Below are positions 1-51,654 of a DNA stretch of 51,654 nucleotides, one piece after another. The stretch's first letter is position 1; the number at the start of each line of letters is the position of its first letter. The notes under the pieces are model-generated. The model had not been told where the DNA came from and searched no databases. It worked only from the letters and a program-made list of their open reading frames with translations. The stretch lies in contig DAIDDL010000029.1 of NCBI GenBank assembly GCA_027309085.1, forward strand, positions 1 to 51,654. Reading direction: 5' to 3'. Origin of the DNA: Sulfobacillus sp. (GTDB lineage Bacteria > Bacillota > Sulfobacillia > Sulfobacillales > Sulfobacillaceae). The position numbers were made by a program, and so were the translations under genes.

Positions 1-58
1 TAGACGACATTGTGATTCGATTTGTAGTCCATATGATTATTATACCACGATGCGGTGT

Positions 59-205
59 CTAATCTTCATCGAGAGCGTAATAGCCGTATGGGATGGCAAA
101 GTGCCTGATCTGGGCGGGACTGTACTCGCCCGCTTGCAGGGAAACAAAAAAAGGGCTCGTGAAAAATTCCTGATCCACCCATACACGCATTTGCGAAAGC
201 GTCAT
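59..205 (-). pseudogene. possible N-terminal fragment of a TenA/heme-oxygenase-like protein
   Basis: A 48-residue frame runs from an ATG at 205 to a TAG at 59-61. Its centre reads FFTSPFFVSLQAGEYS followed by PAQIRHFAIPYGYYAL. That pattern (short helix, P-F, G-x-Y/L-S, Q-x-R-x-F, aromatic pair) resembles the first helices of TenA/heme-oxygenase-like di-iron proteins, which normally exceed 200 residues. No continuation is recognisable after the stop, and no clear ribosome binding site precedes the ATG. I read it as a truncated relic. The family call comes from pattern memory only, and chance similarity is possible. Confidence 0.3.
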
Positions 206-582
206 CCAAATTAACAGGATCGGCTAATGGCAAGACCATGACGACCACTCCATTCAATGAGATATTCGAACCTGCCCGCAAACCCCGCCAATCTCCGCCT
301 AGGGTACATAAAAAAGGTTCGCGCGTAAAGCCGCCGGCGCGGCCCGCCCTCGGCAATCGGCCCGCAACATATTCCGACCCCGAAGGTTTTAACCCAAATC
401 ACCATGCCCCTCCATCCCTTTGCAATCGCGAATTCCCCGTGCGTGCCGCGGTGACCCACTGCCCGTTAAGACCCAAAACGTGGCCCATTTGGGCGTAGAC
501 AGAGCTCCTGTCAATCCTCATCATGAGAATCGATTGGGTAATGACGTCGTGTCGGCAAATTTGTCAAAGCAAAGGATACGTT
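206..582. other. intergenic region without recognised gene
   Basis: Open frames on both strands here lack ribosome binding sites and family-like composition. It probably contains the promoter and 5' leader of the downstream ATPase gene, but no convincing -35/-10 pair was found. Confidence 0.4.
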
Positions 583-2925
583 ATGGAAAAACATACTCCG
601 GGCCTGACCACGGTTGAAGCGCAGGCCCTCCTCAAACAATACGGGCCCAACCAGGTGCAAGAAGACAAGCCCCACCCCATCCGCCTGTTTCTGTCAAAGT
701 TTTGGGGCGCTGTGCCTTGGATGCTGGAAGTCACCTTCATCCTCGAATGGGTGCTGCACAAGACGCCGGAAGCTATCATCATTGCGTTTCTGCTGGTGTT
801 CAACGCGATTTTGGGTTTCACGCAGGAACGGCGGGCCCAGAGCGCTCTGGATCTGTTGCGCACACGCCTCAAGATCAATGCCCGGGTGCTGCGGGATGGT
901 GAATGGAAAGAGGTCTCCGCCAGTGAACTGGTGCCCGGCGACTACATTCACTTGCGAATGGGCGATTTCGCTCCCGCCGATACGGTCTTGGACGACGGGG
1001 AAGTGCTTGCCGACCAATCCTCGCTGACCGGTGAGGCGGCTCCGGTAGAACGGAAAGCCGGAGGCCTCGTATATTCCGGCTCCGTGCTGCGCCGTGGTGA
1101 AGCCAGCGGGGTAGTCAAGGCCACTGGGCCCCACAGTTACTTCGGCAAAACCGCAGAACTCGTGCGGGGCGCTGGGTCACGCAGCCATCTTGAGGATCTC
1201 GTCATGGGCATTGTGCGCTACATGGTTCTCTTGGATGGGATCCTCGTCGTCGGCATCTTGATTTACGCGACGGTTCACGGCATCGGTCTCAGTGACATTC
1301 TGCCATTTGCGCTGATTTTGCTGGTAGCCTCGGTCCCCGTCGCCCTGCCAGCCACCTTTACCCTTGCCACGGCGGTCGCCTCCTTGGATCTGGCTCACCA
1401 TGGCGTCCTCGTGACACGGTTGGCCGCGATTGAAGAAGCCTCGTCAATGGATGAACTGTGTACGGATAAAACAGGAACCCTCACGTTGAATCAGTTGACG
1501 CTCACCGGGACCCGGCCCGCCCCCGGCACGACACAGGAAGACCTCCTGCAGATGGCTGGCCTGGCATGCGACACTGCCACCCAAGACCCTCTCGACCTGG
1601 CAATTTTACAGGCCGCGCAGGCGCAAAACGTCACATTGCCTGCGCGCTCCGCCTTTGTTCCGTTTGATCCCGCCACCAAGCGCTCCGAAGCAACCTTTAT
1701 CCAAAACGGCACCCCCTGGAAGGCCATCAAAGGTGCCCCGCAGACAATGGCTGAGCTTTCAGGATATTCCGGGTGGGAAACCGATGCCGAGGCTCTTTCA
1801 GCAACTGGCGCAAGAATTTTAGGCGTGGTCGCAGGTCCCGAAAGTGCCCTGAAGTTTCTCGGACTCGTTTCTCTCTCCGACCCTCCCAGGCCCGACGCGG
1901 CCAAAGCCGTGGCGGACTTGACTGCGCTGGGAATCCGCATCCGGATGGTGACGGGCGACAGCGTGCCAACGGCTCAGGCTGTCGCCGCCCAACTGGAGAT
2001 TGCCGGGCCTGTCTGCGAGCAATCCGCCATTCAAGAATCCGGCAAGGACTGCGGCGTGTTCGCAGGAGTTTTCCCTGAAGACAAATTTCACATTGTTCAG
2101 CGGCTGCAAAAGCAGCACCGCATTACCGGCATGACCGGGGATGGGGTCAATGACGCGCCCGCCCTAAAACAAGCGGAGGTAGGCATCGCCGTGTCGAGCG
2201 CCATGGACGTTGCCAAGGCGGCGGCAAGCTTGGTGCTGACCCGACCTGGCCTGGCCGATGTAGTGACTGCGGTTAAAACCGGACGGCTGGTCTACCAGCG
2301 CATGCTGACCTACACACTCAACAAAATCGTCAAGACTTTCCAAGTGGCCATGTTTCTGAGCCTCGGTCTGCTGCTCTTTGGCCAGTTCGTAGTCACGCCG
2401 CTGCTGGTCTTACTGCTGCTATTTGCCAACGACTTTGTCACAATGTCGCTGGCGGGAGATAATGTGCGGTACTCGCCGGAACCCGACCACTGGGAATTGC
2501 CGTCTTTGATTGGCACCGCGCTCCTTATCGCCGTGGCTTGGCTTGTCTACATTTTTGCGGTGTTCTTGGTAGGCCATTACGGTTTTCACTGGTCCCTGGC
2601 CACCATTCAGACAATGGACTTTCTGGGACTGGTGTTTTCGGGTTTGGGCAACGTGTTCGTCGTCCGGGAACGGTCATGGTTCTGGTCATCCCGCCCCGGC
2701 CGGTTTCTGTCTCTGGCGGCGCTGGGCGATATCGTCGTGGTCTCCGCTTTAGCCACTTTGGGATGGCTCATGCAACCGGTGAGCCTTGCAGACGTGGGCT
2801 GGCTGTTGCTCTTTACCCTTATCTACATGTTTTTGCTGGATTTCATCAAGGTGCCTGTACTGGGTTGCTTTCACAAAAAAGGGAAGAAAGCTCCCCGCAG
2901 CCCATCATCAACTCCGACCTTGTAA
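583..2925 (+). CDS. plasma-membrane-type H+-transporting P-type ATPase (P3A)
   Basis: The gene encodes a 780-residue ATP-driven cation pump of the P3A type, predicted to export protons across the cytoplasmic membrane. The start at 583 was chosen because AAAGGA at 571-576 is correctly spaced; an upstream in-frame ATG at 523 lacks a ribosome binding site. An N-terminal cytoplasmic segment precedes the first membrane pair at about residues 40-80. The actuator loop carries TGEA at residues 149-152 where TGES is usual. The membrane motif PVALP is at 252-256, and the phosphorylation motif DKTGT has its aspartate at about residue 295. GDGVNDAP, the hinge motif of the P domain, lies near residue 525. 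Several C-terminal membrane helices follow. There is no N-terminal metal-binding CxxC motif, which argues against a heavy-metal pump. In an acidophile, proton export would support pH homeostasis; that role is inferred. Confidence 0.92.
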   Translation: MEKHTPGLTTVEAQALLKQYGPNQVQEDKPHPIRLFLSKFWGAVPWMLEVTFILEWVLHKTPEAIIIAFLLVFNAILGFTQERRAQSALDLLRTRLKINARVLRDGEWKEVSASELVPGDYIHLRMGDFAPADTVLDDGEVLADQSSLTGEAAPVERKAGGLVYSGSVLRRGEASGVVKATGPHSYFGKTAELVRGAGSRSHLEDLVMGIVRYMVLLDGILVVGILIYATVHGIGLSDILPFALILLVASVPVALPATFTLATAVASLDLAHHGVLVTRLAAIEEASSMDELCTDKTGTLTLNQLTLTGTRPAPGTTQEDLLQMAGLACDTATQDPLDLAILQAAQAQNVTLPARSAFVPFDPATKRSEATFIQNGTPWKAIKGAPQTMAELSGYSGWETDAEALSATGARILGVVAGPESALKFLGLVSLSDPPRPDAAKAVADLTALGIRIRMVTGDSVPTAQAVAAQLEIAGPVCEQSAIQESGKDCGVFAGVFPEDKFHIVQRLQKQHRITGMTGDGVNDAPALKQAEVGIAVSSAMDVAKAAASLVLTRPGLADVVTAVKTGRLVYQRMLTYTLNKIVKTFQVAMFLSLGLLLFGQFVVTPLLVLLLLFANDFVTMSLAGDNVRYSPEPDHWELPSLIGTALLIAVAWLVYIFAVFLVGHYGFHWSLATIQTMDFLGLVFSGLGNVFVVRERSWFWSSRPGRFLSLAALGDIVVVSALATLGWLMQPVSLADVGWLLLFTLIYMFLLDFIKVPVLGCFHKKGKKAPRSPSSTPTL

Positions 2926-3408
2926 TCGCATGACGCGGACCTAGAATACGCACAATGAAAGTGCGCCCGCAGATCTTGGAGTCCATCTGTCCTGTAAGCT
3001 GTGACGGATTTCACAAATAGACGGTGGTCAGCCGCAGTTTACAGGCTACTCTCTGACCGTGTTTTGTAAAGTGAGGCCACTGTCCACAAAAAAGATCACG
3101 TCAGGACATCACTCCGGCCAAGAGATGGATCTTGGCCGGAAGAATGAGAGAAATAATCACTCTCATGAATTTTACACCATTCGCCGCAGATTTTTCTCTC
3201 CCGACATGATTCGTCGACATTTTGGTGAACCCCGAGAAATCCTATCGCGAACTTTTTGGAGAAATTTCAAGGAGGCCGACGTCGTTTGGTGAATGATTAA
3301 CTATAAAGGCTCAAACGGAGGATAAAAGACGACCGTCACTGCGCTACCGGCCCAAGGGTGCTGTTGCGCTTGCGGCCGTCGAAGACCATTGCGAAAGAAG
3401 GTGCTCTG
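2926..3408. other. intergenic region with hairpin, no recognised gene
   Basis: No convincing gene was found. The stretch holds the perfect hairpin at 3113-3140 and a weaker TGAGAG/CTCTCA inverted repeat near 3145-3165. It probably includes the promoter of the downstream regulator; I saw no clear -35/-10 pair. Confidence 0.4.
3113..3140. repeat. perfect 11-bp inverted repeat (hairpin)
   Basis: Arms TCCGGCCAAGA (3113-3123) and TCTTGGCCGGA (3130-3140) are exact reverse complements around a six-base loop. No T-run follows on either strand, so it is not a typical intrinsic terminator. It could be an RNA structure or a large operator. Confidence 0.75.
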
Positions 3409-4101
3409 ATGCAAACCCCACATCCATTCCCGCAGATTATCCGGGTGGCCCTCATCGACTCGCAGGAAGTCTACCGGATAGGACTGCGGTCTCTGATTAA
3501 CAAACATCCAGCATTCCACGTCGTAGCTGAATTTGGGTCGATGTCCGAAGCGCTCCTACCCACCCCTCTCGCAGCCGATGTTGTTCTCTTGGACAGTCGG
3601 CTCGCACAGGGCCCCGCCTTTGAACTGTGCCGGTTGGCAAGCGTTCCCGCAAGACGCAGCCGCACTCTCCGCGTTCTCATGCTGATTCCAGACACGGTGG
3701 CGCTCCATGGCGACTGGAACGCTACTTCCGGCTACATGGTGCGTTCTTTGGACAAATCTTGCCGAGGCTCCGCCATATTTGAAACGCTCCAGGCCATGGT
3801 CCGTGACGCCAGTGTGCCTGGCACTGTCCAGTCCGCATTCCCACCGGGAATGCCGGAGCCTGCCCACCACATCACGGCTTTGGCCGATACCGAAAAGAGC
3901 ATCTTAAAGCTCTTGGCTGAGGGAAAGACTAACCGCGACATAGCCAGCGCGCTATATCTCAGTGAGTCCAGCATTTAGAAACACGTTCGCAAGATTTTTC
4001 GGAATCTGGGGTGTGCCAACCGGTCCCAAGCCGCAGCCTATTATGTCCTCGCCCATGCGCCTGGGTCCTCTCGCAAATCGTCGCCCTCTGAACGGGTCTG
4101 A
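3409..4101 (+). pseudogene. LuxR/NarL-type response regulator interrupted by an in-frame TAG
   Basis: A well-placed AAGAAGGTG precedes the ATG at 3409. Residues 10-120 resemble a degenerate receiver domain (VALIDSQEVYRIGLRSLI, VVLLDSR). The C-terminal part is a LuxR helix-turn-helix: TALADTEKSILKLLAEGKTN, then RDIASALYLSESSI. The frame is stopped by TAG at 3976-3978. The same frame continues immediately as KHVRKIFRNLGCANRSQAAA and ends at a TGA at 4099-4101. In the family the interrupted position, just before the second HTH helix, is commonly lysine or another polar residue, so a single AAG-to-TAG change would explain the stop. The truncated 189-residue product would lack the DNA recognition helix. 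Either the gene is dead, amber is read through, or there is a sequencing error. The natural target and partner kinase are unknown. Confidence 0.8.
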
Positions 4102-4433
4102 CTGGCATGGGAATTTGTACAAGGCCCATATGGACCTTGACGGTGGCCCTCCCTGATCGCATGCTAAGAGCCGGAGACGGAAACCGTTTCGCGGATGCCT
4201 GTTCCTTGTGGAAGAGATTATCCGGTGCCGAACTGACGCCCGCAGACAGATGACAACACCCGCGGCCCAACCGGAACCAGGGCGGGACCGTCCTGCAGAA
4301 ATCAGGTGCCTTCTTTCCTGCAACCGTTTCTTACTGAGGACCGGGAGAAAGACCGCTGAAAATTTTCGTGGATGCCGCGCACTGACACTGAAACGTGCAC
4401 AGCGACAAAACCTATTGTGAAGGGAGATTGCCA

Positions 4434-5444
4434 ATGGTTAAGGTGGGAATTAATGGATTTGGCAGCATTGGTCGCCGGTTTTTCCGGATTGCGCGCCAGC
4501 AAGAGGTCTTCGAGGTCGTGGCCATCAATGACTTGGGTGATACCGCCACCATGGCCCACTTACTGAAGTATGACAGCAACTACGGACGCTACGACGGGGA
4601 AATCACGACCGCCCCCGGACAAATTATTGTTGATGGGCGCCCTATTCAATACTTGCAGGAACGGGACCCTGGGGCCATTGACTGGCGCGCATTGGGCGTG
4701 GAGATCGTCGTAGAATGCACGGGACTCTTTAATGACCCGGCCAAGGCCCGGGCGCATATCGACCGCGGAGGCGCCAAGCGGGTCATATTGTCGGCCCCGG
4801 CTAAGGGGGAAGGAGCCGTAACGATTGTGCTGGGTGTGAATGAAAAAACCTATGATCCGGTGCATGACACGGTCATCTCCAATGCTTCGTGCACGACCAA
4901 CTGCCTGGCCCCCATTGCTAAAGTCATGGATGACACCTTTGGGATTGTCGAGGGTCTGATGACTACTGTCCACTCGTACACCAACGACCAACGGTTGCTG
5001 GACCTGCCGCACCCTGACCTCAGGCGGGCGCGCGCGGCCGCTATGAATATCATTCCCACCAGCACTGGAGCAGCCAAGGCTTTGCATTTGGTGTTGCCCC
5101 AGCTCGAAGGGAAGCTGAACGGAATTTCTTTGAGAGTGCCCACCCCCGTTGTCTCGATCGTGGATTTGACTGTGCGCACCGTCAAGCCGGTCACCGTCGA
5201 CACCATAAACCAGGCTATGAAGAGTGCCGCATCAGGACCTATGCAGGGCATTTTAGGCTACACCGACGAACCCCTCGTGTCGATGGATTTTAAGGGCGAC
5301 TCCCACTCTAGCATTTTTGATTCCCGCGAGACCATGGTCGTCGGGGACCATTTCGCCAAAATTCTCTCGTGGTATGACAATGAATGGGGTTATTCCAGCC
5401 GGTTGGTCGACCTGACAGCCTTCGTTGCCCGGCAAGATCACTAA
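4434..5444 (+). CDS. gap: glyceraldehyde-3-phosphate dehydrogenase, type I
   Basis: The enzyme has 336 residues and oxidises glyceraldehyde 3-phosphate to 1,3-bisphosphoglycerate in the cytoplasm. The start at 4434 follows AGGGAG at 4421-4426. The Rossmann motif INGFGSIGRR lies at residues 6-15. An aspartate in AINDLGD (about residue 33) points to NAD+ rather than NADP+ use. The catalytic Cys153 lies in SNASCTTNC and the His180 partner in TTVHSYT. The C-terminal WYDNEWGYS is typical. Length and motifs are normal. No other glycolytic gene is adjacent, and a strong hairpin follows the stop, so it is probably transcribed alone. Confidence 0.96.
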   Translation: MVKVGINGFGSIGRRFFRIARQQEVFEVVAINDLGDTATMAHLLKYDSNYGRYDGEITTAPGQIIVDGRPIQYLQERDPGAIDWRALGVEIVVECTGLFNDPAKARAHIDRGGAKRVILSAPAKGEGAVTIVLGVNEKTYDPVHDTVISNASCTTNCLAPIAKVMDDTFGIVEGLMTTVHSYTNDQRLLDLPHPDLRRARAAAMNIIPTSTGAAKALHLVLPQLEGKLNGISLRVPTPVVSIVDLTVRTVKPVTVDTINQAMKSAASGPMQGILGYTDEPLVSMDFKGDSHSSIFDSRETMVVGDHFAKILSWYDNEWGYSSRLVDLTAFVARQDH

Positions 5445-5482
5445 GGTCAGCATCGAGGCAACCTCTACTAACGGACAGCCCA

Positions 5483-5517
5483 GGGGAGTCAGGATATTTC
5501 GCATATCCTGACTCCCC
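5483..5517 (+). terminator. 15-bp hairpin after gap
   Basis: The arms at 5483-5497 (GGGGAGTCAGGATAT) and 5503-5517 are perfect reverse complements around a TTCGC loop, 38 bases after the gap stop. The run after it (TCCAATCTCCTG) is only weakly T-rich, so it may act as a terminator or as a 3'-end mRNA stabiliser. Confidence 0.55.
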
Positions 5518-5684
5518 TCCAATCTCCTGTTGTCACAGTCGCCACGCACATGGAAGAAGTAGCCGCCAACTGGATATGTTTGTTAGGCATGCCGGCCTGG
5601 GAATTTTTGCAGACCATCCATGATCACCTCGATAGACCGGGGAATACTTGGCAGGCAGGGCACGCCGGATTGTGAGGGTGATTG

Positions 5685-6817
5685 ATGAATAAGGCGCCAG
5701 CCGGAGCGACGGGCTTACTGGCTGTAGCTTCTGTTGACCAATTGGCCGTCACGCTGTCGCAGCAGCAGTTGGCATGCTGCCTGCTGGTCTCGTGCTGGAC
5801 CGCTTAGGCCCCAAGCGGGTTGCATGGGGTTCGGGCGCAGCTATTCTTACCGTCATGCTGTCTTTGGCACTCTGGTTGCCCCGAAATTTTGGAGACCTGG
5901 CTTTCCTGCTGGGGCTAGCTGGCTTGTTCCTGCCGGCCCTGTCCCTGACCGGAAATACGGCGGTGACAAAGGCCTTCGACGGATCACCCCGTGAAGGCTT
6001 GGCTATTGGCATACGCCAGGCGGCGACGCCATTGGGAGGAATTTTGGCAGCAAATCTCTTCCCGCTTCTGGTCAAAATCTGGTCGCTTAAAGTAGTGCTC
6101 CTCATTATCGCCCTCAATGCAGGCGGGTGGGCCATGGGATTCGCCTGGACTCTCAAACCTTTTCCTGCTGACCATCCTGTCCCGAGGATTAGAACGCAAG
6201 GTCTGCGCACGGCTATATCCCAGCTCTCCCCGTTAAGATATCCGTTGCTGACCAGCTTTCTCCTAGGGCCAGGCCAGTATGCGCTGCTTACTTATGCCTT
6301 GCTCGATCTCAATGAGCGGTGGCACATTCCTCTGGAACTGGCAGGTCCTATAATTGCCATGGCTCTCGCGGGAGGTTTTGTGGCCAGAATCCTCATGGGA
6401 CGCCAGATGGACAGAGGCACGGACGCCAAGAAGCTGATTATCCGGACGGCGCTGGTAGGCTCCAGTGCTCTAGCCGTATGGGCGCTTCTCCCCGCATCCA
6501 CACCTGTGACTGTCATTATTGTGTTCTTTTTCGCTCTAGGCGCCGGCCTCGATGGTTGGAATGGACTGCTGACGGTCTGGGTCACTCAGGCCAGCTCAAC
6601 GGCACAGCGCGGGATGGCGCTGGCGCTGATCGGCATGTCCGCCTTTCTAGGAATTGTGCTGTTTATGCCCCTATTCGGCCTGTTGATCAGGGTTTCCCAA
6701 TCTTACCGCCCCATTTGGGGACTTTTAGCCCTCATATATCTTACCGGCACGTACTTCGTGTGGCGCTCAAAAAAGTCTGACGTTGCCACCGACGCTAAGG
6801 CCTCCCAAAATGTCTAA
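5685..6817 (+). pseudogene. MFS transporter, apparently disrupted near its 5' end
   Basis: The long frame from 5774 encodes 347 residues of a major facilitator. It opens with the conserved loop between helices 2 and 3 (PAGLVLDRLGPKR), so helix 1 and most of helix 2 are missing. A good ribosome binding site (GAGGGTGATT) sits before an ATG at 5685 in another frame, which reads MNKAPAGATGLLAVASVDQL and AVTLSQQQ, a plausible start of helix 1, and then runs into a TAG. A stop at 5735 closes the main frame upstream. The simplest reading is that an out-of-frame deletion near the CAGCAGCAG run at about 5760-5768 removed helix 2. About ten membrane helices remain in the rest. The substrate cannot be predicted. 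Translation from 5774 would give a shortened protein of doubtful function. Confidence 0.7.
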
Positions 6818-7285
6818 GGGCATGTCCCCGCCCACATCGCAGTTGCACAGGCCCCACCGCTTTGACGATATTCAGCATAGTCCCAACTGCTGAAGTCTTA
6901 TAAAAATGCTCCCTTGGAGGATTGGGCTGACAAACACCCGCAAAAATTATTTGCAACTGTATTATGCGGGTGTTGGGGGGCGTTTCGTACAGATTTTTGA
7001 CTACCACGGGCCCCTGGATGTCTTCTGCATTCGCCCTGGACTTAACACCGCGGGGCCGAAGTGCGGAGGCAACTTCTATTCAAGCCACGCCATATGAAAA
7101 GAGGCTACCCCTCTTATCCCATGACAGATAATGGGTTGCTTCATGCGAACCCGTCTGGTGAATAATTTGGATTCCGCAAGGGGACCACTGTTCTGATGAC
7201 TGAACGGCACGGATCCGGGACGCAGGATGTCGGCCGAAATCCGAGGTCACCTTTGTTGGTTGTCCATGAGAAAAGAGGCTGAGAG
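6818..7285. other. intergenic region with long-loop inverted repeat
   Basis: No gene is convincing; a 63-residue frame at 6906-7097 has no family-like features. The arms AACACCCGCA (6933-6942) and TGCGGGTGTT (6965-6974) pair exactly around a 22-base AT-rich loop. A short GAAAAGAGGCT-like sequence occurs twice (about 7096 and 7268), the second copy next to the start of the following gene. Promoter elements for that gene were not identified. Confidence 0.4.
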
Positions 7286-8371
7286 ATGTGGCGATTTGTC
7301 ACAGAATTTACACCAAACTGGTTTACCATTGCCATGGGCACCGGCATCACGGCACTCGGCGCTTATCTCTACCCCGGAAGCCCTCCTTGGCTGAAATATA
7401 CTGGAACCATTTTGTGGGTCCTTAACGTAGTTCTTGTGGCTGTCCTTCTGGTTATCATGTTAGGAAAGTTTGCATTGAACTGGCGGGGCACAGTGGACCT
7501 GTTGCACCACCCCATACAATCCATGTTTTTAGGGGCGGTCCCTATGGCATTGGCTACTGTGGTCAACGGATTCATCGAAATGGGGCCTGGTCTCATAGGA
7601 CCCGGAGCGATTGCCGCCGGTATTGTTTTGTGGGTCATCAACGTAGTGATGGCGTTAGCGTCCGGTATCCTCGTGCCGTTCATGATGTTCATCTCGCACG
7701 ATCACCGTCTCGAAAAAATGACGGGAATTTGGCTCATCCCCGTAGTCCCCTCCGAGGTGGCGGCAGCCAGCGGCAGTGTGATTATCTCGCACATTGCCTC
7801 CCTAACAACCGCCCGGACACTCATGGTGCTAAGTTTAGGGTTATGGGCGCTCAGTGTGCCTCTAGCCTTCCTGATGCTGGGGTTTCTCTTTTTGCGGCTT
7901 GCCGTGCACAGGCTGCCGCCCCCGGAGATGGCGATTTCCACATGGATCTCTCTGGGAACTTTGGGGACCGGCATCATGGGCCTTGTCGGTCTCGGCAAGT
8001 CGCTGCCGCGGCTCTTTGGATCTATGGGTCAGGCTATGGACGGCGCCGCGGTATTGAGTTCTTTTGCATTATGGGGCTTTGGGCTATGGTGGCTGGCCAT
8101 CAGCATCATGCTTACACTGTATCATGCTCGCCGACGCCTGCCGTTCAATTTAGGGTGGTGGGGACTGACCTTCCCGCTGGGGGTATTCGCGGTAGGCACC
8201 GACATGCTGTTCGACCAAATGCGGGTGAATCTCATTGGCTTTTTTGCTCATTTCTTCTTCATCGTCCTGGCAGCCTTTTGGTGCATCGTCGCATACCGGA
8301 CGGCAACAAGCCTCATGACAGGCCGCCTGACTGTATCAGGGAGCCTCCAAGACCCTGAGCCGCCAGGATAA
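7286..8371 (+). CDS. TDT-family transporter (TehA/SLAC1/sulfite-efflux type)
   Basis: This 361-residue membrane protein is a member of the telluride-resistance/dicarboxylate transporter family, whose members move C4-dicarboxylates, sulfite or anions. The start TPNWFTIAMGTGITALGAYL is the family's first-helix signature. About ten hydrophobic segments follow, with a family-like motif in VVPSEVAAASGSVI. The ATG at 7286 is preceded by AGAGGCTGAG. Substrate is not readable from the sequence. Sulfite or malate export are known activities of relatives, and sulfite efflux would suit a sulfur oxidiser; that is inference. It appears to be a single-gene unit. Confidence 0.85.
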   Translation: MWRFVTEFTPNWFTIAMGTGITALGAYLYPGSPPWLKYTGTILWVLNVVLVAVLLVIMLGKFALNWRGTVDLLHHPIQSMFLGAVPMALATVVNGFIEMGPGLIGPGAIAAGIVLWVINVVMALASGILVPFMMFISHDHRLEKMTGIWLIPVVPSEVAAASGSVIISHIASLTTARTLMVLSLGLWALSVPLAFLMLGFLFLRLAVHRLPPPEMAISTWISLGTLGTGIMGLVGLGKSLPRLFGSMGQAMDGAAVLSSFALWGFGLWWLAISIMLTLYHARRRLPFNLGWWGLTFPLGVFAVGTDMLFDQMRVNLIGFFAHFFFIVLAAFWCIVAYRTATSLMTGRLTVSGSLQDPEPPG

Positions 8372-8421
8372 GTCCTCAGAACCGCAAATTCTCAGCCAGG
8401 CGGCCATGCCAACCGCCACGG

Positions 8422-8817
8422 TCACAAAGCGGGGGCGCTAGGTCCATTTACAGCTTCTTGAGCGAGGGTACTTTCTAGAAATTCCCGCAAGATGGGCACC
8501 TGGCTCAGGTCTATATCCCGTGTTGCCGTCACTAAAACAAGAGGCCGCTGGCGGGCCAATTCCAATAGGTGGAGCATGTCCGGACTTCCGATCTGGTTGT
8601 GAAGTTCAGCAAGGTGGCGTGCGCGAAAAGTCTGGAACAGCGCAGGGTCATGCCCGTACCACTTTCTGAGGGAGGCGCTGGGCGCCACCCCCTTCAGCCA
8701 CTTCTGCCATGGCGCCCCTTCCGTGCGCACTCCCCGGGGCCAGAGCCGGTCTACCAGTATCCGGTAGGAGTCTGGCCCCGTATCATCCCGGACATGCGCC
8801 ATCTGAATGGCATTCAT
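8422..8817 (-). CDS. DUF488 family protein
   Basis: This 131-residue protein belongs to the DUF488 family. Its key stretch is YRILVDRLWPRGVR at residues 18-31, followed by WLKGVAPSASLRKWYGHDP. A C-terminal strand-helix part includes LVLVTATRDIDLSQ. Length and motifs match the family, which is widespread in bacteria but has no established reaction. It is probably cytoplasmic, with no signal peptide or membrane segment. It stands alone between the TDT transporter (convergent) and the DUF302 gene (same strand, about 95 bases upstream), with which it might be co-transcribed. Confidence 0.8.
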   Translation of the reverse strand: MNAIQMAHVRDDTGPDSYRILVDRLWPRGVRTEGAPWQKWLKGVAPSASLRKWYGHDPALFQTFRARHLAELHNQIGSPDMLHLLELARQRPLVLVTATRDIDLSQVPILREFLESTLAQEAVNGPSAPAL

Positions 8818-8912
8818 CCAAATCCCCCCTCATTACCGTTAAAGGCAGCAGATGCCTTCCCGGCTTTGCTCACCCCGCAAATCCATCTCTTCCCACAAGG
8901 ACGACGCACGGG

Positions 8913-9335
8913 CTAGCCTGTTGCATCCGCACAATCCCGTCTTGTGACCGCACCAATGCCGGCACAGAACCGGTCGATCAGATGATCAATGTCGCGGCCC
9001 AAAGGGCCGAGCTTCTCATCATGCATGGCAAGCAGGGACGACATGGTGTGATAGGCCAACACAGAATGCCCCTCGGCCCCATAAATTCCGACCCGGACCG
9101 GCATGTCCGCAACCGCCGCCGGAGCCACTGCCAGAAACTTGGATCCTCCCAGCGGATTTCCGAACATCACCGTGTAGGCCCATGGAGGTGCTTCAACCCC
9201 CCTGGCCTCCATATCTTTGCGGTGGTTGACCACTCCGTAATTGACCAGACCCTGGAGCAAAATCCATTCATTCAATTTTTTAACCCACTCGTCTGGATTC
9301 AGCGGCGCCTCGTAACAAATCACGTCCTCTGTCAT
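8913..9335 (-). CDS. DUF302-like protein
   Basis: The 140-residue product shows the DUF302 pattern in its middle: YTVMFGNPLGGSKFLAVAP, then a hydrophobic strand PVRVGIYG, and AEGHSVLAYHTMSS. In that family the pattern is a nucleotide- or ligand-binding-like alpha/beta fold of unknown role. There is no signal peptide. GAGGCTGTT lies just upstream of the ATG. It sits on the same strand as the DUF488 gene. The family assignment comes from motif resemblance only. Confidence 0.65.
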   Translation of the reverse strand: MTEDVICYEAPLNPDEWVKKLNEWILLQGLVNYGVVNHRKDMEARGVEAPPWAYTVMFGNPLGGSKFLAVAPAAVADMPVRVGIYGAEGHSVLAYHTMSSLLAMHDEKLGPLGRDIDHLIDRFCAGIGAVTRRDCADATG

Positions 9336-9528
9336 TTAACAGCCTCCGTTCTGATGGATTTATCCAAGTATGATCATCGTTGAGCAATTGATCAAGTAGG
9401 GACCATCTTCCTGCTTCATCGCGTCACCGCTTCTTAGGGCTTGCGCCGGTCGTCCACGGGAGGGCGCTAACGCGCCGCGGATTACACACCTGACACCGCT
9501 GGCTGACCAACAGTTGGGAGTGGTAATA

Positions 9529-9612
9529 ATGGAAGCCTTTATGAGACTCGGCTTCGTTGTCGCGTTCGTTGCCTCCTACTCCCGTTACGACGACTCGCAC
9601 TGGTATGATTAG
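9529..9612 (+). CDS. possible 27-residue membrane peptide
   Basis: A short frame MEAFMRLGFVVAFVASYSRY followed by DDSHWYD starts at an ATG with GGGAG eight bases before it. It has one short hydrophobic stretch and an acidic, aromatic tail. No homologue is known to me. The good ribosome binding site is the only argument for it. Confidence 0.3.
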   Translation: MEAFMRLGFVVAFVASYSRYDDSHWYD

Positions 9613-9713
9613 TGTCCGGTGCCGCGCAAATTCGCAGCTTTGTGAACAGGCGACAACAATTAAAGGCCCCATGCCAGCCTTGATTCCCTGTCGTCATGGG
9701 TCCGTGAGCAGGG

Positions 9714-9734
9714 AAAAGGGCCCCTTAGGGGCCC
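9714..9734 (-). terminator. intrinsic terminator of the G1 peptidase gene
   Basis: Read on the minus strand, GGGCCCCTAAGGGGCCC (9718-9734) is followed directly by TTTT (9714-9717). It lies just past the peptidase stop codon. Confidence 0.75.
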
Positions 9735-9740
9735 GCTGCT

Positions 9741-10517
9741 TCATGACGCTGGAGGGTTCGGCGCTGTGGACCCGTATGCTGCGTTAAACCCGTCGGTATC
9801 ACTATCGGGAACCGACGGCGTAGATACCTGCTTATTCTTTTGGATCATCACCCCGCCATCTTCGACGGTAAATGCTGGATTGGCGCCATCATTCACGGTG
9901 CCGGGGTTAAAGGTAGTTTGACCGTAATTTGCCAAAGTAGCCACATGACCTCCGATTGTCGGTGCCTCCAAAATCCATTCCGCAGAAGCCCCTGGACCGG
10001 AATAGTCCTGATTGGTGGTGAATTTCCATCCTGCCGTAACATCTTGAAGGGTAATGGTCCACACTCCACCGCCGTCATTCACAATCGAGGCGGCCATTTG
10101 GTTGCCGGGTGCCACAGGCTCGTCAATCACAGTTTCCGATGCTGGCAGAATCTCCCACCACGCGGAATACTGAGCTTGTCCCCCACTATAATCCTGTTCC
10201 GTCCCGGTCTGAATCAGATCGCTGTTGTTGAATCCATCAATCCCAATCCATGCCGAAGAATAAGTCGATCCATGGCCAGACGAAACCGTTGGCACGGTCC
10301 AGTCCCCAGTAATCTGCGTATAAGGCCCTGCCGTCACTGCGTAGCCCGACCAGTTGCTCGACGACCACCCATAATTCCCCAGGGCGTGCGCCGGCGGTGC
10401 AAGCTTTAACCGGGGAGCGTTCGTAATAAGCGGAACTACTGCTCCAAAAGACATCGCCGGAGCGGCCACCACAAAAGACGCCATTGCAGCCGTCATAACC
10501 CATGAGCGAATATGCAT
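9741..10517 (-). CDS. secreted G1-family (eqolisin-type) acid peptidase
   Basis: This 258-residue protein resembles peptidase family G1, whose glutamate/glutamine dyad works at low pH. A signal peptide covers about residues 1-26 (positively charged start, hydrophobic core AAMASFVVAAP, small residues before the mature region). The mature part begins with WSSSNWSGYAV, typical of bacterial G1 members. SSAWIGIDG is followed by IQTGTEQ with the candidate catalytic Gln at about 103; the candidate Glu at about 180 lies in SAEWILEAP. The ATG at 10517 lies nine bases after GAGGAGG; an in-frame TTG at 10523 would be too close. Extracellular protein degradation in an acidic medium is the likely role. 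The gene is followed by a good terminator and appears to be expressed alone. Confidence 0.85.
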   Translation of the reverse strand: MHIRSWVMTAAMASFVVAAPAMSFGAVVPLITNAPRLKLAPPAHALGNYGWSSSNWSGYAVTAGPYTQITGDWTVPTVSSGHGSTYSSAWIGIDGFNNSDLIQTGTEQDYSGGQAQYSAWWEILPASETVIDEPVAPGNQMAASIVNDGGGVWTITLQDVTAGWKFTTNQDYSGPGASAEWILEAPTIGGHVATLANYGQTTFNPGTVNDGANPAFTVEDGGVMIQKNKQVSTPSVPDSDTDGFNAAYGSTAPNPPAS

Positions 10518-10917
10518 TGACAAATTCCTCCTCGTAGTAGAAGACAGGTGGCTCCATGAGCGGTAGCCAAAGCACCAATGTTACGGTGTAGTCCTTTCTA
10601 CCTACAAGGCTGATTTCCCTTCTTTTCATCCAAAAATTTACACTTGTTTCCGGTAGCCTAACTGCATGTCTTTGACTGCCGCGGCATTTTCATGACCTGT
10701 GCATGCTCATATACGATCACCCCGCCTATGTAGCTTGGCCTCAGGAATTCTTAAGATGGTGGAAACACCAGGGAAACAAATATCGACTTTACTAACAGAA
10801 GGCAATATTTTACCAAGCGTTGGCAATGCAGCCACGCGTTTCCTGCTCCTATGAGGGAAGCCCAGCGGCTAACCGCCTCCAAAAACTTTCAAGGATATCG
10901 GGAAAGAAGGAGAGACC
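10518..10917. other. divergent intergenic region
   Basis: This region separates the minus-strand peptidase from the plus-strand gene at 10918. It should contain promoters for both, but no clear -35/-10 pair was recognised. Short frames in it look like chance. Confidence 0.4.
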
Positions 10918-11394
10918 GTGCCCCACGTGATTCAGTGTCCGTCAGCTTTGATGCCGGTGTGGATGGTTGTACAGCATCACAACCGGCTTATATTGCAGTG
11001 CCGCACAAGAATCCTGCTCCTGCCAGAAAAGACGCCCGTGTATGGCAGCGGGTACCCTCTCGGCTTGCTGCAAGAGATGCCGCACGGAATGAAAGGCCAT
11101 TTATGCCAAGATAGAGGCCAGATTAGCCTGCACTTGATTCCCCGAAGCCGCGGGCAATTGACGGTAATGACCGGCCGCGCTATCAGTATCTGCAGCGCCC
11201 CCGGAGTCCTCGAGATTTTTCCCGTCACGGAGCGGACTGCGCGATTTGGTTGCCAACATCCCGTGATTGGAGAACCGGTGGCCATTTACGGGCCATGGTC
11301 GCCGGAAGAGCCTGTGGTGGCTCTCGTCCGCGAATCCAATTTCCTTCAGGAACATCACATTCCGCACACCCGGCCCCTTTATTCGCTTTTCTGA
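10918..11394 (+). CDS. hypothetical protein, GTG start
   Basis: I do not recognise this 158-residue protein. The case for a gene rests on AAGAAGGAGAG at 10904-10914, five bases before a GTG at 10918, and on balanced composition. It is Arg/His/Pro-rich with no membrane helix or signal peptide. The C-terminal half (GEPVAIYGPWSPEEPVVALV) looks beta-rich. A later in-frame ATG exists but has no better ribosome binding site. No functional clue comes from the neighbours. Confidence 0.5.
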   Translation: MPHVIQCPSALMPVWMVVQHHNRLILQCRTRILLLPEKTPVYGSGYPLGLLQEMPHGMKGHLCQDRGQISLHLIPRSRGQLTVMTGRAISICSAPGVLEIFPVTERTARFGCQHPVIGEPVAIYGPWSPEEPVVALVRESNFLQEHHIPHTRPLYSLF

Positions 11395-11630
11395 GACCCA
11401 TGCGGGCACAGTGCAAGTGATGTTGCCGCCAACGGGCCCATGCAACCACAAGACAGCAGCGGGCAATGGACCCGCCTCAACATTGTCCTGGTTCTGCGCA
11501 AGATTTTGGCGCACTCAGCGCCGCAGTCATCCATTCTTCTCAGGAGGTTGGCAGACAGGGTTGTGGCCATCTCAACAAATACCAGGCTCAGTGCCACAGC
11601 AGGTAGGCTGCTGACGCTCACCGTCCCGCG

Positions 11631-12074
11631 CTAGTCTTCTCCTGGCTCCACAAAAGTGACAGGAACCGGGGCCCGCTGCAGCACGCTGAATGACACGCTG
11701 CCAATCAAATTGCCAAGAGCCGAGTGCCCGCGCCGCCCCATAACAATCAAATCAACGGGGTGATCTTTAGCATATTCCACAATCTTTTCTGCTGGAATGC
11801 CCACGATGCTCTCATTCAGCACTGCGCTGCACCTTGTGAGTTCCGATTGCGTCTCGGCCAAAATTTTCTGCGATTGCAATCGTGCGTCGGAGAGCCCTTT
11901 AGTGATAGCCGTTTCCACACTGACGACGATGACCTGAAGAAGTGTCACAGTGACGTCTGGAGTGGCATGACGGTTGATCCAACGGGCCGCCCGCAAAGCG
12001 GACGGCGATCCGTCCGTTGGCAACAAAATTGAGAAAGCTTTTGTATTTTGATCACTGGTGTTCTCGCTAGCCAT
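11631..12074 (-). CDS. universal stress protein (UspA family)
   Basis: This 147-residue cytoplasmic protein has the Usp fold. The first strand ILLPTDGSPSALRAARWI carries the conserved Asp. DLIVMGRRGHSALGNLIGSV contains the nucleotide-binding G-x2-G...GS motif, and the C-terminal strand is VPVTFV. Members bind ATP or sense stress; the specific role is unknown. The ATG at 12074 follows AAAGGAG by seven bases; an in-frame ATG at 12080 would be only one base away. It is a single domain of usual length. Confidence 0.92.
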   Translation of the reverse strand: MASENTSDQNTKAFSILLPTDGSPSALRAARWINRHATPDVTVTLLQVIVVSVETAITKGLSDARLQSQKILAETQSELTRCSAVLNESIVGIPAEKIVEYAKDHPVDLIVMGRRGHSALGNLIGSVSFSVLQRAPVPVTFVEPGED

Positions 12075-12156
12075 AAACATGCTCCTTTCGCCTTCTCGTA
12101 TGTTAACAGGTTTCCCGCTAGTCGGATATATCGGCAGGATTGCGCTTTATCCCCGG

Positions 12157-12354
12157 TCAGTCTTTCATAAACAAGCCCCATCCGCCCACAGCGAGTCCTG
12201 TGAGGGCGCATCCGACCCATAACAAACCCAGACCGCTTGAATCGGCGTTCATCAAGACGGCAAACACTTCGAGAACAATGGCGAACAACAGCAACTTATT
12301 TCCCAACACATCTCCCCCTCCCGGCAGTGCAGACCTATCCAATAGCTTAGACAC
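12157..12354 (-). CDS. small two-helix membrane protein
   Basis: This 65-residue product has two hydrophobic segments (LLLFAIVLEVFAVLM and LLWVGCALTGLAVGGWGLF) joined by a short polar turn. It starts at a GTG, with GGAG about ten bases upstream. It lies upstream of the universal stress gene on the same strand and could share its transcript. Function is unknown. The composition is typical of real small membrane proteins. Confidence 0.5.
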   Translation of the reverse strand: MSKLLDRSALPGGGDVLGNKLLLFAIVLEVFAVLMNADSSGLGLLWVGCALTGLAVGGWGLFMKD

Positions 12355-12360
12355 TCTTTA

Positions 12361-12869
12361 AGTTCTCCATCCGCCTATGATGCCCATTTCCCGGATCAGC
12401 CAGGCCGCAGGAGACCGGTCAGCACGTCTCTGTGGGTTCCTGGAGATCTTCTTTTGTTGAGGAGAATCCTGCCCTCGCCCGCGGTTATATTGTCCGCGGG
12501 GGCTCAGTATTACGCCCGGTCCGCCGGGCTTGGGCCCTCCACGCGCTTTCACGTTTAGCTTATACGCGCGGCCTTACCCTACGCAGGTGGGCTAGGCCCA
12601 AGTCCTCCCCTGCTTTGCTCCTGTCTCCTTGGTACCCATGCCGTGTCCCATGCGCCGGAAGGACATCTCGGCGCGGGTTCCCACCACTTCCAGTCTTCGT
12701 CGACCCCTTCAGAGATCCCGTTAGTCAGATTTCACGGGGACACTGACGGCGCGGGGTTCACATCATGTTACGGCGTGGATACTGGCTAGCCACCCTGTCT
12801 GACCTCACCTTGCGGCGGACGGTGGCATGATCTTCGCGGCTTTCAACGGGCAAGTCACCCTGTTCCGTT
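12361..12869. other. intergenic region, no recognised gene
   Basis: This GC-rich stretch has several frames but no family-like protein and no convincing ribosome binding site. It precedes recognisable transposase debris and is probably part of the same decayed mobile-element zone. Confidence 0.35.
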
Positions 12870-12960
12870 GCGCGATTCGCTTCATGGCCGGATGGGAATT
12901 TACCAGGTCCGGACCTACCCCGGATGGAGACACGAGGTTACAGGCTGCACACGAGTCATA
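12870..12960 (+). pseudogene. fragment of a DDE transposase (IS701/IS4-like C-terminus)
   Basis: One plus frame reads GRMGIYQVRTYPGWRHEVT. It resembles the motif near the end of IS701/IS4-like transposases (tyrosine, V-R, W, H/T). The fragment is short, lacks a start, and is followed at once by ISL3-type sequence. Confidence 0.35.
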
Positions 12961-13264
12961 CCCGCTGATTGGCCTGCTGATCCAGTTCTTGAACGAGTGT
13001 TATCAAGTCTTTGACGCCCCGATCCGGCGGCTCTCACCGCGTTTATTCAGCAATACCAAGCCTGCGAAATAAGGGGCCCCTGGCCTAATACGCCACGGGC
13101 CTCGCAAACGATTATGACGCGGTGAAAAATAGACTGATCTATCCGGAGGTCAGCAATGGGGCGCTCGAGGGGTCAACAGCCGGATTAAAATGAAACATTG
13201 GCGCGCAGGGATGGAGTTGCTGAATGCCTACAATGTGCTCCGGACGAAAAATCTCACAGCATAA
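12961..13264 (+). pseudogene. remnant of an ISL3-type transposase C-terminus
   Basis: Translated fragments in order are DPAALTAFIQQYQACEI, LANDYDAVKNRLIYPEVSNG and ALEG. After a one-base frame change near 13173-13176 come VNSRIKMKHW and RAGMELLNAYNVLRT, ending at TAA 13262-13264. The arrangement SNG-x-x-EG-x-N-x-x-K followed by RAG-x-x-LL is the C-terminal signature of ISL3 (IS204/IS1001/IS1165) transposases. Stops and frame changes show it is dead. Terminal repeats were not identified. Confidence 0.65.
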
Positions 13265-13617
13265 GCATCACCGGATTTGAGAAAGAGCCGATTTATGACT
13301 CGCCAATCATCCTATGTGTTCGTGATGTATATCACTATACGCCACAGATGCGAAATACACCCAATATAAGCCCGTCAGCACTGATCACCGACGCACCAGT
13401 CTATTCGGCAGCAAAGGCAGAATTTCACCCGAACTTCGTTCCGTTACCATCGCTCAGGTCGTCTCCACTGTCGCTGGAATTTATGGCGGTCTTTCGGTTC
13501 CAAACTCTCTTGGTAACGGCTCGTGGTGACGGGCGGAATAAAACTGGGTATTTTGGGGTATTTTGAGGACAAAGTAAAATGGCCTCCGATCCTCGGAAGC
13601 CTTGCGGGACTTGACTT
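13265..13617. other. intergenic region, no recognised gene
   Basis: No gene was recognised. A CRP/FNR-like half-palindrome, GTGA-N6-TCAC, lies at 13322-13335, but no gene is placed to use it, so it may be chance. Confidence 0.35.
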
Positions 13618-13713
13618 TGGCGGGAGCATGTGGGAATCGAACCCACCGTCGGCTTCTAAAGCCGACCATTGGATTTGAAGTCCAAGGAAGGCACCAGGCC
13701 CCCAACTACTCCC
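13618..13713 (-). tRNA. selC: tRNA-Sec (anticodon TCA), CCA end encoded
   Basis: On the minus strand the 5' end is GGGAGTAG and the 3' end is CATGCTCCCGCCA. The anticodon stem TTGGA/TCCAA encloses loop CTTCAAA, with anticodon TCA at 13676-13678. The extra arm is long, GTCGGCTT-TAG-AAGCCGAC, as in selenocysteine and class II tRNAs. The T arm is GTGGG-TTCGATT-CCCAC. The long acceptor stem and total length of about 93 bases plus CCA match bacterial tRNA-Sec. A G discriminator precedes the genomic CCA. This tRNA inserts selenocysteine at UGA, so the organism should have selA, selB and selD and at least one selenoprotein elsewhere. Confidence 0.93.
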
Positions 13714-14016
13714 CAGCCATTTCATATCATACGGGAGAAGCGCTAACTTGTCAAAAATCGTCATCATTCTCCGCACGGCCCAGTAGAAAACTCTTCCGCT
13801 AGCGCATTCCGAAGCCACCGGAGGTGCCGAGGCAGAGGCTAATGAACTCTCCCGCCGCCTAACCCATACGGGTTGAGGCAGGGGTTTCTGGGATCACTCC
13901 CGGAAGTTCCTGGTTCTACGACCGCTGCGCCGAGCCGTTAGGCTGCGTGCGTCTTATGCTGGATCTCCCCAGGCGTCGATTCGGACCGTTCCGGCCCTAT
14001 GCCCTTATAGTAGAAC
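13714..14016 (-). ncRNA. unassigned GC-rich, hairpin-rich region upstream of tRNA-Sec
   Basis: No protein is encoded between the cysK terminator and the tRNA. Read on the minus strand, it begins after an AT-rich stretch containing TACTATAAG, a possible -10. It then contains several stems: GGGCCG-GAA-CGGTCC, CTGG...CCAG, GGGA-GTGA-TCCC and GCCTCAACCC-GTAT-GGGTTAGGC. I could not match it to tmRNA, RNase P RNA, SRP RNA or 6S RNA by their conserved sequences. It may be a structured small RNA, a long leader of the tRNA transcript, or simply GC-rich spacer. Confidence 0.3.
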
Positions 14017-14040
14017 AAAAATTTAGGGCTGTCTAGCCCT
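14017..14040 (-). terminator. intrinsic terminator of cysK
   Basis: On the minus strand AGGGCT-AGAC-AGCCCT is followed by AAATTTTT. The hairpin overlaps the cysK stop codon. Confidence 0.65.
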
Positions 14041-15037
14041 GCGGGCTGGCCCGCTTGACCCCCTCTTGGCTATCGCCTAAGAAGGGGAATGCGCGGGCGT
14101 TATGTTCAAGACCCAGCCATGCGGCCGATGTTGGCAGATAGAGTCCAGTCGACAAATACCGTTCCCCAGAATCGGGAAAAATGACGGCGATCCGCTTGCC
14201 ATCGTAATGACCGGACTCCAGAAGATGCTGAGCTGCCCAGTACGCGGCTCCCGAAGACAGGCCGACTACCAGCCCCTCGTCGCGTGCCAGCACCCGCGCT
14301 GCCTCTATGGCGTCTTCGTCTGGCACATCCACAGTCCGGCTGACGACACTCATATCCAGAACCTGCGGAATAAATCCAGCTCCTATTCCCTGAATTCGGT
14401 GGCTACCAGCTGGCTTCCCGTTCATCACAGCAGAACCCGCTGGTTCCACTGCCACGATCTCTATGTGGGGATTCACGCGCTTAAGAAACCGCCCCGTGCC
14501 GGTGATGGTGCCGCCCGTGCCAACTCCCGCAATCAGAACATCTACACGGTGCTCCATCTGTTCCCATATTTCCGGTCCCGTCGTGAGCTCATGAATTTGA
14601 GGATTCGCCGGATTTTCATGTTGGCGCAGCATCAGCGCATCCGGCAGGGAAGCCTCAAGCGCTTTCGCGCGCGCAATAGCCCCCGCCGTCTTCTCTTCTT
14701 GAGGCGTCTCCATTATCGTCGCCCCGTATGCCCAAAACAGTTGCTTGCGCTCTGAGCTTTGCCCTTCCGGCATAAACACCACCAGACGCAGGTGATTCAT
14801 GGCGCACACCATCGCTAAGGCAATCCCCGTGTTGCCCGACGTCGCTTCAATGATCACCGTGTCCGGACCCACTTTGCCGTGATCCAAAGCATCTTTGACC
14901 AGCGACCATGCCGTGCGGTCCTTGATGGATCCTCCCGGATTGAATGATTCCAATTTCGCCATCACGGTAGCTCTGGGGGCCAGAGAGTCCAACGTCACCA
15001 TCGGCGTATTGCCTATAAGAGCGGACAGATCCGCCAT
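14033..15037 (-). CDS. cysK: cysteine synthase (O-acetylserine sulfhydrylase)
   Basis: This 334-residue PLP enzyme makes cysteine from O-acetylserine and sulfide in the cytoplasm. The PLP lysine is Lys39 in NPGGSIKDR. The substrate loop TSGNTG lies at about residues 66-71, and the phosphate-binding GVGTGGTITG follows near 175. The C-terminal serine loop is SGAAYWAA. AAGGAG eight bases before the ATG fixes the start. Compared with typical CysK it has a slightly extended C-terminus. Cystathionine beta-synthase-like enzymes share the fold, so O-phosphoserine or another acceptor is possible. The selenocysteine tRNA lies downstream on the same strand but behind a terminator. Confidence 0.93.
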   Translation of the reverse strand: MADLSALIGNTPMVTLDSLAPRATVMAKLESFNPGGSIKDRTAWSLVKDALDHGKVGPDTVIIEATSGNTGIALAMVCAMNHLRLVVFMPEGQSSERKQLFWAYGATIMETPQEEKTAGAIARAKALEASLPDALMLRQHENPANPQIHELTTGPEIWEQMEHRVDVLIAGVGTGGTITGTGRFLKRVNPHIEIVAVEPAGSAVMNGKPAGSHRIQGIGAGFIPQVLDMSVVSRTVDVPDEDAIEAARVLARDEGLVVGLSSGAAYWAAQHLLESGHYDGKRIAVIFPDSGERYLSTGLYLPTSAAWLGLEHNARAFPFLGDSQEGVKRASPQG

Positions 15038-15116
15038 AATATCATCTCCTTATGCAAAAAGCCCTCACTTGCAGCCGTTTGCCGCAAAAGAAGGCTCCAA
15101 TATTTTCTTTCCAAAA

Positions 15117-15335
15117 TTATTCGGTCGGCGGCTGTTGATCCTTGATAACCGCTTGAGCCGGATACTCCGCAGGCGCCGTAGGCTTGGGCTCCTCGGTTAT
15201 TTGACTCATGGACTGCTTAAACTCACGAATGCTTTTGCCGAGCCCCGATCCGATTTCAGGAAGCCGTTTCGGTCCGAAAATCAAGAGAGCCACAACCAGC
15301 AATACTATGATGTGCATAGGTGATAGTAAATCCAT
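15117..15335 (-). CDS. tatA: Sec-independent translocase subunit TatA
   Basis: This 72-residue membrane protein forms the channel of the twin-arginine translocation system. It shows the expected order: a single hydrophobic helix (IIVLLVVALLIFGPKRLP), the FGPKRLPEIG hinge, an amphipathic helix (GLGKSIREFKQSM) and a charged proline-rich tail. GAAAGGGGATTG precedes the ATG. No tatC is in this window, so the partner must be elsewhere. Confidence 0.95.
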   Translation of the reverse strand: MDLLSPMHIIVLLVVALLIFGPKRLPEIGSGLGKSIREFKQSMSQITEEPKPTAPAEYPAQAVIKDQQPPTE

Positions 15336-15405
15336 AGGACAATCCCCTTTCTAGTAACCGGACACCTTATCAACAGCTTATAAGTTATTATAGCACGACT
15401 GCGGG

Positions 15406-16167
15406 TCAAACATGCCTGATTTTGCTGCGTTTGACAATGACGTCGTGCGCGGCCATCTCCCGGGTGCTGTCAAGCGGCGGCAAAGGGGTCGGCCCGCCAG
15501 TTTGCCGGTTTGCCGCCCACTGCAGCAGCAAATCCGTAACCTGCGGATTTTTCGGCAGCAGGGACCCATGCAGATAGGTGCCGAGAGTATGATTTTTCAC
15601 TGCCCCCTCGCTGCCGTCCGTCCCATTATTTCCTTTTCCCACGCGGACAGTTCCCAAGGGCGTGCCCTCCGGTCCCAAAAACGTGCGGCCTCCGTGATTT
15701 TCAAATCCCACCAGGGTCATTGGCGTCACGGGAAGCGTTGTCTCGCACACTACGTCCCCGATAGCCCGGGATGGGCCCGCTTCCGTTGTGATATCCAGAT
15801 AGCCCAGCCCCTGCAGCACGGCCCCATCAGCCGTCCGGTAATGGTGTCCTAGCAACTGGTACGCCCCGCAGACCGCAAGCATCGGCACCCCTTCATCCAG
15901 CAGCGCCTGCAGCTCCGGGCCGCGCCGCAAAAAGTCTTCGTAAATTCGGGCCTGGTGGGTATCTTCGCCCCCGCCCATAAAGATCAGGTCCACTGTTTTC
16001 CAGTCGACCGCGTCCCCCAAATCGACATCCACGACATGAAAACCCCATCCCCGGTGCACAGCGCGGTACTGAAGCGCTAGCACATTGCCCCGGTCGCCGT
16101 ATAAATTCATATGCTGAGGATAGAGATGCGCCAAGGTCAGCTCCACTTTGTTCCCGCCTCCATTCAT
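15406..16167 (-). CDS. gatD: GatD-like glutamine amidotransferase (CobB/CobQ class)
   Basis: The 253-residue protein resembles GatD, which releases ammonia from glutamine for MurT-dependent amidation of lipid II glutamate. The N-terminal strand LAHLYPQHMNLYGDRGN is GatD-like. The catalytic Cys lies in LAVCGAYQLLG, and its His in GTYLHGSLLPKNP. DLIFMGGGEDTHQARIYEDF is also typical. It overlaps the preceding gene by four bases (ATGA) and is the last gene of the cobalamin operon. MurT, its usual adjacent partner, is absent, so its acceptor may be MurT encoded elsewhere or a corrinoid-related substrate. GatD is the better family match; a cobalamin role would be inferred from position only. Confidence 0.8.
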   Translation of the reverse strand: MNGGGNKVELTLAHLYPQHMNLYGDRGNVLALQYRAVHRGWGFHVVDVDLGDAVDWKTVDLIFMGGGEDTHQARIYEDFLRRGPELQALLDEGVPMLAVCGAYQLLGHHYRTADGAVLQGLGYLDITTEAGPSRAIGDVVCETTLPVTPMTLVGFENHGGRTFLGPEGTPLGTVRVGKGNNGTDGSEGAVKNHTLGTYLHGSLLPKNPQVTDLLLQWAANRQTGGPTPLPPLDSTREMAAHDVIVKRSKIRHV

Positions 16168-17195
16168 TTTCCGGCATATACTTCTTGCAATGCGCGCACC
16201 AGCCGGTCAGAATCTTCCGGCCGCTTGACGGCAATGCGCACGTAGGGCCCATCCAGTCCTTCAAAAGTTCTCGCGTCCCGCACGAGAATTGCGCGCTTGT
16301 TCAATCCGTGGAGAACTTCGTCCAAACACGCTCCATGGGGACTGAATAGCAGATAATTTGCCTCCGCCCCTTCGCGCACTCTTCCGAGCGGCGCCAGCAG
16401 CCCCGTAAGCCGCTCCCGCTCGGCATCCAAAAGACACCGCGTCTGAGCAAAATATGTCTGGTCCTGCAAACAGGCGGTTGCCATGTCTTGGGCCACCAGC
16501 GAGACATGCCACGGCAAAGATGCAGAAGCAGCCGCCTCAATGTGGGCGCGGCTCGCAACGATATACCCCACACGCAGTCCCGCCAATCCGTAAAATTTCG
16601 TCAGGGACCCTATCACCACCAGGTGCGGATTCCCAGCGGCTTGGAGTGTGACCGTGAGTTCCCGCCAGTCCTGCAGGAATTCCAAAAATGCCTCATCGAC
16701 TACCATGGCCGCCCCGGGCTGCTGCGCCCATTCCAGATAGGGGGCCATTTCCTGTGATCTCAGTACCTCCCCGGTGGGATTGGCGGGATTGGCCACGAAC
16801 AGCAGTCCCTGCTGCCCGGATAGGTCACCCGCACCCGAAACCGAATGCACCGGGATTCCCCGAATCTCAGCCCGGTCACGGTACTCGCTGAATGCGGGCA
16901 CCTTGACGAACACCCGCGGAGGGGCGAAGGATTGCAGCACCAAATCAATTGCCTCAATGCCCCCCGCCGTCATCAACACCTGATGCTCTTCGACATGCAG
17001 GTGAGCGGCTGCGGTTTTGGTGGCTTCGAAGGCCCGCCAATCAGGATAGCGGTCGATGCGGTCGATCAGCGAAGGCCAGAGACTGCGCGCCCTCGGGCCA
17101 GGACCGTACGGGGAGATGCTGCTCGACAAGTCGAGCAGTTGCTGGCCTGGCACATACTCCATTACGCTTGGGGAAGCCCAATCCCCTCCATGCAC
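16164..17195 (-). CDS. cobD: L-threonine-O-3-phosphate decarboxylase-type aminotransferase-fold enzyme
   Basis: This PLP enzyme of about 343 residues likely makes the (R)-1-amino-2-propanol phosphate linker of cobalamin. The body is a fold-type I aminotransferase: the N-terminal LDLSSSISPYGP replaces the usual FSANINP. FVANPANPTGEVL and VVDEAFLEFL follow, and the PLP lysine lies in SLTKFYGLAGLRVGY. A C-terminal arginine motif is in GPYVRIAVKRPEDSD. I chose GTG at 17195 because GGAGGTGA sits eight bases before it; in-frame starts at 17216 and 17222 are possible and would add up to nine residues. Histidinol-phosphate aminotransferase is a relative, but the neighbours support the cobalamin role. 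Confidence 0.85.
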   Translation of the reverse strand: MHGGDWASPSVMEYVPGQQLLDLSSSISPYGPGPRARSLWPSLIDRIDRYPDWRAFEATKTAAAHLHVEEHQVLMTAGGIEAIDLVLQSFAPPRVFVKVPAFSEYRDRAEIRGIPVHSVSGAGDLSGQQGLLFVANPANPTGEVLRSQEMAPYLEWAQQPGAAMVVDEAFLEFLQDWRELTVTLQAAGNPHLVVIGSLTKFYGLAGLRVGYIVASRAHIEAAASASLPWHVSLVAQDMATACLQDQTYFAQTRCLLDAERERLTGLLAPLGRVREGAEANYLLFSPHGACLDEVLHGLNKRAILVRDARTFEGLDGPYVRIAVKRPEDSDRLVRALQEVYAGK

Positions 17196-17200
17196 TTGGC

Positions 17201-17941
17201 TCACCTCCATATCCATCCCCACGCTCCCACCAAGAGGACCGTCAGTTCGGTAAAAATCACCGTGGCCCCTAAAATATCCCCATTCATGCCCGAGAACATT
17301 TTAGTCCAGGACCGCACAAACGCTGCGGCCGCGGCCGCCACGATCCCGTCGGCAACCAGGCCCCGGGGGCCCATCAGGGCCAGCGTCACTCCCACTACAA
17401 GCGCTGCACTGACGGCAGCCCCGCGCGGGTCGACCACACTGCGGAACCACATCGCCAATTGACTGTGCGGGGAAGGGCGAGAAACTGCCGTCGCTACGCT
17501 TATCACCCCCCGAGCTATGAGCGGGCTAAGAAAAAATACCGGCCAGTGAAAGGGGCTGGCGTCCAAGCGCCACAACTGCACCAGCGCGCCAAACCCCACA
17601 ATCAGAAAGAGCACTCCCATCGTCCCTACCCGCGAGTCCTTGCGGGCCACTTCACGCCGCTCAGGCGGCGCTCCCCACCCATCAAAGATGTCGGCCCACC
17701 CATCCCAGTGCATTCCACCCGTTAGGAGCACCTCGGTGACCACCGCGCCTATGGCCCGCAATGATATGTCAAGCCCCGGCAGCCACCACACCCAGGCCAT
17801 CCAGATCCCTCCAAAAACAGCGCCGACCACTGGAAACCAGGCTAGAGCCCATGACCTCGGTTCCCGTTCGGAGCTGGAGGACCGCGCGGGAATTCTGGTA
17901 AGCAGGCTGGCGGCAGCCCGCAAGCCCTCTATGACAGCCAC
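17201..17941 (-). CDS. cobS: adenosylcobinamide-GDP ribazoletransferase (cobalamin synthase)
   Basis: The 246-residue integral membrane enzyme joins GDP-cobinamide to alpha-ribazole. It has the typical N-terminus (ASLLTRIP), GGMHWDGWADIFDGWGAP with the conserved metal-binding aspartates, and RKDSRVGTMGV. Five to six membrane helices fill the rest. The start is GTG within the last codons of cbiB, a 13-base overlap; ribosome binding is weak (AGGA only two bases away), suggesting translational coupling. Confidence 0.92.
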   Translation of the reverse strand: MAVIEGLRAAASLLTRIPARSSSSEREPRSWALAWFPVVGAVFGGIWMAWVWWLPGLDISLRAIGAVVTEVLLTGGMHWDGWADIFDGWGAPPERREVARKDSRVGTMGVLFLIVGFGALVQLWRLDASPFHWPVFFLSPLIARGVISVATAVSRPSPHSQLAMWFRSVVDPRGAAVSAALVVGVTLALMGPRGLVADGIVAAAAAAFVRSWTKMFSGMNGDILGATVIFTELTVLLVGAWGWIWR

Positions 17942-18930
17942 CGTCCTGTCGCCATAAATGCCACAAACCCCAGGGCCAGAGAAACCACTAGCGTCACCCG
18001 CATAATGATGGACACCGCTTGAATAATCATAGGCACGGACAGCGCCCGGTCACTCTGGCCGATTTTAGGGCGCAGAGAAACCACTCCCTGATAACTGTTG
18101 ACGCCCCCTAAACTCACTCCGAGAGCTCCCGCCATCGCCGCCTCGGAAATGCCGCTGTTGGGGCTGGGGTGGCGCCTGCCGTCGGCCCGCATCACCTGGA
18201 AAGCCTGGTGCAGCCGCCCGTCGACCCCAGCCGTCAGCGCAATCGCCGCGCCCGATATCCGCGCCGGAATCCAATTGAACCAGTCGTCCGTGCGCGCGGC
18301 AAACCATCCCAGGTCCTGGTACTCGGAGGTTCTGTGCCCGATCATCGAGTCCATGGTGTTAACGGCTTTGTATAGCCACAGCCACGCAGGGCCTCCAATA
18401 AAAGTAAAGAGCAGGGGGGCGACGATGCTGTCACAGGTGTTTTCCGCCACGGTTTCGATAGTCGCGCGAATCATTTCGCTTTCCGACAGCTTTTCCGTAT
18501 CGCGGCCGACGATCATCGACAGATAATAGCGGGCTTCGTTCCACTTGCCCTGAGCCAAAGGACGGTATACGGCCAAAGCTGCTTCCGCCAGGCCGCGAAC
18601 CGCCACCCCCCAGTATGTCAGCAGTACAATTAGCAGGCGAAACAGCCAGATTGAAATCACATGGGCCGCCATCAGCAGCACGGTCACGAAACCTAGCACC
18701 ATGACCATCACGAAGAGAGTGAGTCCCATCCCGGCAAGGCGAAGCTGCCGCGGGCTGCGCGCGACCATCCGCGCCACCGACTCCAGGCGTTCGACCAACA
18801 GTCCAATTAAATGAACGGGGTGGAACTGCCACGGCGGATCGCCGAAGAGGATGTCCAAAACCACTCCCAACAGTATCCATGCGGCTTGGCTAGCCCCCCA
18901 CCAGGTGGAGAATAGCAGGGATATCGACAT
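17929..18930 (-). CDS. cbiB: cobinamide-phosphate synthase
   Basis: The 333-residue membrane protein attaches the aminopropanol linker to adenosylcobyric acid. The signature VLDILFGDPPWQFHPVHLIG lies at about residues 24-43. HRTSEYQDLGWFAARTDDWF, near 190-210, contains conserved polar residues. RRHPSPNSGISEAAMAGALG is also typical. Several hydrophobic helices span the length. The ATG is preceded by GAGGTGATC and lies 41 bases inside the end of cobQ. Confidence 0.94.
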   Translation of the reverse strand: MSISLLFSTWWGASQAAWILLGVVLDILFGDPPWQFHPVHLIGLLVERLESVARMVARSPRQLRLAGMGLTLFVMVMVLGFVTVLLMAAHVISIWLFRLLIVLLTYWGVAVRGLAEAALAVYRPLAQGKWNEARYYLSMIVGRDTEKLSESEMIRATIETVAENTCDSIVAPLLFTFIGGPAWLWLYKAVNTMDSMIGHRTSEYQDLGWFAARTDDWFNWIPARISGAAIALTAGVDGRLHQAFQVMRADGRRHPSPNSGISEAAMAGALGVSLGGVNSYQGVVSLRPKIGQSDRALSVPMIIQAVSIIMRVTLVVSLALGFVAFMATGRWLS

Positions 18931-20356
18931 TGTTTTCGATCACCTCTTTCCATTGCCGGATCACCTGTTCGAACAGATCCCCAGCCAGCAGAGCCCTGCC
19001 CCCCAGCTGGCGGATAATGGCGTGGCGCAATTCTGTATTATGAAACACTCCATGCAGGTAAGTCCCCCAGATCTGCCCGTCAGCGGAGCTCAACCCATCG
19101 GGATTGTCCTCCAGGGAAAACAGCGAAGCAAACCTGCGGACACCTGAATATTCCACAAGAGACGTTTCTCCCATATGCATTTCATATCCCCGCACGTGCT
19201 GCCCCTGCCAGGGCCCAGCCGTGGCGAACCCGCTCACCTGCCGGGTGACTTTCTCAGCAGCTAGAACCGTGCGGATGGGAAGCAGGCCCAGCCCGTCCGC
19301 TGGCAAGGGAGAATAGCCCTCAACGCCTTGCGGATCATGCACAGACTCGCCCAGCATTTGATACCCGCCGCAAATCCCCACGACCATGACTCCTTCTCCG
19401 GCCCACGCTTTAATGGCGTCAGACCATCCCGACCGCTTCAGCCAAGCCAGGTCGGCAAGCGTATTTTTGCTGCCGGGAATGACCACCATGTCCGGAGGAC
19501 GGGAAGGAAGCTCCTGGCGAAACATCAAATTCACATCCGGCTCCATCCGCAAAGGGTCAAAATCGGTAAAATTGCTCATGTACGGCAGCGCCGGCACGGC
19601 AACGGCCACACTCCCCCGCCCATCCGGCGCGCGGGGCACCCCCATGCTGTCCTCTTCTGGGAAACTCAGCGGCACATGGGGGACGATCCCCAAGACCGGC
19701 ACCGACACAAGATTTTCTAAAATTGCGACACCATCCGCGAATAGCGTCCGGTCCCCCCGGAATTTATTGACAATGATACCCCGCAAGCGTGCACGCGCCG
19801 CTTCCGGCATCAGTAGAGCCGTTCCGTACAGGGACGCAAAAATCCCGCCCCGGTCGATATCCCCCACGAGAACCATCTGCGCGTCCGCATACTCCGCCAT
19901 GCGCAAATTGGACAAATCCGTGTTCATCAGGTTCATTTCCACGGGGCTGCCGGCTCCTTCGATGATCACCACGTCATATTGACGGGCCAAGCGGTCATAA
20001 GACTCCGTGACCGCCGAGAAAAGCTCGTCCCGATTCTCGCGGAAGTGCCGGCTTCCATAGGCGCCTTGCGCCTGGCCCTGAACAATCAGTTGGGATTGCT
20101 GGGGACTTTCCGGTTTCAGCAGCACGGGATTCATGTCAGCATGCGGCGCGACGCCAGCGCTCCATGCCTGCAGGGCCTGTGCATATGACATTTCCGCGCC
20201 GTCCGCCGCAATATAAGCATTTAGTGACATATTTTGTGCTTTGAAGGGCGCCACAGCGATTCCCCGGTCTCTCAGCACCCGGCACAGCCCCGCAACCATC
20301 CAGGTTTTGCCGACATGGGAACTTGTCCCCAGCACACTCAGTGCCCTAGCTCTCAT
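18890..20356 (-). CDS. cobQ: adenosylcobyric acid synthase (glutamine-hydrolysing)
   Basis: The 488-residue enzyme amidates four side chains of adenosylcobyrinate a,c-diamide using glutamine and ATP. The N-terminal dethiobiotin-synthetase-like domain starts with the P-loop GTSSHVGKT and contains KAQNMSLNAY. The C-terminal amidotransferase has its catalytic Cys in VVGICGGYQMLGE and its His in GTYLHGVF. The ATG at 20356 overlaps the cobU stop as ATGA; upstream AAAGGG supports it. Length is normal. Confidence 0.96.
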   Translation of the reverse strand: MRARALSVLGTSSHVGKTWMVAGLCRVLRDRGIAVAPFKAQNMSLNAYIAADGAEMSYAQALQAWSAGVAPHADMNPVLLKPESPQQSQLIVQGQAQGAYGSRHFRENRDELFSAVTESYDRLARQYDVVIIEGAGSPVEMNLMNTDLSNLRMAEYADAQMVLVGDIDRGGIFASLYGTALLMPEAARARLRGIIVNKFRGDRTLFADGVAILENLVSVPVLGIVPHVPLSFPEEDSMGVPRAPDGRGSVAVAVPALPYMSNFTDFDPLRMEPDVNLMFRQELPSRPPDMVVIPGSKNTLADLAWLKRSGWSDAIKAWAGEGVMVVGICGGYQMLGESVHDPQGVEGYSPLPADGLGLLPIRTVLAAEKVTRQVSGFATAGPWQGQHVRGYEMHMGETSLVEYSGVRRFASLFSLEDNPDGLSSADGQIWGTYLHGVFHNTELRHAIIRQLGGRALLAGDLFEQVIRQWKEVIENNVDIPAILHLVGG

Positions 20357-20889
20357 ACCGGACTGCCCTTTATCCAAACAGGGATGCCCGCCACCACTAC
20401 CGCAACCCCGGCCGCATTCTCCGCCAACTCCTGGTTAATCCGGCCCAATGCCTCCACAAAACGCCGCTCCTCTTGGGAGGCGGGCATCAGCCCCTGGCCG
20501 GCTTCCTCGCTGACCACCACCGTGTCCCCGCTCCGGCGGCCAAGGTGATGAAGGCTCTGGCTCAATGCCTCCAGGCCCTTCCCGTCACCCGGCATGCGGC
20601 GGCCAATCACTGGCCCGACACCATCCCACAGAATAGGAGCAGTCTCAGGGAGCGATAAAATTCTAGCGACTGGATCGGCGGGTTCCACCCAAACTGTCCA
20701 GTCTCGGGGCCGCCGTCTTTGATGACGCTCTATTCTTTGCAGGAATTCCTCATCCCCCGGTCCTAGCAAGGATTCGTCCATCGTGGCAATATAGTGGACG
20801 GTCCGATGACGCATAATTGTCCCAACCAAACGCTCCGCAAATGCACTCTTTCCTGAAGCACTGCCGCCAAGCACAAGCCAAAGGGACAT
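20353..20889 (-). CDS. cobU: adenosylcobinamide kinase / adenosylcobinamide-phosphate guanylyltransferase
   Basis: The 178-residue bifunctional enzyme phosphorylates and then guanylylates adenosylcobinamide. The P-loop GGSASGKS lies at residues 8-15. VHYIATMD and ERHQRRRPRDW follow, and the C-terminal VVVSEEAGQGLMPASQEERR is a CobU signature. It is the first gene of the cobalamin operon. A promoter with a central palindrome lies about 40-60 bases upstream, and no cobalamin riboswitch is visible there. Confidence 0.94.
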   Translation of the reverse strand: MSLWLVLGGSASGKSAFAERLVGTIMRHRTVHYIATMDESLLGPGDEEFLQRIERHQRRRPRDWTVWVEPADPVARILSLPETAPILWDGVGPVIGRRMPGDGKGLEALSQSLHHLGRRSGDTVVVSEEAGQGLMPASQEERRFVEALGRINQELAENAAGVAVVVAGIPVWIKGSPV

Positions 20890-20921
20890 GTAATCTCCCC
20901 AATTCTTTTCAGATTGACTCC

Positions 20922-20952
20922 ATTATAACAATGCTGCAGCATGGTAAGACAA
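20922..20952 (-). promoter_or_regulatory. promoter of the cobalamin operon with a 12-bp palindrome
   Basis: On the minus strand, -35 TTGTCT (20947-20952) and -10 TATAAT (20922-20927) are 19 bases apart. The perfect palindrome ATGCTGCAGCAT (20931-20942) fills most of the spacer and is well placed for a repressor or activator dimer. The binding protein is unknown. Confidence 0.55.
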
Positions 20953-20976
20953 GAAGGTGCCATATTTTACAAAGTC

Positions 20977-20997
20977 AAAAACCGCCATTTCGGCGGC
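20977..20997 (-). terminator. intrinsic terminator of the cytochrome c gene
   Basis: On the minus strand GCCGCC-GAAAT-GGCGG is followed by a run of T (A-run at 20977-20981 on the plus strand). It lies just after the cytochrome c stop and would separate it from cobU. Confidence 0.75.
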
Positions 20998-21019
20998 TTT
21001 TGACCCGGGGTAACGGCCA

Positions 21020-21448
21020 TTATTTCTTGGCGAGGCTCCACACATAACCGGAGACGTTGACAGACTGCTGCGCCGAGAGAGAGCCGGGATCCGTGGCAGG
21101 CATGTTGTGCGCTACAAACGCCTCCAATGCCGTCTCTGTGCCAAACCGCGAGACCACGGCGGCGGAAGCTGCCAGCTTAGGTCCCTGGCTGGTTCCGCCC
21201 CCGGTTTTTCCGTGGCAAGACTGGCATGTGGAGGCAAAGAGTTTTGCGCCAGCTCCGAGGTTCGGCGGGGACACCTTGGTGGTGGCCGATTCATTGTTTC
21301 CGGTTTTCACATTTTTAGGAACTCCCTTGGCATTGCGGGCACTTTGCTTCACATTCGGCGATGGGGCGCTGGTATTATGGCCGCAGGCAGTCACCGCGCC
21401 AATCAGAGCCGCTGACAGCAGGCAAATGGAGAAAGCACGCTTATACAT
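21020..21448 (-). CDS. lipoprotein class I cytochrome c
   Basis: The 142-residue exported electron carrier starts MYKRAFSICLLSAALIG, followed by lipobox AVTAC, so it should be acylated on the Cys and anchored outside the membrane. A low-complexity Ser/Asn/Lys linker leads to one heme c site CQSCH. The distal Met is likely in HNMPATDPG. ATG 21448 has a GGGGGG-type ribosome binding site upstream; an in-frame ATG at 21472 would put extra residues before the signal peptide. It likely donates to or accepts from a terminal oxidase or bc complex. A terminator follows. Confidence 0.9.
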   Translation of the reverse strand: MYKRAFSICLLSAALIGAVTACGHNTSAPSPNVKQSARNAKGVPKNVKTGNNESATTKVSPPNLGAGAKLFASTCQSCHGKTGGGTSQGPKLAASAAVVSRFGTETALEAFVAHNMPATDPGSLSAQQSVNVSGYVWSLAKK

Positions 21449-21572
21449 CGTTGTCCCCCCTTCCATAGCCATAGCGTAGCCCTCAATCCGGGCCCTTATG
21501 CATTACGTCCTGGGGTGTCTGCCTCGCGGCGCCCCAGGATGCCACGGCGCACCGAGTGTTCAGACCGTTTCC

Positions 21573-21601
21573 TTCATTGTTTGGGCCCAGTCCGGTATAA
21601 T
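21573..21601 (+). promoter_or_regulatory. candidate promoter for the gene at 21657
   Basis: TTCATT (21573-21578) and TATAAT (21596-21601) are 17 bases apart, about 55 bases before the start codon. The -10 is consensus and the -35 is weak. Confidence 0.4.
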
Positions 21602-21656
21602 ACCTCTGACAGGGCAAACTGGTTCACATTACGCTTTGACAGGGGGACATGCGCAT

Positions 21657-22217
21657 ATGGAAGACGAGACAGCCTTGGCATACGGTCTTGACAGTGACCT
21701 CAAGAGTCTGGTTGAGCAAGAGTACATAAAAGAAGGCGCCCTTTTTGGCACCGTGCCGCAGAGCAAATTGAATTCCGGAGAGATGCGCGAGCTGGAAAAG
21801 GTGGGGTGGACCGTGCGCGATTACCGCGATGAGCCCGTGGTGGAACCCCCGCAGTCAGCCATAAACTGGGACAATCTCAGCGCAGAGCACCGCGATCACA
21901 TCTTTCACGCCATTAGCCACCGGCTGCCGCAAGGGACCCCGTGGGCGGGCAATAAGCAGGCCATCCTGGAAGAACTGGTGGCATCGGCTTGGGACGAGCG
22001 GGAAGAGGAGATCCGCATTCTGTTGGGTTCGTGGACTTTTGCTGCCGCCTGGTCAGGCCACCCCGATTATAATGACCGGGTGGTGGAGAGTCGTCAAACT
22101 TTCTACTTTTACTCCGCCAAAATGCGCAATGCCGCCGAGAAAGCCCTGCACCTGGTCACAGAGCCTCCGGGGGACGACGATGCCTTCTGGGAGTTTATTG
22201 ACGCTCTGGAGAGCTAA
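21657..22217 (+). CDS. hypothetical acidic protein
   Basis: I do not recognise this 186-residue protein. It is acidic and Trp-rich, without membrane helix or signal peptide, so probably cytoplasmic. A helical middle part (HRDHIFHAISHRLPQG) is followed by EELVASAWDEREEEIRILLG and an aromatic stretch (RQTFYFYSAKMRNAAEKALH). AGGGGG ten bases upstream supports the ATG at 21657. Its end overlaps the convergent acetyltransferase gene by 23 bases. Confidence 0.7.
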   Translation: MEDETALAYGLDSDLKSLVEQEYIKEGALFGTVPQSKLNSGEMRELEKVGWTVRDYRDEPVVEPPQSAINWDNLSAEHRDHIFHAISHRLPQGTPWAGNKQAILEELVASAWDEREEEIRILLGSWTFAAAWSGHPDYNDRVVESRQTFYFYSAKMRNAAEKALHLVTEPPGDDDAFWEFIDALES

Positions 22218-22806
22218 CTGCTGCAAGATATTTTGCCATAAACACTTCCGCCACCATGTGGCCGCTGATATAGAACTGCTGGGGCCGGGAAGCTTCCACT
22301 GCATAGCCGTGGCGAAGATAAAAGCGGATGGCGGCCCCGTTGCTCTCAAAGACCGACAAGGCGACTTTGTGGATCTGATGTTGCTGGGCCCACATTTCCA
22401 TGGTGCGGAGCAGCCCTGCTCCCCTTCCTTGGCCTCTGGATTCCGCAGCCAGAGCCATGCCAAAAGTCGCCACATGCTGGTTCTTGCGAAAGGTGCCGCG
22501 AACCGCTTCAAGTGTGCCAATAATTTTTTGCCCCGACAGTGCAACCAGGACCATCTGAACGTCGGGGTTCATTTGGCTCAGAATGCGTTGCTGCTGGTCG
22601 GCCGAATAGTAGTCGTCTTCGTTCGCTATATAAATGTCCTCGCTCCCTACGGCGCGGATAAGCGAGACAATCGATGCCGCGTCACTAGGGTCAGCGAAGC
22701 GCACTACGTACGGCATGTTTCCGACGTCGGTGTAGGTGAATTCTGTGCGCATGGTGCAGCCGATGCCTCCTGGGTACAGTCCTACCGAATAATTCTCCGT
22801 GCCCAT
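22195..22806 (-). CDS. GNAT-family N-acetyltransferase
   Basis: The 203-residue protein has a GNAT domain from about residue 35. VRFADPSDAASIVSLIRAV is the first strand-helix. The acetyl-CoA loop is ESRGQGRGAGLL (R/Q-x-x-G-x-G/A), followed by VALSVFESNGAAIRFYLRHG. The acceptor is unknown. The start at 22806 follows AGGAGATTTCC; the frame is open further upstream but without a ribosome binding site. Confidence 0.88.
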   Translation of the reverse strand: MGTENYSVGLYPGGIGCTMRTEFTYTDVGNMPYVVRFADPSDAASIVSLIRAVGSEDIYIANEDDYYSADQQQRILSQMNPDVQMVLVALSGQKIIGTLEAVRGTFRKNQHVATFGMALAAESRGQGRGAGLLRTMEMWAQQHQIHKVALSVFESNGAAIRFYLRHGYAVEASRPQQFYISGHMVAEVFMAKYLAAVSSPERQ

Positions 22807-23052
22807 GGAAATCTCCTGCTGCTGACCTCCTCGGCCTCGAACGCCGGGGTGAGGCTCCTGTAAATTCGACGGACACCAGCCATGCGGCGGGAAATTCAAA
22901 ACATCGCGGCCGTTCATGAGGATGAAAGCGTCCCCATGCCTTAAAGGAATCCCGGAACCATTGAATATGAGTCGCGTAAAATGTGTGGTGGCCAATTAAG
23001 CCAATCTGATATTGAGTGCGCATACAACCAGCATGACCCCCGCCCCCATTCT

Positions 23053-24180
23053 CTATTCAGAAGAAACTAAAACCCGGGACATCGCCTGCAGAAACTTGCG
23101 GACAATCTTCCCCATTCCCGCAGAATCCACGAGAAAGCTGTCGTGGCCCCAAGGTGAATGCAAGGTCTCAAAGCGCGTGTTAATGCCTAACTCGCGCAAG
23201 ATGGCCGCGTGGCGCCGGATCTCATCATAGGGGTAAAGCTGGTCGCTGGTAATCCCTACCATCCATACGGGGATGTCCGCCATGGCCAAGGCCCCTGCCT
23301 CCAAGAGATTAAAGCGGTCCATGGCATCGGTAATCCGCAGGTACGTATTGGCGTCAAAGCGGCGGACAAGTTTCTGACCCTGGTAGCGCAGGTACGAGGA
23401 GACTTGAAACTCATCGCGCTGCGCGGTCTGATAGTGGCGGCCGAACTTGGTTTCCATGGACTCTGGACTTTGATATGAAATCATGTCGGCCATCCGCGCC
23501 ACCGCCAGCCCCTGGCTGGGGTGGGACCCCGTAAGGTAGTAGTCGCCACCACAGAAATCCGGGTCGCTGGTGATGGCCATGCGGCCCACCGTATGAAAAG
23601 CCATCGCCCAAGGCGAATGCTTAATCGGGGAGCCGACCGCTAGGATGCCGCGCACCTCGTGGGGATACAAAAAGCCGTAGGCATACGCGATCATGCCACC
23701 CATCGACCCGCCGATAACAATGGGAAGGTCCGCCAATTCCAGATGCTGCTCCACCAGCATTCTCACGGAGCGCGCCATATCATATAGAGTGATGGCGGGA
23801 AATCGGCTGCCGTAGGGATGCCCGTCGGGCGCTGGGGAATGCGGTCCAGTGGTTCCCATGGCCCCTCCCAGCACATTGACGGAAATCACATGATACTGGT
23901 GAAGGTCAATGGCTTTGCCAAATCCCACCAGGGCATCCCACCAGCCAGCAGAGTCCTGGTAGGTGTGGCGGGTCACGTGGCTGTCCCCTGTCAATGCATG
24001 AAAAATCACAATGGGCGTCCCCGTCCCAATTTTTCCCCATTCCTCATACGCCAGCAGCAGTTCCGGCAGTTTTTCCCCGCTGTCGAGTGCAAACGGACCG
24101 GGCGTGCGGTAGAATTGCAGCCGTGGCCAGGGGAATCCCTGGCTCATCTGCCAGGGCCAAATCGGGTAGGGATACTTCAT
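23053..24180 (-). CDS. metX: homoserine O-acetyltransferase (MetX family)
   Basis: This alpha/beta-hydrolase of about 375 residues activates homoserine for methionine synthesis. Family motifs are FHALTGDSH, NVLGGAMGTTGPHSP (usually NVLGGCxGTTGP) and the nucleophile Ser in GGSMGGMIAYAYG. The C-terminal PYDEIRRHAAILRELG and the catalytic His in SPWGHDSFLVD follow. ATG 24180 is preceded by GAGGAGGTC. The Cys-to-Ala change in the GG[A]MG loop is noticeable; that Cys is not the nucleophile. Succinyltransferase or serine acetyltransferase activity is known in relatives. No downstream methionine gene is adjacent, and no SAM riboswitch was seen upstream. Confidence 0.88.
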   Translation of the reverse strand: MKYPYPIWPWQMSQGFPWPRLQFYRTPGPFALDSGEKLPELLLAYEEWGKIGTGTPIVIFHALTGDSHVTRHTYQDSAGWWDALVGFGKAIDLHQYHVISVNVLGGAMGTTGPHSPAPDGHPYGSRFPAITLYDMARSVRMLVEQHLELADLPIVIGGSMGGMIAYAYGFLYPHEVRGILAVGSPIKHSPWAMAFHTVGRMAITSDPDFCGGDYYLTGSHPSQGLAVARMADMISYQSPESMETKFGRHYQTAQRDEFQVSSYLRYQGQKLVRRFDANTYLRITDAMDRFNLLEAGALAMADIPVWMVGITSDQLYPYDEIRRHAAILRELGINTRFETLHSPWGHDSFLVDSAGMGKIVRKFLQAMSRVLVSSE

Positions 24181-24251
24181 ATCTTGCCGACCTCCTCCCC
24201 ATCGCACAGTCGAGGGGATCCCTTAACTCAAAGGATTTCTTTTCGTGTTGC

Positions 24252-24267
24252 CCGCAGCATCCTGCGG
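24252..24267 (-). repeat. hairpin in the metX leader
   Basis: CCGCAG-GATG-CTGCGG on the minus strand forms a perfect six-base stem about 75 bases before the metX start. No T-run follows. The rest of 24181-24436 has no recognised gene. Confidence 0.4.
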
Positions 24268-24436
24268 TGTGCTGCTAGAAACCGGATCGCCGCCCAGTCT
24301 TCAGAACCGCGCCGCCCATGTGGAGCGCCCCCAAAGCGCCAGAGTTGCGGACATGACCTGATGATAGCAAACTATGGGCGTCACAGCGAGTGCAATACCT
24401 TCCCGCCGCCACCATGGCAGACCTGGAGCCAATCTA

Positions 24437-24465
24437 TTGACAACAGAGCCCGAAGCCATTAAAAT
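24437..24465 (+). promoter_or_regulatory. promoter of the T-box proC unit
   Basis: Consensus -35 TTGACA (24437-24442) and -10 TAAAAT (24460-24465) have a 17-base spacer. Transcription would start near 24472, leaving a leader of about 260 bases. Confidence 0.75.
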
Positions 24466-24474
24466 TTGCATAAA

Positions 24475-24715
24475 ATTTCATCGAATTTCACGATGACTGA
24501 GACTAAGGGCAAAGATTGTGCCAAAGCGAGCGGCAAACGGTGAAAGGCCGCCACAATTACTCCCGTCCCACCTCAACGAGTGCCGTCAGGCGGGCTCCTC
24601 CCGTTATAGAGGGGAATTGAGATACATCAGGGCATAAAAACAGCCGGATGTAACTAAGGTGGCACCGCGAATCCCATTCGTCCTTAGGACTGGTGGGTTT
24701 TTTTATTTCCTAAAT
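24475..24715 (+). promoter_or_regulatory. T-box leader controlling proC
   Basis: The T-box sequence AAGGTGGCACCGCG lies at about 24657-24670. It is followed by a terminator hairpin ending GGTGGG and TTTTTTT (about 24696-24706). Upstream, GCGAGCGGC...GGTGAAAGGCCGC fits the distal part of stem I, and CCCGTTATAGAGGGG resembles the stretch before stem III. Uncharged tRNA would bind and prevent termination. Proline tRNA is expected from the target gene. I could not fix the specifier codon with certainty. Confidence 0.85.
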
Positions 24716-24732
24716 CTTAAGGAGGAGAAATC

Positions 24733-25542
24733 ATGCCTAAAGAAATCGTAGTGGTGGGACCTGGACACCTCGCCCATGCCGTGGTGAGCCGCTGGCTTAA
24801 GGTCGCTGATGTCAAAATACAAGTGCTGGCCCGTTCGGAACGCTACCTGGCCAAAGGTTGGACTCCTGAAGAAGAATCCCTTGTCACCTTCCGTGCTGAC
24901 GCATTGCGCCGAGCCAAACTAGTCGTGCTGGCGGTCAAGCCCAAGGACATGGCGGACACCTTGGCCACGCTGGAGGAGTTCATCCCCCCGCAAGCGTTAG
25001 TGCTGTCCTTTGCCGCCGGCATTAGCATTGAGCAGATCCACAACGCGTGGCCCCATCACGGGATCGTGCGGACGATGCCAAATATTTGTTCGGAAATCGG
25101 CTGCTCCGTCACCGGCGCCACCTTCTCAGATGTTTCTGCCGCCGACAAAGCCTGGGTGATGGAATTGCTGAACTTACTGGGCTACGTGACCGAAATGCCC
25201 GAGCACCTACTGAATCCCATGACCGCTCTTTACGGCAGCGGACCAGCCTATGTCTATATTTTTATTCAGTCCATTATGCAGGCGGCCGCCGATCTGGGCA
25301 TTCCCGACGGCCAGTCCCGGGAACTGGCTGCCCATATGGTCAAAGGCGCATCAGAAATGGCCCTCAATGACCGCCAGAAAAGCCTAGCCCAGCTCGTGGA
25401 CGAGGTTGTATCCCCGGGCGGCACCACGGAAGCGATGCTCAAAGTCCTCGTGCAGTCAGGATGGCAGGACATCCTCCGCCAAGCGCTGAAGGCCGCCGGG
25501 GAACGCGCCATCCAACTCGGCCAGGCGCCCTCTCCGGCGTAA
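24733..25542 (+). CDS. proC: pyrroline-5-carboxylate reductase
   Basis: The 269-residue enzyme performs the last step of proline synthesis, reducing pyrroline-5-carboxylate with NAD(P)H. The N-terminal nucleotide-binding strand is VVVGPGHLAHAVV, and VVLAVKPKDM follows. The C-terminal signature is ALYGSGPAYVYIF, then LVDEVVSPGGTTEAML. AAGGAGG precedes the ATG by six bases. Regulation by the T-box leader suggests proline starvation induces it. It is transcribed alone, convergent with the glucokinase gene. Confidence 0.95.
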   Translation: MPKEIVVVGPGHLAHAVVSRWLKVADVKIQVLARSERYLAKGWTPEEESLVTFRADALRRAKLVVLAVKPKDMADTLATLEEFIPPQALVLSFAAGISIEQIHNAWPHHGIVRTMPNICSEIGCSVTGATFSDVSAADKAWVMELLNLLGYVTEMPEHLLNPMTALYGSGPAYVYIFIQSIMQAAADLGIPDGQSRELAAHMVKGASEMALNDRQKSLAQLVDEVVSPGGTTEAMLKVLVQSGWQDILRQALKAAGERAIQLGQAPSPA

Positions 25543-25603
25543 GCCTCCCGGCTCCCAACGGGCGGCATGGCCCCGCCCCCTCTACCCTTTCGCACAAGCA
25601 GCC

Positions 25604-26548
25604 TTAGGCCCGAGTCTGCCCCATCACGGCGGCCGCCAGGGCCCCTTGCACCCCGGACGCCGTGCCCAGCTGAGCGGGGACAATCTGCACGGCGGGATAC
25701 ATGGCATCCATGCTGAAGCGCTTGGTGTTCTCCCGGATGGCGGCGATCCACTCGTGGTGGTGGGCCATAACCCCGCCGCCCAGTACGATCATCTGCGGGT
25801 TATAAAGGTTCACGAGGTACGACAAACCCAATCCCAGATAAAATGCGGCGGATTCCAAAATAGACTGGCATGTCGGGTCATTGGCATACGCTCCGGCAAA
25901 CACGCTGGCCGAATCCAAGGCACTGGCGGCTTGCAAGAAAGGACTGTCAGCAACGCGCTCAGTGGCCATGCGCGCAATAGCGGTCCCTGACGACAGTGTC
26001 TCCAAGCATCCATGCTTCCCGCAGCGGCATAGAGGCCCATCGGTTTTCATGACGAGGTGGCCGAATTCGCCAGCATTGCCCTGAATTCCGGCGTCCCGCA
26101 TGCCGTTCACCACCATCCCGGCACCAATTCCGGTCGATACTGTCACATAGACCATATGTCTCAAGCCTTTACCCGCCCCATAGAGCCACTCGCCCATTGC
26201 CGCGGCCGTCGCATCATTCTCGACCACAGTGAGCACCCCGGAACGCAGTTCCAGTCCGCCTTCAATGTCCAATCCATCCCACTGTTCCGGCAAATTTGCC
26301 GTTTTGAGCAGCTTGCCTCCGTCCAGAGGACCTGGCGACCCCACCCCAATGGCTCGCAATTGCTGTCTGGTGATCCCTATTTTCTGGCACAACTGATTGA
26401 TTTGGTCCGTGATCGCATCCAGCGCCTGACCGCCCTCAGCAATCTCTGCCGTGACCAACTGACTCTCGACTATAATGCTCCCCGACGCATCACCGATGCC
26501 CACGGCAATCTTGGTTCCCCCAATATCGACTCCTGCAAAATAATCCAA
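25604..26548 (-). CDS. glcK: ROK-family glucokinase
   Basis: This ATP-dependent glucose kinase of 314 residues feeds glucose 6-phosphate to the pathway encoded next door. The phosphate-binding GVDIGGTKIAVGI lies near the start. GVGSPGPLD and ENDATAAAMGEW (catalytic Asp) follow. The zinc motif CRCGKHGCLE and the hexose-binding NAGEFGH are typical. I chose TTG at 26548 because GGGGAG lies six bases upstream; the frame is open further upstream but without protein-like sequence. Fructokinase or N-acetylmannosamine kinase cannot be excluded by motif alone. Confidence 0.88.
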   Translation of the reverse strand: MDYFAGVDIGGTKIAVGIGDASGSIIVESQLVTAEIAEGGQALDAITDQINQLCQKIGITRQQLRAIGVGSPGPLDGGKLLKTANLPEQWDGLDIEGGLELRSGVLTVVENDATAAAMGEWLYGAGKGLRHMVYVTVSTGIGAGMVVNGMRDAGIQGNAGEFGHLVMKTDGPLCRCGKHGCLETLSSGTAIARMATERVADSPFLQAASALDSASVFAGAYANDPTCQSILESAAFYLGLGLSYLVNLYNPQMIVLGGGVMAHHHEWIAAIRENTKRFSMDAMYPAVQIVPAQLGTASGVQGALAAAVMGQTRA

Positions 26549-27134
26549 TGTTTTCTCCCCTTCGTCCCTCGGATGCTCCTGAATCGTTTCTCTAGACAAA
26601 GTCGTTGCGCATGCCACTCGTGGCTCCGGGCTCCCTGCAGCCGCCCGCGGTGCCGCTTTTCTGTTCAGGTTTGCCCCCGTGCGTTCATCCCGTCGTAAGA
26701 AATCTGACCAGAAATGCCTTTTTCGGCCAAAAAGCGCGGGCTGAACGCCACAATTTGCAACAGGTGCGCCCAAGTCTAGCCCCTATCCTGCATTATTTTA
26801 CATTTAACTGCCACTTAGGTTGTGATGTGATTATTCTATACTTGGCTCAGTGTTCTCACCTGCTCCTACCTAGAAAGTCTCTAGCAAGATAGCAGAGGAG
26901 TCAACAGAAAAGATTGCCCACGCAGATCCCAGCCGCCTAGCCGCCTGTCTGTGCCAGCGCACACCCCGCCGGGCACAGAGCCGGATAAATGGGTAAGTTG
27001 CTAATCACTGCAAGGACTACTAAAATTAGGACCAGATGAACAGCCTGCACAAGATTGACTTGGACGAGGCCGTTGACACCACTGAGAATGCTTAGGGCGC
27101 AACATCTACCCACTAACCACAAAGGAGCGTTGCA
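26549..27134. other. divergent intergenic region between glcK and tkt
   Basis: This 586-base gap should hold promoters for both operons. A minus-strand frame at 26937-27122 contains a hydrophobic stretch but has no ribosome binding site and is not called. A GGCACCGCG sequence around 26645 (minus strand) resembles part of a T-box but has no terminator or stem I. Confidence 0.4.
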
Positions 27135-29126
27135 ATGACTTATCAGGACTTAGATGTGTTATCCGTAAACACCATCAGGACCTTAGCAATTGATGGTGTT
27201 CAGAAAGCGAACTCCGGGCATCCCGGACTGCCCATGGGCACTGCCCCCATGGCCTACGTTTTATGGACCAAATTTCTTAAGCATAACCCGCACAATCCCT
27301 CATGGTTCAACCGCGACCGATTTGTGCTGTCGGCGGGCCACGGATCCATGTTGTTATATTCTTTGCTGCATTTGACGGGATACGACCTTTCCCTCGAGGA
27401 TCTGAAGAACTTCAGGCAACTAGGGTCAAAGACGCCTGGCCATCCGGAATACGGCCATACGGCTGGCGTCGAAACGACGACAGGTCCATTAGGACAAGGA
27501 TTTGCAACCGCCATCGGAATGGCCATGGCGGAACGGTATCTAGCCGCACGGTATAATCAGCCCGGGCTGTCTCTCATCGACCACTATACGTATGCCATTG
27601 TATCCGACGGCGACCTGATGGAGGGCATCAGCGGAGAATCCGCGTCCCTGGCAGGCCACCTGAAACTGGGCAAGTTGATTTACCTCTATGACGACAATCA
27701 CATATCGATTGAGGGCACCACCGACCTGGCATTCTCTGAGAATGTGCTGGAGCGCTTCCAAGCCTACGGCTGGAACACTGACCGCGTGGCAGACGGCAAC
27801 GACACCGAGGCGATTGAGCAGGCCATCCGGCGCGCGCAGGGCCAGGAACTGCCTTCCCTAATTGCCGTCCGCACGCACATCGGCTACGGCAGCCCGAACA
27901 AGCAGGATAAGCCTTCGGCCCACGGGTCGCCTTTGGGCGCCGAGGAAGTGCGTCTGACCAAAGAGGTTTACGGCTGGCCGGAAGACAAATCCTTTTACAT
28001 TCCTGATGAAGCCTTAGCCCATTTCCGTCAGGCAGTGCCGCAGGGCGAGGAGTGGGAAGCGGAGTGGAATCACCTCTTTGCCCGGTATCAAGAAACCTTT
28101 CCCGAACTCGCCCGCGAGCTTCAACGGGACCTGAGACGGGAATTGCCTGCGGGGCTTTTGGACCGCATGCCGTCCTTTAACGAGGGCGACATGGTGGAGA
28201 CCCGAGCAGCGTCCGGAAAAGTCATCAATGCCATCGCCCCCCACTTTCAAGATTTGATCGGCGGCTCCGCGGACCTCGCTCCTTCCAACAACACCCACAT
28301 TCAAGATGGCGGGGATTTTTCCGTGTTCCAGCCCGCAGGGCGCAATCTGCATTTCGGTGTGCGTGAGCACACCATGGGTGCGGCTCTCAACGGCATGTCT
28401 CTGCACGGCGGACTCCGGGTCTACGGCGGAACCTTCCTCATTTTTTCAGATTACATGAAACCCGCTATCCGCCTGGCCAGCCTCATGAGTCAGCCCGTCA
28501 TCTACATTTTCACACACGACTCCATCGGACTGGGCGAAGACGGTCCTACCCACCAGCCGATTGAGCAATTGGCAGCTCTGCGGGCCATGCCCAATATCCT
28601 AGTCATCCGCCCAGCCGATGCCAATGAAACCAAAGAAGCCTGGAAAGTCGCCCTACAAACCCGCGACAAGCCGATCGCCATGGCCCTGACCCGGCAAAAA
28701 GTGCCAACCGTGCCCGCCCACAAAGCCAAGGGCCTCGCCCAAGGCGGGTATATTCTTGAGCAAAACGCCGAGCATCCCGATCTGATCCTCATCGCCACCG
28801 GCTCGGAGGTTGGTCTAGCTCAGGCAGCATACCGTTCCTTGGCAGAGGAAGGCATTAAAGTCCGTGTCGTCAGCTTACCGTCATGGGAGCTGTTCGAAGC
28901 GCAGCCGCAGCAATATCAGAACGCCGTGCTGCCACCGGATGTCACGCGCCGCATTGCCATCGAAGCGGCCTCCCCAATGGGTTGGGAGCGCTTTGTAGGC
29001 CTGAACGGCAAGATCATAGGCATGTCCACGTTCGGCGCCTCTGGAAAGATTGAGGATTTGATGCCGCACTTCGGCTTTACACCAGAGCATGTCATTGAAG
29101 AGGCGCACAACCTGCTTTCACGGTAG
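27135..29126 (+). CDS. tkt: transketolase
   Basis: The 663-residue thiamine-diphosphate enzyme transfers two-carbon units in the non-oxidative pentose phosphate pathway. [16 protein letters not shown] is the N-terminal signature. The cofactor motif [12 protein letters not shown]...DDNHISIEG follows near residues 156-195, with the conserved pyrimidine-domain Glu in VREHTMGA and the family signature [24 protein letters not shown] is seven bases before the ATG. It is the first gene of the sugar-phosphate operon. Confidence 0.96.
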
Positions 29127-29163
29127 GATGACGCTCCATTCGAACAAAGGGGAATGATGATTG

Positions 29164-31968
29164 ATGAGCACAGCAATTAACCGCTTAAACGAACTCGGTC
29201 AGAGCATCTGGTACGACAATGTGCGCCGGGGACTCATCGAATCTGGGGAACTGTCCGATTTGATCGCCCAAGGAATTTCGGGAGTGACTTCCAATCCCAC
29301 AATCTTTGAGAAGGCTATCAATGGATCCAGCGACTATGATTCGGCTCTGCGCAAACTGGTTGCCGAGAGAGCATCTCTGGAGACTATATACGACACTCTA
29401 GTCCTTGACGACATCGCCCACGGTGCCGACTTGCTGCGCCCTGCCTATGACCGAACGAAAGGTCACGACGGCTATATCAGCGTGGAAGTTCCGCCAACCT
29501 TGGCAGCAGAAACGCAAAAGACGGTCGAGGAAGGCCGCCGCCTATTTCACACGTTAGACCGTCCGAACGTCATGATCAAAGTGCCGGCGACCCCGGAAGG
29601 CATTCCGGCCATCCGGCAACTGATTTCCGAAGGCATCAACATCAACGTCACCTTGATTTTCAGCTTGGATGCCTATAGTGAAGTCATCAACGCCTACTTG
29701 TCGGGCCTGGAGGACCGCGTGGCCCGTGGCGAGCCGATTGCGCACATCGCCTCGGTCGCTAGTTTTTTTGTCAGCCGGTTGGACACCCTGGTGGACCGGC
29801 TCATTAAAGAAAAGGGCCTTCCGGAAGACCTGTCCGGCAAGGCGGCCGTAGCCAACGCCAAGCTCGCCTACGAACTCTTTGAAAAATCTTTTCAAAGCGC
29901 CCGCTTTGATGCGCTCAAACAGCGCGGCGCCATGGTGCAGCGTCCGTTATGGGCCTCGACCAGCACCAAAAATCCGGCATATCCCGACTTGCTGTACGTC
30001 GACACCCTCATCGGTCCTGACACCGTCAACACCCTGCCCCCACAAACCGTGGCAGCCGTACTGGACCATGTGAAAGCCGAACGCACCGTCGACCAGGACC
30101 TCGCCGGCGCCCACCACACGATAGACACTCTGGAGTCGCGCGGTATCCTGATGCAAGATGTCACGGCCCAGTTGCTGCGCGAAGGCGTCGACAGCTTCTC
30201 AGCCTCCTTTGTCACACTGTTCCGCGGGCTGAAAAGGAAGCGGGCTGCCATTGTCAGCGAATTGGAGCCAGCGGACTGGACTCAGGACATCCTTCACGCC
30301 ACCGCTGACCCAGTGGTCGCCAGCCTGACCAGCGCCGACGCGGTCACACGGGTCTGGAACCACGATGCCTCGCTGTGGAAACAGGAACCGGAACACCAAG
30401 CCATTATCAAAAACGCCTTGGGGTGGCTTAGTGTCCCCGAAGCCGTCGCTAAAGACATTCCGAACTTGACCGCGTTTACCCAGAGCGTCATCGATGATGG
30501 GTACACCGACGTCATTGTTCTGGGAATGGGCGGCAGCAGCCTGATTTCCGACGTCTTGCTCCATACATTTCCAGCGCAAGCGCCTTATCTCCGCCTGCAC
30601 GTTTTGGATTCCACCAATCCAGACGCCGTCACGGCTCTGAAAAACAGCCTGCCCTTGGCCACAAGCCTCTTTATCGTAGCGAGCAAGTCCGGAACGACTA
30701 CTGAGCCGCAAGAATACTTCCGTTACTTTTGGGATGCTGTCAGCGCGGTCAGCGCAAAGCCCGGGGACCACTTTGTCGCCATTACTGACCCCGGCACTCT
30801 GTTAGTCGACGAGGCCCAGTCCCATCAGTTTCGCAAGACCTTCCTGAATCCCGCAGACATCGGCGGGCGCTACTCTGCGCTGTCGTGGTTCGGCATGGTT
30901 CCTGCCGCCTTGTCCGGCATCGATTTGGAAGCGTTGCTGGTCAATACTCAGGACATGCAGCAGCTATGCCGCCTCTCTTCCGTAAAGGATAACCCGGGGG
31001 CGCTGTTGGGCGCGCTGATGGGCTCGTTTGCTGTTCAGGGGCGCGACAAGATGACTCTCTTGATGCCTGAGGCCCTCGGGCAGTTTTCAGACTGGATCGA
31101 GCAGCTCCTGGCCGAATCCACCGGCAAAGAAGGCACAGGACTTCTGCCCATTGCCCATGAACCCGCCCTCCCTGTGCGGGACTATTCAGCGGACCGTTTG
31201 TTTATCGCCTACCAAATCGAAAGCGATCCTGACGAGGCTTTGGACAAAAAAATCGCAGAACTCCGGGCTGTGGGTCACCCCGTGGTCATTCTGCCCATGG
31301 CAGACCGCACATCCCTGGGCGGTGAGCTGTTCCGGTGGGAATTTGCCACGGCCATCGCCGGCTCCGTACTCAAAATCGACGCGTTTGACCAGCCCAACGT
31401 GCAAGAAAGCAAAGACAACACGAAGCGGGTGCTGGAAGAGTTCAAAAAGGCCCACGCCCTCCCGGCAGAAACGGAAATCGGCACTCAGGGAATCATGCAC
31501 TGGTCGGCTGATCACTTTGCTGTTAGCCCCGGTGCCTCGCTGGCCACTACCCTTAAATCACTGCTGGATACTTTCACCAACGGGGATTATATCGCCATTA
31601 TGGCCTATGTCGAACCCAACGAGAAATCATGGGTACCTTTGCAAAAAATCCGCGGGGAGATTGGGCGGACGTGGAAAGCGCCGACCACCCTCGGCTTCGG
31701 TCCCCGTTTCCTGCACAGCACGGGGCAACTGCATAAAGGCGGCAATAACCACGGACTATTCATCCAAATTGTTTCAGCAGACGGCCCGAGTGTCCCGATT
31801 CCGGGTGAGCCCTTCGACTTTCTCACTCTCATCGAGGCCCAGGCCATCGGAGACTACCAAGCCCTGCAAACCCACCAGCGGCGGGTCCTCCGCATCGTGA
31901 TGGACGGCTCGGCATCGGAAGGATTAACGATTCTCGACAACACTGTAAAGACAATCCGTGAAAAGTGA
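29164..31968 (+). CDS. tal-pgi: transaldolase / glucose-6-phosphate isomerase fusion
   Basis: This protein of about 934 residues joins two enzymes. Residues 1-370 are transaldolase: GVTSNPTIFEKAI, the Schiff-base lysine Lys139 in PNVMIKVPAT, and INVTLIFS. Residues 390-934 are phosphoglucose isomerase: VLGMGGSSLISDVL, SKSGTTTEPQEYF, GGRYSALSWFGM and KIDAFDQPNVQESKD. Such fusions are known in some bacteria. The fusion couples the non-oxidative pathway to fructose 6-phosphate interconversion. AAGGGG precedes the ATG at 29164; a TTG one codon upstream is a weaker option. It lies 37 bases after tkt. Confidence 0.94.
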   Translation: MSTAINRLNELGQSIWYDNVRRGLIESGELSDLIAQGISGVTSNPTIFEKAINGSSDYDSALRKLVAERASLETIYDTLVLDDIAHGADLLRPAYDRTKGHDGYISVEVPPTLAAETQKTVEEGRRLFHTLDRPNVMIKVPATPEGIPAIRQLISEGININVTLIFSLDAYSEVINAYLSGLEDRVARGEPIAHIASVASFFVSRLDTLVDRLIKEKGLPEDLSGKAAVANAKLAYELFEKSFQSARFDALKQRGAMVQRPLWASTSTKNPAYPDLLYVDTLIGPDTVNTLPPQTVAAVLDHVKAERTVDQDLAGAHHTIDTLESRGILMQDVTAQLLREGVDSFSASFVTLFRGLKRKRAAIVSELEPADWTQDILHATADPVVASLTSADAVTRVWNHDASLWKQEPEHQAIIKNALGWLSVPEAVAKDIPNLTAFTQSVIDDGYTDVIVLGMGGSSLISDVLLHTFPAQAPYLRLHVLDSTNPDAVTALKNSLPLATSLFIVASKSGTTTEPQEYFRYFWDAVSAVSAKPGDHFVAITDPGTLLVDEAQSHQFRKTFLNPADIGGRYSALSWFGMVPAALSGIDLEALLVNTQDMQQLCRLSSVKDNPGALLGALMGSFAVQGRDKMTLLMPEALGQFSDWIEQLLAESTGKEGTGLLPIAHEPALPVRDYSADRLFIAYQIESDPDEALDKKIAELRAVGHPVVILPMADRTSLGGELFRWEFATAIAGSVLKIDAFDQPNVQESKDNTKRVLEEFKKAHALPAETEIGTQGIMHWSADHFAVSPGASLATTLKSLLDTFTNGDYIAIMAYVEPNEKSWVPLQKIRGEIGRTWKAPTTLGFGPRFLHSTGQLHKGGNNHGLFIQIVSADGPSVPIPGEPFDFLTLIEAQAIGDYQALQTHQRRVLRIVMDGSASEGLTILDNTVKTIREK

Positions 31969-31978
31969 GGCGATCAGT

Positions 31979-32875
31979 ATGAAGATTGGAATGATTGGAC
32001 TCGGACGCATGGGCGGCAATATGGTCAAGCGCCTGACAGAAAACGGCCACTCGTTGGTGGCCTATGACAGGAGCCCGCAGGCTGTCCACGAAATCGAGAG
32101 CACGGGCGCTGTCGGTGCAGCCTCCATTCCCGAACTGGTTAACAAACTGGAAGGACGCCGCGTAGTCTGGATGATGGTCCCCTCCGGCGACCCAACCGAA
32201 CAGACCCTGGAAACTCTTTTGAGCCTGCTCTCTGCTGGCGACATCATTATCGATGGGGGAAATTCCAATTTCCATGACTCCATGCGGCGGGCCAAACTGG
32301 CGAAGAACCAGCAAATCGAATTCATTGACGCAGGCACCAGCGGCGGCGTTTGGGGGTTAGCCAATGGCTACTGCCTGATGGTCGGCGGGTCCGACGAGGC
32401 TGTCCAGTACTGCGAGTCCATATTCAAAACCTTGGCGCCCGCCGACGGATACTTGCACACGGGAGCAGTGGGATCGGGCCACTTCGTGAAAATGGTGCAC
32501 AACGGGATTGAATACGGGTTGCTCCAAGCCTATGCTGAGGGCTTCGAAATTCTCAAGGAAAGCCAGTTCCCCTTGGACCTCCCTGCCATTACCGCTCTGT
32601 GGAATCATGGCAGCGTAGTCCGGTCATGGCTCCTAGAGCTGCTGGAAGACGCTTATGCGAAGAATCCCGGCCTCAAGGACATCCGCGGCTACATCGAGGA
32701 TTCCGGAGAGGGACGGTGGACAATTCAGGAGGCCATCAACGAAAATGTTCCAGCCCCTGTGATTACCGCCTCGTTATTCGCCCGGTTTGCTTCGCGGCAA
32801 GAAGAATCCTACGGCGCTAAAGTCATTGCCGCATTGCGCAATGAGTTCGGCGGACATGGCGTCAAGACTGAGTAA
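31979..32875 (+). CDS. gnd: 6-phosphogluconate dehydrogenase, short NAD-type
   Basis: The 298-residue enzyme oxidatively decarboxylates 6-phosphogluconate to ribulose 5-phosphate. GLGRMGGNMVKRL is the nucleotide-binding start. An Asp at the end of the second strand (VAYDRSP) suggests NAD+ preference, as in the short (about 300-residue) GndA-like class. DAGTSGGVWGLANGYCLMVGG and VKMVHNGIEYG are catalytic motifs. It starts ten bases after tal-pgi, with GTGAGG upstream. Confidence 0.92.
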   Translation: MKIGMIGLGRMGGNMVKRLTENGHSLVAYDRSPQAVHEIESTGAVGAASIPELVNKLEGRRVVWMMVPSGDPTEQTLETLLSLLSAGDIIIDGGNSNFHDSMRRAKLAKNQQIEFIDAGTSGGVWGLANGYCLMVGGSDEAVQYCESIFKTLAPADGYLHTGAVGSGHFVKMVHNGIEYGLLQAYAEGFEILKESQFPLDLPAITALWNHGSVVRSWLLELLEDAYAKNPGLKDIRGYIEDSGEGRWTIQEAINENVPAPVITASLFARFASRQEESYGAKVIAALRNEFGGHGVKTE

Positions 32876-32906
32876 AAGTGTCAACGCGAAAGGGACGGAG
32901 AAGATT

Positions 32907-34448
32907 ATGACCGATACACAAACCACGATCAATCCGCTGCGGGAGGGGCTCGTTGAGAGCCGCCGCCCCCAGCCTTTTACCGTAATCATCTTTGGGGCCG
33001 CTGGAGATTTAGCTCATCGCAAGCTGTTCCCCGCACTGTACAACTTAATGGTGGACCACTGGCTCCCCCACCAAATCAATGTGGTTGGCTTTTCACGCCA
33101 GCCTTTTGATGATGACACGTTCCGCCAGGAGATCCGCCACTCCATCGAACAATTCTCTCGCCAGCCTCTCAATCCCGACATCTTTGAGCAGTTTGCCAGC
33201 GGCATGCATTATGTGGCTGCGAACTTCGATGATGCCCATGCCTATGAGGAGTTGCGGGATTTGTTGCTCCGGATCAATGAAGACCAGCACATGGTCGGCA
33301 ATTATCTCTTCTACCTTGCCACCCCTCCCACCTTCTATCCCATCATTGCGGAGCACCTGGGCGAGGTAGGCCTGAACGTCCCGCCCCATGACCAAGGATG
33401 GGTGCGCATTATCGTGGAAAAGCCTTTTGGCCGCGACCTTGCGTCTGCTATTGAGTTGAATACCCAACTACATAAGGTCTTCGACGAAACCCAGATTTTC
33501 CGCATCGATCACTATCTCGGCAAAGAGACGGTGCAGAACATTTTGGTGTTCCGATTCGCCAACGGGATATTTGAGCCATTATGGAATCGCCAGTACATTG
33601 ACCATGTGCAGATTACGGTGGCAGAGTCGCTGGGAGTGGAAGGACGCGGCACATACTATGATACGGCAGGGGCGCTGCGCGATATTGTGCAAAATCACAT
33701 GATGCAATTGGTATCCTTAATTGCTATGGAACCTCCCGTAGTATTTGAGGCCGATGCCGTCCGCGACGAAAAAGTGAAAGTGCTCCGGGCCATACGCCCG
33801 CTGTCCACCCGCGATGTCGCCCAATATACCGTCCGCGCCCAATATGACGAGGGCTATGTGGAAGGGACAAAGGTGCCGGGATATCTGGACGAGCCAGACA
33901 TCCCTTCGGACAGCCGCACCGAATCGTATATGGCCATGCGCCTGTTGATTGACAACTGGAGGTGGGCCGGTGTCCCCTTTTACCTCCGCACGGGGAAACG
34001 CCTGGCGAAACGCGCCACTGAGATTGCGATTCAGTTCAAAAAGGCTCCGCACCGCTTTTTCAACCAGACCGCGACGCCTGATTTAGAGCCCAACCTGCTG
34101 ACCTTGAAAATCCAGCCCGATGAAGGCATTGCCTTGCGGTTTGGAGCCAAAGTACCGGGCCCTATCGTACGGATACGCACGGTCAATATGGACTTCCTTT
34201 ATGGCACATCCTTTGCCGACCAGGCTCCAGAGGCCTACGAGCGTCTGCTGCTTGACGCCATGATTGGGGACTCGACTCTTTTCACCCGCAAGGACGAGGT
34301 AGAGGCTGCATGGTCTCTTGTGACCTCCCTGTTGACAGGATGGGAACGGGCGAAGGGTCCCATTCCCACATATGAAGCGGGCACTTGGGGACCTCCTGAG
34401 GCTGACGAGCTGATTGCGCGCGATGGTTTTCGTTGGCGCCGGCCCTAA
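32907..34448 (+). CDS. zwf: glucose-6-phosphate 1-dehydrogenase
   Basis: The 513-residue enzyme oxidises glucose 6-phosphate to the lactone. The N-terminal [18 protein letters not shown] binds the nucleotide. The active-site [13 protein letters not shown] lies near 190-205, and [11 protein letters not shown] in the second half is typical. The start at 32907 was chosen for the ACGGAG upstream. It is followed by opcA, its assembly factor. Confidence 0.96.
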
Positions 34449-34471
34449 GACTGGAAGCGGAGGAAAAACTA

Positions 34472-35518
34472 GTGGAAAGCCAGACATTGCATTGGAATCA
34501 TCCGAATATCAAAGGCCCAGAACTGCTTGAGCTTTTGCGCACATCCGTCCCGCAATCGCTTGGCGGCACTCTTCCCGTAACAGCCACCGTATTGACGCTG
34601 GGACTGTATGTCAAGGGCATCCCTCCCGCGGACTGGGCCGACCTAGCTGGACAAATTTCCCGGGTTCACCCCTCTCGGGTTCTGATTATCAATCCGGTCG
34701 TCGATTCCGCTCAGGCCCCTACTCATGTCGACGCAGAATTATCGGCTACGATTACCTACAGGCGGCCCCACGAGCCTCCTATCTTATTCTCGGAATGTGT
34801 GCAAATGAACTTGCAAGGTGGTCTGGCCAATCACTGGATTGATCTGGTCCAGTCTTTGATCAAATCTGATCTCCCGGCCTATTTATTGTGGCTGGGAGTG
34901 CCCCCACTGCCTGGCTTCCGCTGGGATTTGTTAAGCACAGGCTTCAGCCATTTGGTCATAGATACCGAGCAAACTGGGCTGACTCCGTGGAAGACGGTAA
35001 TGCAGGACAGCCGGCGGCTAGGCCTGATGATTGACGACTTATATTGGCAGCGCCTGGGCCTCTGGCGTGCCCACTGGGCCAACCTCACCGATTTTTCCGA
35101 GGCTCTTGCGGTGATCTCCGGACCAGAAAAAATTTCTATCACCTGGCCGTCATCCAAGTCAACAGGCTGGCGTATGCTTCTGGGCTGGCTCATTGACCGC
35201 CTGGGGTGGCAAATTGTGGATGTTGATCCGGACTATATCTCTCTCATCACGGAGTTCGGGCAGGCCATTCCCGTAGAAATTCACCAAGGCCCGGATCCCG
35301 CTGTTTCTTTTATTCGCGGCGCGCTGTCCCTGTCATCGGAAGAAATCGGCAATCGGTTGCAGACCCATCTAGCCACGCCATCGGAGATTTTATATGAAGT
35401 AATAGATCCCTGCAATCTTGCCGATCCCGTGACCGATGTAGTCAAACTGCTCAACCGGGGCCACGACCAACTATATGATGAAGCGCTGGCATCACTAATT
35501 CTCAACGAGCGCTTATAA
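34472..35518 (+). CDS. opcA: OpcA-like glucose-6-phosphate dehydrogenase assembly protein
   Basis: This protein of about 348 residues matches OpcA, which in cyanobacteria and actinobacteria promotes oligomerisation and activity of glucose-6-phosphate dehydrogenase. Motifs are SRVLIINP, HVDAELSATI and the characteristic SDLPAYLLWLGVPPLPG. MIDDLYWQRLGLWRAHWANL is also typical. GTG at 34472 follows GGAGG by eight bases. Its position directly after zwf supports the role. No catalytic activity is expected. Confidence 0.87.
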   Translation: MESQTLHWNHPNIKGPELLELLRTSVPQSLGGTLPVTATVLTLGLYVKGIPPADWADLAGQISRVHPSRVLIINPVVDSAQAPTHVDAELSATITYRRPHEPPILFSECVQMNLQGGLANHWIDLVQSLIKSDLPAYLLWLGVPPLPGFRWDLLSTGFSHLVIDTEQTGLTPWKTVMQDSRRLGLMIDDLYWQRLGLWRAHWANLTDFSEALAVISGPEKISITWPSSKSTGWRMLLGWLIDRLGWQIVDVDPDYISLITEFGQAIPVEIHQGPDPAVSFIRGALSLSSEEIGNRLQTHLATPSEILYEVIDPCNLADPVTDVVKLLNRGHDQLYDEALASLILNERL

Positions 35519-35552
35519 CGGCCCGCACACCGCACAGGGGGGATATTCATTG

Positions 35553-36293
35553 ATGCCGGATCCTATTGTTTATACAGCGCCCAGCCCATCTGATACTGTT
35601 TCAGCTCTCGCCCAGTGGCTGAGCGCACAGGCCCAGGAAGCCATCAGCGATCACGGGGTATTTCTGTTGGCTTTGTCGGGAGGAAGCACACCCCGCCAGT
35701 TATATTCCTACCTGGCACAGCCCCGCTTGCAGAAGGAGTGGGACTGGTCGCGGACGGAAATATTCTTCAGTGATGAGCGCGAGGTTCCGCCCACTCACCC
35801 TGACAGCAACTTCAAAATGGCGTCCGAATCGCTGCTCACCCATCTTGATCCCCCACCGCAGGCAGTCCACCGGTGGCAGACGGAATATGCGCCGGCGCTG
35901 GCTCTAGCGGATTACCGCCACCAGTTGACCATGGGGAACACCATCACGCTTCCGCCCTCCCTTGACGTGGTGCTTTTGGGCCTCGGACCTGAGGGCCATA
36001 CCGCGTCTTTGTTCCCTGGCCAGCCCGTTCTCAGCTCAGATGACATCGTGAGCCATGTCTATGTGCCGACACACCAGTCTTGGCGCTACACGTTTACCCT
36101 GCCCTTGCTGAACAACAGTCGCCGCGTGGCCTTTCTGGTCACGGGTAGCGGCAAGAGCGAGATCATTTCCCAGATATTCAACAGCCACCTCCATGTGCCC
36201 GCTTCCCTTATCCAGCCTAACCACGGGCAGGTGCATTGGTTCCTTGACAGCGCCAGCGCGGCACAGTTGAATTCAGACATCCTTCAGCCATGA
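35553..36293 (+). CDS. pgl: 6-phosphogluconolactonase
   Basis: The 246-residue enzyme hydrolyses the lactone made by Zwf. Family motifs are LALSGGSTPRQLYSYL (residues about 42-57), FFSDEREVPPTHPDSNFKM and GLGPEGHTASLFPG. CAGGGGGG precedes ATG 35553 by ten bases. It overlaps the following gene by four bases, so the two are coupled. Confidence 0.94.
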   Translation: MPDPIVYTAPSPSDTVSALAQWLSAQAQEAISDHGVFLLALSGGSTPRQLYSYLAQPRLQKEWDWSRTEIFFSDEREVPPTHPDSNFKMASESLLTHLDPPPQAVHRWQTEYAPALALADYRHQLTMGNTITLPPSLDVVLLGLGPEGHTASLFPGQPVLSSDDIVSHVYVPTHQSWRYTFTLPLLNNSRRVAFLVTGSGKSEIISQIFNSHLHVPASLIQPNHGQVHWFLDSASAAQLNSDILQP

Positions 36294-36997
36294 CTGATGC
36301 CCTATCCAAAATTCTTCTCCTGTTTGACATTGACGGCACCTTAATCCACGCCGGAGGAGCTGGGTCATGGGCCATGACAGCGGCTTTTGCCAAGACCTTC
36401 GGCGTGCCTCAGGCCTTCCGTGGCGTAGAGTTCGCAGGGGGCACTGACTCCCAGATTGTGGACACCGCCCTGCGTCACCATCATGTCAACATTTCTGATG
36501 GTGAGAGGCGCTTTAAATCCGAGTATTACCGGCTGCTGTCCGCCAAGCTGCCCCAAAGCCACGGGCGCATCTTGCCCGGAGTCTCGACCCTACTGCAACA
36601 CCTCAGCGGCGACCCCCGCTTTTCGCTGGCTCTGGCCACAGGCAATTACCGTGAGTCAGCATACCTGAAGCTCTCACACTTTGGACTGCAGGAATATTTT
36701 CCGGTCGGTGGTTTCGCTGAGGATGGCCACTCCCGGGTTGAAATTTTACGGGCCGCTCAGATCGCAGCCCGCAATGTGTATAATCTCGGGGAATTTTCCT
36801 CACTGTTCATCGCGGACACCGTTCAGGATGTGGAGGCGGCGCGGCAGTGTCCCTGCCCTATCGTCGCTGTTGCCACGGGAAAGTGTTCCTTGGACCATCT
36901 GCAAGGGTTGACACCGCACGCGCTGCCGTCCCTTGACGTCCCGTCGCTTCCCGACTGGCTGGCTGCCGTGGCTGCGGGCGGGGAGCCACAGCCTTAA
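36290..36997 (+). CDS. HAD-superfamily phosphatase (phosphoglycolate phosphatase-like)
   Basis: The 235-residue protein has HAD motif I LLFDIDGTL near residue 12, motif II in ALATGNYRESA and a motif IV-like IADTVQDVEAAR where GD-x-x-x-D is usual. The cap domain sits between motifs I and II. It is the last gene of the operon, overlapping pgl. It may dephosphorylate a sugar phosphate or 2-phosphoglycolate; the substrate is not readable. Confidence 0.85.
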   Translation: MTDALSKILLLFDIDGTLIHAGGAGSWAMTAAFAKTFGVPQAFRGVEFAGGTDSQIVDTALRHHHVNISDGERRFKSEYYRLLSAKLPQSHGRILPGVSTLLQHLSGDPRFSLALATGNYRESAYLKLSHFGLQEYFPVGGFAEDGHSRVEILRAAQIAARNVYNLGEFSSLFIADTVQDVEAARQCPCPIVAVATGKCSLDHLQGLTPHALPSLDVPSLPDWLAAVAAGGEPQP

Positions 36998-37129
36998 ACG
37001 TCTCAATATCCTGCCACGGCCATCGGGGTCCGAGGCGATGGCTGTGCGCATGACCTACGCATCCGCAGATTCCCTTCTTGCATTCCGTGTTCGGGACCAG
37101 CACATGCCCGGGACGGGTACACGCAGAGG

Positions 37130-37156
37130 AGCGGGACAGGAATTGCCTGTCCCGCT
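37130..37156 (-). terminator. 11-bp hairpin at the end of the Flp/Tad-like genes
   Basis: AGCGGGACAGG (37130-37140) and CCTGTCCCGCT (37146-37156) are exact reverse complements around AATTG, overlapping the stop of the minus-strand gene. It could terminate that transcript. No strong T-run follows on the minus strand. Confidence 0.5.
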
Positions 37157-37517
37157 AATAGATCTGCAGCGTCCCTCGGATTGTACCGCTGTCGTCCTGC
37201 CCCACCGCAATGGGCAGGACGACAGCACACTGGACAGTAGCTTCCAGTTGTTGACCCGTATCTGAAAAGGAAATGACCTGCACGGAGCTTTGGGTGAGCT
37301 CCTCCTGAAGGTCATGCGTGAACTCCATACGAGCTCGCTCGCCATCTCCCGACGGTTGACTCTGAACGGCCTCTAACGCGCTATCCATCGCGTCCATAAG
37401 TTGTTGGTGCCGAATTATCAGAACGGAAGCATTGACGAATACGGGAACGACAGCCATCACCAGCATCATCCACAACAAGGTCCAAATAAACACATTACCA
37501 CCACGATGATGATCCAT
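37155..37517 (-). CDS. TadE/TadG-like pseudopilin (third of a trio)
   Basis: The 120-residue product begins MDHHRGGNVFIWTLLWMM, followed by a hydrophobic stretch MAVVPVFVNASVLI and a soluble domain. GNVFI matches the segment in the two genes upstream and looks like a prepilin cleavage site. The usual Glu at +5 is Trp here. It overlaps the preceding gene by 23 bases. A 15-bp hairpin lies in its 3' part (37188-37226). Assignment to the Flp/Tad type is by topology and motif. Confidence 0.65.
   Translation of the reverse strand: MDHHRGGNVFIWTLLWMMLVMAVVPVFVNASVLIIRHQQLMDAMDSALEAVQSQPSGDGERARMEFTHDLQEELTQSSVQVISFSDTGQQLEATVQCAVVLPIAVGQDDSGTIRGTLQIY
37188..37226. repeat. 15-bp perfect inverted repeat inside a coding sequence
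   Basis: GCTGTCGTCCTGCCC (37188-37202) and GGGCAGGACGACAGC (37212-37226) are perfect reverse complements with a nine-base loop. The stem falls in the last 25 codons of the pseudopilin gene. Such an exact hairpin within a reading frame is unusual. Confidence 0.8.
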
Positions 37518-37875
37518 TGCCCCCGCCTGCTCCTTGAAATGCTGACCGCGTCGACGCTACTCTAGAATACGGCCACATCGGCGCATTGACCGGCAGGGAG
37601 ACGGTAATCTCATCCAAAGCACCCTGCCGCGCATACACCGCACTCACGCCACTAGAACCGTACCCCTCAGCGCTGAGCGTTTGATGCACCTGCTGCTGTG
37701 CGGCTTGGGCATTGCCCGTTGCAGCCCATTCCTGAACACCGGCCTGCGCAGCCTCACCAGCGACATAACTTGTCTGCATCCACTGGAAAATCCCGACACT
37801 TCCAAAAATTACGCTCAGCAAAATCGGTAGAACCAAGAGGATTTCGATAAAACTATTGCCTTCCGTCCCTGCCAT
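37495..37875 (-). CDS. TadE-like pseudopilin
   Basis: The 126-residue protein starts MAGTEGNSFIEILLVLPILL, with a cleavage-like G|NSFIE (Glu at +5) and one N-terminal membrane helix, as in TadE proteins. A soluble C-terminal part follows. ATG 37875 is preceded by GGAG. It may insert in or template an Flp-type pilus or secretion apparatus. Confidence 0.72.
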   Translation of the reverse strand: MAGTEGNSFIEILLVLPILLSVIFGSVGIFQWMQTSYVAGEAAQAGVQEWAATGNAQAAQQQVHQTLSAEGYGSSGVSAVYARQGALDEITVSLPVNAPMWPYSRVASTRSAFQGAGGGNGSSSWW

Positions 37876-37892
37876 GCGGCTCCATGACGGCA

Positions 37893-38087
37893 CTATGGAA
37901 TGGCGTTGAGATTGCTGGTGATTTGATTGAAAGCTCCCACCAAAGCGTTGCGCAAGGCCTCGATAGGTAAGATCATCGCAAGGACAACGATAATGATCCA
38001 GATGCCGTTTTCGATGAAGACGTTTCCCTCTTTGGCGCTCAGCCATGTCTTGATCCTGTTTCCCTGCGTCATCAGCCATAATTTCAC
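37893..38087 (-). CDS. Flp-type pilin-like peptide
   Basis: This 64-residue peptide starts at GTG 38087, seven bases after GGGGGAGG. A basic leader is followed by KEGNVFIENGIWIIIVVLAM, with the likely processing site G|NVFIE (Glu at +5) at the start of a single hydrophobic helix. Length and layout fit Flp pilins, though the usual Tyr after Glu is Asn. It is the first of three adjacent genes sharing this motif. No prepilin peptidase, ATPase or platform gene is in the window. Confidence 0.68.
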   Translation of the reverse strand: MKLWLMTQGNRIKTWLSAKEGNVFIENGIWIIIVVLAMILPIEALRNALVGAFNQITSNLNAIP

Positions 38088-38762
38088 ACGGTGGCCTCCC
38101 CCAGCCAATTTCCACACCTTTCAGATGCGGTGCCCCCAGCATAGCAACTTTCTGAGGGAGGATTCCTATCCAAAAGATTGGAAAAACGGGCTAGTCGCCC
38201 TGTGAACTCATGGCAATCCCCCTTTTTCCAACATATGGACAACGGCAGTACACGCGGTTGTCCGGCTTGTATTGCGGGGTCCGTAGATCTGGGTTGTGAA
38301 GGCTCTGGCGGTTGTAGCTTGACCGCCGTCTGCCGGATTTTCACTAGCTGGACCACTGATTGAAGGCAGCATCCATTTCTACTCACCGCTCCGCGCCAGG
38401 CTCTCAGGCCACACATGGTAAGCAGCACCAAATTCAGCCCTGGCCCGTGATATATTCGCATATCACCGCCACGGCAGGGAGATGAAGAATGAGGAATAAG
38501 GCACTAGCCCATCCCCCTGGCAAAGGCCCTTTGCGCCCCAAATGGCAAGGGAGCCCGTCGGGCCACAGTTTTCCCGTATACATCCGCCCCCGATATTGCT
38601 CTCAGTCGGGGTCTCCCACCTTGACCCGCTCTCCCACCTGTCCTCGTGAGTGCCCTAGCTCTGTCGGCATTCCACCCGTTGAATCCGGCACTGTCTGCCG
38701 ATTATTACGCCGTCTCAGCACTCGGAAAGCCGATGCCCGCTTAGCCCCTCTTGGTGATGGCA
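38088..38762. other. intergenic region, no recognised gene
   Basis: A frame at 38084-38461 on the minus strand has no family-like features. The region separates the pilin trio from IS256/ISL3 debris. A larger tad cluster may once have extended here, but nothing of it is recognisable. Confidence 0.35.
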
Positions 38763-39030
38763 GGGCGATAATCTGATCTTCGATCCCCACCATCGCGGTT
38801 TGATGCTTGGGTACCACGATCGGGGTAAACGTGCCCTCGCGGTCCCGGGGAACCGCTAATTCTACGTCCCCGTATTGGGATTTCCGGCTGTGGCCGTTGC
38901 GGCTGTTCGTGGTCTGCTTTTGCTGAATGGCGTACTTGTCGTAGCCCAGATGCGTGTCCAATTCGCTGTCGAGCATGGCCTGCAAGGTGTCGGCCAGGAC
39001 CGCTTTCAGCGCGTCTTGCACATCGTGTAC
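38763..39030 (-). pseudogene. IS256-family transposase, N-terminal fragment
   Basis: The minus frame reads ALKAVLADTLQAMLDSEL, DTHLGYDKYA, NSRNGHSRKSQYG, DVELAVPRDREGTFTP and KHQTAMVGIEDQIIAL. This is the start of the IS256 (mutator-type) transposase. The similarity ends abruptly at about 38763, before any catalytic DDE residue. The fragment cannot be active. Confidence 0.8.
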
Positions 39031-39123
39031 CTTCCACACGATGACCACGCACCCTCCCGGGGGATCGGCGTTATCAGCGTGGCGGCATGCCACGGAGACC
39101 AGCGGCAAGGCAACTGCTCAATT

Positions 39124-39292
39124 TAGCGGACGCGACCTGCGGGAAGACTACGATGCCGTCCTCGCGGACCTCACCACGGAATGGAATCAGGGCATGGTCG
39201 AAGGCTTTAACAATAAAATTTAACGCCTGACATAGCTGATGAATGCACGCGCCGGATTTGATCTCCTCCGGAAACGCGTTTTCCACGCTACC
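39124..39292 (+). pseudogene. ISL3-family transposase, C-terminal fragment
   Basis: The plus frame GRDLREDYDAVLADLTTEWN, QGMVEGFNNKI is followed after a stop by ARAGFDLLRKRVFHA in the same region. This is the ISL3 C-terminal signature (W-N/S-x-G-x-VEG-x-N-x-K, RAGFDLLR). It abuts the IS256 fragment, so two different elements have been joined by deletion or insertion. Confidence 0.72.
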
Positions 39293-39593
39293 CAATCCTA
39301 GCCGTAGCCTTCCGGCCTTCCGGGTGGAACGCACTGTCCCATGCGGGCGCCCAAGATGCACAGAGTCAGGGCAAAGAGCGTGATCACCTGGTCCCCAATC
39401 TCTCATCCGACTTACTGCATTTTTGGTGTAAATGCGTCCCATTGTCCGGCGACTGAGAGCCCTGTAGGATAGTCTTGTTACACAATTCCCCGACAGCCAT
39501 GGAGAGTACATTAACCGTAGGCTTGAGGTTGTAGTGTATAATGGTAGTATTGTGACCACCACGACTACCGGTCACTTAAGGAGGTATTTCACT
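39293..39593. other. intergenic region upstream of the LCP gene
   Basis: No gene was recognised. A TATAAT at 39536-39541 lies upstream of the LCP ribosome binding site and may be its -10; the -35 is unclear. Confidence 0.4.
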
Positions 39594-40898
39594 GTGGTTC
39601 ATCGGCGCCGTAGGGACATCCCCCGCCCGAAACACCGTCATCGGTGGCTGTACTGGGCTCTGGGGGGAATCATCATGCTGGGAGCGGCGAGTGTGGGCGC
39701 GTATAGGTATTATGCAAATCCTCAAGATGTGTTGCTCCCCTCGCGTGTGGTCAAGTACAACCAGGCTACGGGCAATCCGGCTTTTGATCACCGCATTACC
39801 TTTCTCTTAATGGGGAGTTCTCTTGCCACGATCAATCACCAGGTGATTACGAACGGCAAGGTGCAAGATCGGGCCGATACCATTATTGTGGTTTCACTCA
39901 ATCCCCAAACCAAAGCGGTGGGGGTCTTGTCGATTCCACGGGATACCCGCGTCACCCTGCCTGGCATCGGCAAGACCAAAATCGCTGAAGCCACCTATTT
40001 TGGCGGCGTCAAAGAAATGGTCCAGGTGGTGCAGACGACGTTTCACGTGCCGATCGATTATTACGCCTATATGAGCATGTTTCAATTTGAAAAAGTTATC
40101 AATGACATGGGCGGACTGACCGTCAATGTTCCGCAAAATGAAGTGTATGAAGCGAAGGGTGACCCCTTGGGCATCAACCTTACCCAAGGGGTCCATCATT
40201 TAAATGGGCAACAAGTATTGGAATTTGCCCGGTTCCGCGCGACGAATTTAGGGGATATCGGACGCATTCAACAGCAGCAGCAACTCCTGCGGGATATGGC
40301 AACACAGTTGCTTAAACCGCAAAACATCACCCGGTGGCCGCAGATTGCCGCCGACGTGATCCACGCATTGAGTTATACCAACCTGGGGCTTAATCAATTA
40401 GTATCTTTAGGCATCTTAGGGCGGCACATTCCGGTTCAAACGTTGCGGTTCGCGACGGTGCCGGGTTACGGGTCCACCCATATGGACCCCTATATGCATC
40501 AAAATCTTAGCTATTGGACTTATGATCCCCATTTGGCCAGTATTTTGGTGGAGGACGTCTTGCTGGCTCACCCGTTGACCGCTGCGCAGAAAAAAAGTCT
40601 GCGCTTTTATATTGCGAGTGGCACCAGCACATTGCTGCCCGCCCAAGCCTTAGCCAAGGAATTAACCGCTCAGGGCTATACGGTTGCTGGTATCGGATGG
40701 GCCAATCACCACAATCATCATCGGACAGTCATTTTGAATACCACGGGGGATCGCTGGCTGGGAGACCGGGTAGCCCAGATTACGGGGCCCGCGGTCAGCA
40801 CCTTTACCGCTTACCATACGACACCCTGGGACATCAAAATTACGGTCGGCAGTGATTATCGCGCGCCTACAACGGCCGCGCGCACATCGCCCTCCTAA
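39594..40898 (+). CDS. LytR-CpsA-Psr (LCP) family cell-wall glycopolymer ligase
   Basis: The 434-residue protein attaches anionic polymers to peptidoglycan. A short basic cytoplasmic start precedes a membrane helix (YWALGGIIMLGAASVGAYRY). The extracellular LCP domain has DRADTIIVVS (residues 91-100), SIPRDTRVTLPG with conserved Arg115 and Arg118, and GGLTVNVP. LEFARFRATNLGDIGRIQQQ is the family's terminal motif. A LytR_C-like domain follows from about residue 330. GTG 39594 is eight bases after AAGGAGGT. It is transcribed alone. The polymer is unknown. Confidence 0.92.
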   Translation: MVHRRRRDIPRPKHRHRWLYWALGGIIMLGAASVGAYRYYANPQDVLLPSRVVKYNQATGNPAFDHRITFLLMGSSLATINHQVITNGKVQDRADTIIVVSLNPQTKAVGVLSIPRDTRVTLPGIGKTKIAEATYFGGVKEMVQVVQTTFHVPIDYYAYMSMFQFEKVINDMGGLTVNVPQNEVYEAKGDPLGINLTQGVHHLNGQQVLEFARFRATNLGDIGRIQQQQQLLRDMATQLLKPQNITRWPQIAADVIHALSYTNLGLNQLVSLGILGRHIPVQTLRFATVPGYGSTHMDPYMHQNLSYWTYDPHLASILVEDVLLAHPLTAAQKKSLRFYIASGTSTLLPAQALAKELTAQGYTVAGIGWANHHNHHRTVILNTTGDRWLGDRVAQITGPAVSTFTAYHTTPWDIKITVGSDYRAPTTAARTSPS

Positions 40899-40954
40899 TC
40901 GCTGGGATTGCTCGGTGTGGGTGTATGGCGCCCCCGAGCACACATTTTATCCGA

Positions 40955-41090
40955 GGAGAAATTGAGCGTCATCGGTTAGGACGCAATGGTATTCGCGGCC
41001 ACACCGTGGGCGTTTACTCGGTCCAAACGGCGAGCATGGTGGAATCGCAGCGGCGCCGTCTGGTGCCCGATGCTGAGCGCTTGCCACAGG
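40955..41090 (+). pseudogene. possible IS30-type transposase fragment
   Basis: The plus frame reads RHRLGRNGIRGHTVGVYSVQ, then TASMVESQRRRLVPDAERLP. It resembles the segment following the HTH of IS30 transposases (RNG...Y-x-x-x-x-A...RRR). There is no start and no catalytic domain. The rest of 40899-41281 has no recognised gene. Confidence 0.25.
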
Positions 41091-41281
41091 GGTCTCCGAC
41101 GAGGGATACACAGCTCAAGTTGCCACCCCCACCACCCTCCGTAAAGTAAAGAGGATAGCTGCCTCCACCCCCTACCTCGCGGACTTTTTTTGCAGAGGGT
41201 CGACCCCAAGAAGGAAGGTCTCTGGGGGACCTGGATAGTAACAATTCCTTTGGAGATGGACAAAGTCATTTTAGGACGATA

Positions 41282-42145
41282 TTATGGCCCAGTCTTGGCG
41301 TGCGCTTTGACAGTAATGGCCTGCTCACCTAATTGCTTCCAAGCGGCGATGAAAGGGGCCTTCGCTACTTTTTCCGCGGCCTGTCCAGTCCATGGATTAT
41401 TGATAAACAAATCCTGGCGGTTGTATCCCACAATGATGACTGCATGTTCCAGGGGCGTGGCCTGCACCGATCCCTCCGGACTATTCCAGGTGATCCAGTC
41501 TGCTGTGGGCTTAAAAGTCAGAGTCGTCCAAACTTCCACTGGCACTCCTTGTGCCACATGGGCGAGAATTCGATTAAAAGACTCGTGGGTGAGATTTTGA
41601 CCTTGGCCGGGCACCACCTGGTTTAACAAGCGCATCATCGGGCCGTTATAGATGCCATAGCCTTCGCCCGCCTTGTAGACGCTACCCACAAATCCCACAT
41701 TAGGATTTCCCCAATAGACCACCTTGTGCACGGCTTGGCCTTGGGCGTCAGTGGTTTCGACCAACTGAACCGGTGTGGGATCTTTGGGCATTTCTTGCGC
41801 CAAGGTCATTTTACTTACCGGGTGTCCTATCGCATCCAAAAGCATAGACAGCGAGGTTACTTCACAACCATTGGGCAATTGTGGAAATTGAGATTGGGCG
41901 GGCACGCGCATTAAGAAGGACGCGGGCATCGCCGGGATAGACCGCGCGGAGCCCGATTTCTTGACAGGCCTTTGGTAACGATTTCCACGCGTTTTGGCCA
42001 CGTCCACTTGATGGTGGGAGGACGGTGCGCCTACCACATAGTGATAGGCCAGGATTCCTCCGGCCACCACCACCGCTAGGCCAAAAAAGAGACGCCGCCA
42101 CTTGACGTGATGCTTTTTCGTTGTCTGTTGGATTGAAGAACGCAT
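41282..42145 (-). CDS. C39-like papain-fold peptidase, membrane anchored
   Basis: The 287-residue protein has a basic N-terminus, one membrane helix (WRRLFFGLAVVVAGGILAYHYV, residues 16-37) and an outside C39_2-type domain. The catalytic Cys94 is in PQLPNGCEVTSLSMLL and His234 in PLEHAVIIVGYN, followed by FINNPWTG. Such domains cleave peptides or are YvpB-like. ATG 42145 follows GTGAGGTG. It lies 41 bases after asnB on the same strand, so they may be co-transcribed. A close relative without the catalytic residues lies at 47473-48375. The substrate is unknown. Confidence 0.85.
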   Translation of the reverse strand: MRSSIQQTTKKHHVKWRRLFFGLAVVVAGGILAYHYVVGAPSSHHQVDVAKTRGNRYQRPVKKSGSARSIPAMPASFLMRVPAQSQFPQLPNGCEVTSLSMLLDAIGHPVSKMTLAQEMPKDPTPVQLVETTDAQGQAVHKVVYWGNPNVGFVGSVYKAGEGYGIYNGPMMRLLNQVVPGQGQNLTHESFNRILAHVAQGVPVEVWTTLTFKPTADWITWNSPEGSVQATPLEHAVIIVGYNRQDLFINNPWTGQAAEKVAKAPFIAAWKQLGEQAITVKAHAKTGP

Positions 42146-42198
42146 AATACACCTCACATTGAGCTTACGGGATTGTCCACATGTAGGATGCCGTTTTG

Positions 42199-44058
42199 CT
42201 AGTCCGCACTCTCAGAAAAAAACGCTCGGTACCATAAAAGGAAAGTCAGCCCAGTCCAAATTTTTCGATCCCGGTTCCAAACATAGGTGCGGGAGTCCAG
42301 CAAGTCTTGGAAATAGTTGGGTTCGACAAAGTCTGGCCTCACACTGGCAAATACATCCCGGATAAAGGGGTTCATGTCATGGGCGATCCAATCCACAATA
42401 GGGATGGGAAACCCGACTTTGGGCCGATTCACAATCATGTCAGGCACAATCCCTTCGGCCGCTTTGCGTAAAGCCACCTTCGTGGTTGCGCGGTTGACAC
42501 GCAACTCGGGAGGCAGTTCGCGTGCTGCCTTTTCAAAGACCTCGACGTCGAGAAACGGCACCCGCAATTCCAAGGAATGGGCCATCGACATTTTATCAGC
42601 CTTCATTAATATGTCCCCGGTCAACCAGGTATGACAATCCACCGTTTGCATCTGAGCGGGTTCATCAAGATGTTGAGTCGCCTCATAATAGGGATCGGTA
42701 ACCGAAAACGACGAGTGGAGATGGGCGAACTGGGAACCTCTTAAAAACTCCTGTTTTTCCTCATCCGAAAACATTTTGGCGTTGCCAATGAAGCGACGGT
42801 TCAAAGCTGTGGTGCCCCGTTCGATGTAGCCTCGGCCCTTCATGCCAGACGGCAAAATCTCCGCCGCCCGCCTGAGTGTGCGCTTTAGGCTCTGAGGCAT
42901 CCGTCTAAAGGGGCTTAGGGCAAGGGGCTCTTGATAGATAGGATAGCCGCCAAAAAGTTCGTCGGCTCCTTCCCCGGACAGGATTACGGTCACATATTTC
43001 CTAGCCTCCTGGGCCAAAAAATAGAGAGCGGGCGCACTGGGATCGGCAATCGGCTCTTCTTGCGCAGCAATGATCTTCGGCAGACTGTCTTCATAGGTTC
43101 GCTGACTGATCTCCACTTCATGATGACGCGTATTGAGCGCCTCGGCCGTCATCCGTGCCACTTGAAGTTCATTGATCTCATGATGCTGACCACTAAAGCC
43201 GATACTAAAGGTATCCACTTCCGCATGTTCGCGCAGTAAGGCCACCACCAGGCTGGAATCGATTCCGCTTGATAAATAAGCGCCCCACTTCACGTCGCTT
43301 TGCATATGCCGGGTAACCGAATCACGCAAGGCGCCCCGGATCCGGGTCGATGCCTCGTCTATGCTTAACTCGGGACTAGGCGCAAATTGCAATTCCCAAT
43401 ACCGAGTGATCGACAACTGCTCGCGGTGGAAGCGGAGGTAATGGCCGGCAGGAAGATGGTAAATCCCCTGAAACATAGTTAGGGGATCCGGCACATACTG
43501 AAAGGTAAAGAAATGCCACAACGCCTGCCAATTAATAGCGGGATAGCGGGATAGTGACGCCAACAAACTGCGTATTTCCGAAGCAAAGCGCAAGGATTGA
43601 CCATCCGAGCTATAGTATAGCGGCTTAATCCCGAAGTGGTCGCGGATTAGATACAAGCTCTCATCGTGCCCATCCCAAATGGCCACTGCGAACATGCCCC
43701 GCAAATCGCGAACCACACGATTAATTCCGCCCTCTTCATATAAATGGGGAATGACTTCGGCATCACTGTGGCTACCAAAGTGGTGGCCTTCGCGTTGCAA
43801 CTGGGCACGCAGGGCCTGGTAGTTGTAAATCTCCCCATTGACCACGGCCACGATGTTGGGATCTTCGCCCGTCATCGGCTGGTGACCACCGGCTAGGTCC
43901 AATATGGAAAGGCGGCGAAATCCAATTCCCACATGCTGTCGACACCACATGCCTTCGTCATCCGGCCCACGGTGGCGCATCAAATTCATCATGGCAGAAA
44001 GAACTCGTGGGTTCACTGCTTGCCCACTTCCGTTAACCACGCCGCAAATTCCACACAT
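42199..44058 (-). CDS. asnB: asparagine synthase, glutamine-hydrolysing
   Basis: The 619-residue enzyme has an N-terminal glutaminase domain with Cys2 nucleophile (MCGICGVVNG) and a synthetase domain with PP-motif YLSSGIDSSLVVALL. GEGADELFGGYP and the C-terminal LELRVPFLDVEV complete it. AAGGACGGTG precedes the ATG. Besides asparagine synthesis, relatives amidate meso-diaminopimelate of peptidoglycan; position beside envelope genes fits that option, but the sequence does not decide. It precedes the C39 peptidase gene. Confidence 0.93.
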   Translation of the reverse strand: MCGICGVVNGSGQAVNPRVLSAMMNLMRHRGPDDEGMWCRQHVGIGFRRLSILDLAGGHQPMTGEDPNIVAVVNGEIYNYQALRAQLQREGHHFGSHSDAEVIPHLYEEGGINRVVRDLRGMFAVAIWDGHDESLYLIRDHFGIKPLYYSSDGQSLRFASEIRSLLASLSRYPAINWQALWHFFTFQYVPDPLTMFQGIYHLPAGHYLRFHREQLSITRYWELQFAPSPELSIDEASTRIRGALRDSVTRHMQSDVKWGAYLSSGIDSSLVVALLREHAEVDTFSIGFSGQHHEINELQVARMTAEALNTRHHEVEISQRTYEDSLPKIIAAQEEPIADPSAPALYFLAQEARKYVTVILSGEGADELFGGYPIYQEPLALSPFRRMPQSLKRTLRRAAEILPSGMKGRGYIERGTTALNRRFIGNAKMFSDEEKQEFLRGSQFAHLHSSFSVTDPYYEATQHLDEPAQMQTVDCHTWLTGDILMKADKMSMAHSLELRVPFLDVEVFEKAARELPPELRVNRATTKVALRKAAEGIVPDMIVNRPKVGFPIPIVDWIAHDMNPFIRDVFASVRPDFVEPNYFQDLLDSRTYVWNRDRKIWTGLTFLLWYRAFFSESAD

Positions 44059-44223
44059 GAGGGCACCGTCCTTAGGGAGAGTTTTTTATGCGGCAAAACC
44101 GAGTATATCACAAGATGTGTCGAACTATGAAGTTCGCTCTTAGATCCAATCCGGTCTATTCCGCTAACAGGCCCGCGAAATCAAGCGCCCTCAGAGCATC
44201 TGGTCGCGGGAACTCCCCTGGTT

Positions 44224-44252
44224 AAAAAAACCTCGTAAACCGTCGTTCGAGG
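44224..44252 (-). terminator. intrinsic terminator after tnpB
   Basis: On the minus strand CCTCG-AAC...GTT-TA-CGAGG (44231-44252) is followed by TTTTTTT (44224-44230). It lies about 250 bases after tnpB, leaving room for a guide-type RNA. Confidence 0.7.
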
Positions 44253-44502
44253 TCACTGCCAACGGCAGCGCGGATCTCACAGGATTCGTCCGCTGGAGGG
44301 CTGTTCTCGCACTATTGAAAGGGGATCGACGGGACGGCCCGCTCCCTTTCGCCGCCAAGGATCCACGAAAGAGAATGGCTGTGGGTCTCGCCCCTGTCTT
44401 TCGCGTGGTGCCCTCGGCCCAGGTGTTACCCGGCTCCTCATTCAGATGCCCCGCCGCGTCTTTCACTGTGTGACTACGGCAGGGACCGTATGATTCGAGT
44501 TT
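44253..44502 (-). ncRNA. candidate omega/re RNA downstream of tnpB
   Basis: TnpB proteins use an RNA encoded at and beyond the 3' end of tnpB. Here the 250 bases between the tnpB stop and the terminator are GC-rich and hold no credible protein: a 91-residue frame at 44191-44466 looks like chance. The sequence near 44200-44220 (GGGGAGTTCCCGCGACC on the minus strand) could be the element end. Function is inferred from family knowledge. Confidence 0.45.
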
Positions 44503-46011
44503 TTAATGCTGGTAAATCTGGTGACGCTGACCAAGCCATGCGTTTAGGTATTGACGATTTTTCAGTAAAACGATCTTAATTTCTTGCGTAACTTTGTTCC
44601 ATGCACTCCAATCCGTTCGGCGATAGGCGGTGCCGCTCCATTTTCCTCGTCGTTGCATCCATTCACGCAAGGGTTTTGGCACATTCTCCCGCCAAACCTT
44701 CAGCCCTCCGCGCCGTCCAATCACCAAAGCGGCGGCGTGATGGACGCTGATCCCATACTGCGGTTGATACTTCAATCGTCCAATAATGGACGTGTAAGCG
44801 GGCTTCGCCTTACGCACTTCGACTCCCTCACGGGCGGCTTGGCGTTTTAACGCCGTCAAGAACGCCCGGTAGGTAAACTGGTGGGTCACCCGATTGAACT
44901 TGGCGCTCACATCTTTGTCGTGAATGAAATCTAAGTTTTCCACCACGAGACCCGCTCCGCGTTCTTTGGCCCACTGCACGGCTTGATGGGTCACCGCACC
45001 GATGATGGCATCCCGTTGAGTGGCCCGCGCATCGTACAGGCGGCTATCGCCGAAGGTGGCAAAACCTTGCGGATTGCCATCGGGGCGGACATGGCAGAGA
45101 GCTAAAAAGGTGACATTGGTGTCCACGCCGACCCACCCGTTAACCGGATAGGTTTGCAGTGCAGCAGGTTCTTCCTCCACAGTGATCCGCACCTGATAGC
45201 GTCCGTGCCGCCGGAGAATTTCGACTTGGTACGGATCACCAGACGCCAGTACTCGACGCAGTAACCCTTCATAATCCCGTCCGTTGATCTTCCCAGTTTT
45301 ACTATGCACCTTGCGAGCAACATAGAGAGGCAGAGACAGCCGACGGTAGCGGATGCCCTTTTTCTCTGTATCCCGTTCATCCAAAGACATTTCTAACAGC
45401 CAATGGTCCGGTCCTTCGTGAAGGCGCAGGAGCGGATTGCCCGTTTTTGTCCGATCACCCCGAGCAGACAGGCGCCCGTTGCGCCCTTCGTCCCATTGTT
45501 CTTTCCAGACTTTTTGCCGTTGAAACTCGGCTAACGGGTCTGCCAGTGTATGAAAGCGTTCCAAGAACAGCTGGCGCGTGCCGAAAACGACGGGAGGAAA
45601 GGTCTTCTCTGTGACATGCTTCTGATACATGGCGACATGTTTTTGTTGCCGCAGGAGTTTACGCTCCAAGCCCGGGATCCGTCGGGAGTCGGGATGATCT
45701 TTTTTCAGCACCGCGAGGCGTGTCGCGGTTTTTTTGGCGCGGCGTTGCCAGAGGGTTAGCGCGTCTTGCATGGCTTGACGACGGCTTGTGATCAGCTCTT
45801 GCGCGTCATGAACCGCATCTTTGGCATAGCGTAAAGGCAATCCCATTTCACTCGCACAATGCCGTTCAATGGCTCCGACTTTAATCATGCCTTCGCTGAG
45901 CCGCTTGAAGGCAAATCGCATCATAAACCCATACTCGCGCATGAGGCGACGGAGTGCCGTGTCCTGGTCTTCATTCACATCGAGGAGCACACCAAAAATG
46001 GTCGTTTTCAT
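44503..46011 (-). CDS. tnpB: TnpB-family RNA-guided nuclease of an IS607 element
   Basis: The 502-residue protein has a long helical N-terminal half and a RuvC-like C-terminal half. The first RuvC Asp is Asp297 in GWVGVDTNV, and Glu358 lies in GLVVENLDF. KPAYTSIIGRLKY corresponds to the usual NPAxTS motif. The C4 zinc finger (CxxC...CxxC) is absent, and where a third acidic residue is expected I see VHHAAALVIGRR (residues 423-434), without an Asp or Glu. The alignment is by eye. It begins four bases inside the end of the recombinase gene. Confidence 0.82.
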   Translation of the reverse strand: MKTTIFGVLLDVNEDQDTALRRLMREYGFMMRFAFKRLSEGMIKVGAIERHCASEMGLPLRYAKDAVHDAQELITSRRQAMQDALTLWQRRAKKTATRLAVLKKDHPDSRRIPGLERKLLRQQKHVAMYQKHVTEKTFPPVVFGTRQLFLERFHTLADPLAEFQRQKVWKEQWDEGRNGRLSARGDRTKTGNPLLRLHEGPDHWLLEMSLDERDTEKKGIRYRRLSLPLYVARKVHSKTGKINGRDYEGLLRRVLASGDPYQVEILRRHGRYQVRITVEEEPAALQTYPVNGWVGVDTNVTFLALCHVRPDGNPQGFATFGDSRLYDARATQRDAIIGAVTHQAVQWAKERGAGLVVENLDFIHDKDVSAKFNRVTHQFTYRAFLTALKRQAAREGVEVRKAKPAYTSIIGRLKYQPQYGISVHHAAALVIGRRGGLKVWRENVPKPLREWMQRRGKWSGTAYRRTDWSAWNKVTQEIKIVLLKNRQYLNAWLGQRHQIYQH

Positions 46012-46655
46012 ACGGAGTCTCCTTCCTCGGCTAATGTGGCCATCGCTTGACGCACGGTCGTGGCCACCTTTTTGCCCCCACGCTTGCCGTAGATGCGGGC
46101 CGAGAACGATGTCGTGATGGCAATCAAATCGTCGACGAGTTCCTGCTGGTCATCCTTCGCCGTATGCTCCATGATGACCACACGCACGCCGAAGGCATGC
46201 AAAAAGGTTTCTAAGTAGGCGAATCCAAAGCGGGCTAGACGATCCTTATACTCCACCGCCACGATGCCCGCCTGGTGCTGCTGAGCGAGTTCCAACAGTT
46301 GATGCAGCCCCCGCCGCTTTTCATTTAAGCCACTGGCGACATCGGTTAAAGCCGTGACCACCTGCCATTGTTGCTCCGCCGCGAAGGCGGTGAGTCGTCC
46401 CAGTTGTCGATCCAAATTCCCGGCCTCTTGTTGTTTTTTGGTGGGGACGCGAGCATACAGGATACAGCGCGAAGCCTGACCAACCTGGAGGTTCTCTGAT
46501 AACAAAGCCTGTAAGTCCGCCACACGATAACGCCGCTGATTCGTCAAGGTCCGCATCGGCACGAGAACCCCCGTCGCTTCCCAATGGCGCAAGCCTTCAA
46601 TGCTCATGCCAATCATCTTGGCCGCCTTGCCGATACTTACGAATTGTTCTTCCAT
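46008..46655 (-). CDS. IS607-type serine recombinase with altered catalytic site
   Basis: The 215-residue protein has a MerR-like HTH (SIGKAAKMIGMSIEGLRHWE) then a serine-recombinase domain: CILYARVPTKKQ, GNLDRQLGRL, DVASGLNEKRRGL and EYKDRLARFGFAYLE. The usual motif is YARVST, where the Ser is the nucleophile. Here codon CCC (46443-46445) gives Pro71, one transition from TCC. The protein is otherwise complete. ATG 46655 follows AGGTGATC; a TATAAT at 46675-46680 lies just upstream and argues against the ATG at 46688. Confidence 0.85.
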   Translation of the reverse strand: MEEQFVSIGKAAKMIGMSIEGLRHWEATGVLVPMRTLTNQRRYRVADLQALLSENLQVGQASRCILYARVPTKKQQEAGNLDRQLGRLTAFAAEQQWQVVTALTDVASGLNEKRRGLHQLLELAQQHQAGIVAVEYKDRLARFGFAYLETFLHAFGVRVVIMEHTAKDDQQELVDDLIAITTSFSARIYGKRGGKKVATTVRQAMATLAEEGDSV

Positions 46656-46719
46656 ATGCTGATCACCTAGGAATATTATACCATCCATTGTAATTCTTTA
46701 CGAGCAAATTATAAAGCAG

Positions 46720-46875
46720 TTACAACCTCCATCCCGCGCGTAGCGAAGTTTCCTCGGTAGGGGCTTTAATTGCCTCAACCCCAGCTACCCAAAGTCCTTC
46801 CGACGGGGCATCAACCGCTAGCCCCTGCTTGCAAAGCGAAAATGGCCGATTGGTATCAGCGCGCCGCCTTCTACC
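46720..46875 (-). pseudogene. possible TnpB C-terminal remnant
   Basis: The minus frame RRRRADTNRPFSLCKQGLAV is followed by DAPSEGLWVAGVEAIKAP. ADTN resembles the A-D-x-N motif at the end of TnpB, where it is followed by a short alpha-helix and a variable tail. No intact upstream domain is recognisable. It abuts the IS607 left end. Confidence 0.3.
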
Positions 46876-47472
46876 ATGGTTTGTCGTTTCGTTTTGCCGA
46901 ACTGGCGAGTCAACGGTTTTGGGCCCAGTGAACACCTTCCGTACCGAGCGGGAAATTTTAGGGGAACGGCCACCGTGGTGGTGCCCTATAGCAGCCCTCT
47001 CGATACGGCAATGGCCAGGGGAATTGCTCCGCTTGCGCAAACCGAACGAACCAATTACACGCCATCCAAGTTTGGCGGAATCTCCCCGTCGTGCGGCATT
47101 AAAAAGTGAGGGTGTCCATCTGCACGGCCAACCTTCGCTATGGTCTACCCGGCATTTCATGGCTCTTTAGATAGCAACTCTGATCACGCGATCCGCCCAC
47201 CAAATTGCGGTGATAATCTTAACACGGCTGATCATGAAAACCGCCGGACCGGGACCCAAATTGGTGTCATTATGGTTTTACGGCAGGCGACATGGTCGCC
47301 AGCACTATCGTAGGCAGGCTGTGGACCGATGGACCCAGTAGGGGGCTTCCTTGCCTTAAACATGGTGACCACGGCCACATCGCATCTGAATGGGTTTTAG
47401 CATATAGTCTGTCTAGGATGTTCATCAGGTAACCATCTATGACACGCCTAACCTAACGCGAACCGCCCCCGA
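46876..47472. other. intergenic region, no recognised gene
   Basis: No frame here has family-like features or a good ribosome binding site. It probably consists of decayed mobile DNA. Confidence 0.35.
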
Positions 47473-48375
47473 CTAACCCTTTTTCGTGCCAGAGTGTTTC
47501 TTGGGGCCACTCGTCTTCGCGTTGATTGCCCTCTTCTTTGGCAACGGCACCGGGACAGTCACTGTCACTGCTTGGCTACCCAGTTGTTTCCAAGCCTCTT
47601 CGAACGGTTTCATAGGTACCTTTTGGAGCGTTCCGGATCCCGGATTGTCCACATAGACATAGCCGGCGACCTTGTTGTACCCAACGATGAGCCCCGTGTT
47701 TTCGTCAGGTGTAGCTTTGATTAACCCTTCTGGACTTTGCCACGAAATCCAGGACGTGGTTGGCTGGAAGTTGAGGGTAGACCAAATTTCCACCGGCCTC
47801 CGGTGTCCGACAGCCGTCAATATAGTAGAAAAAGGCTTGCCGGTGAGATTGACGCCATGCCTGGGCCAGACTTTGTTGATGAGAGTTAAAATGGGAGCGT
47901 GATAGACCCCGTAGCCCTTGCCAGACTGATACATATTGCCCACATACCCCACACTGGGATCGCCCCACTTGAGAATCTGCCATACCGTTTGGCCCGCCTG
48001 ATCCTTATAACTTTTGATGACTTCCCGCATCGGGTCGACATGAATCTTCTGGGCCAATACCACCTTGCTCACCGGGTGGTCAACGGCGGAGAACAACATG
48101 GACAAGGTCGTCACCTCGGCCCCATTCGGCAATTGCGGCAATTGGGACTGGGGGGTAACTTGCAACAAAATTTGTTGCGGCAAGGGCTTTGGCTTGGCTA
48201 CTACCTTCTTTGGGACAGAGGTCTTGGAAGATTTAGTAGAAGCCAGAAGTCCATAAAAATGGTTGGAAAAGCCCACGGCCACCATCCCAATGACAATAAT
48301 GCCCGCAATCACATTAAAAATCGTATCAGAAGATCGTTTCTTTTCGCGGGAATGAGATTTGAATAAATCCTTCAC
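47473..48375 (-). CDS. C39-like protein lacking the catalytic residues
   Basis: The 300-residue protein has a membrane helix (VIAGIIVIGMVAVGF), a basic Lys/Pro linker and a C39_2-type domain clearly paralogous to the one at 41282-42145. PQLPNGAEVTTLSML replaces PQLPNGCEVTSLSML, and ATPDENTGLIVGYN replaces ATPLEHAVIIVGYN. Catalytic Cys is therefore Ala86 and His is Asn226. The Ala codon GCC is two changes from Cys. The rest of the fold is conserved (GYGVYHAPILTLINKV, SWISWQSPEG). It starts at GTG 48375 after GTAGGAG, and ends in a Lys-rich tail. It is likely a binding or regulatory pseudoenzyme. The reading frame is intact. Confidence 0.85.
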   Translation of the reverse strand: MKDLFKSHSREKKRSSDTIFNVIAGIIVIGMVAVGFSNHFYGLLASTKSSKTSVPKKVVAKPKPLPQQILLQVTPQSQLPQLPNGAEVTTLSMLFSAVDHPVSKVVLAQKIHVDPMREVIKSYKDQAGQTVWQILKWGDPSVGYVGNMYQSGKGYGVYHAPILTLINKVWPRHGVNLTGKPFSTILTAVGHRRPVEIWSTLNFQPTTSWISWQSPEGLIKATPDENTGLIVGYNKVAGYVYVDNPGSGTLQKVPMKPFEEAWKQLGSQAVTVTVPVPLPKKRAINAKTSGPKKHSGTKKG

Positions 48376-49109
48376 GGCGTCTCCTACTCTCAATGAATTG
48401 GGCTCTACACATGACCACGATCTCGCTCTGCATCCCCCCTCAGCTGTTGCATTGTCCCACTGACCTATGAATGGACATGCGCGGTGTCGAGGGCGGGGTT
48501 ATTGACGCCATAGGCCACAGACGTCGGATACAGCCGCACGCTCCACCCGTTGAAGCGGGTCACGCCGGAGGCATGATCGATGCGGGTCTGCGCTTAGAAA
48601 TACGGCCCGCCTCCGCCCACGAATCCGGCCACCGACCCCATGCGCGTCGCATGCGGGACCGACAAGCCCGGAGCCGCCTGATTCACCCAGCACGTCCAAT
48701 TGAAGCGGACGGTATCTTACAGGGGGGGCGGCCCCGCCGATCCATCCTATCGGGGAGATCCCACCGCGCAGGAACTGGCGCGGTTTTACCCACCCCAGCG
48801 GTTGATGCGTCCGGGCTTGCAGCCACTGCAGCGCTCGGGTGACCACCGACGTGCAGGGGGATGACGTCCCTGCTGGTGTGGCCGCCGGGGACGTCGCTGT
48901 CGGAGGCGAGGCGGTCGTCACGCTGCTCGACGCGGACGACGAATGGAGCGCAGCAGACGCGCTCGATGACCGGTGTCGTGCTGCCTGACGTCCTGGCCCC
49001 AGAGGGCTTCACCGTGGCACGTGCGCGGGACCCAGTCCCGTCGGCGTGATGGCCAGATGTCCGGTGACCCCGAATCATGCTGCATCATCTCTTCTAAACT
49101 ATTATCATA
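48376..49109. other. high-GC region, no recognised gene
   Basis: From about 48480 to 49060 the base composition is markedly more GC-rich than the surroundings, with open frames on both strands but no recognised family or good ribosome binding site. It looks like foreign DNA of unknown origin. Confidence 0.35.
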
Positions 49110-49451
49110 CTATGAATTAAAACGACAGGCCACCAAAGTTGTGACAACAATGTAATCAAAATTTTTTGTCACGGATGTCCCGGGATGATCGTTTATCTGA
49201 GTATATTCATCCCAACAAGGCGATGGCACCGGGTGACATAACTTAGGGCCGGCAATGCCGCGACTGTTCTCGGTGTTGCAATCGTTGTCCGTATTCCACG
49301 GGGGCGTGTCGGACGGATTGCTGGCATAGGGTGATCCGGGATAACCCGACGTCCAACTAAATTTGGGCGCAATCCCAGTCTTTCTCATCCTGTTTGCTAA
49401 ATTTGTGAAACCGCCCTATGCCAAGGTCATTGACGGAGAATCGAGTTTTGA
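49110..49451 (-). pseudogene. remnant of an unidentified gene, frame-shifted and cut by a group II intron
   Basis: Two minus-strand frames read like one protein split by a frame change near 49360-49385. First come FSVNDLGIGRFHKFSKQDE and KDWDCAQI, then KFSWTSGYPGSPYASNPSD and SPCWDEYTQINDHPG. The composition (Trp, Pro, Asn, Cys) resembles a secreted protein. I do not recognise the family. Its upstream part stops at 49452 where an intron 5' end begins on the opposite strand. Confidence 0.3.
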
Positions 49452-50195
49452 GTGCGCGTCCGTGAGGACGGGTGCTAAGCGTAAACAGCGAAATGGGCCA
49501 GAACTTGGGAGAGCTCTGGCGGTCACGCGACGCGCGTACCCGCTTCCCGATAGGTGAGAGCCGAAGGGCCGGGAATGCCACCGGAGCAGTCGGACGACAT
49601 CATAGTACTCCGCGCACGGGAAAGCCGTGTACATCGGGAAGGGTGTCGCGATTATCGGTCGTCTAACGGACCCATGGTCCGACCACAGAGAGGAGTAACC
49701 CATGTCCACCCACCTAGACGACATTGCCTATCGAGCACAGCAGCAGCCTGCCGCGCGGTTTACCGCGCTGGCGCACCATTTGACGGAAGACTTTCTGGAA
49801 GAAACGTGGCAAGCGCTCAATGCGCACGGCGCCCCGGGTCTGTTGGGGAAACCATGGCAGCCTATGCGCGCGTGCGGCGATTTCGCATCGCCAAACTGGT
49901 CGAGCGGCTAAAGGCGCACGCGTACCGCGTGCCGCCCATCCGTCGGGTGTATATCCCGAAACCGGGACAACCGCAGAAGCAGCGGCCCCTCGGCATCCCG
50001 GAAGTGGAGGACCGCCTCTTGCAGGCGGCCGTCAGTCGGTTGCTGACCCCGATATATGAAGCGGATTTCCGGGACAGCTCCTATGGGTTCCGTCCGGGCC
50101 GCAGTCCCACGATGCCCTCCGGGCCGTGGAGCAGACGGTCATGCGGCATCCCATCCGGGAGATCCATCCCACCCTCCATAGAAGTTCCGTGACAC
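49452..50195 (+). mobile_element. truncated group II intron with reverse transcriptase remnant
   Basis: The 5' end GTGCG at 49452-49456 is followed by intron RNA sequence. GGAGCAGTCGGACGACATCA near 49579 matches the conserved segment before the intron-encoded protein. The protein starts at 49702 ([20 protein letters not shown]), changes frame near 49845 and continues [34 protein letters not shown] and YGFRPGRSP. It changes frame again near 50107 ([11 protein letters not shown]) and is lost by about 50170. The catalytic YADD region and domain V are absent, so it is not mobile. Confidence 0.82.
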
Positions 50196-50451
50196 CGCAC
50201 AGGGCGGTCCGCCCACAGTCCAACAGATTCCGCGGGCGGCTTGCATGGTTTCCCCCTCCCCAACGCCATCTCTGTCATGATTTTTGAAAGAGCAAGAATA
50301 CAACGGCTGCTGAAAGGGACATCAGCCCCTCCTTGGAATGGGCTCGAAAAATTTCCTGTGTCGGTCGCCACTCACTGACGGTGAACCACTTCAGTAATCC
50401 ACCTTTCGCCTGATGTTTTCACTCCCCCAAAACTCCTATAATCTATAAGCA

Positions 50452-50796
50452 ATGCGCATATCGTTAGCCATAAAAACCCAGGTTACTGGGCCCTTTTCAC
50501 TAGCCCATTCGCACGATTTCATGTCCAGCGAAATGCGCGAAAATGATAGTGAAAGGGGGCGAAATGCATTTTTTGGCAGGAGCTCTAGTTCATTGGTGGC
50601 GGGCGCGGTCATTACCGCAGTGGTCTTTCAGTTGAATATCCCAGTCCCGTATAATCTTGTGGCCTTTGTCCTTCTCTCACTGGTGTTTGCGTATATTCTG
50701 TGGACGGCCAGCCTTAGAGATCACGCTACTCCCGCTGCCAGGAAGTCATTCAGTCTAGCGCCTCTTCTCGATCTCACCGCCCACCGAGCATCATAA
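50452..50796 (+). CDS. small membrane protein, hypothetical
   Basis: The frame encodes up to 114 residues with two hydrophobic segments (SLVAGAVITAVVFQLNIPV and YNLVAFVLLSLVFAYILWTA). No ribosome binding site is seen at the first ATG; a TATAAT at 50435-50440 lies only 12 bases before it, so the transcript could be leaderless. An in-frame ATG at 50521 is an alternative. I do not recognise the family. Confidence 0.4.
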   Translation: MRISLAIKTQVTGPFSLAHSHDFMSSEMRENDSERGRNAFFGRSSSSLVAGAVITAVVFQLNIPVPYNLVAFVLLSLVFAYILWTASLRDHATPAARKSFSLAPLLDLTAHRAS

Positions 50797-51057
50797 AATG
50801 AGAATGCGGCCTCTGAGCCACTCCAGCCAGAGGGCACCCCGCAGATCTGACAGAGGTGTCGGTTGTCTTTCTTGCCACAGATGGTTCAAAAGATAACAGT
50901 AAAATAAAAGTCCAGATTATACCCGTATGCCGCTCGCCATTTGGCCTCTGGCTGTCTACACTGGATAATGGTCGAAAGTACCTGCTTGGCCTATTGTGGT
51001 TCCTGATATTTACGTACGCGCGAAGGCCATCAGGTGAAAGAAAGGACGGGTGCGCTT

Positions 51058-51147
51058 ATGACAACGCAAACTGGCAACTGGATCGTAGAGGCGCTGTTTT
51101 TGGTGACTTTTGTTGTAGGTCTGTTATGGCCCAGCCGACATCACTAG
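51058..51147 (+). CDS. 29-residue single-helix membrane peptide before cytochrome b
   Basis: The frame MTTQTGNWIVEALFLVTFVV is followed by GLLWPSRHH and a TAG. It has an AGGACG-type ribosome binding site about ten bases upstream, one hydrophobic helix and a positively charged His-rich end. It lies 40 bases before the cytochrome b gene on the same strand, so it may be a small subunit of the same complex, like small bc/b6f subunits. That role is inferred. Confidence 0.5.
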   Translation: MTTQTGNWIVEALFLVTFVVGLLWPSRHH

Positions 51148-51187
51148 ACTATGTGGCGGCCTTAAAGACCAAGGAGGAATTGTTAAG

Positions 51188-51654
51188 ATGGCAAACTGGA
51201 CTACAGCATCTCGCAAGGCGCTGGCAGAAGTGATGTCGGTCGACACATGGCTGCCGGAAAAGATGCCGGAGTATTCGCAAGGATTTATGTACATGCTCGG
51301 GTCGCTGACCGCATCGAGTTTCGTGGCATTGATTGTGTCCGGTGTGATAATGGCGGCCAATGGCCCCGCTAGCTGGTCCTACAATGGCGCCGACCGATTT
51401 GTTGCCGCCACGCACTTCTGGTCCGTACAGGCATTTTTCTTCTTCATGATGCTGCATCTGTGGCGCGTCTTTTTTACTGGCGCATGGCGCGGAGGGCGCC
51501 GGGAAACCTGGCTGCTGGGCGCCTTAGCTCTCATTGTGGCGATTCCTACAGCTTTTACAGGCTTTTTGATTAACGGCGATTTCTATTCACAGTGGAATGC
51601 CGTGCAGGCCAAAGACGGCCTGAATGCTCTGGGCCTAGGATGGATAAACCTCCC
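51188..51654 (+). CDS. cytochrome b N-terminal part (b6/bc-type), incomplete at window end
   Basis: The open frame runs off the window after about 155 residues. AAGGAGGAA lies before ATG 51188. Four-helix cytochrome b features are visible: an N-terminal amphipathic segment, a helix SLTASSFVALIVSGVIMAA, then HFWSVQAFFFFMMLHLWR with two His 14 residues apart (heme ligands), and ALALIVAIPTAFTGFLI. It should carry electrons in a quinol-oxidising bc complex. The remaining His pair and the rest of the gene lie outside. Confidence 0.9.
   Translation, partial: MANWTTASRKALAEVMSVDTWLPEKMPEYSQGFMYMLGSLTASSFVALIVSGVIMAANGPASWSYNGADRFVAATHFWSVQAFFFFMMLHLWRVFFTGAWRGGRRETWLLGALALIVAIPTAFTGFLINGDFYSQWNAVQAKDGLNALGLGWINL

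Follow-up and report, generated by a model that had tools for sequence, protein, structure and literature searches.

Two C39_2 genes in the window

The window, i.e. the whole stretch of 51,654 nucleotides of Sulfobacillus DNA that was analysed, carries two genes of the family Peptidase_C39_2 (PF13529), and no other PF13529 protein was found in the genome. Gene A (47473..48375, minus strand) encodes a putative C39_2 pseudopeptidase of 300 aa, while gene B (41282..42145, minus strand) encodes its active paralogue, a C39_2 peptidase with intact Cys94, His234 and Asn250. The plus strand contains stops at the coordinates of both genes. The frame of A is complete from GTG 48375 to the stop codon at 47473-47475, with a Shine-Dalgarno-like AGGAG just before the GTG. 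A start at the in-frame TTG 48393 would yield 306 aa; the orthologues of A share a start at the same GTG-Lys-Asp, which favours GTG 48375 over this alternative. With a curated cut-off of 24 bits for PF13529, A scores 63.8 bits and B 108.4 bits. A is a single-domain protein, for PF13529 is the sole Pfam domain found and there is no fusion to an ABC transporter.

What are the parts of the protein A? All coordinates in this paragraph and the next are on the minus strand. A hydrophobic segment near the N-terminus (residues 18-36, 48268..48324; Kyte-Doolittle mean 2.37 over 19 residues) is predicted to be a membrane anchor. A and B both have a basic N-terminus followed by such a hydrophobic stretch, and from this pattern the domain of each should be extracellular and anchored in the membrane. 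The papain-like C39_2 domain of A was placed at residues 66-272 (47560..48180) with an AlphaFold2 model. It is followed by a Lys/Pro-rich basic tail (residues 273-300, 47476..47559) with a net charge of about +8, which has no counterpart in B.

The two proteins share 42% identity over 279 aa (E = 5e-74), a relationship that, as judged by alignment, is far beyond chance. In the alignment Cys94 of B meets Ala86 of A (48118..48120, codon GCC), and His234 of B meets Asn226 of A (47698..47700). Asn250 of B corresponds to Asn244 in the pair Asp243-Asn244 of A (47644..47649), so the third triad position is kept. The Gln eight residues ahead of the nucleophile position is also kept in A; this residue, Gln78 (48142..48144), is retained in all A proteins covering the site, and from the alignment to the structure 3ERV and knowledge of the family we take it to be the oxyanion-hole Gln. 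From B to A, the motif around the Cys changes from PNGCEVTSLSML to PNGAEVTTLSML, and that around the His from PLEHAVIIVGY to PDENTGLIVGY. The original prediction had claimed that A lost both catalytic residues through these very changes, and the alignment bears it out.

It had also claimed that A kept its fold and frame. The AlphaFold2 model of A has a mean pLDDT of 71.6, with values above 80 for most of the core of the domain and a poor region at residues 143-156. Among solved C39_2 structures the nearest is 3ERV, a putative C39-like peptidase of Bacillus anthracis; the model of A aligns to it over 192 residues with an rmsd of 2.4, Z 24.3 and 32% identity, and the model of B matches it with Z 28.3. 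The model of A also resembles C39 domains, e.g. 6MPZ (Z 15.4) and 3K8U (Z 14.7). Thus the fold is predicted to be retained, and the complete frame and the PF13529 score agree with the claim. Compared with 3ERV, A shares the family, the fold, the Gln and the third triad residue, but has Ala and Asn for Cys and His, a basic tail, and a fixed Asp before the triad Asn. Compared with B, it shares the fold and the predicted anchor and topology, while B has the intact triad and a C-terminus that is shorter and less basic. The model of B also resembles the pseudomurein endoisopeptidase PeiR (Z about 16).

Directly upstream of B lies a gene resembling asnB, a glutamine-dependent asparagine synthetase/amidotransferase (42199..44058, minus strand), which forms with B a conserved asnB-C39_2 pair. 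In the window A and asnB share a strand, A being the upstream gene, and an IS607-type element (44503..46688, minus strand) sits between them, comprising a TnpA assigned by its MerR and resolvase domains and an ORF that is TnpB-like by resemblance only. The element is outside the system and marks rearrangement. Its TnpB-like ORF of 502 aa had no Pfam match at E 0.001, and on visual inspection its RuvC-like motifs seem atypical. The region is further flanked by a Mutator-family transposase fragment (38602-39108, minus strand) and a fragment of a group II intron type reverse transcriptase (49554-50192, plus strand), which is a sign of repeated rearrangement around the two genes.

Orthologues of A and the age of the loss

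Is the altered active site a peculiarity of one genome? Orthologues were searched in 61 related genomes, and then in 42 genomes of the order and 154 of the class. An orthologue of A is present in six separately assembled genomes of related acid-mine bacteria of the Sulfobacillus group, four in the genus of the window (G000, G001, G005, G006) and two in another genus of the same family (G009, G018). Public records for five of these carriers, all metagenome-assembled, name Sulfobacillus benefaciens AMDSBA1, a Sulfobacillus sp. and three unclassified Bacillota. In G009 the gene is split across two contig ends with an identical overlap of 41 residues, and the other five frames are intact. Ala and Asn occupy the catalytic Cys and His positions in all six orthologues, which answers the proposed check for conservation of the pair across species, while the other 23 proteins in the alignment of order and class all have Cys and His. 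Among B homologues in 398 genomes across the phylum, Cys is found in 22 of the 22 covering its site and His in 24 of 24. The catalytic residues that are missing in A thus stay missing across six genomes.

In a class-wide profile search the A group scores at least 371 bits (G009 counted by its longer half) and the best other match 297 bits; by this sharp drop the orthologue group is closed. Of the 154 class genomes 24 have a match and six of the 24 have A, so most genomes with B lack A. An alignment-based scan of contigs recovered five A-clade genomes and a Paenibacillus homologue with intact Cys and His, and a contig scan with a single A protein as query gave no match. A viral or mobile origin of A was considered and rejected, as no relative was found in viral contigs.

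Independent losses of the same kind were sought in the 398 phylum genomes, a sample containing two of the six A carriers, by an exact scan for the Ala-version motif G-A-E-V/A-T, which misses other kinds of loss. Eight sites were found. Two belong to the A clade, four lie in proteins that by inspection only resemble electron-transfer flavoproteins, and one is in a short spurious frame. The remaining site (L113 in genome G221) has Phe where the motif has Leu.

In the maximum-likelihood tree the six A proteins form one clade with support of 100/99, which becomes 100/100 once the two trait columns are removed. A recent duplication of B within the genus was rejected: forcing A and B of the window's genus together gave an AU p of 0.0001. 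The single clade and this rejection indicate that the loss is old and single in this sample. Barring a transfer of the gene between the two genera, the catalytic loss would then be older than their split.

Gene order differs among the carriers. A and B are convergent neighbours in G001, G005 and G006, an arrangement other than that in the window, and A is still linked to asnB and B in 4 of the 4 carriers of the genus. The linkage thus survives changes of gene order within the genus. It is not universal, since in the second genus (g3; G009 and G018) A is unlinked to asnB and B. There its neighbours are a cytochrome oxidase operon on one side and, on the other, an MFS transporter with a two-component system (L067, L069, L070), a setting conserved between the two genomes. 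Within the window's genus, four of eight genomes have the cognate asnB (about 70% identity) together with B and A; the other four, three of them nearly complete, lack all three genes. One or two events could underlie this pattern and the six orthologues have one origin, so the co-occurrence is suggestive and not proof.

Selection on A and B

With IQ-TREE codon models the dN/dS of A in four species was estimated as 0.045, and for the same species the values are 0.034 for B and 0.074 for asnB. Fixing omega of A at 1 costs 258 log-likelihood units. Among three close species the pairwise omega is about 0.07 or less, with dS about 1 by YN00 and about 2 by NG86. As dS is near or beyond saturation in pairs with the window's genome, the exact omega of A is soft, while a value near 1 is excluded. 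The comparison of the two paralogues had been part of the original prediction, according to which orthologues with Cys and His, or a dN/dS near 1, would mark A as a decaying copy. Neither was found, and the reading of A as a selected pseudoenzyme is supported. We consider it very probable that A is a selectively maintained pseudoenzyme, its lack of activity being judged from the sequence.

Which parts of A are conserved? The active group has 82 invariant positions, 54 of which every A protein retains; in 11 columns A is fixed for a different state, including Asp243, where the active group carries Asn. Conserved positions are concentrated in the segments around the former active site (28/40 vs 66/167 in the rest of the A domain, p = 0.0007). 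These segments are well conserved in B too, so this conservation shows that the cleft is retained and not that it is under a new pressure.

A real decaying copy is available for contrast with A. S. benefaciens AMDSBA1 (G005) has a third C39_2 copy of B type (L030, G005:C130:13247-13621) which is truncated and has scrambled ends.

Possible roles of the pseudopeptidase

Why would a peptidase without its catalytic residues be kept? An altered form that is maintained in six genomes under strong selection, beside a working enzyme, argues for a partner or binder that does not cut and against a decaying copy. The best explanation overall, in our view a probable one whose mechanism we infer, is that A is a surface-anchored, non-cleaving C39_2 protein that serves the asnB-B pair as a binding or regulatory partner. 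Its history would begin with one ancient duplication, after which A lost both its nucleophile, Cys becoming Ala, and its general base, His becoming Asn, while the oxyanion Gln, the triad Asn, the cleft walls and the fold were retained. With an N-terminal anchor that would keep it on the outside of the membrane and with a basic Lys/Pro tail, A may bind a peptide or cell-envelope ligand of the kind bound by B, but without cutting it. As a partner of B it might present, shield or tether the substrate, or regulate B by pairing with it. The shared presence of A with B and their linkage favour a functional tie, to which we give slightly better than an even chance; the roles of inhibitor, substrate-binder and partner are indistinguishable on these data. 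That A works through ligand binding in the cleft is plausible at somewhat less than even chance; the conservation of the cleft, which is seen in B too, could be structural.

The rival readings differ in how much of the evidence they take up. If A were a recent duplicate of B that has lost its active site and is becoming a pseudogene, the two missing catalytic residues would be expected, and A is indeed somewhat more divergent than B (57% vs 68% identity between G000 and G018). However, five frames are intact and the sixth is split only by a contig end, the Ala/Asn pair is identical in six genomes, the origin is ancient, omega is 0.045, and actual decay looks as it does in L030. Decay is refuted by the omega and orthologue data, and we regard it as extremely improbable. 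A could also be an enzyme with a new function, using a relocated or different catalytic residue such as Asp243, Asn226 or a fixed Lys. Asp243 and Lys235 are fixed in A and not in B and are close to the old active site in sequence, and some pseudoenzymes are known to have relocated catalytic residues (PMC10211241). But the A alignment shows no alternative nucleophile, there being no fixed Cys, and amide hydrolysis is not easily explained with Asn at the general-base position, which makes this reading quite improbable.

Two further readings keep A inactive. One, which falls under the partner reading as a sub-case, makes A a dedicated inhibitor or decoy that would bind B or its substrate and lower proteolysis. 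A is a paralogue of B with the same predicted topology and is present together with it in the genus; yet most genomes with B lack A, so B has no general need of such control, and inhibition is indistinguishable from activation on present evidence. We think this sub-case unlikely. Somewhat less unlikely is that A binds the cell wall or an anionic polymer with no tie to B, its fold being only a scaffold and its basic tail and surface contacting teichoic acid, peptidoglycan or lipid head groups. Past the anchor A has a net charge of +18 to +20 and B one of +5 to +10, and both the basic tail and the absence of linkage to asnB-B in the second genus are compatible with this. Against it, the cleft motifs are kept and not the surface alone, and in the window's genus A is found only with asnB and B. 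The basic tail nevertheless makes a simpler role, binding to the envelope, conceivable.

Inactive C39 domains are known in other settings. The C39-like domain (CLD) of ABC transporters of type 1 secretion systems, e.g. HlyB, has a C39-type fold and has lost the catalytic Cys (PMC8277102, PMC6363468), and the CLD of HlyB recruits cargo without cleavage (PMC8277102). It resembles A in its C39-type fold without the catalytic Cys, but it sits at the N-terminus of an ABC transporter, facing the cytosol, and in HlyB keeps His83, while A is free-standing, membrane-anchored, predicted to be extracellular and has lost both residues. MamO of magnetotactic bacteria is a pseudoprotease that activates its live paralogue MamE (PMC4794232). 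Like A it is an inactive bacterial paralogue beside an active protease, and its roles are non-catalytic, with activation of MamE being one of them; unlike A it belongs to the trypsin-like (HtrA) family and binds metal, and there is no sequence relation between the two. A literature search among open-licence PMC papers, hence a weak negative, gave no report of a free-standing inactive C39_2 protein and nothing linking Sulfobacillus to peptidase C39; a search for Sulfobacillus and asparagine synthetase returned unrelated papers only. We likewise know of no free-standing degenerate C39_2 example. Degenerate C39 domains are thus already known, but within ABC transporters, and the free-standing C39_2 pseudopeptidase appears to be the new part.

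Bacterial pseudoproteases are seldom documented as clean orthologue groups. In A there is a single loss event common to two genera, with an active paralogue that serves as a control within the genome and with similar selection on both, so the role of the dead peptidase is directly testable by comparing two anchored ectodomains. More tentatively, and short of an even chance, the Sulfobacillus group may have an as yet undescribed cell-surface system made of an asnB-type amidotransferase, an active C39_2 peptidase and a dedicated free-standing pseudopeptidase that regulates the enzyme or presents its substrate, which would be the first such pair in the family.

The finding also points to a conserved gene pair worth separate study. 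The asnB-like gene is directly upstream of a B-type C39_2 gene in most genomes having it, in several families of the class (41282-44058 of the window, minus strand; L002, L007-L019, L024, L027-L029, L095), and we know of no explanation for this pair. Both the asnB product and the active C39_2 peptidase could act on the cell wall. A gene of the LytR-CpsA-Psr family, a family of cell-wall polymer ligases, adjoins B in the window (39534-40898, plus strand).
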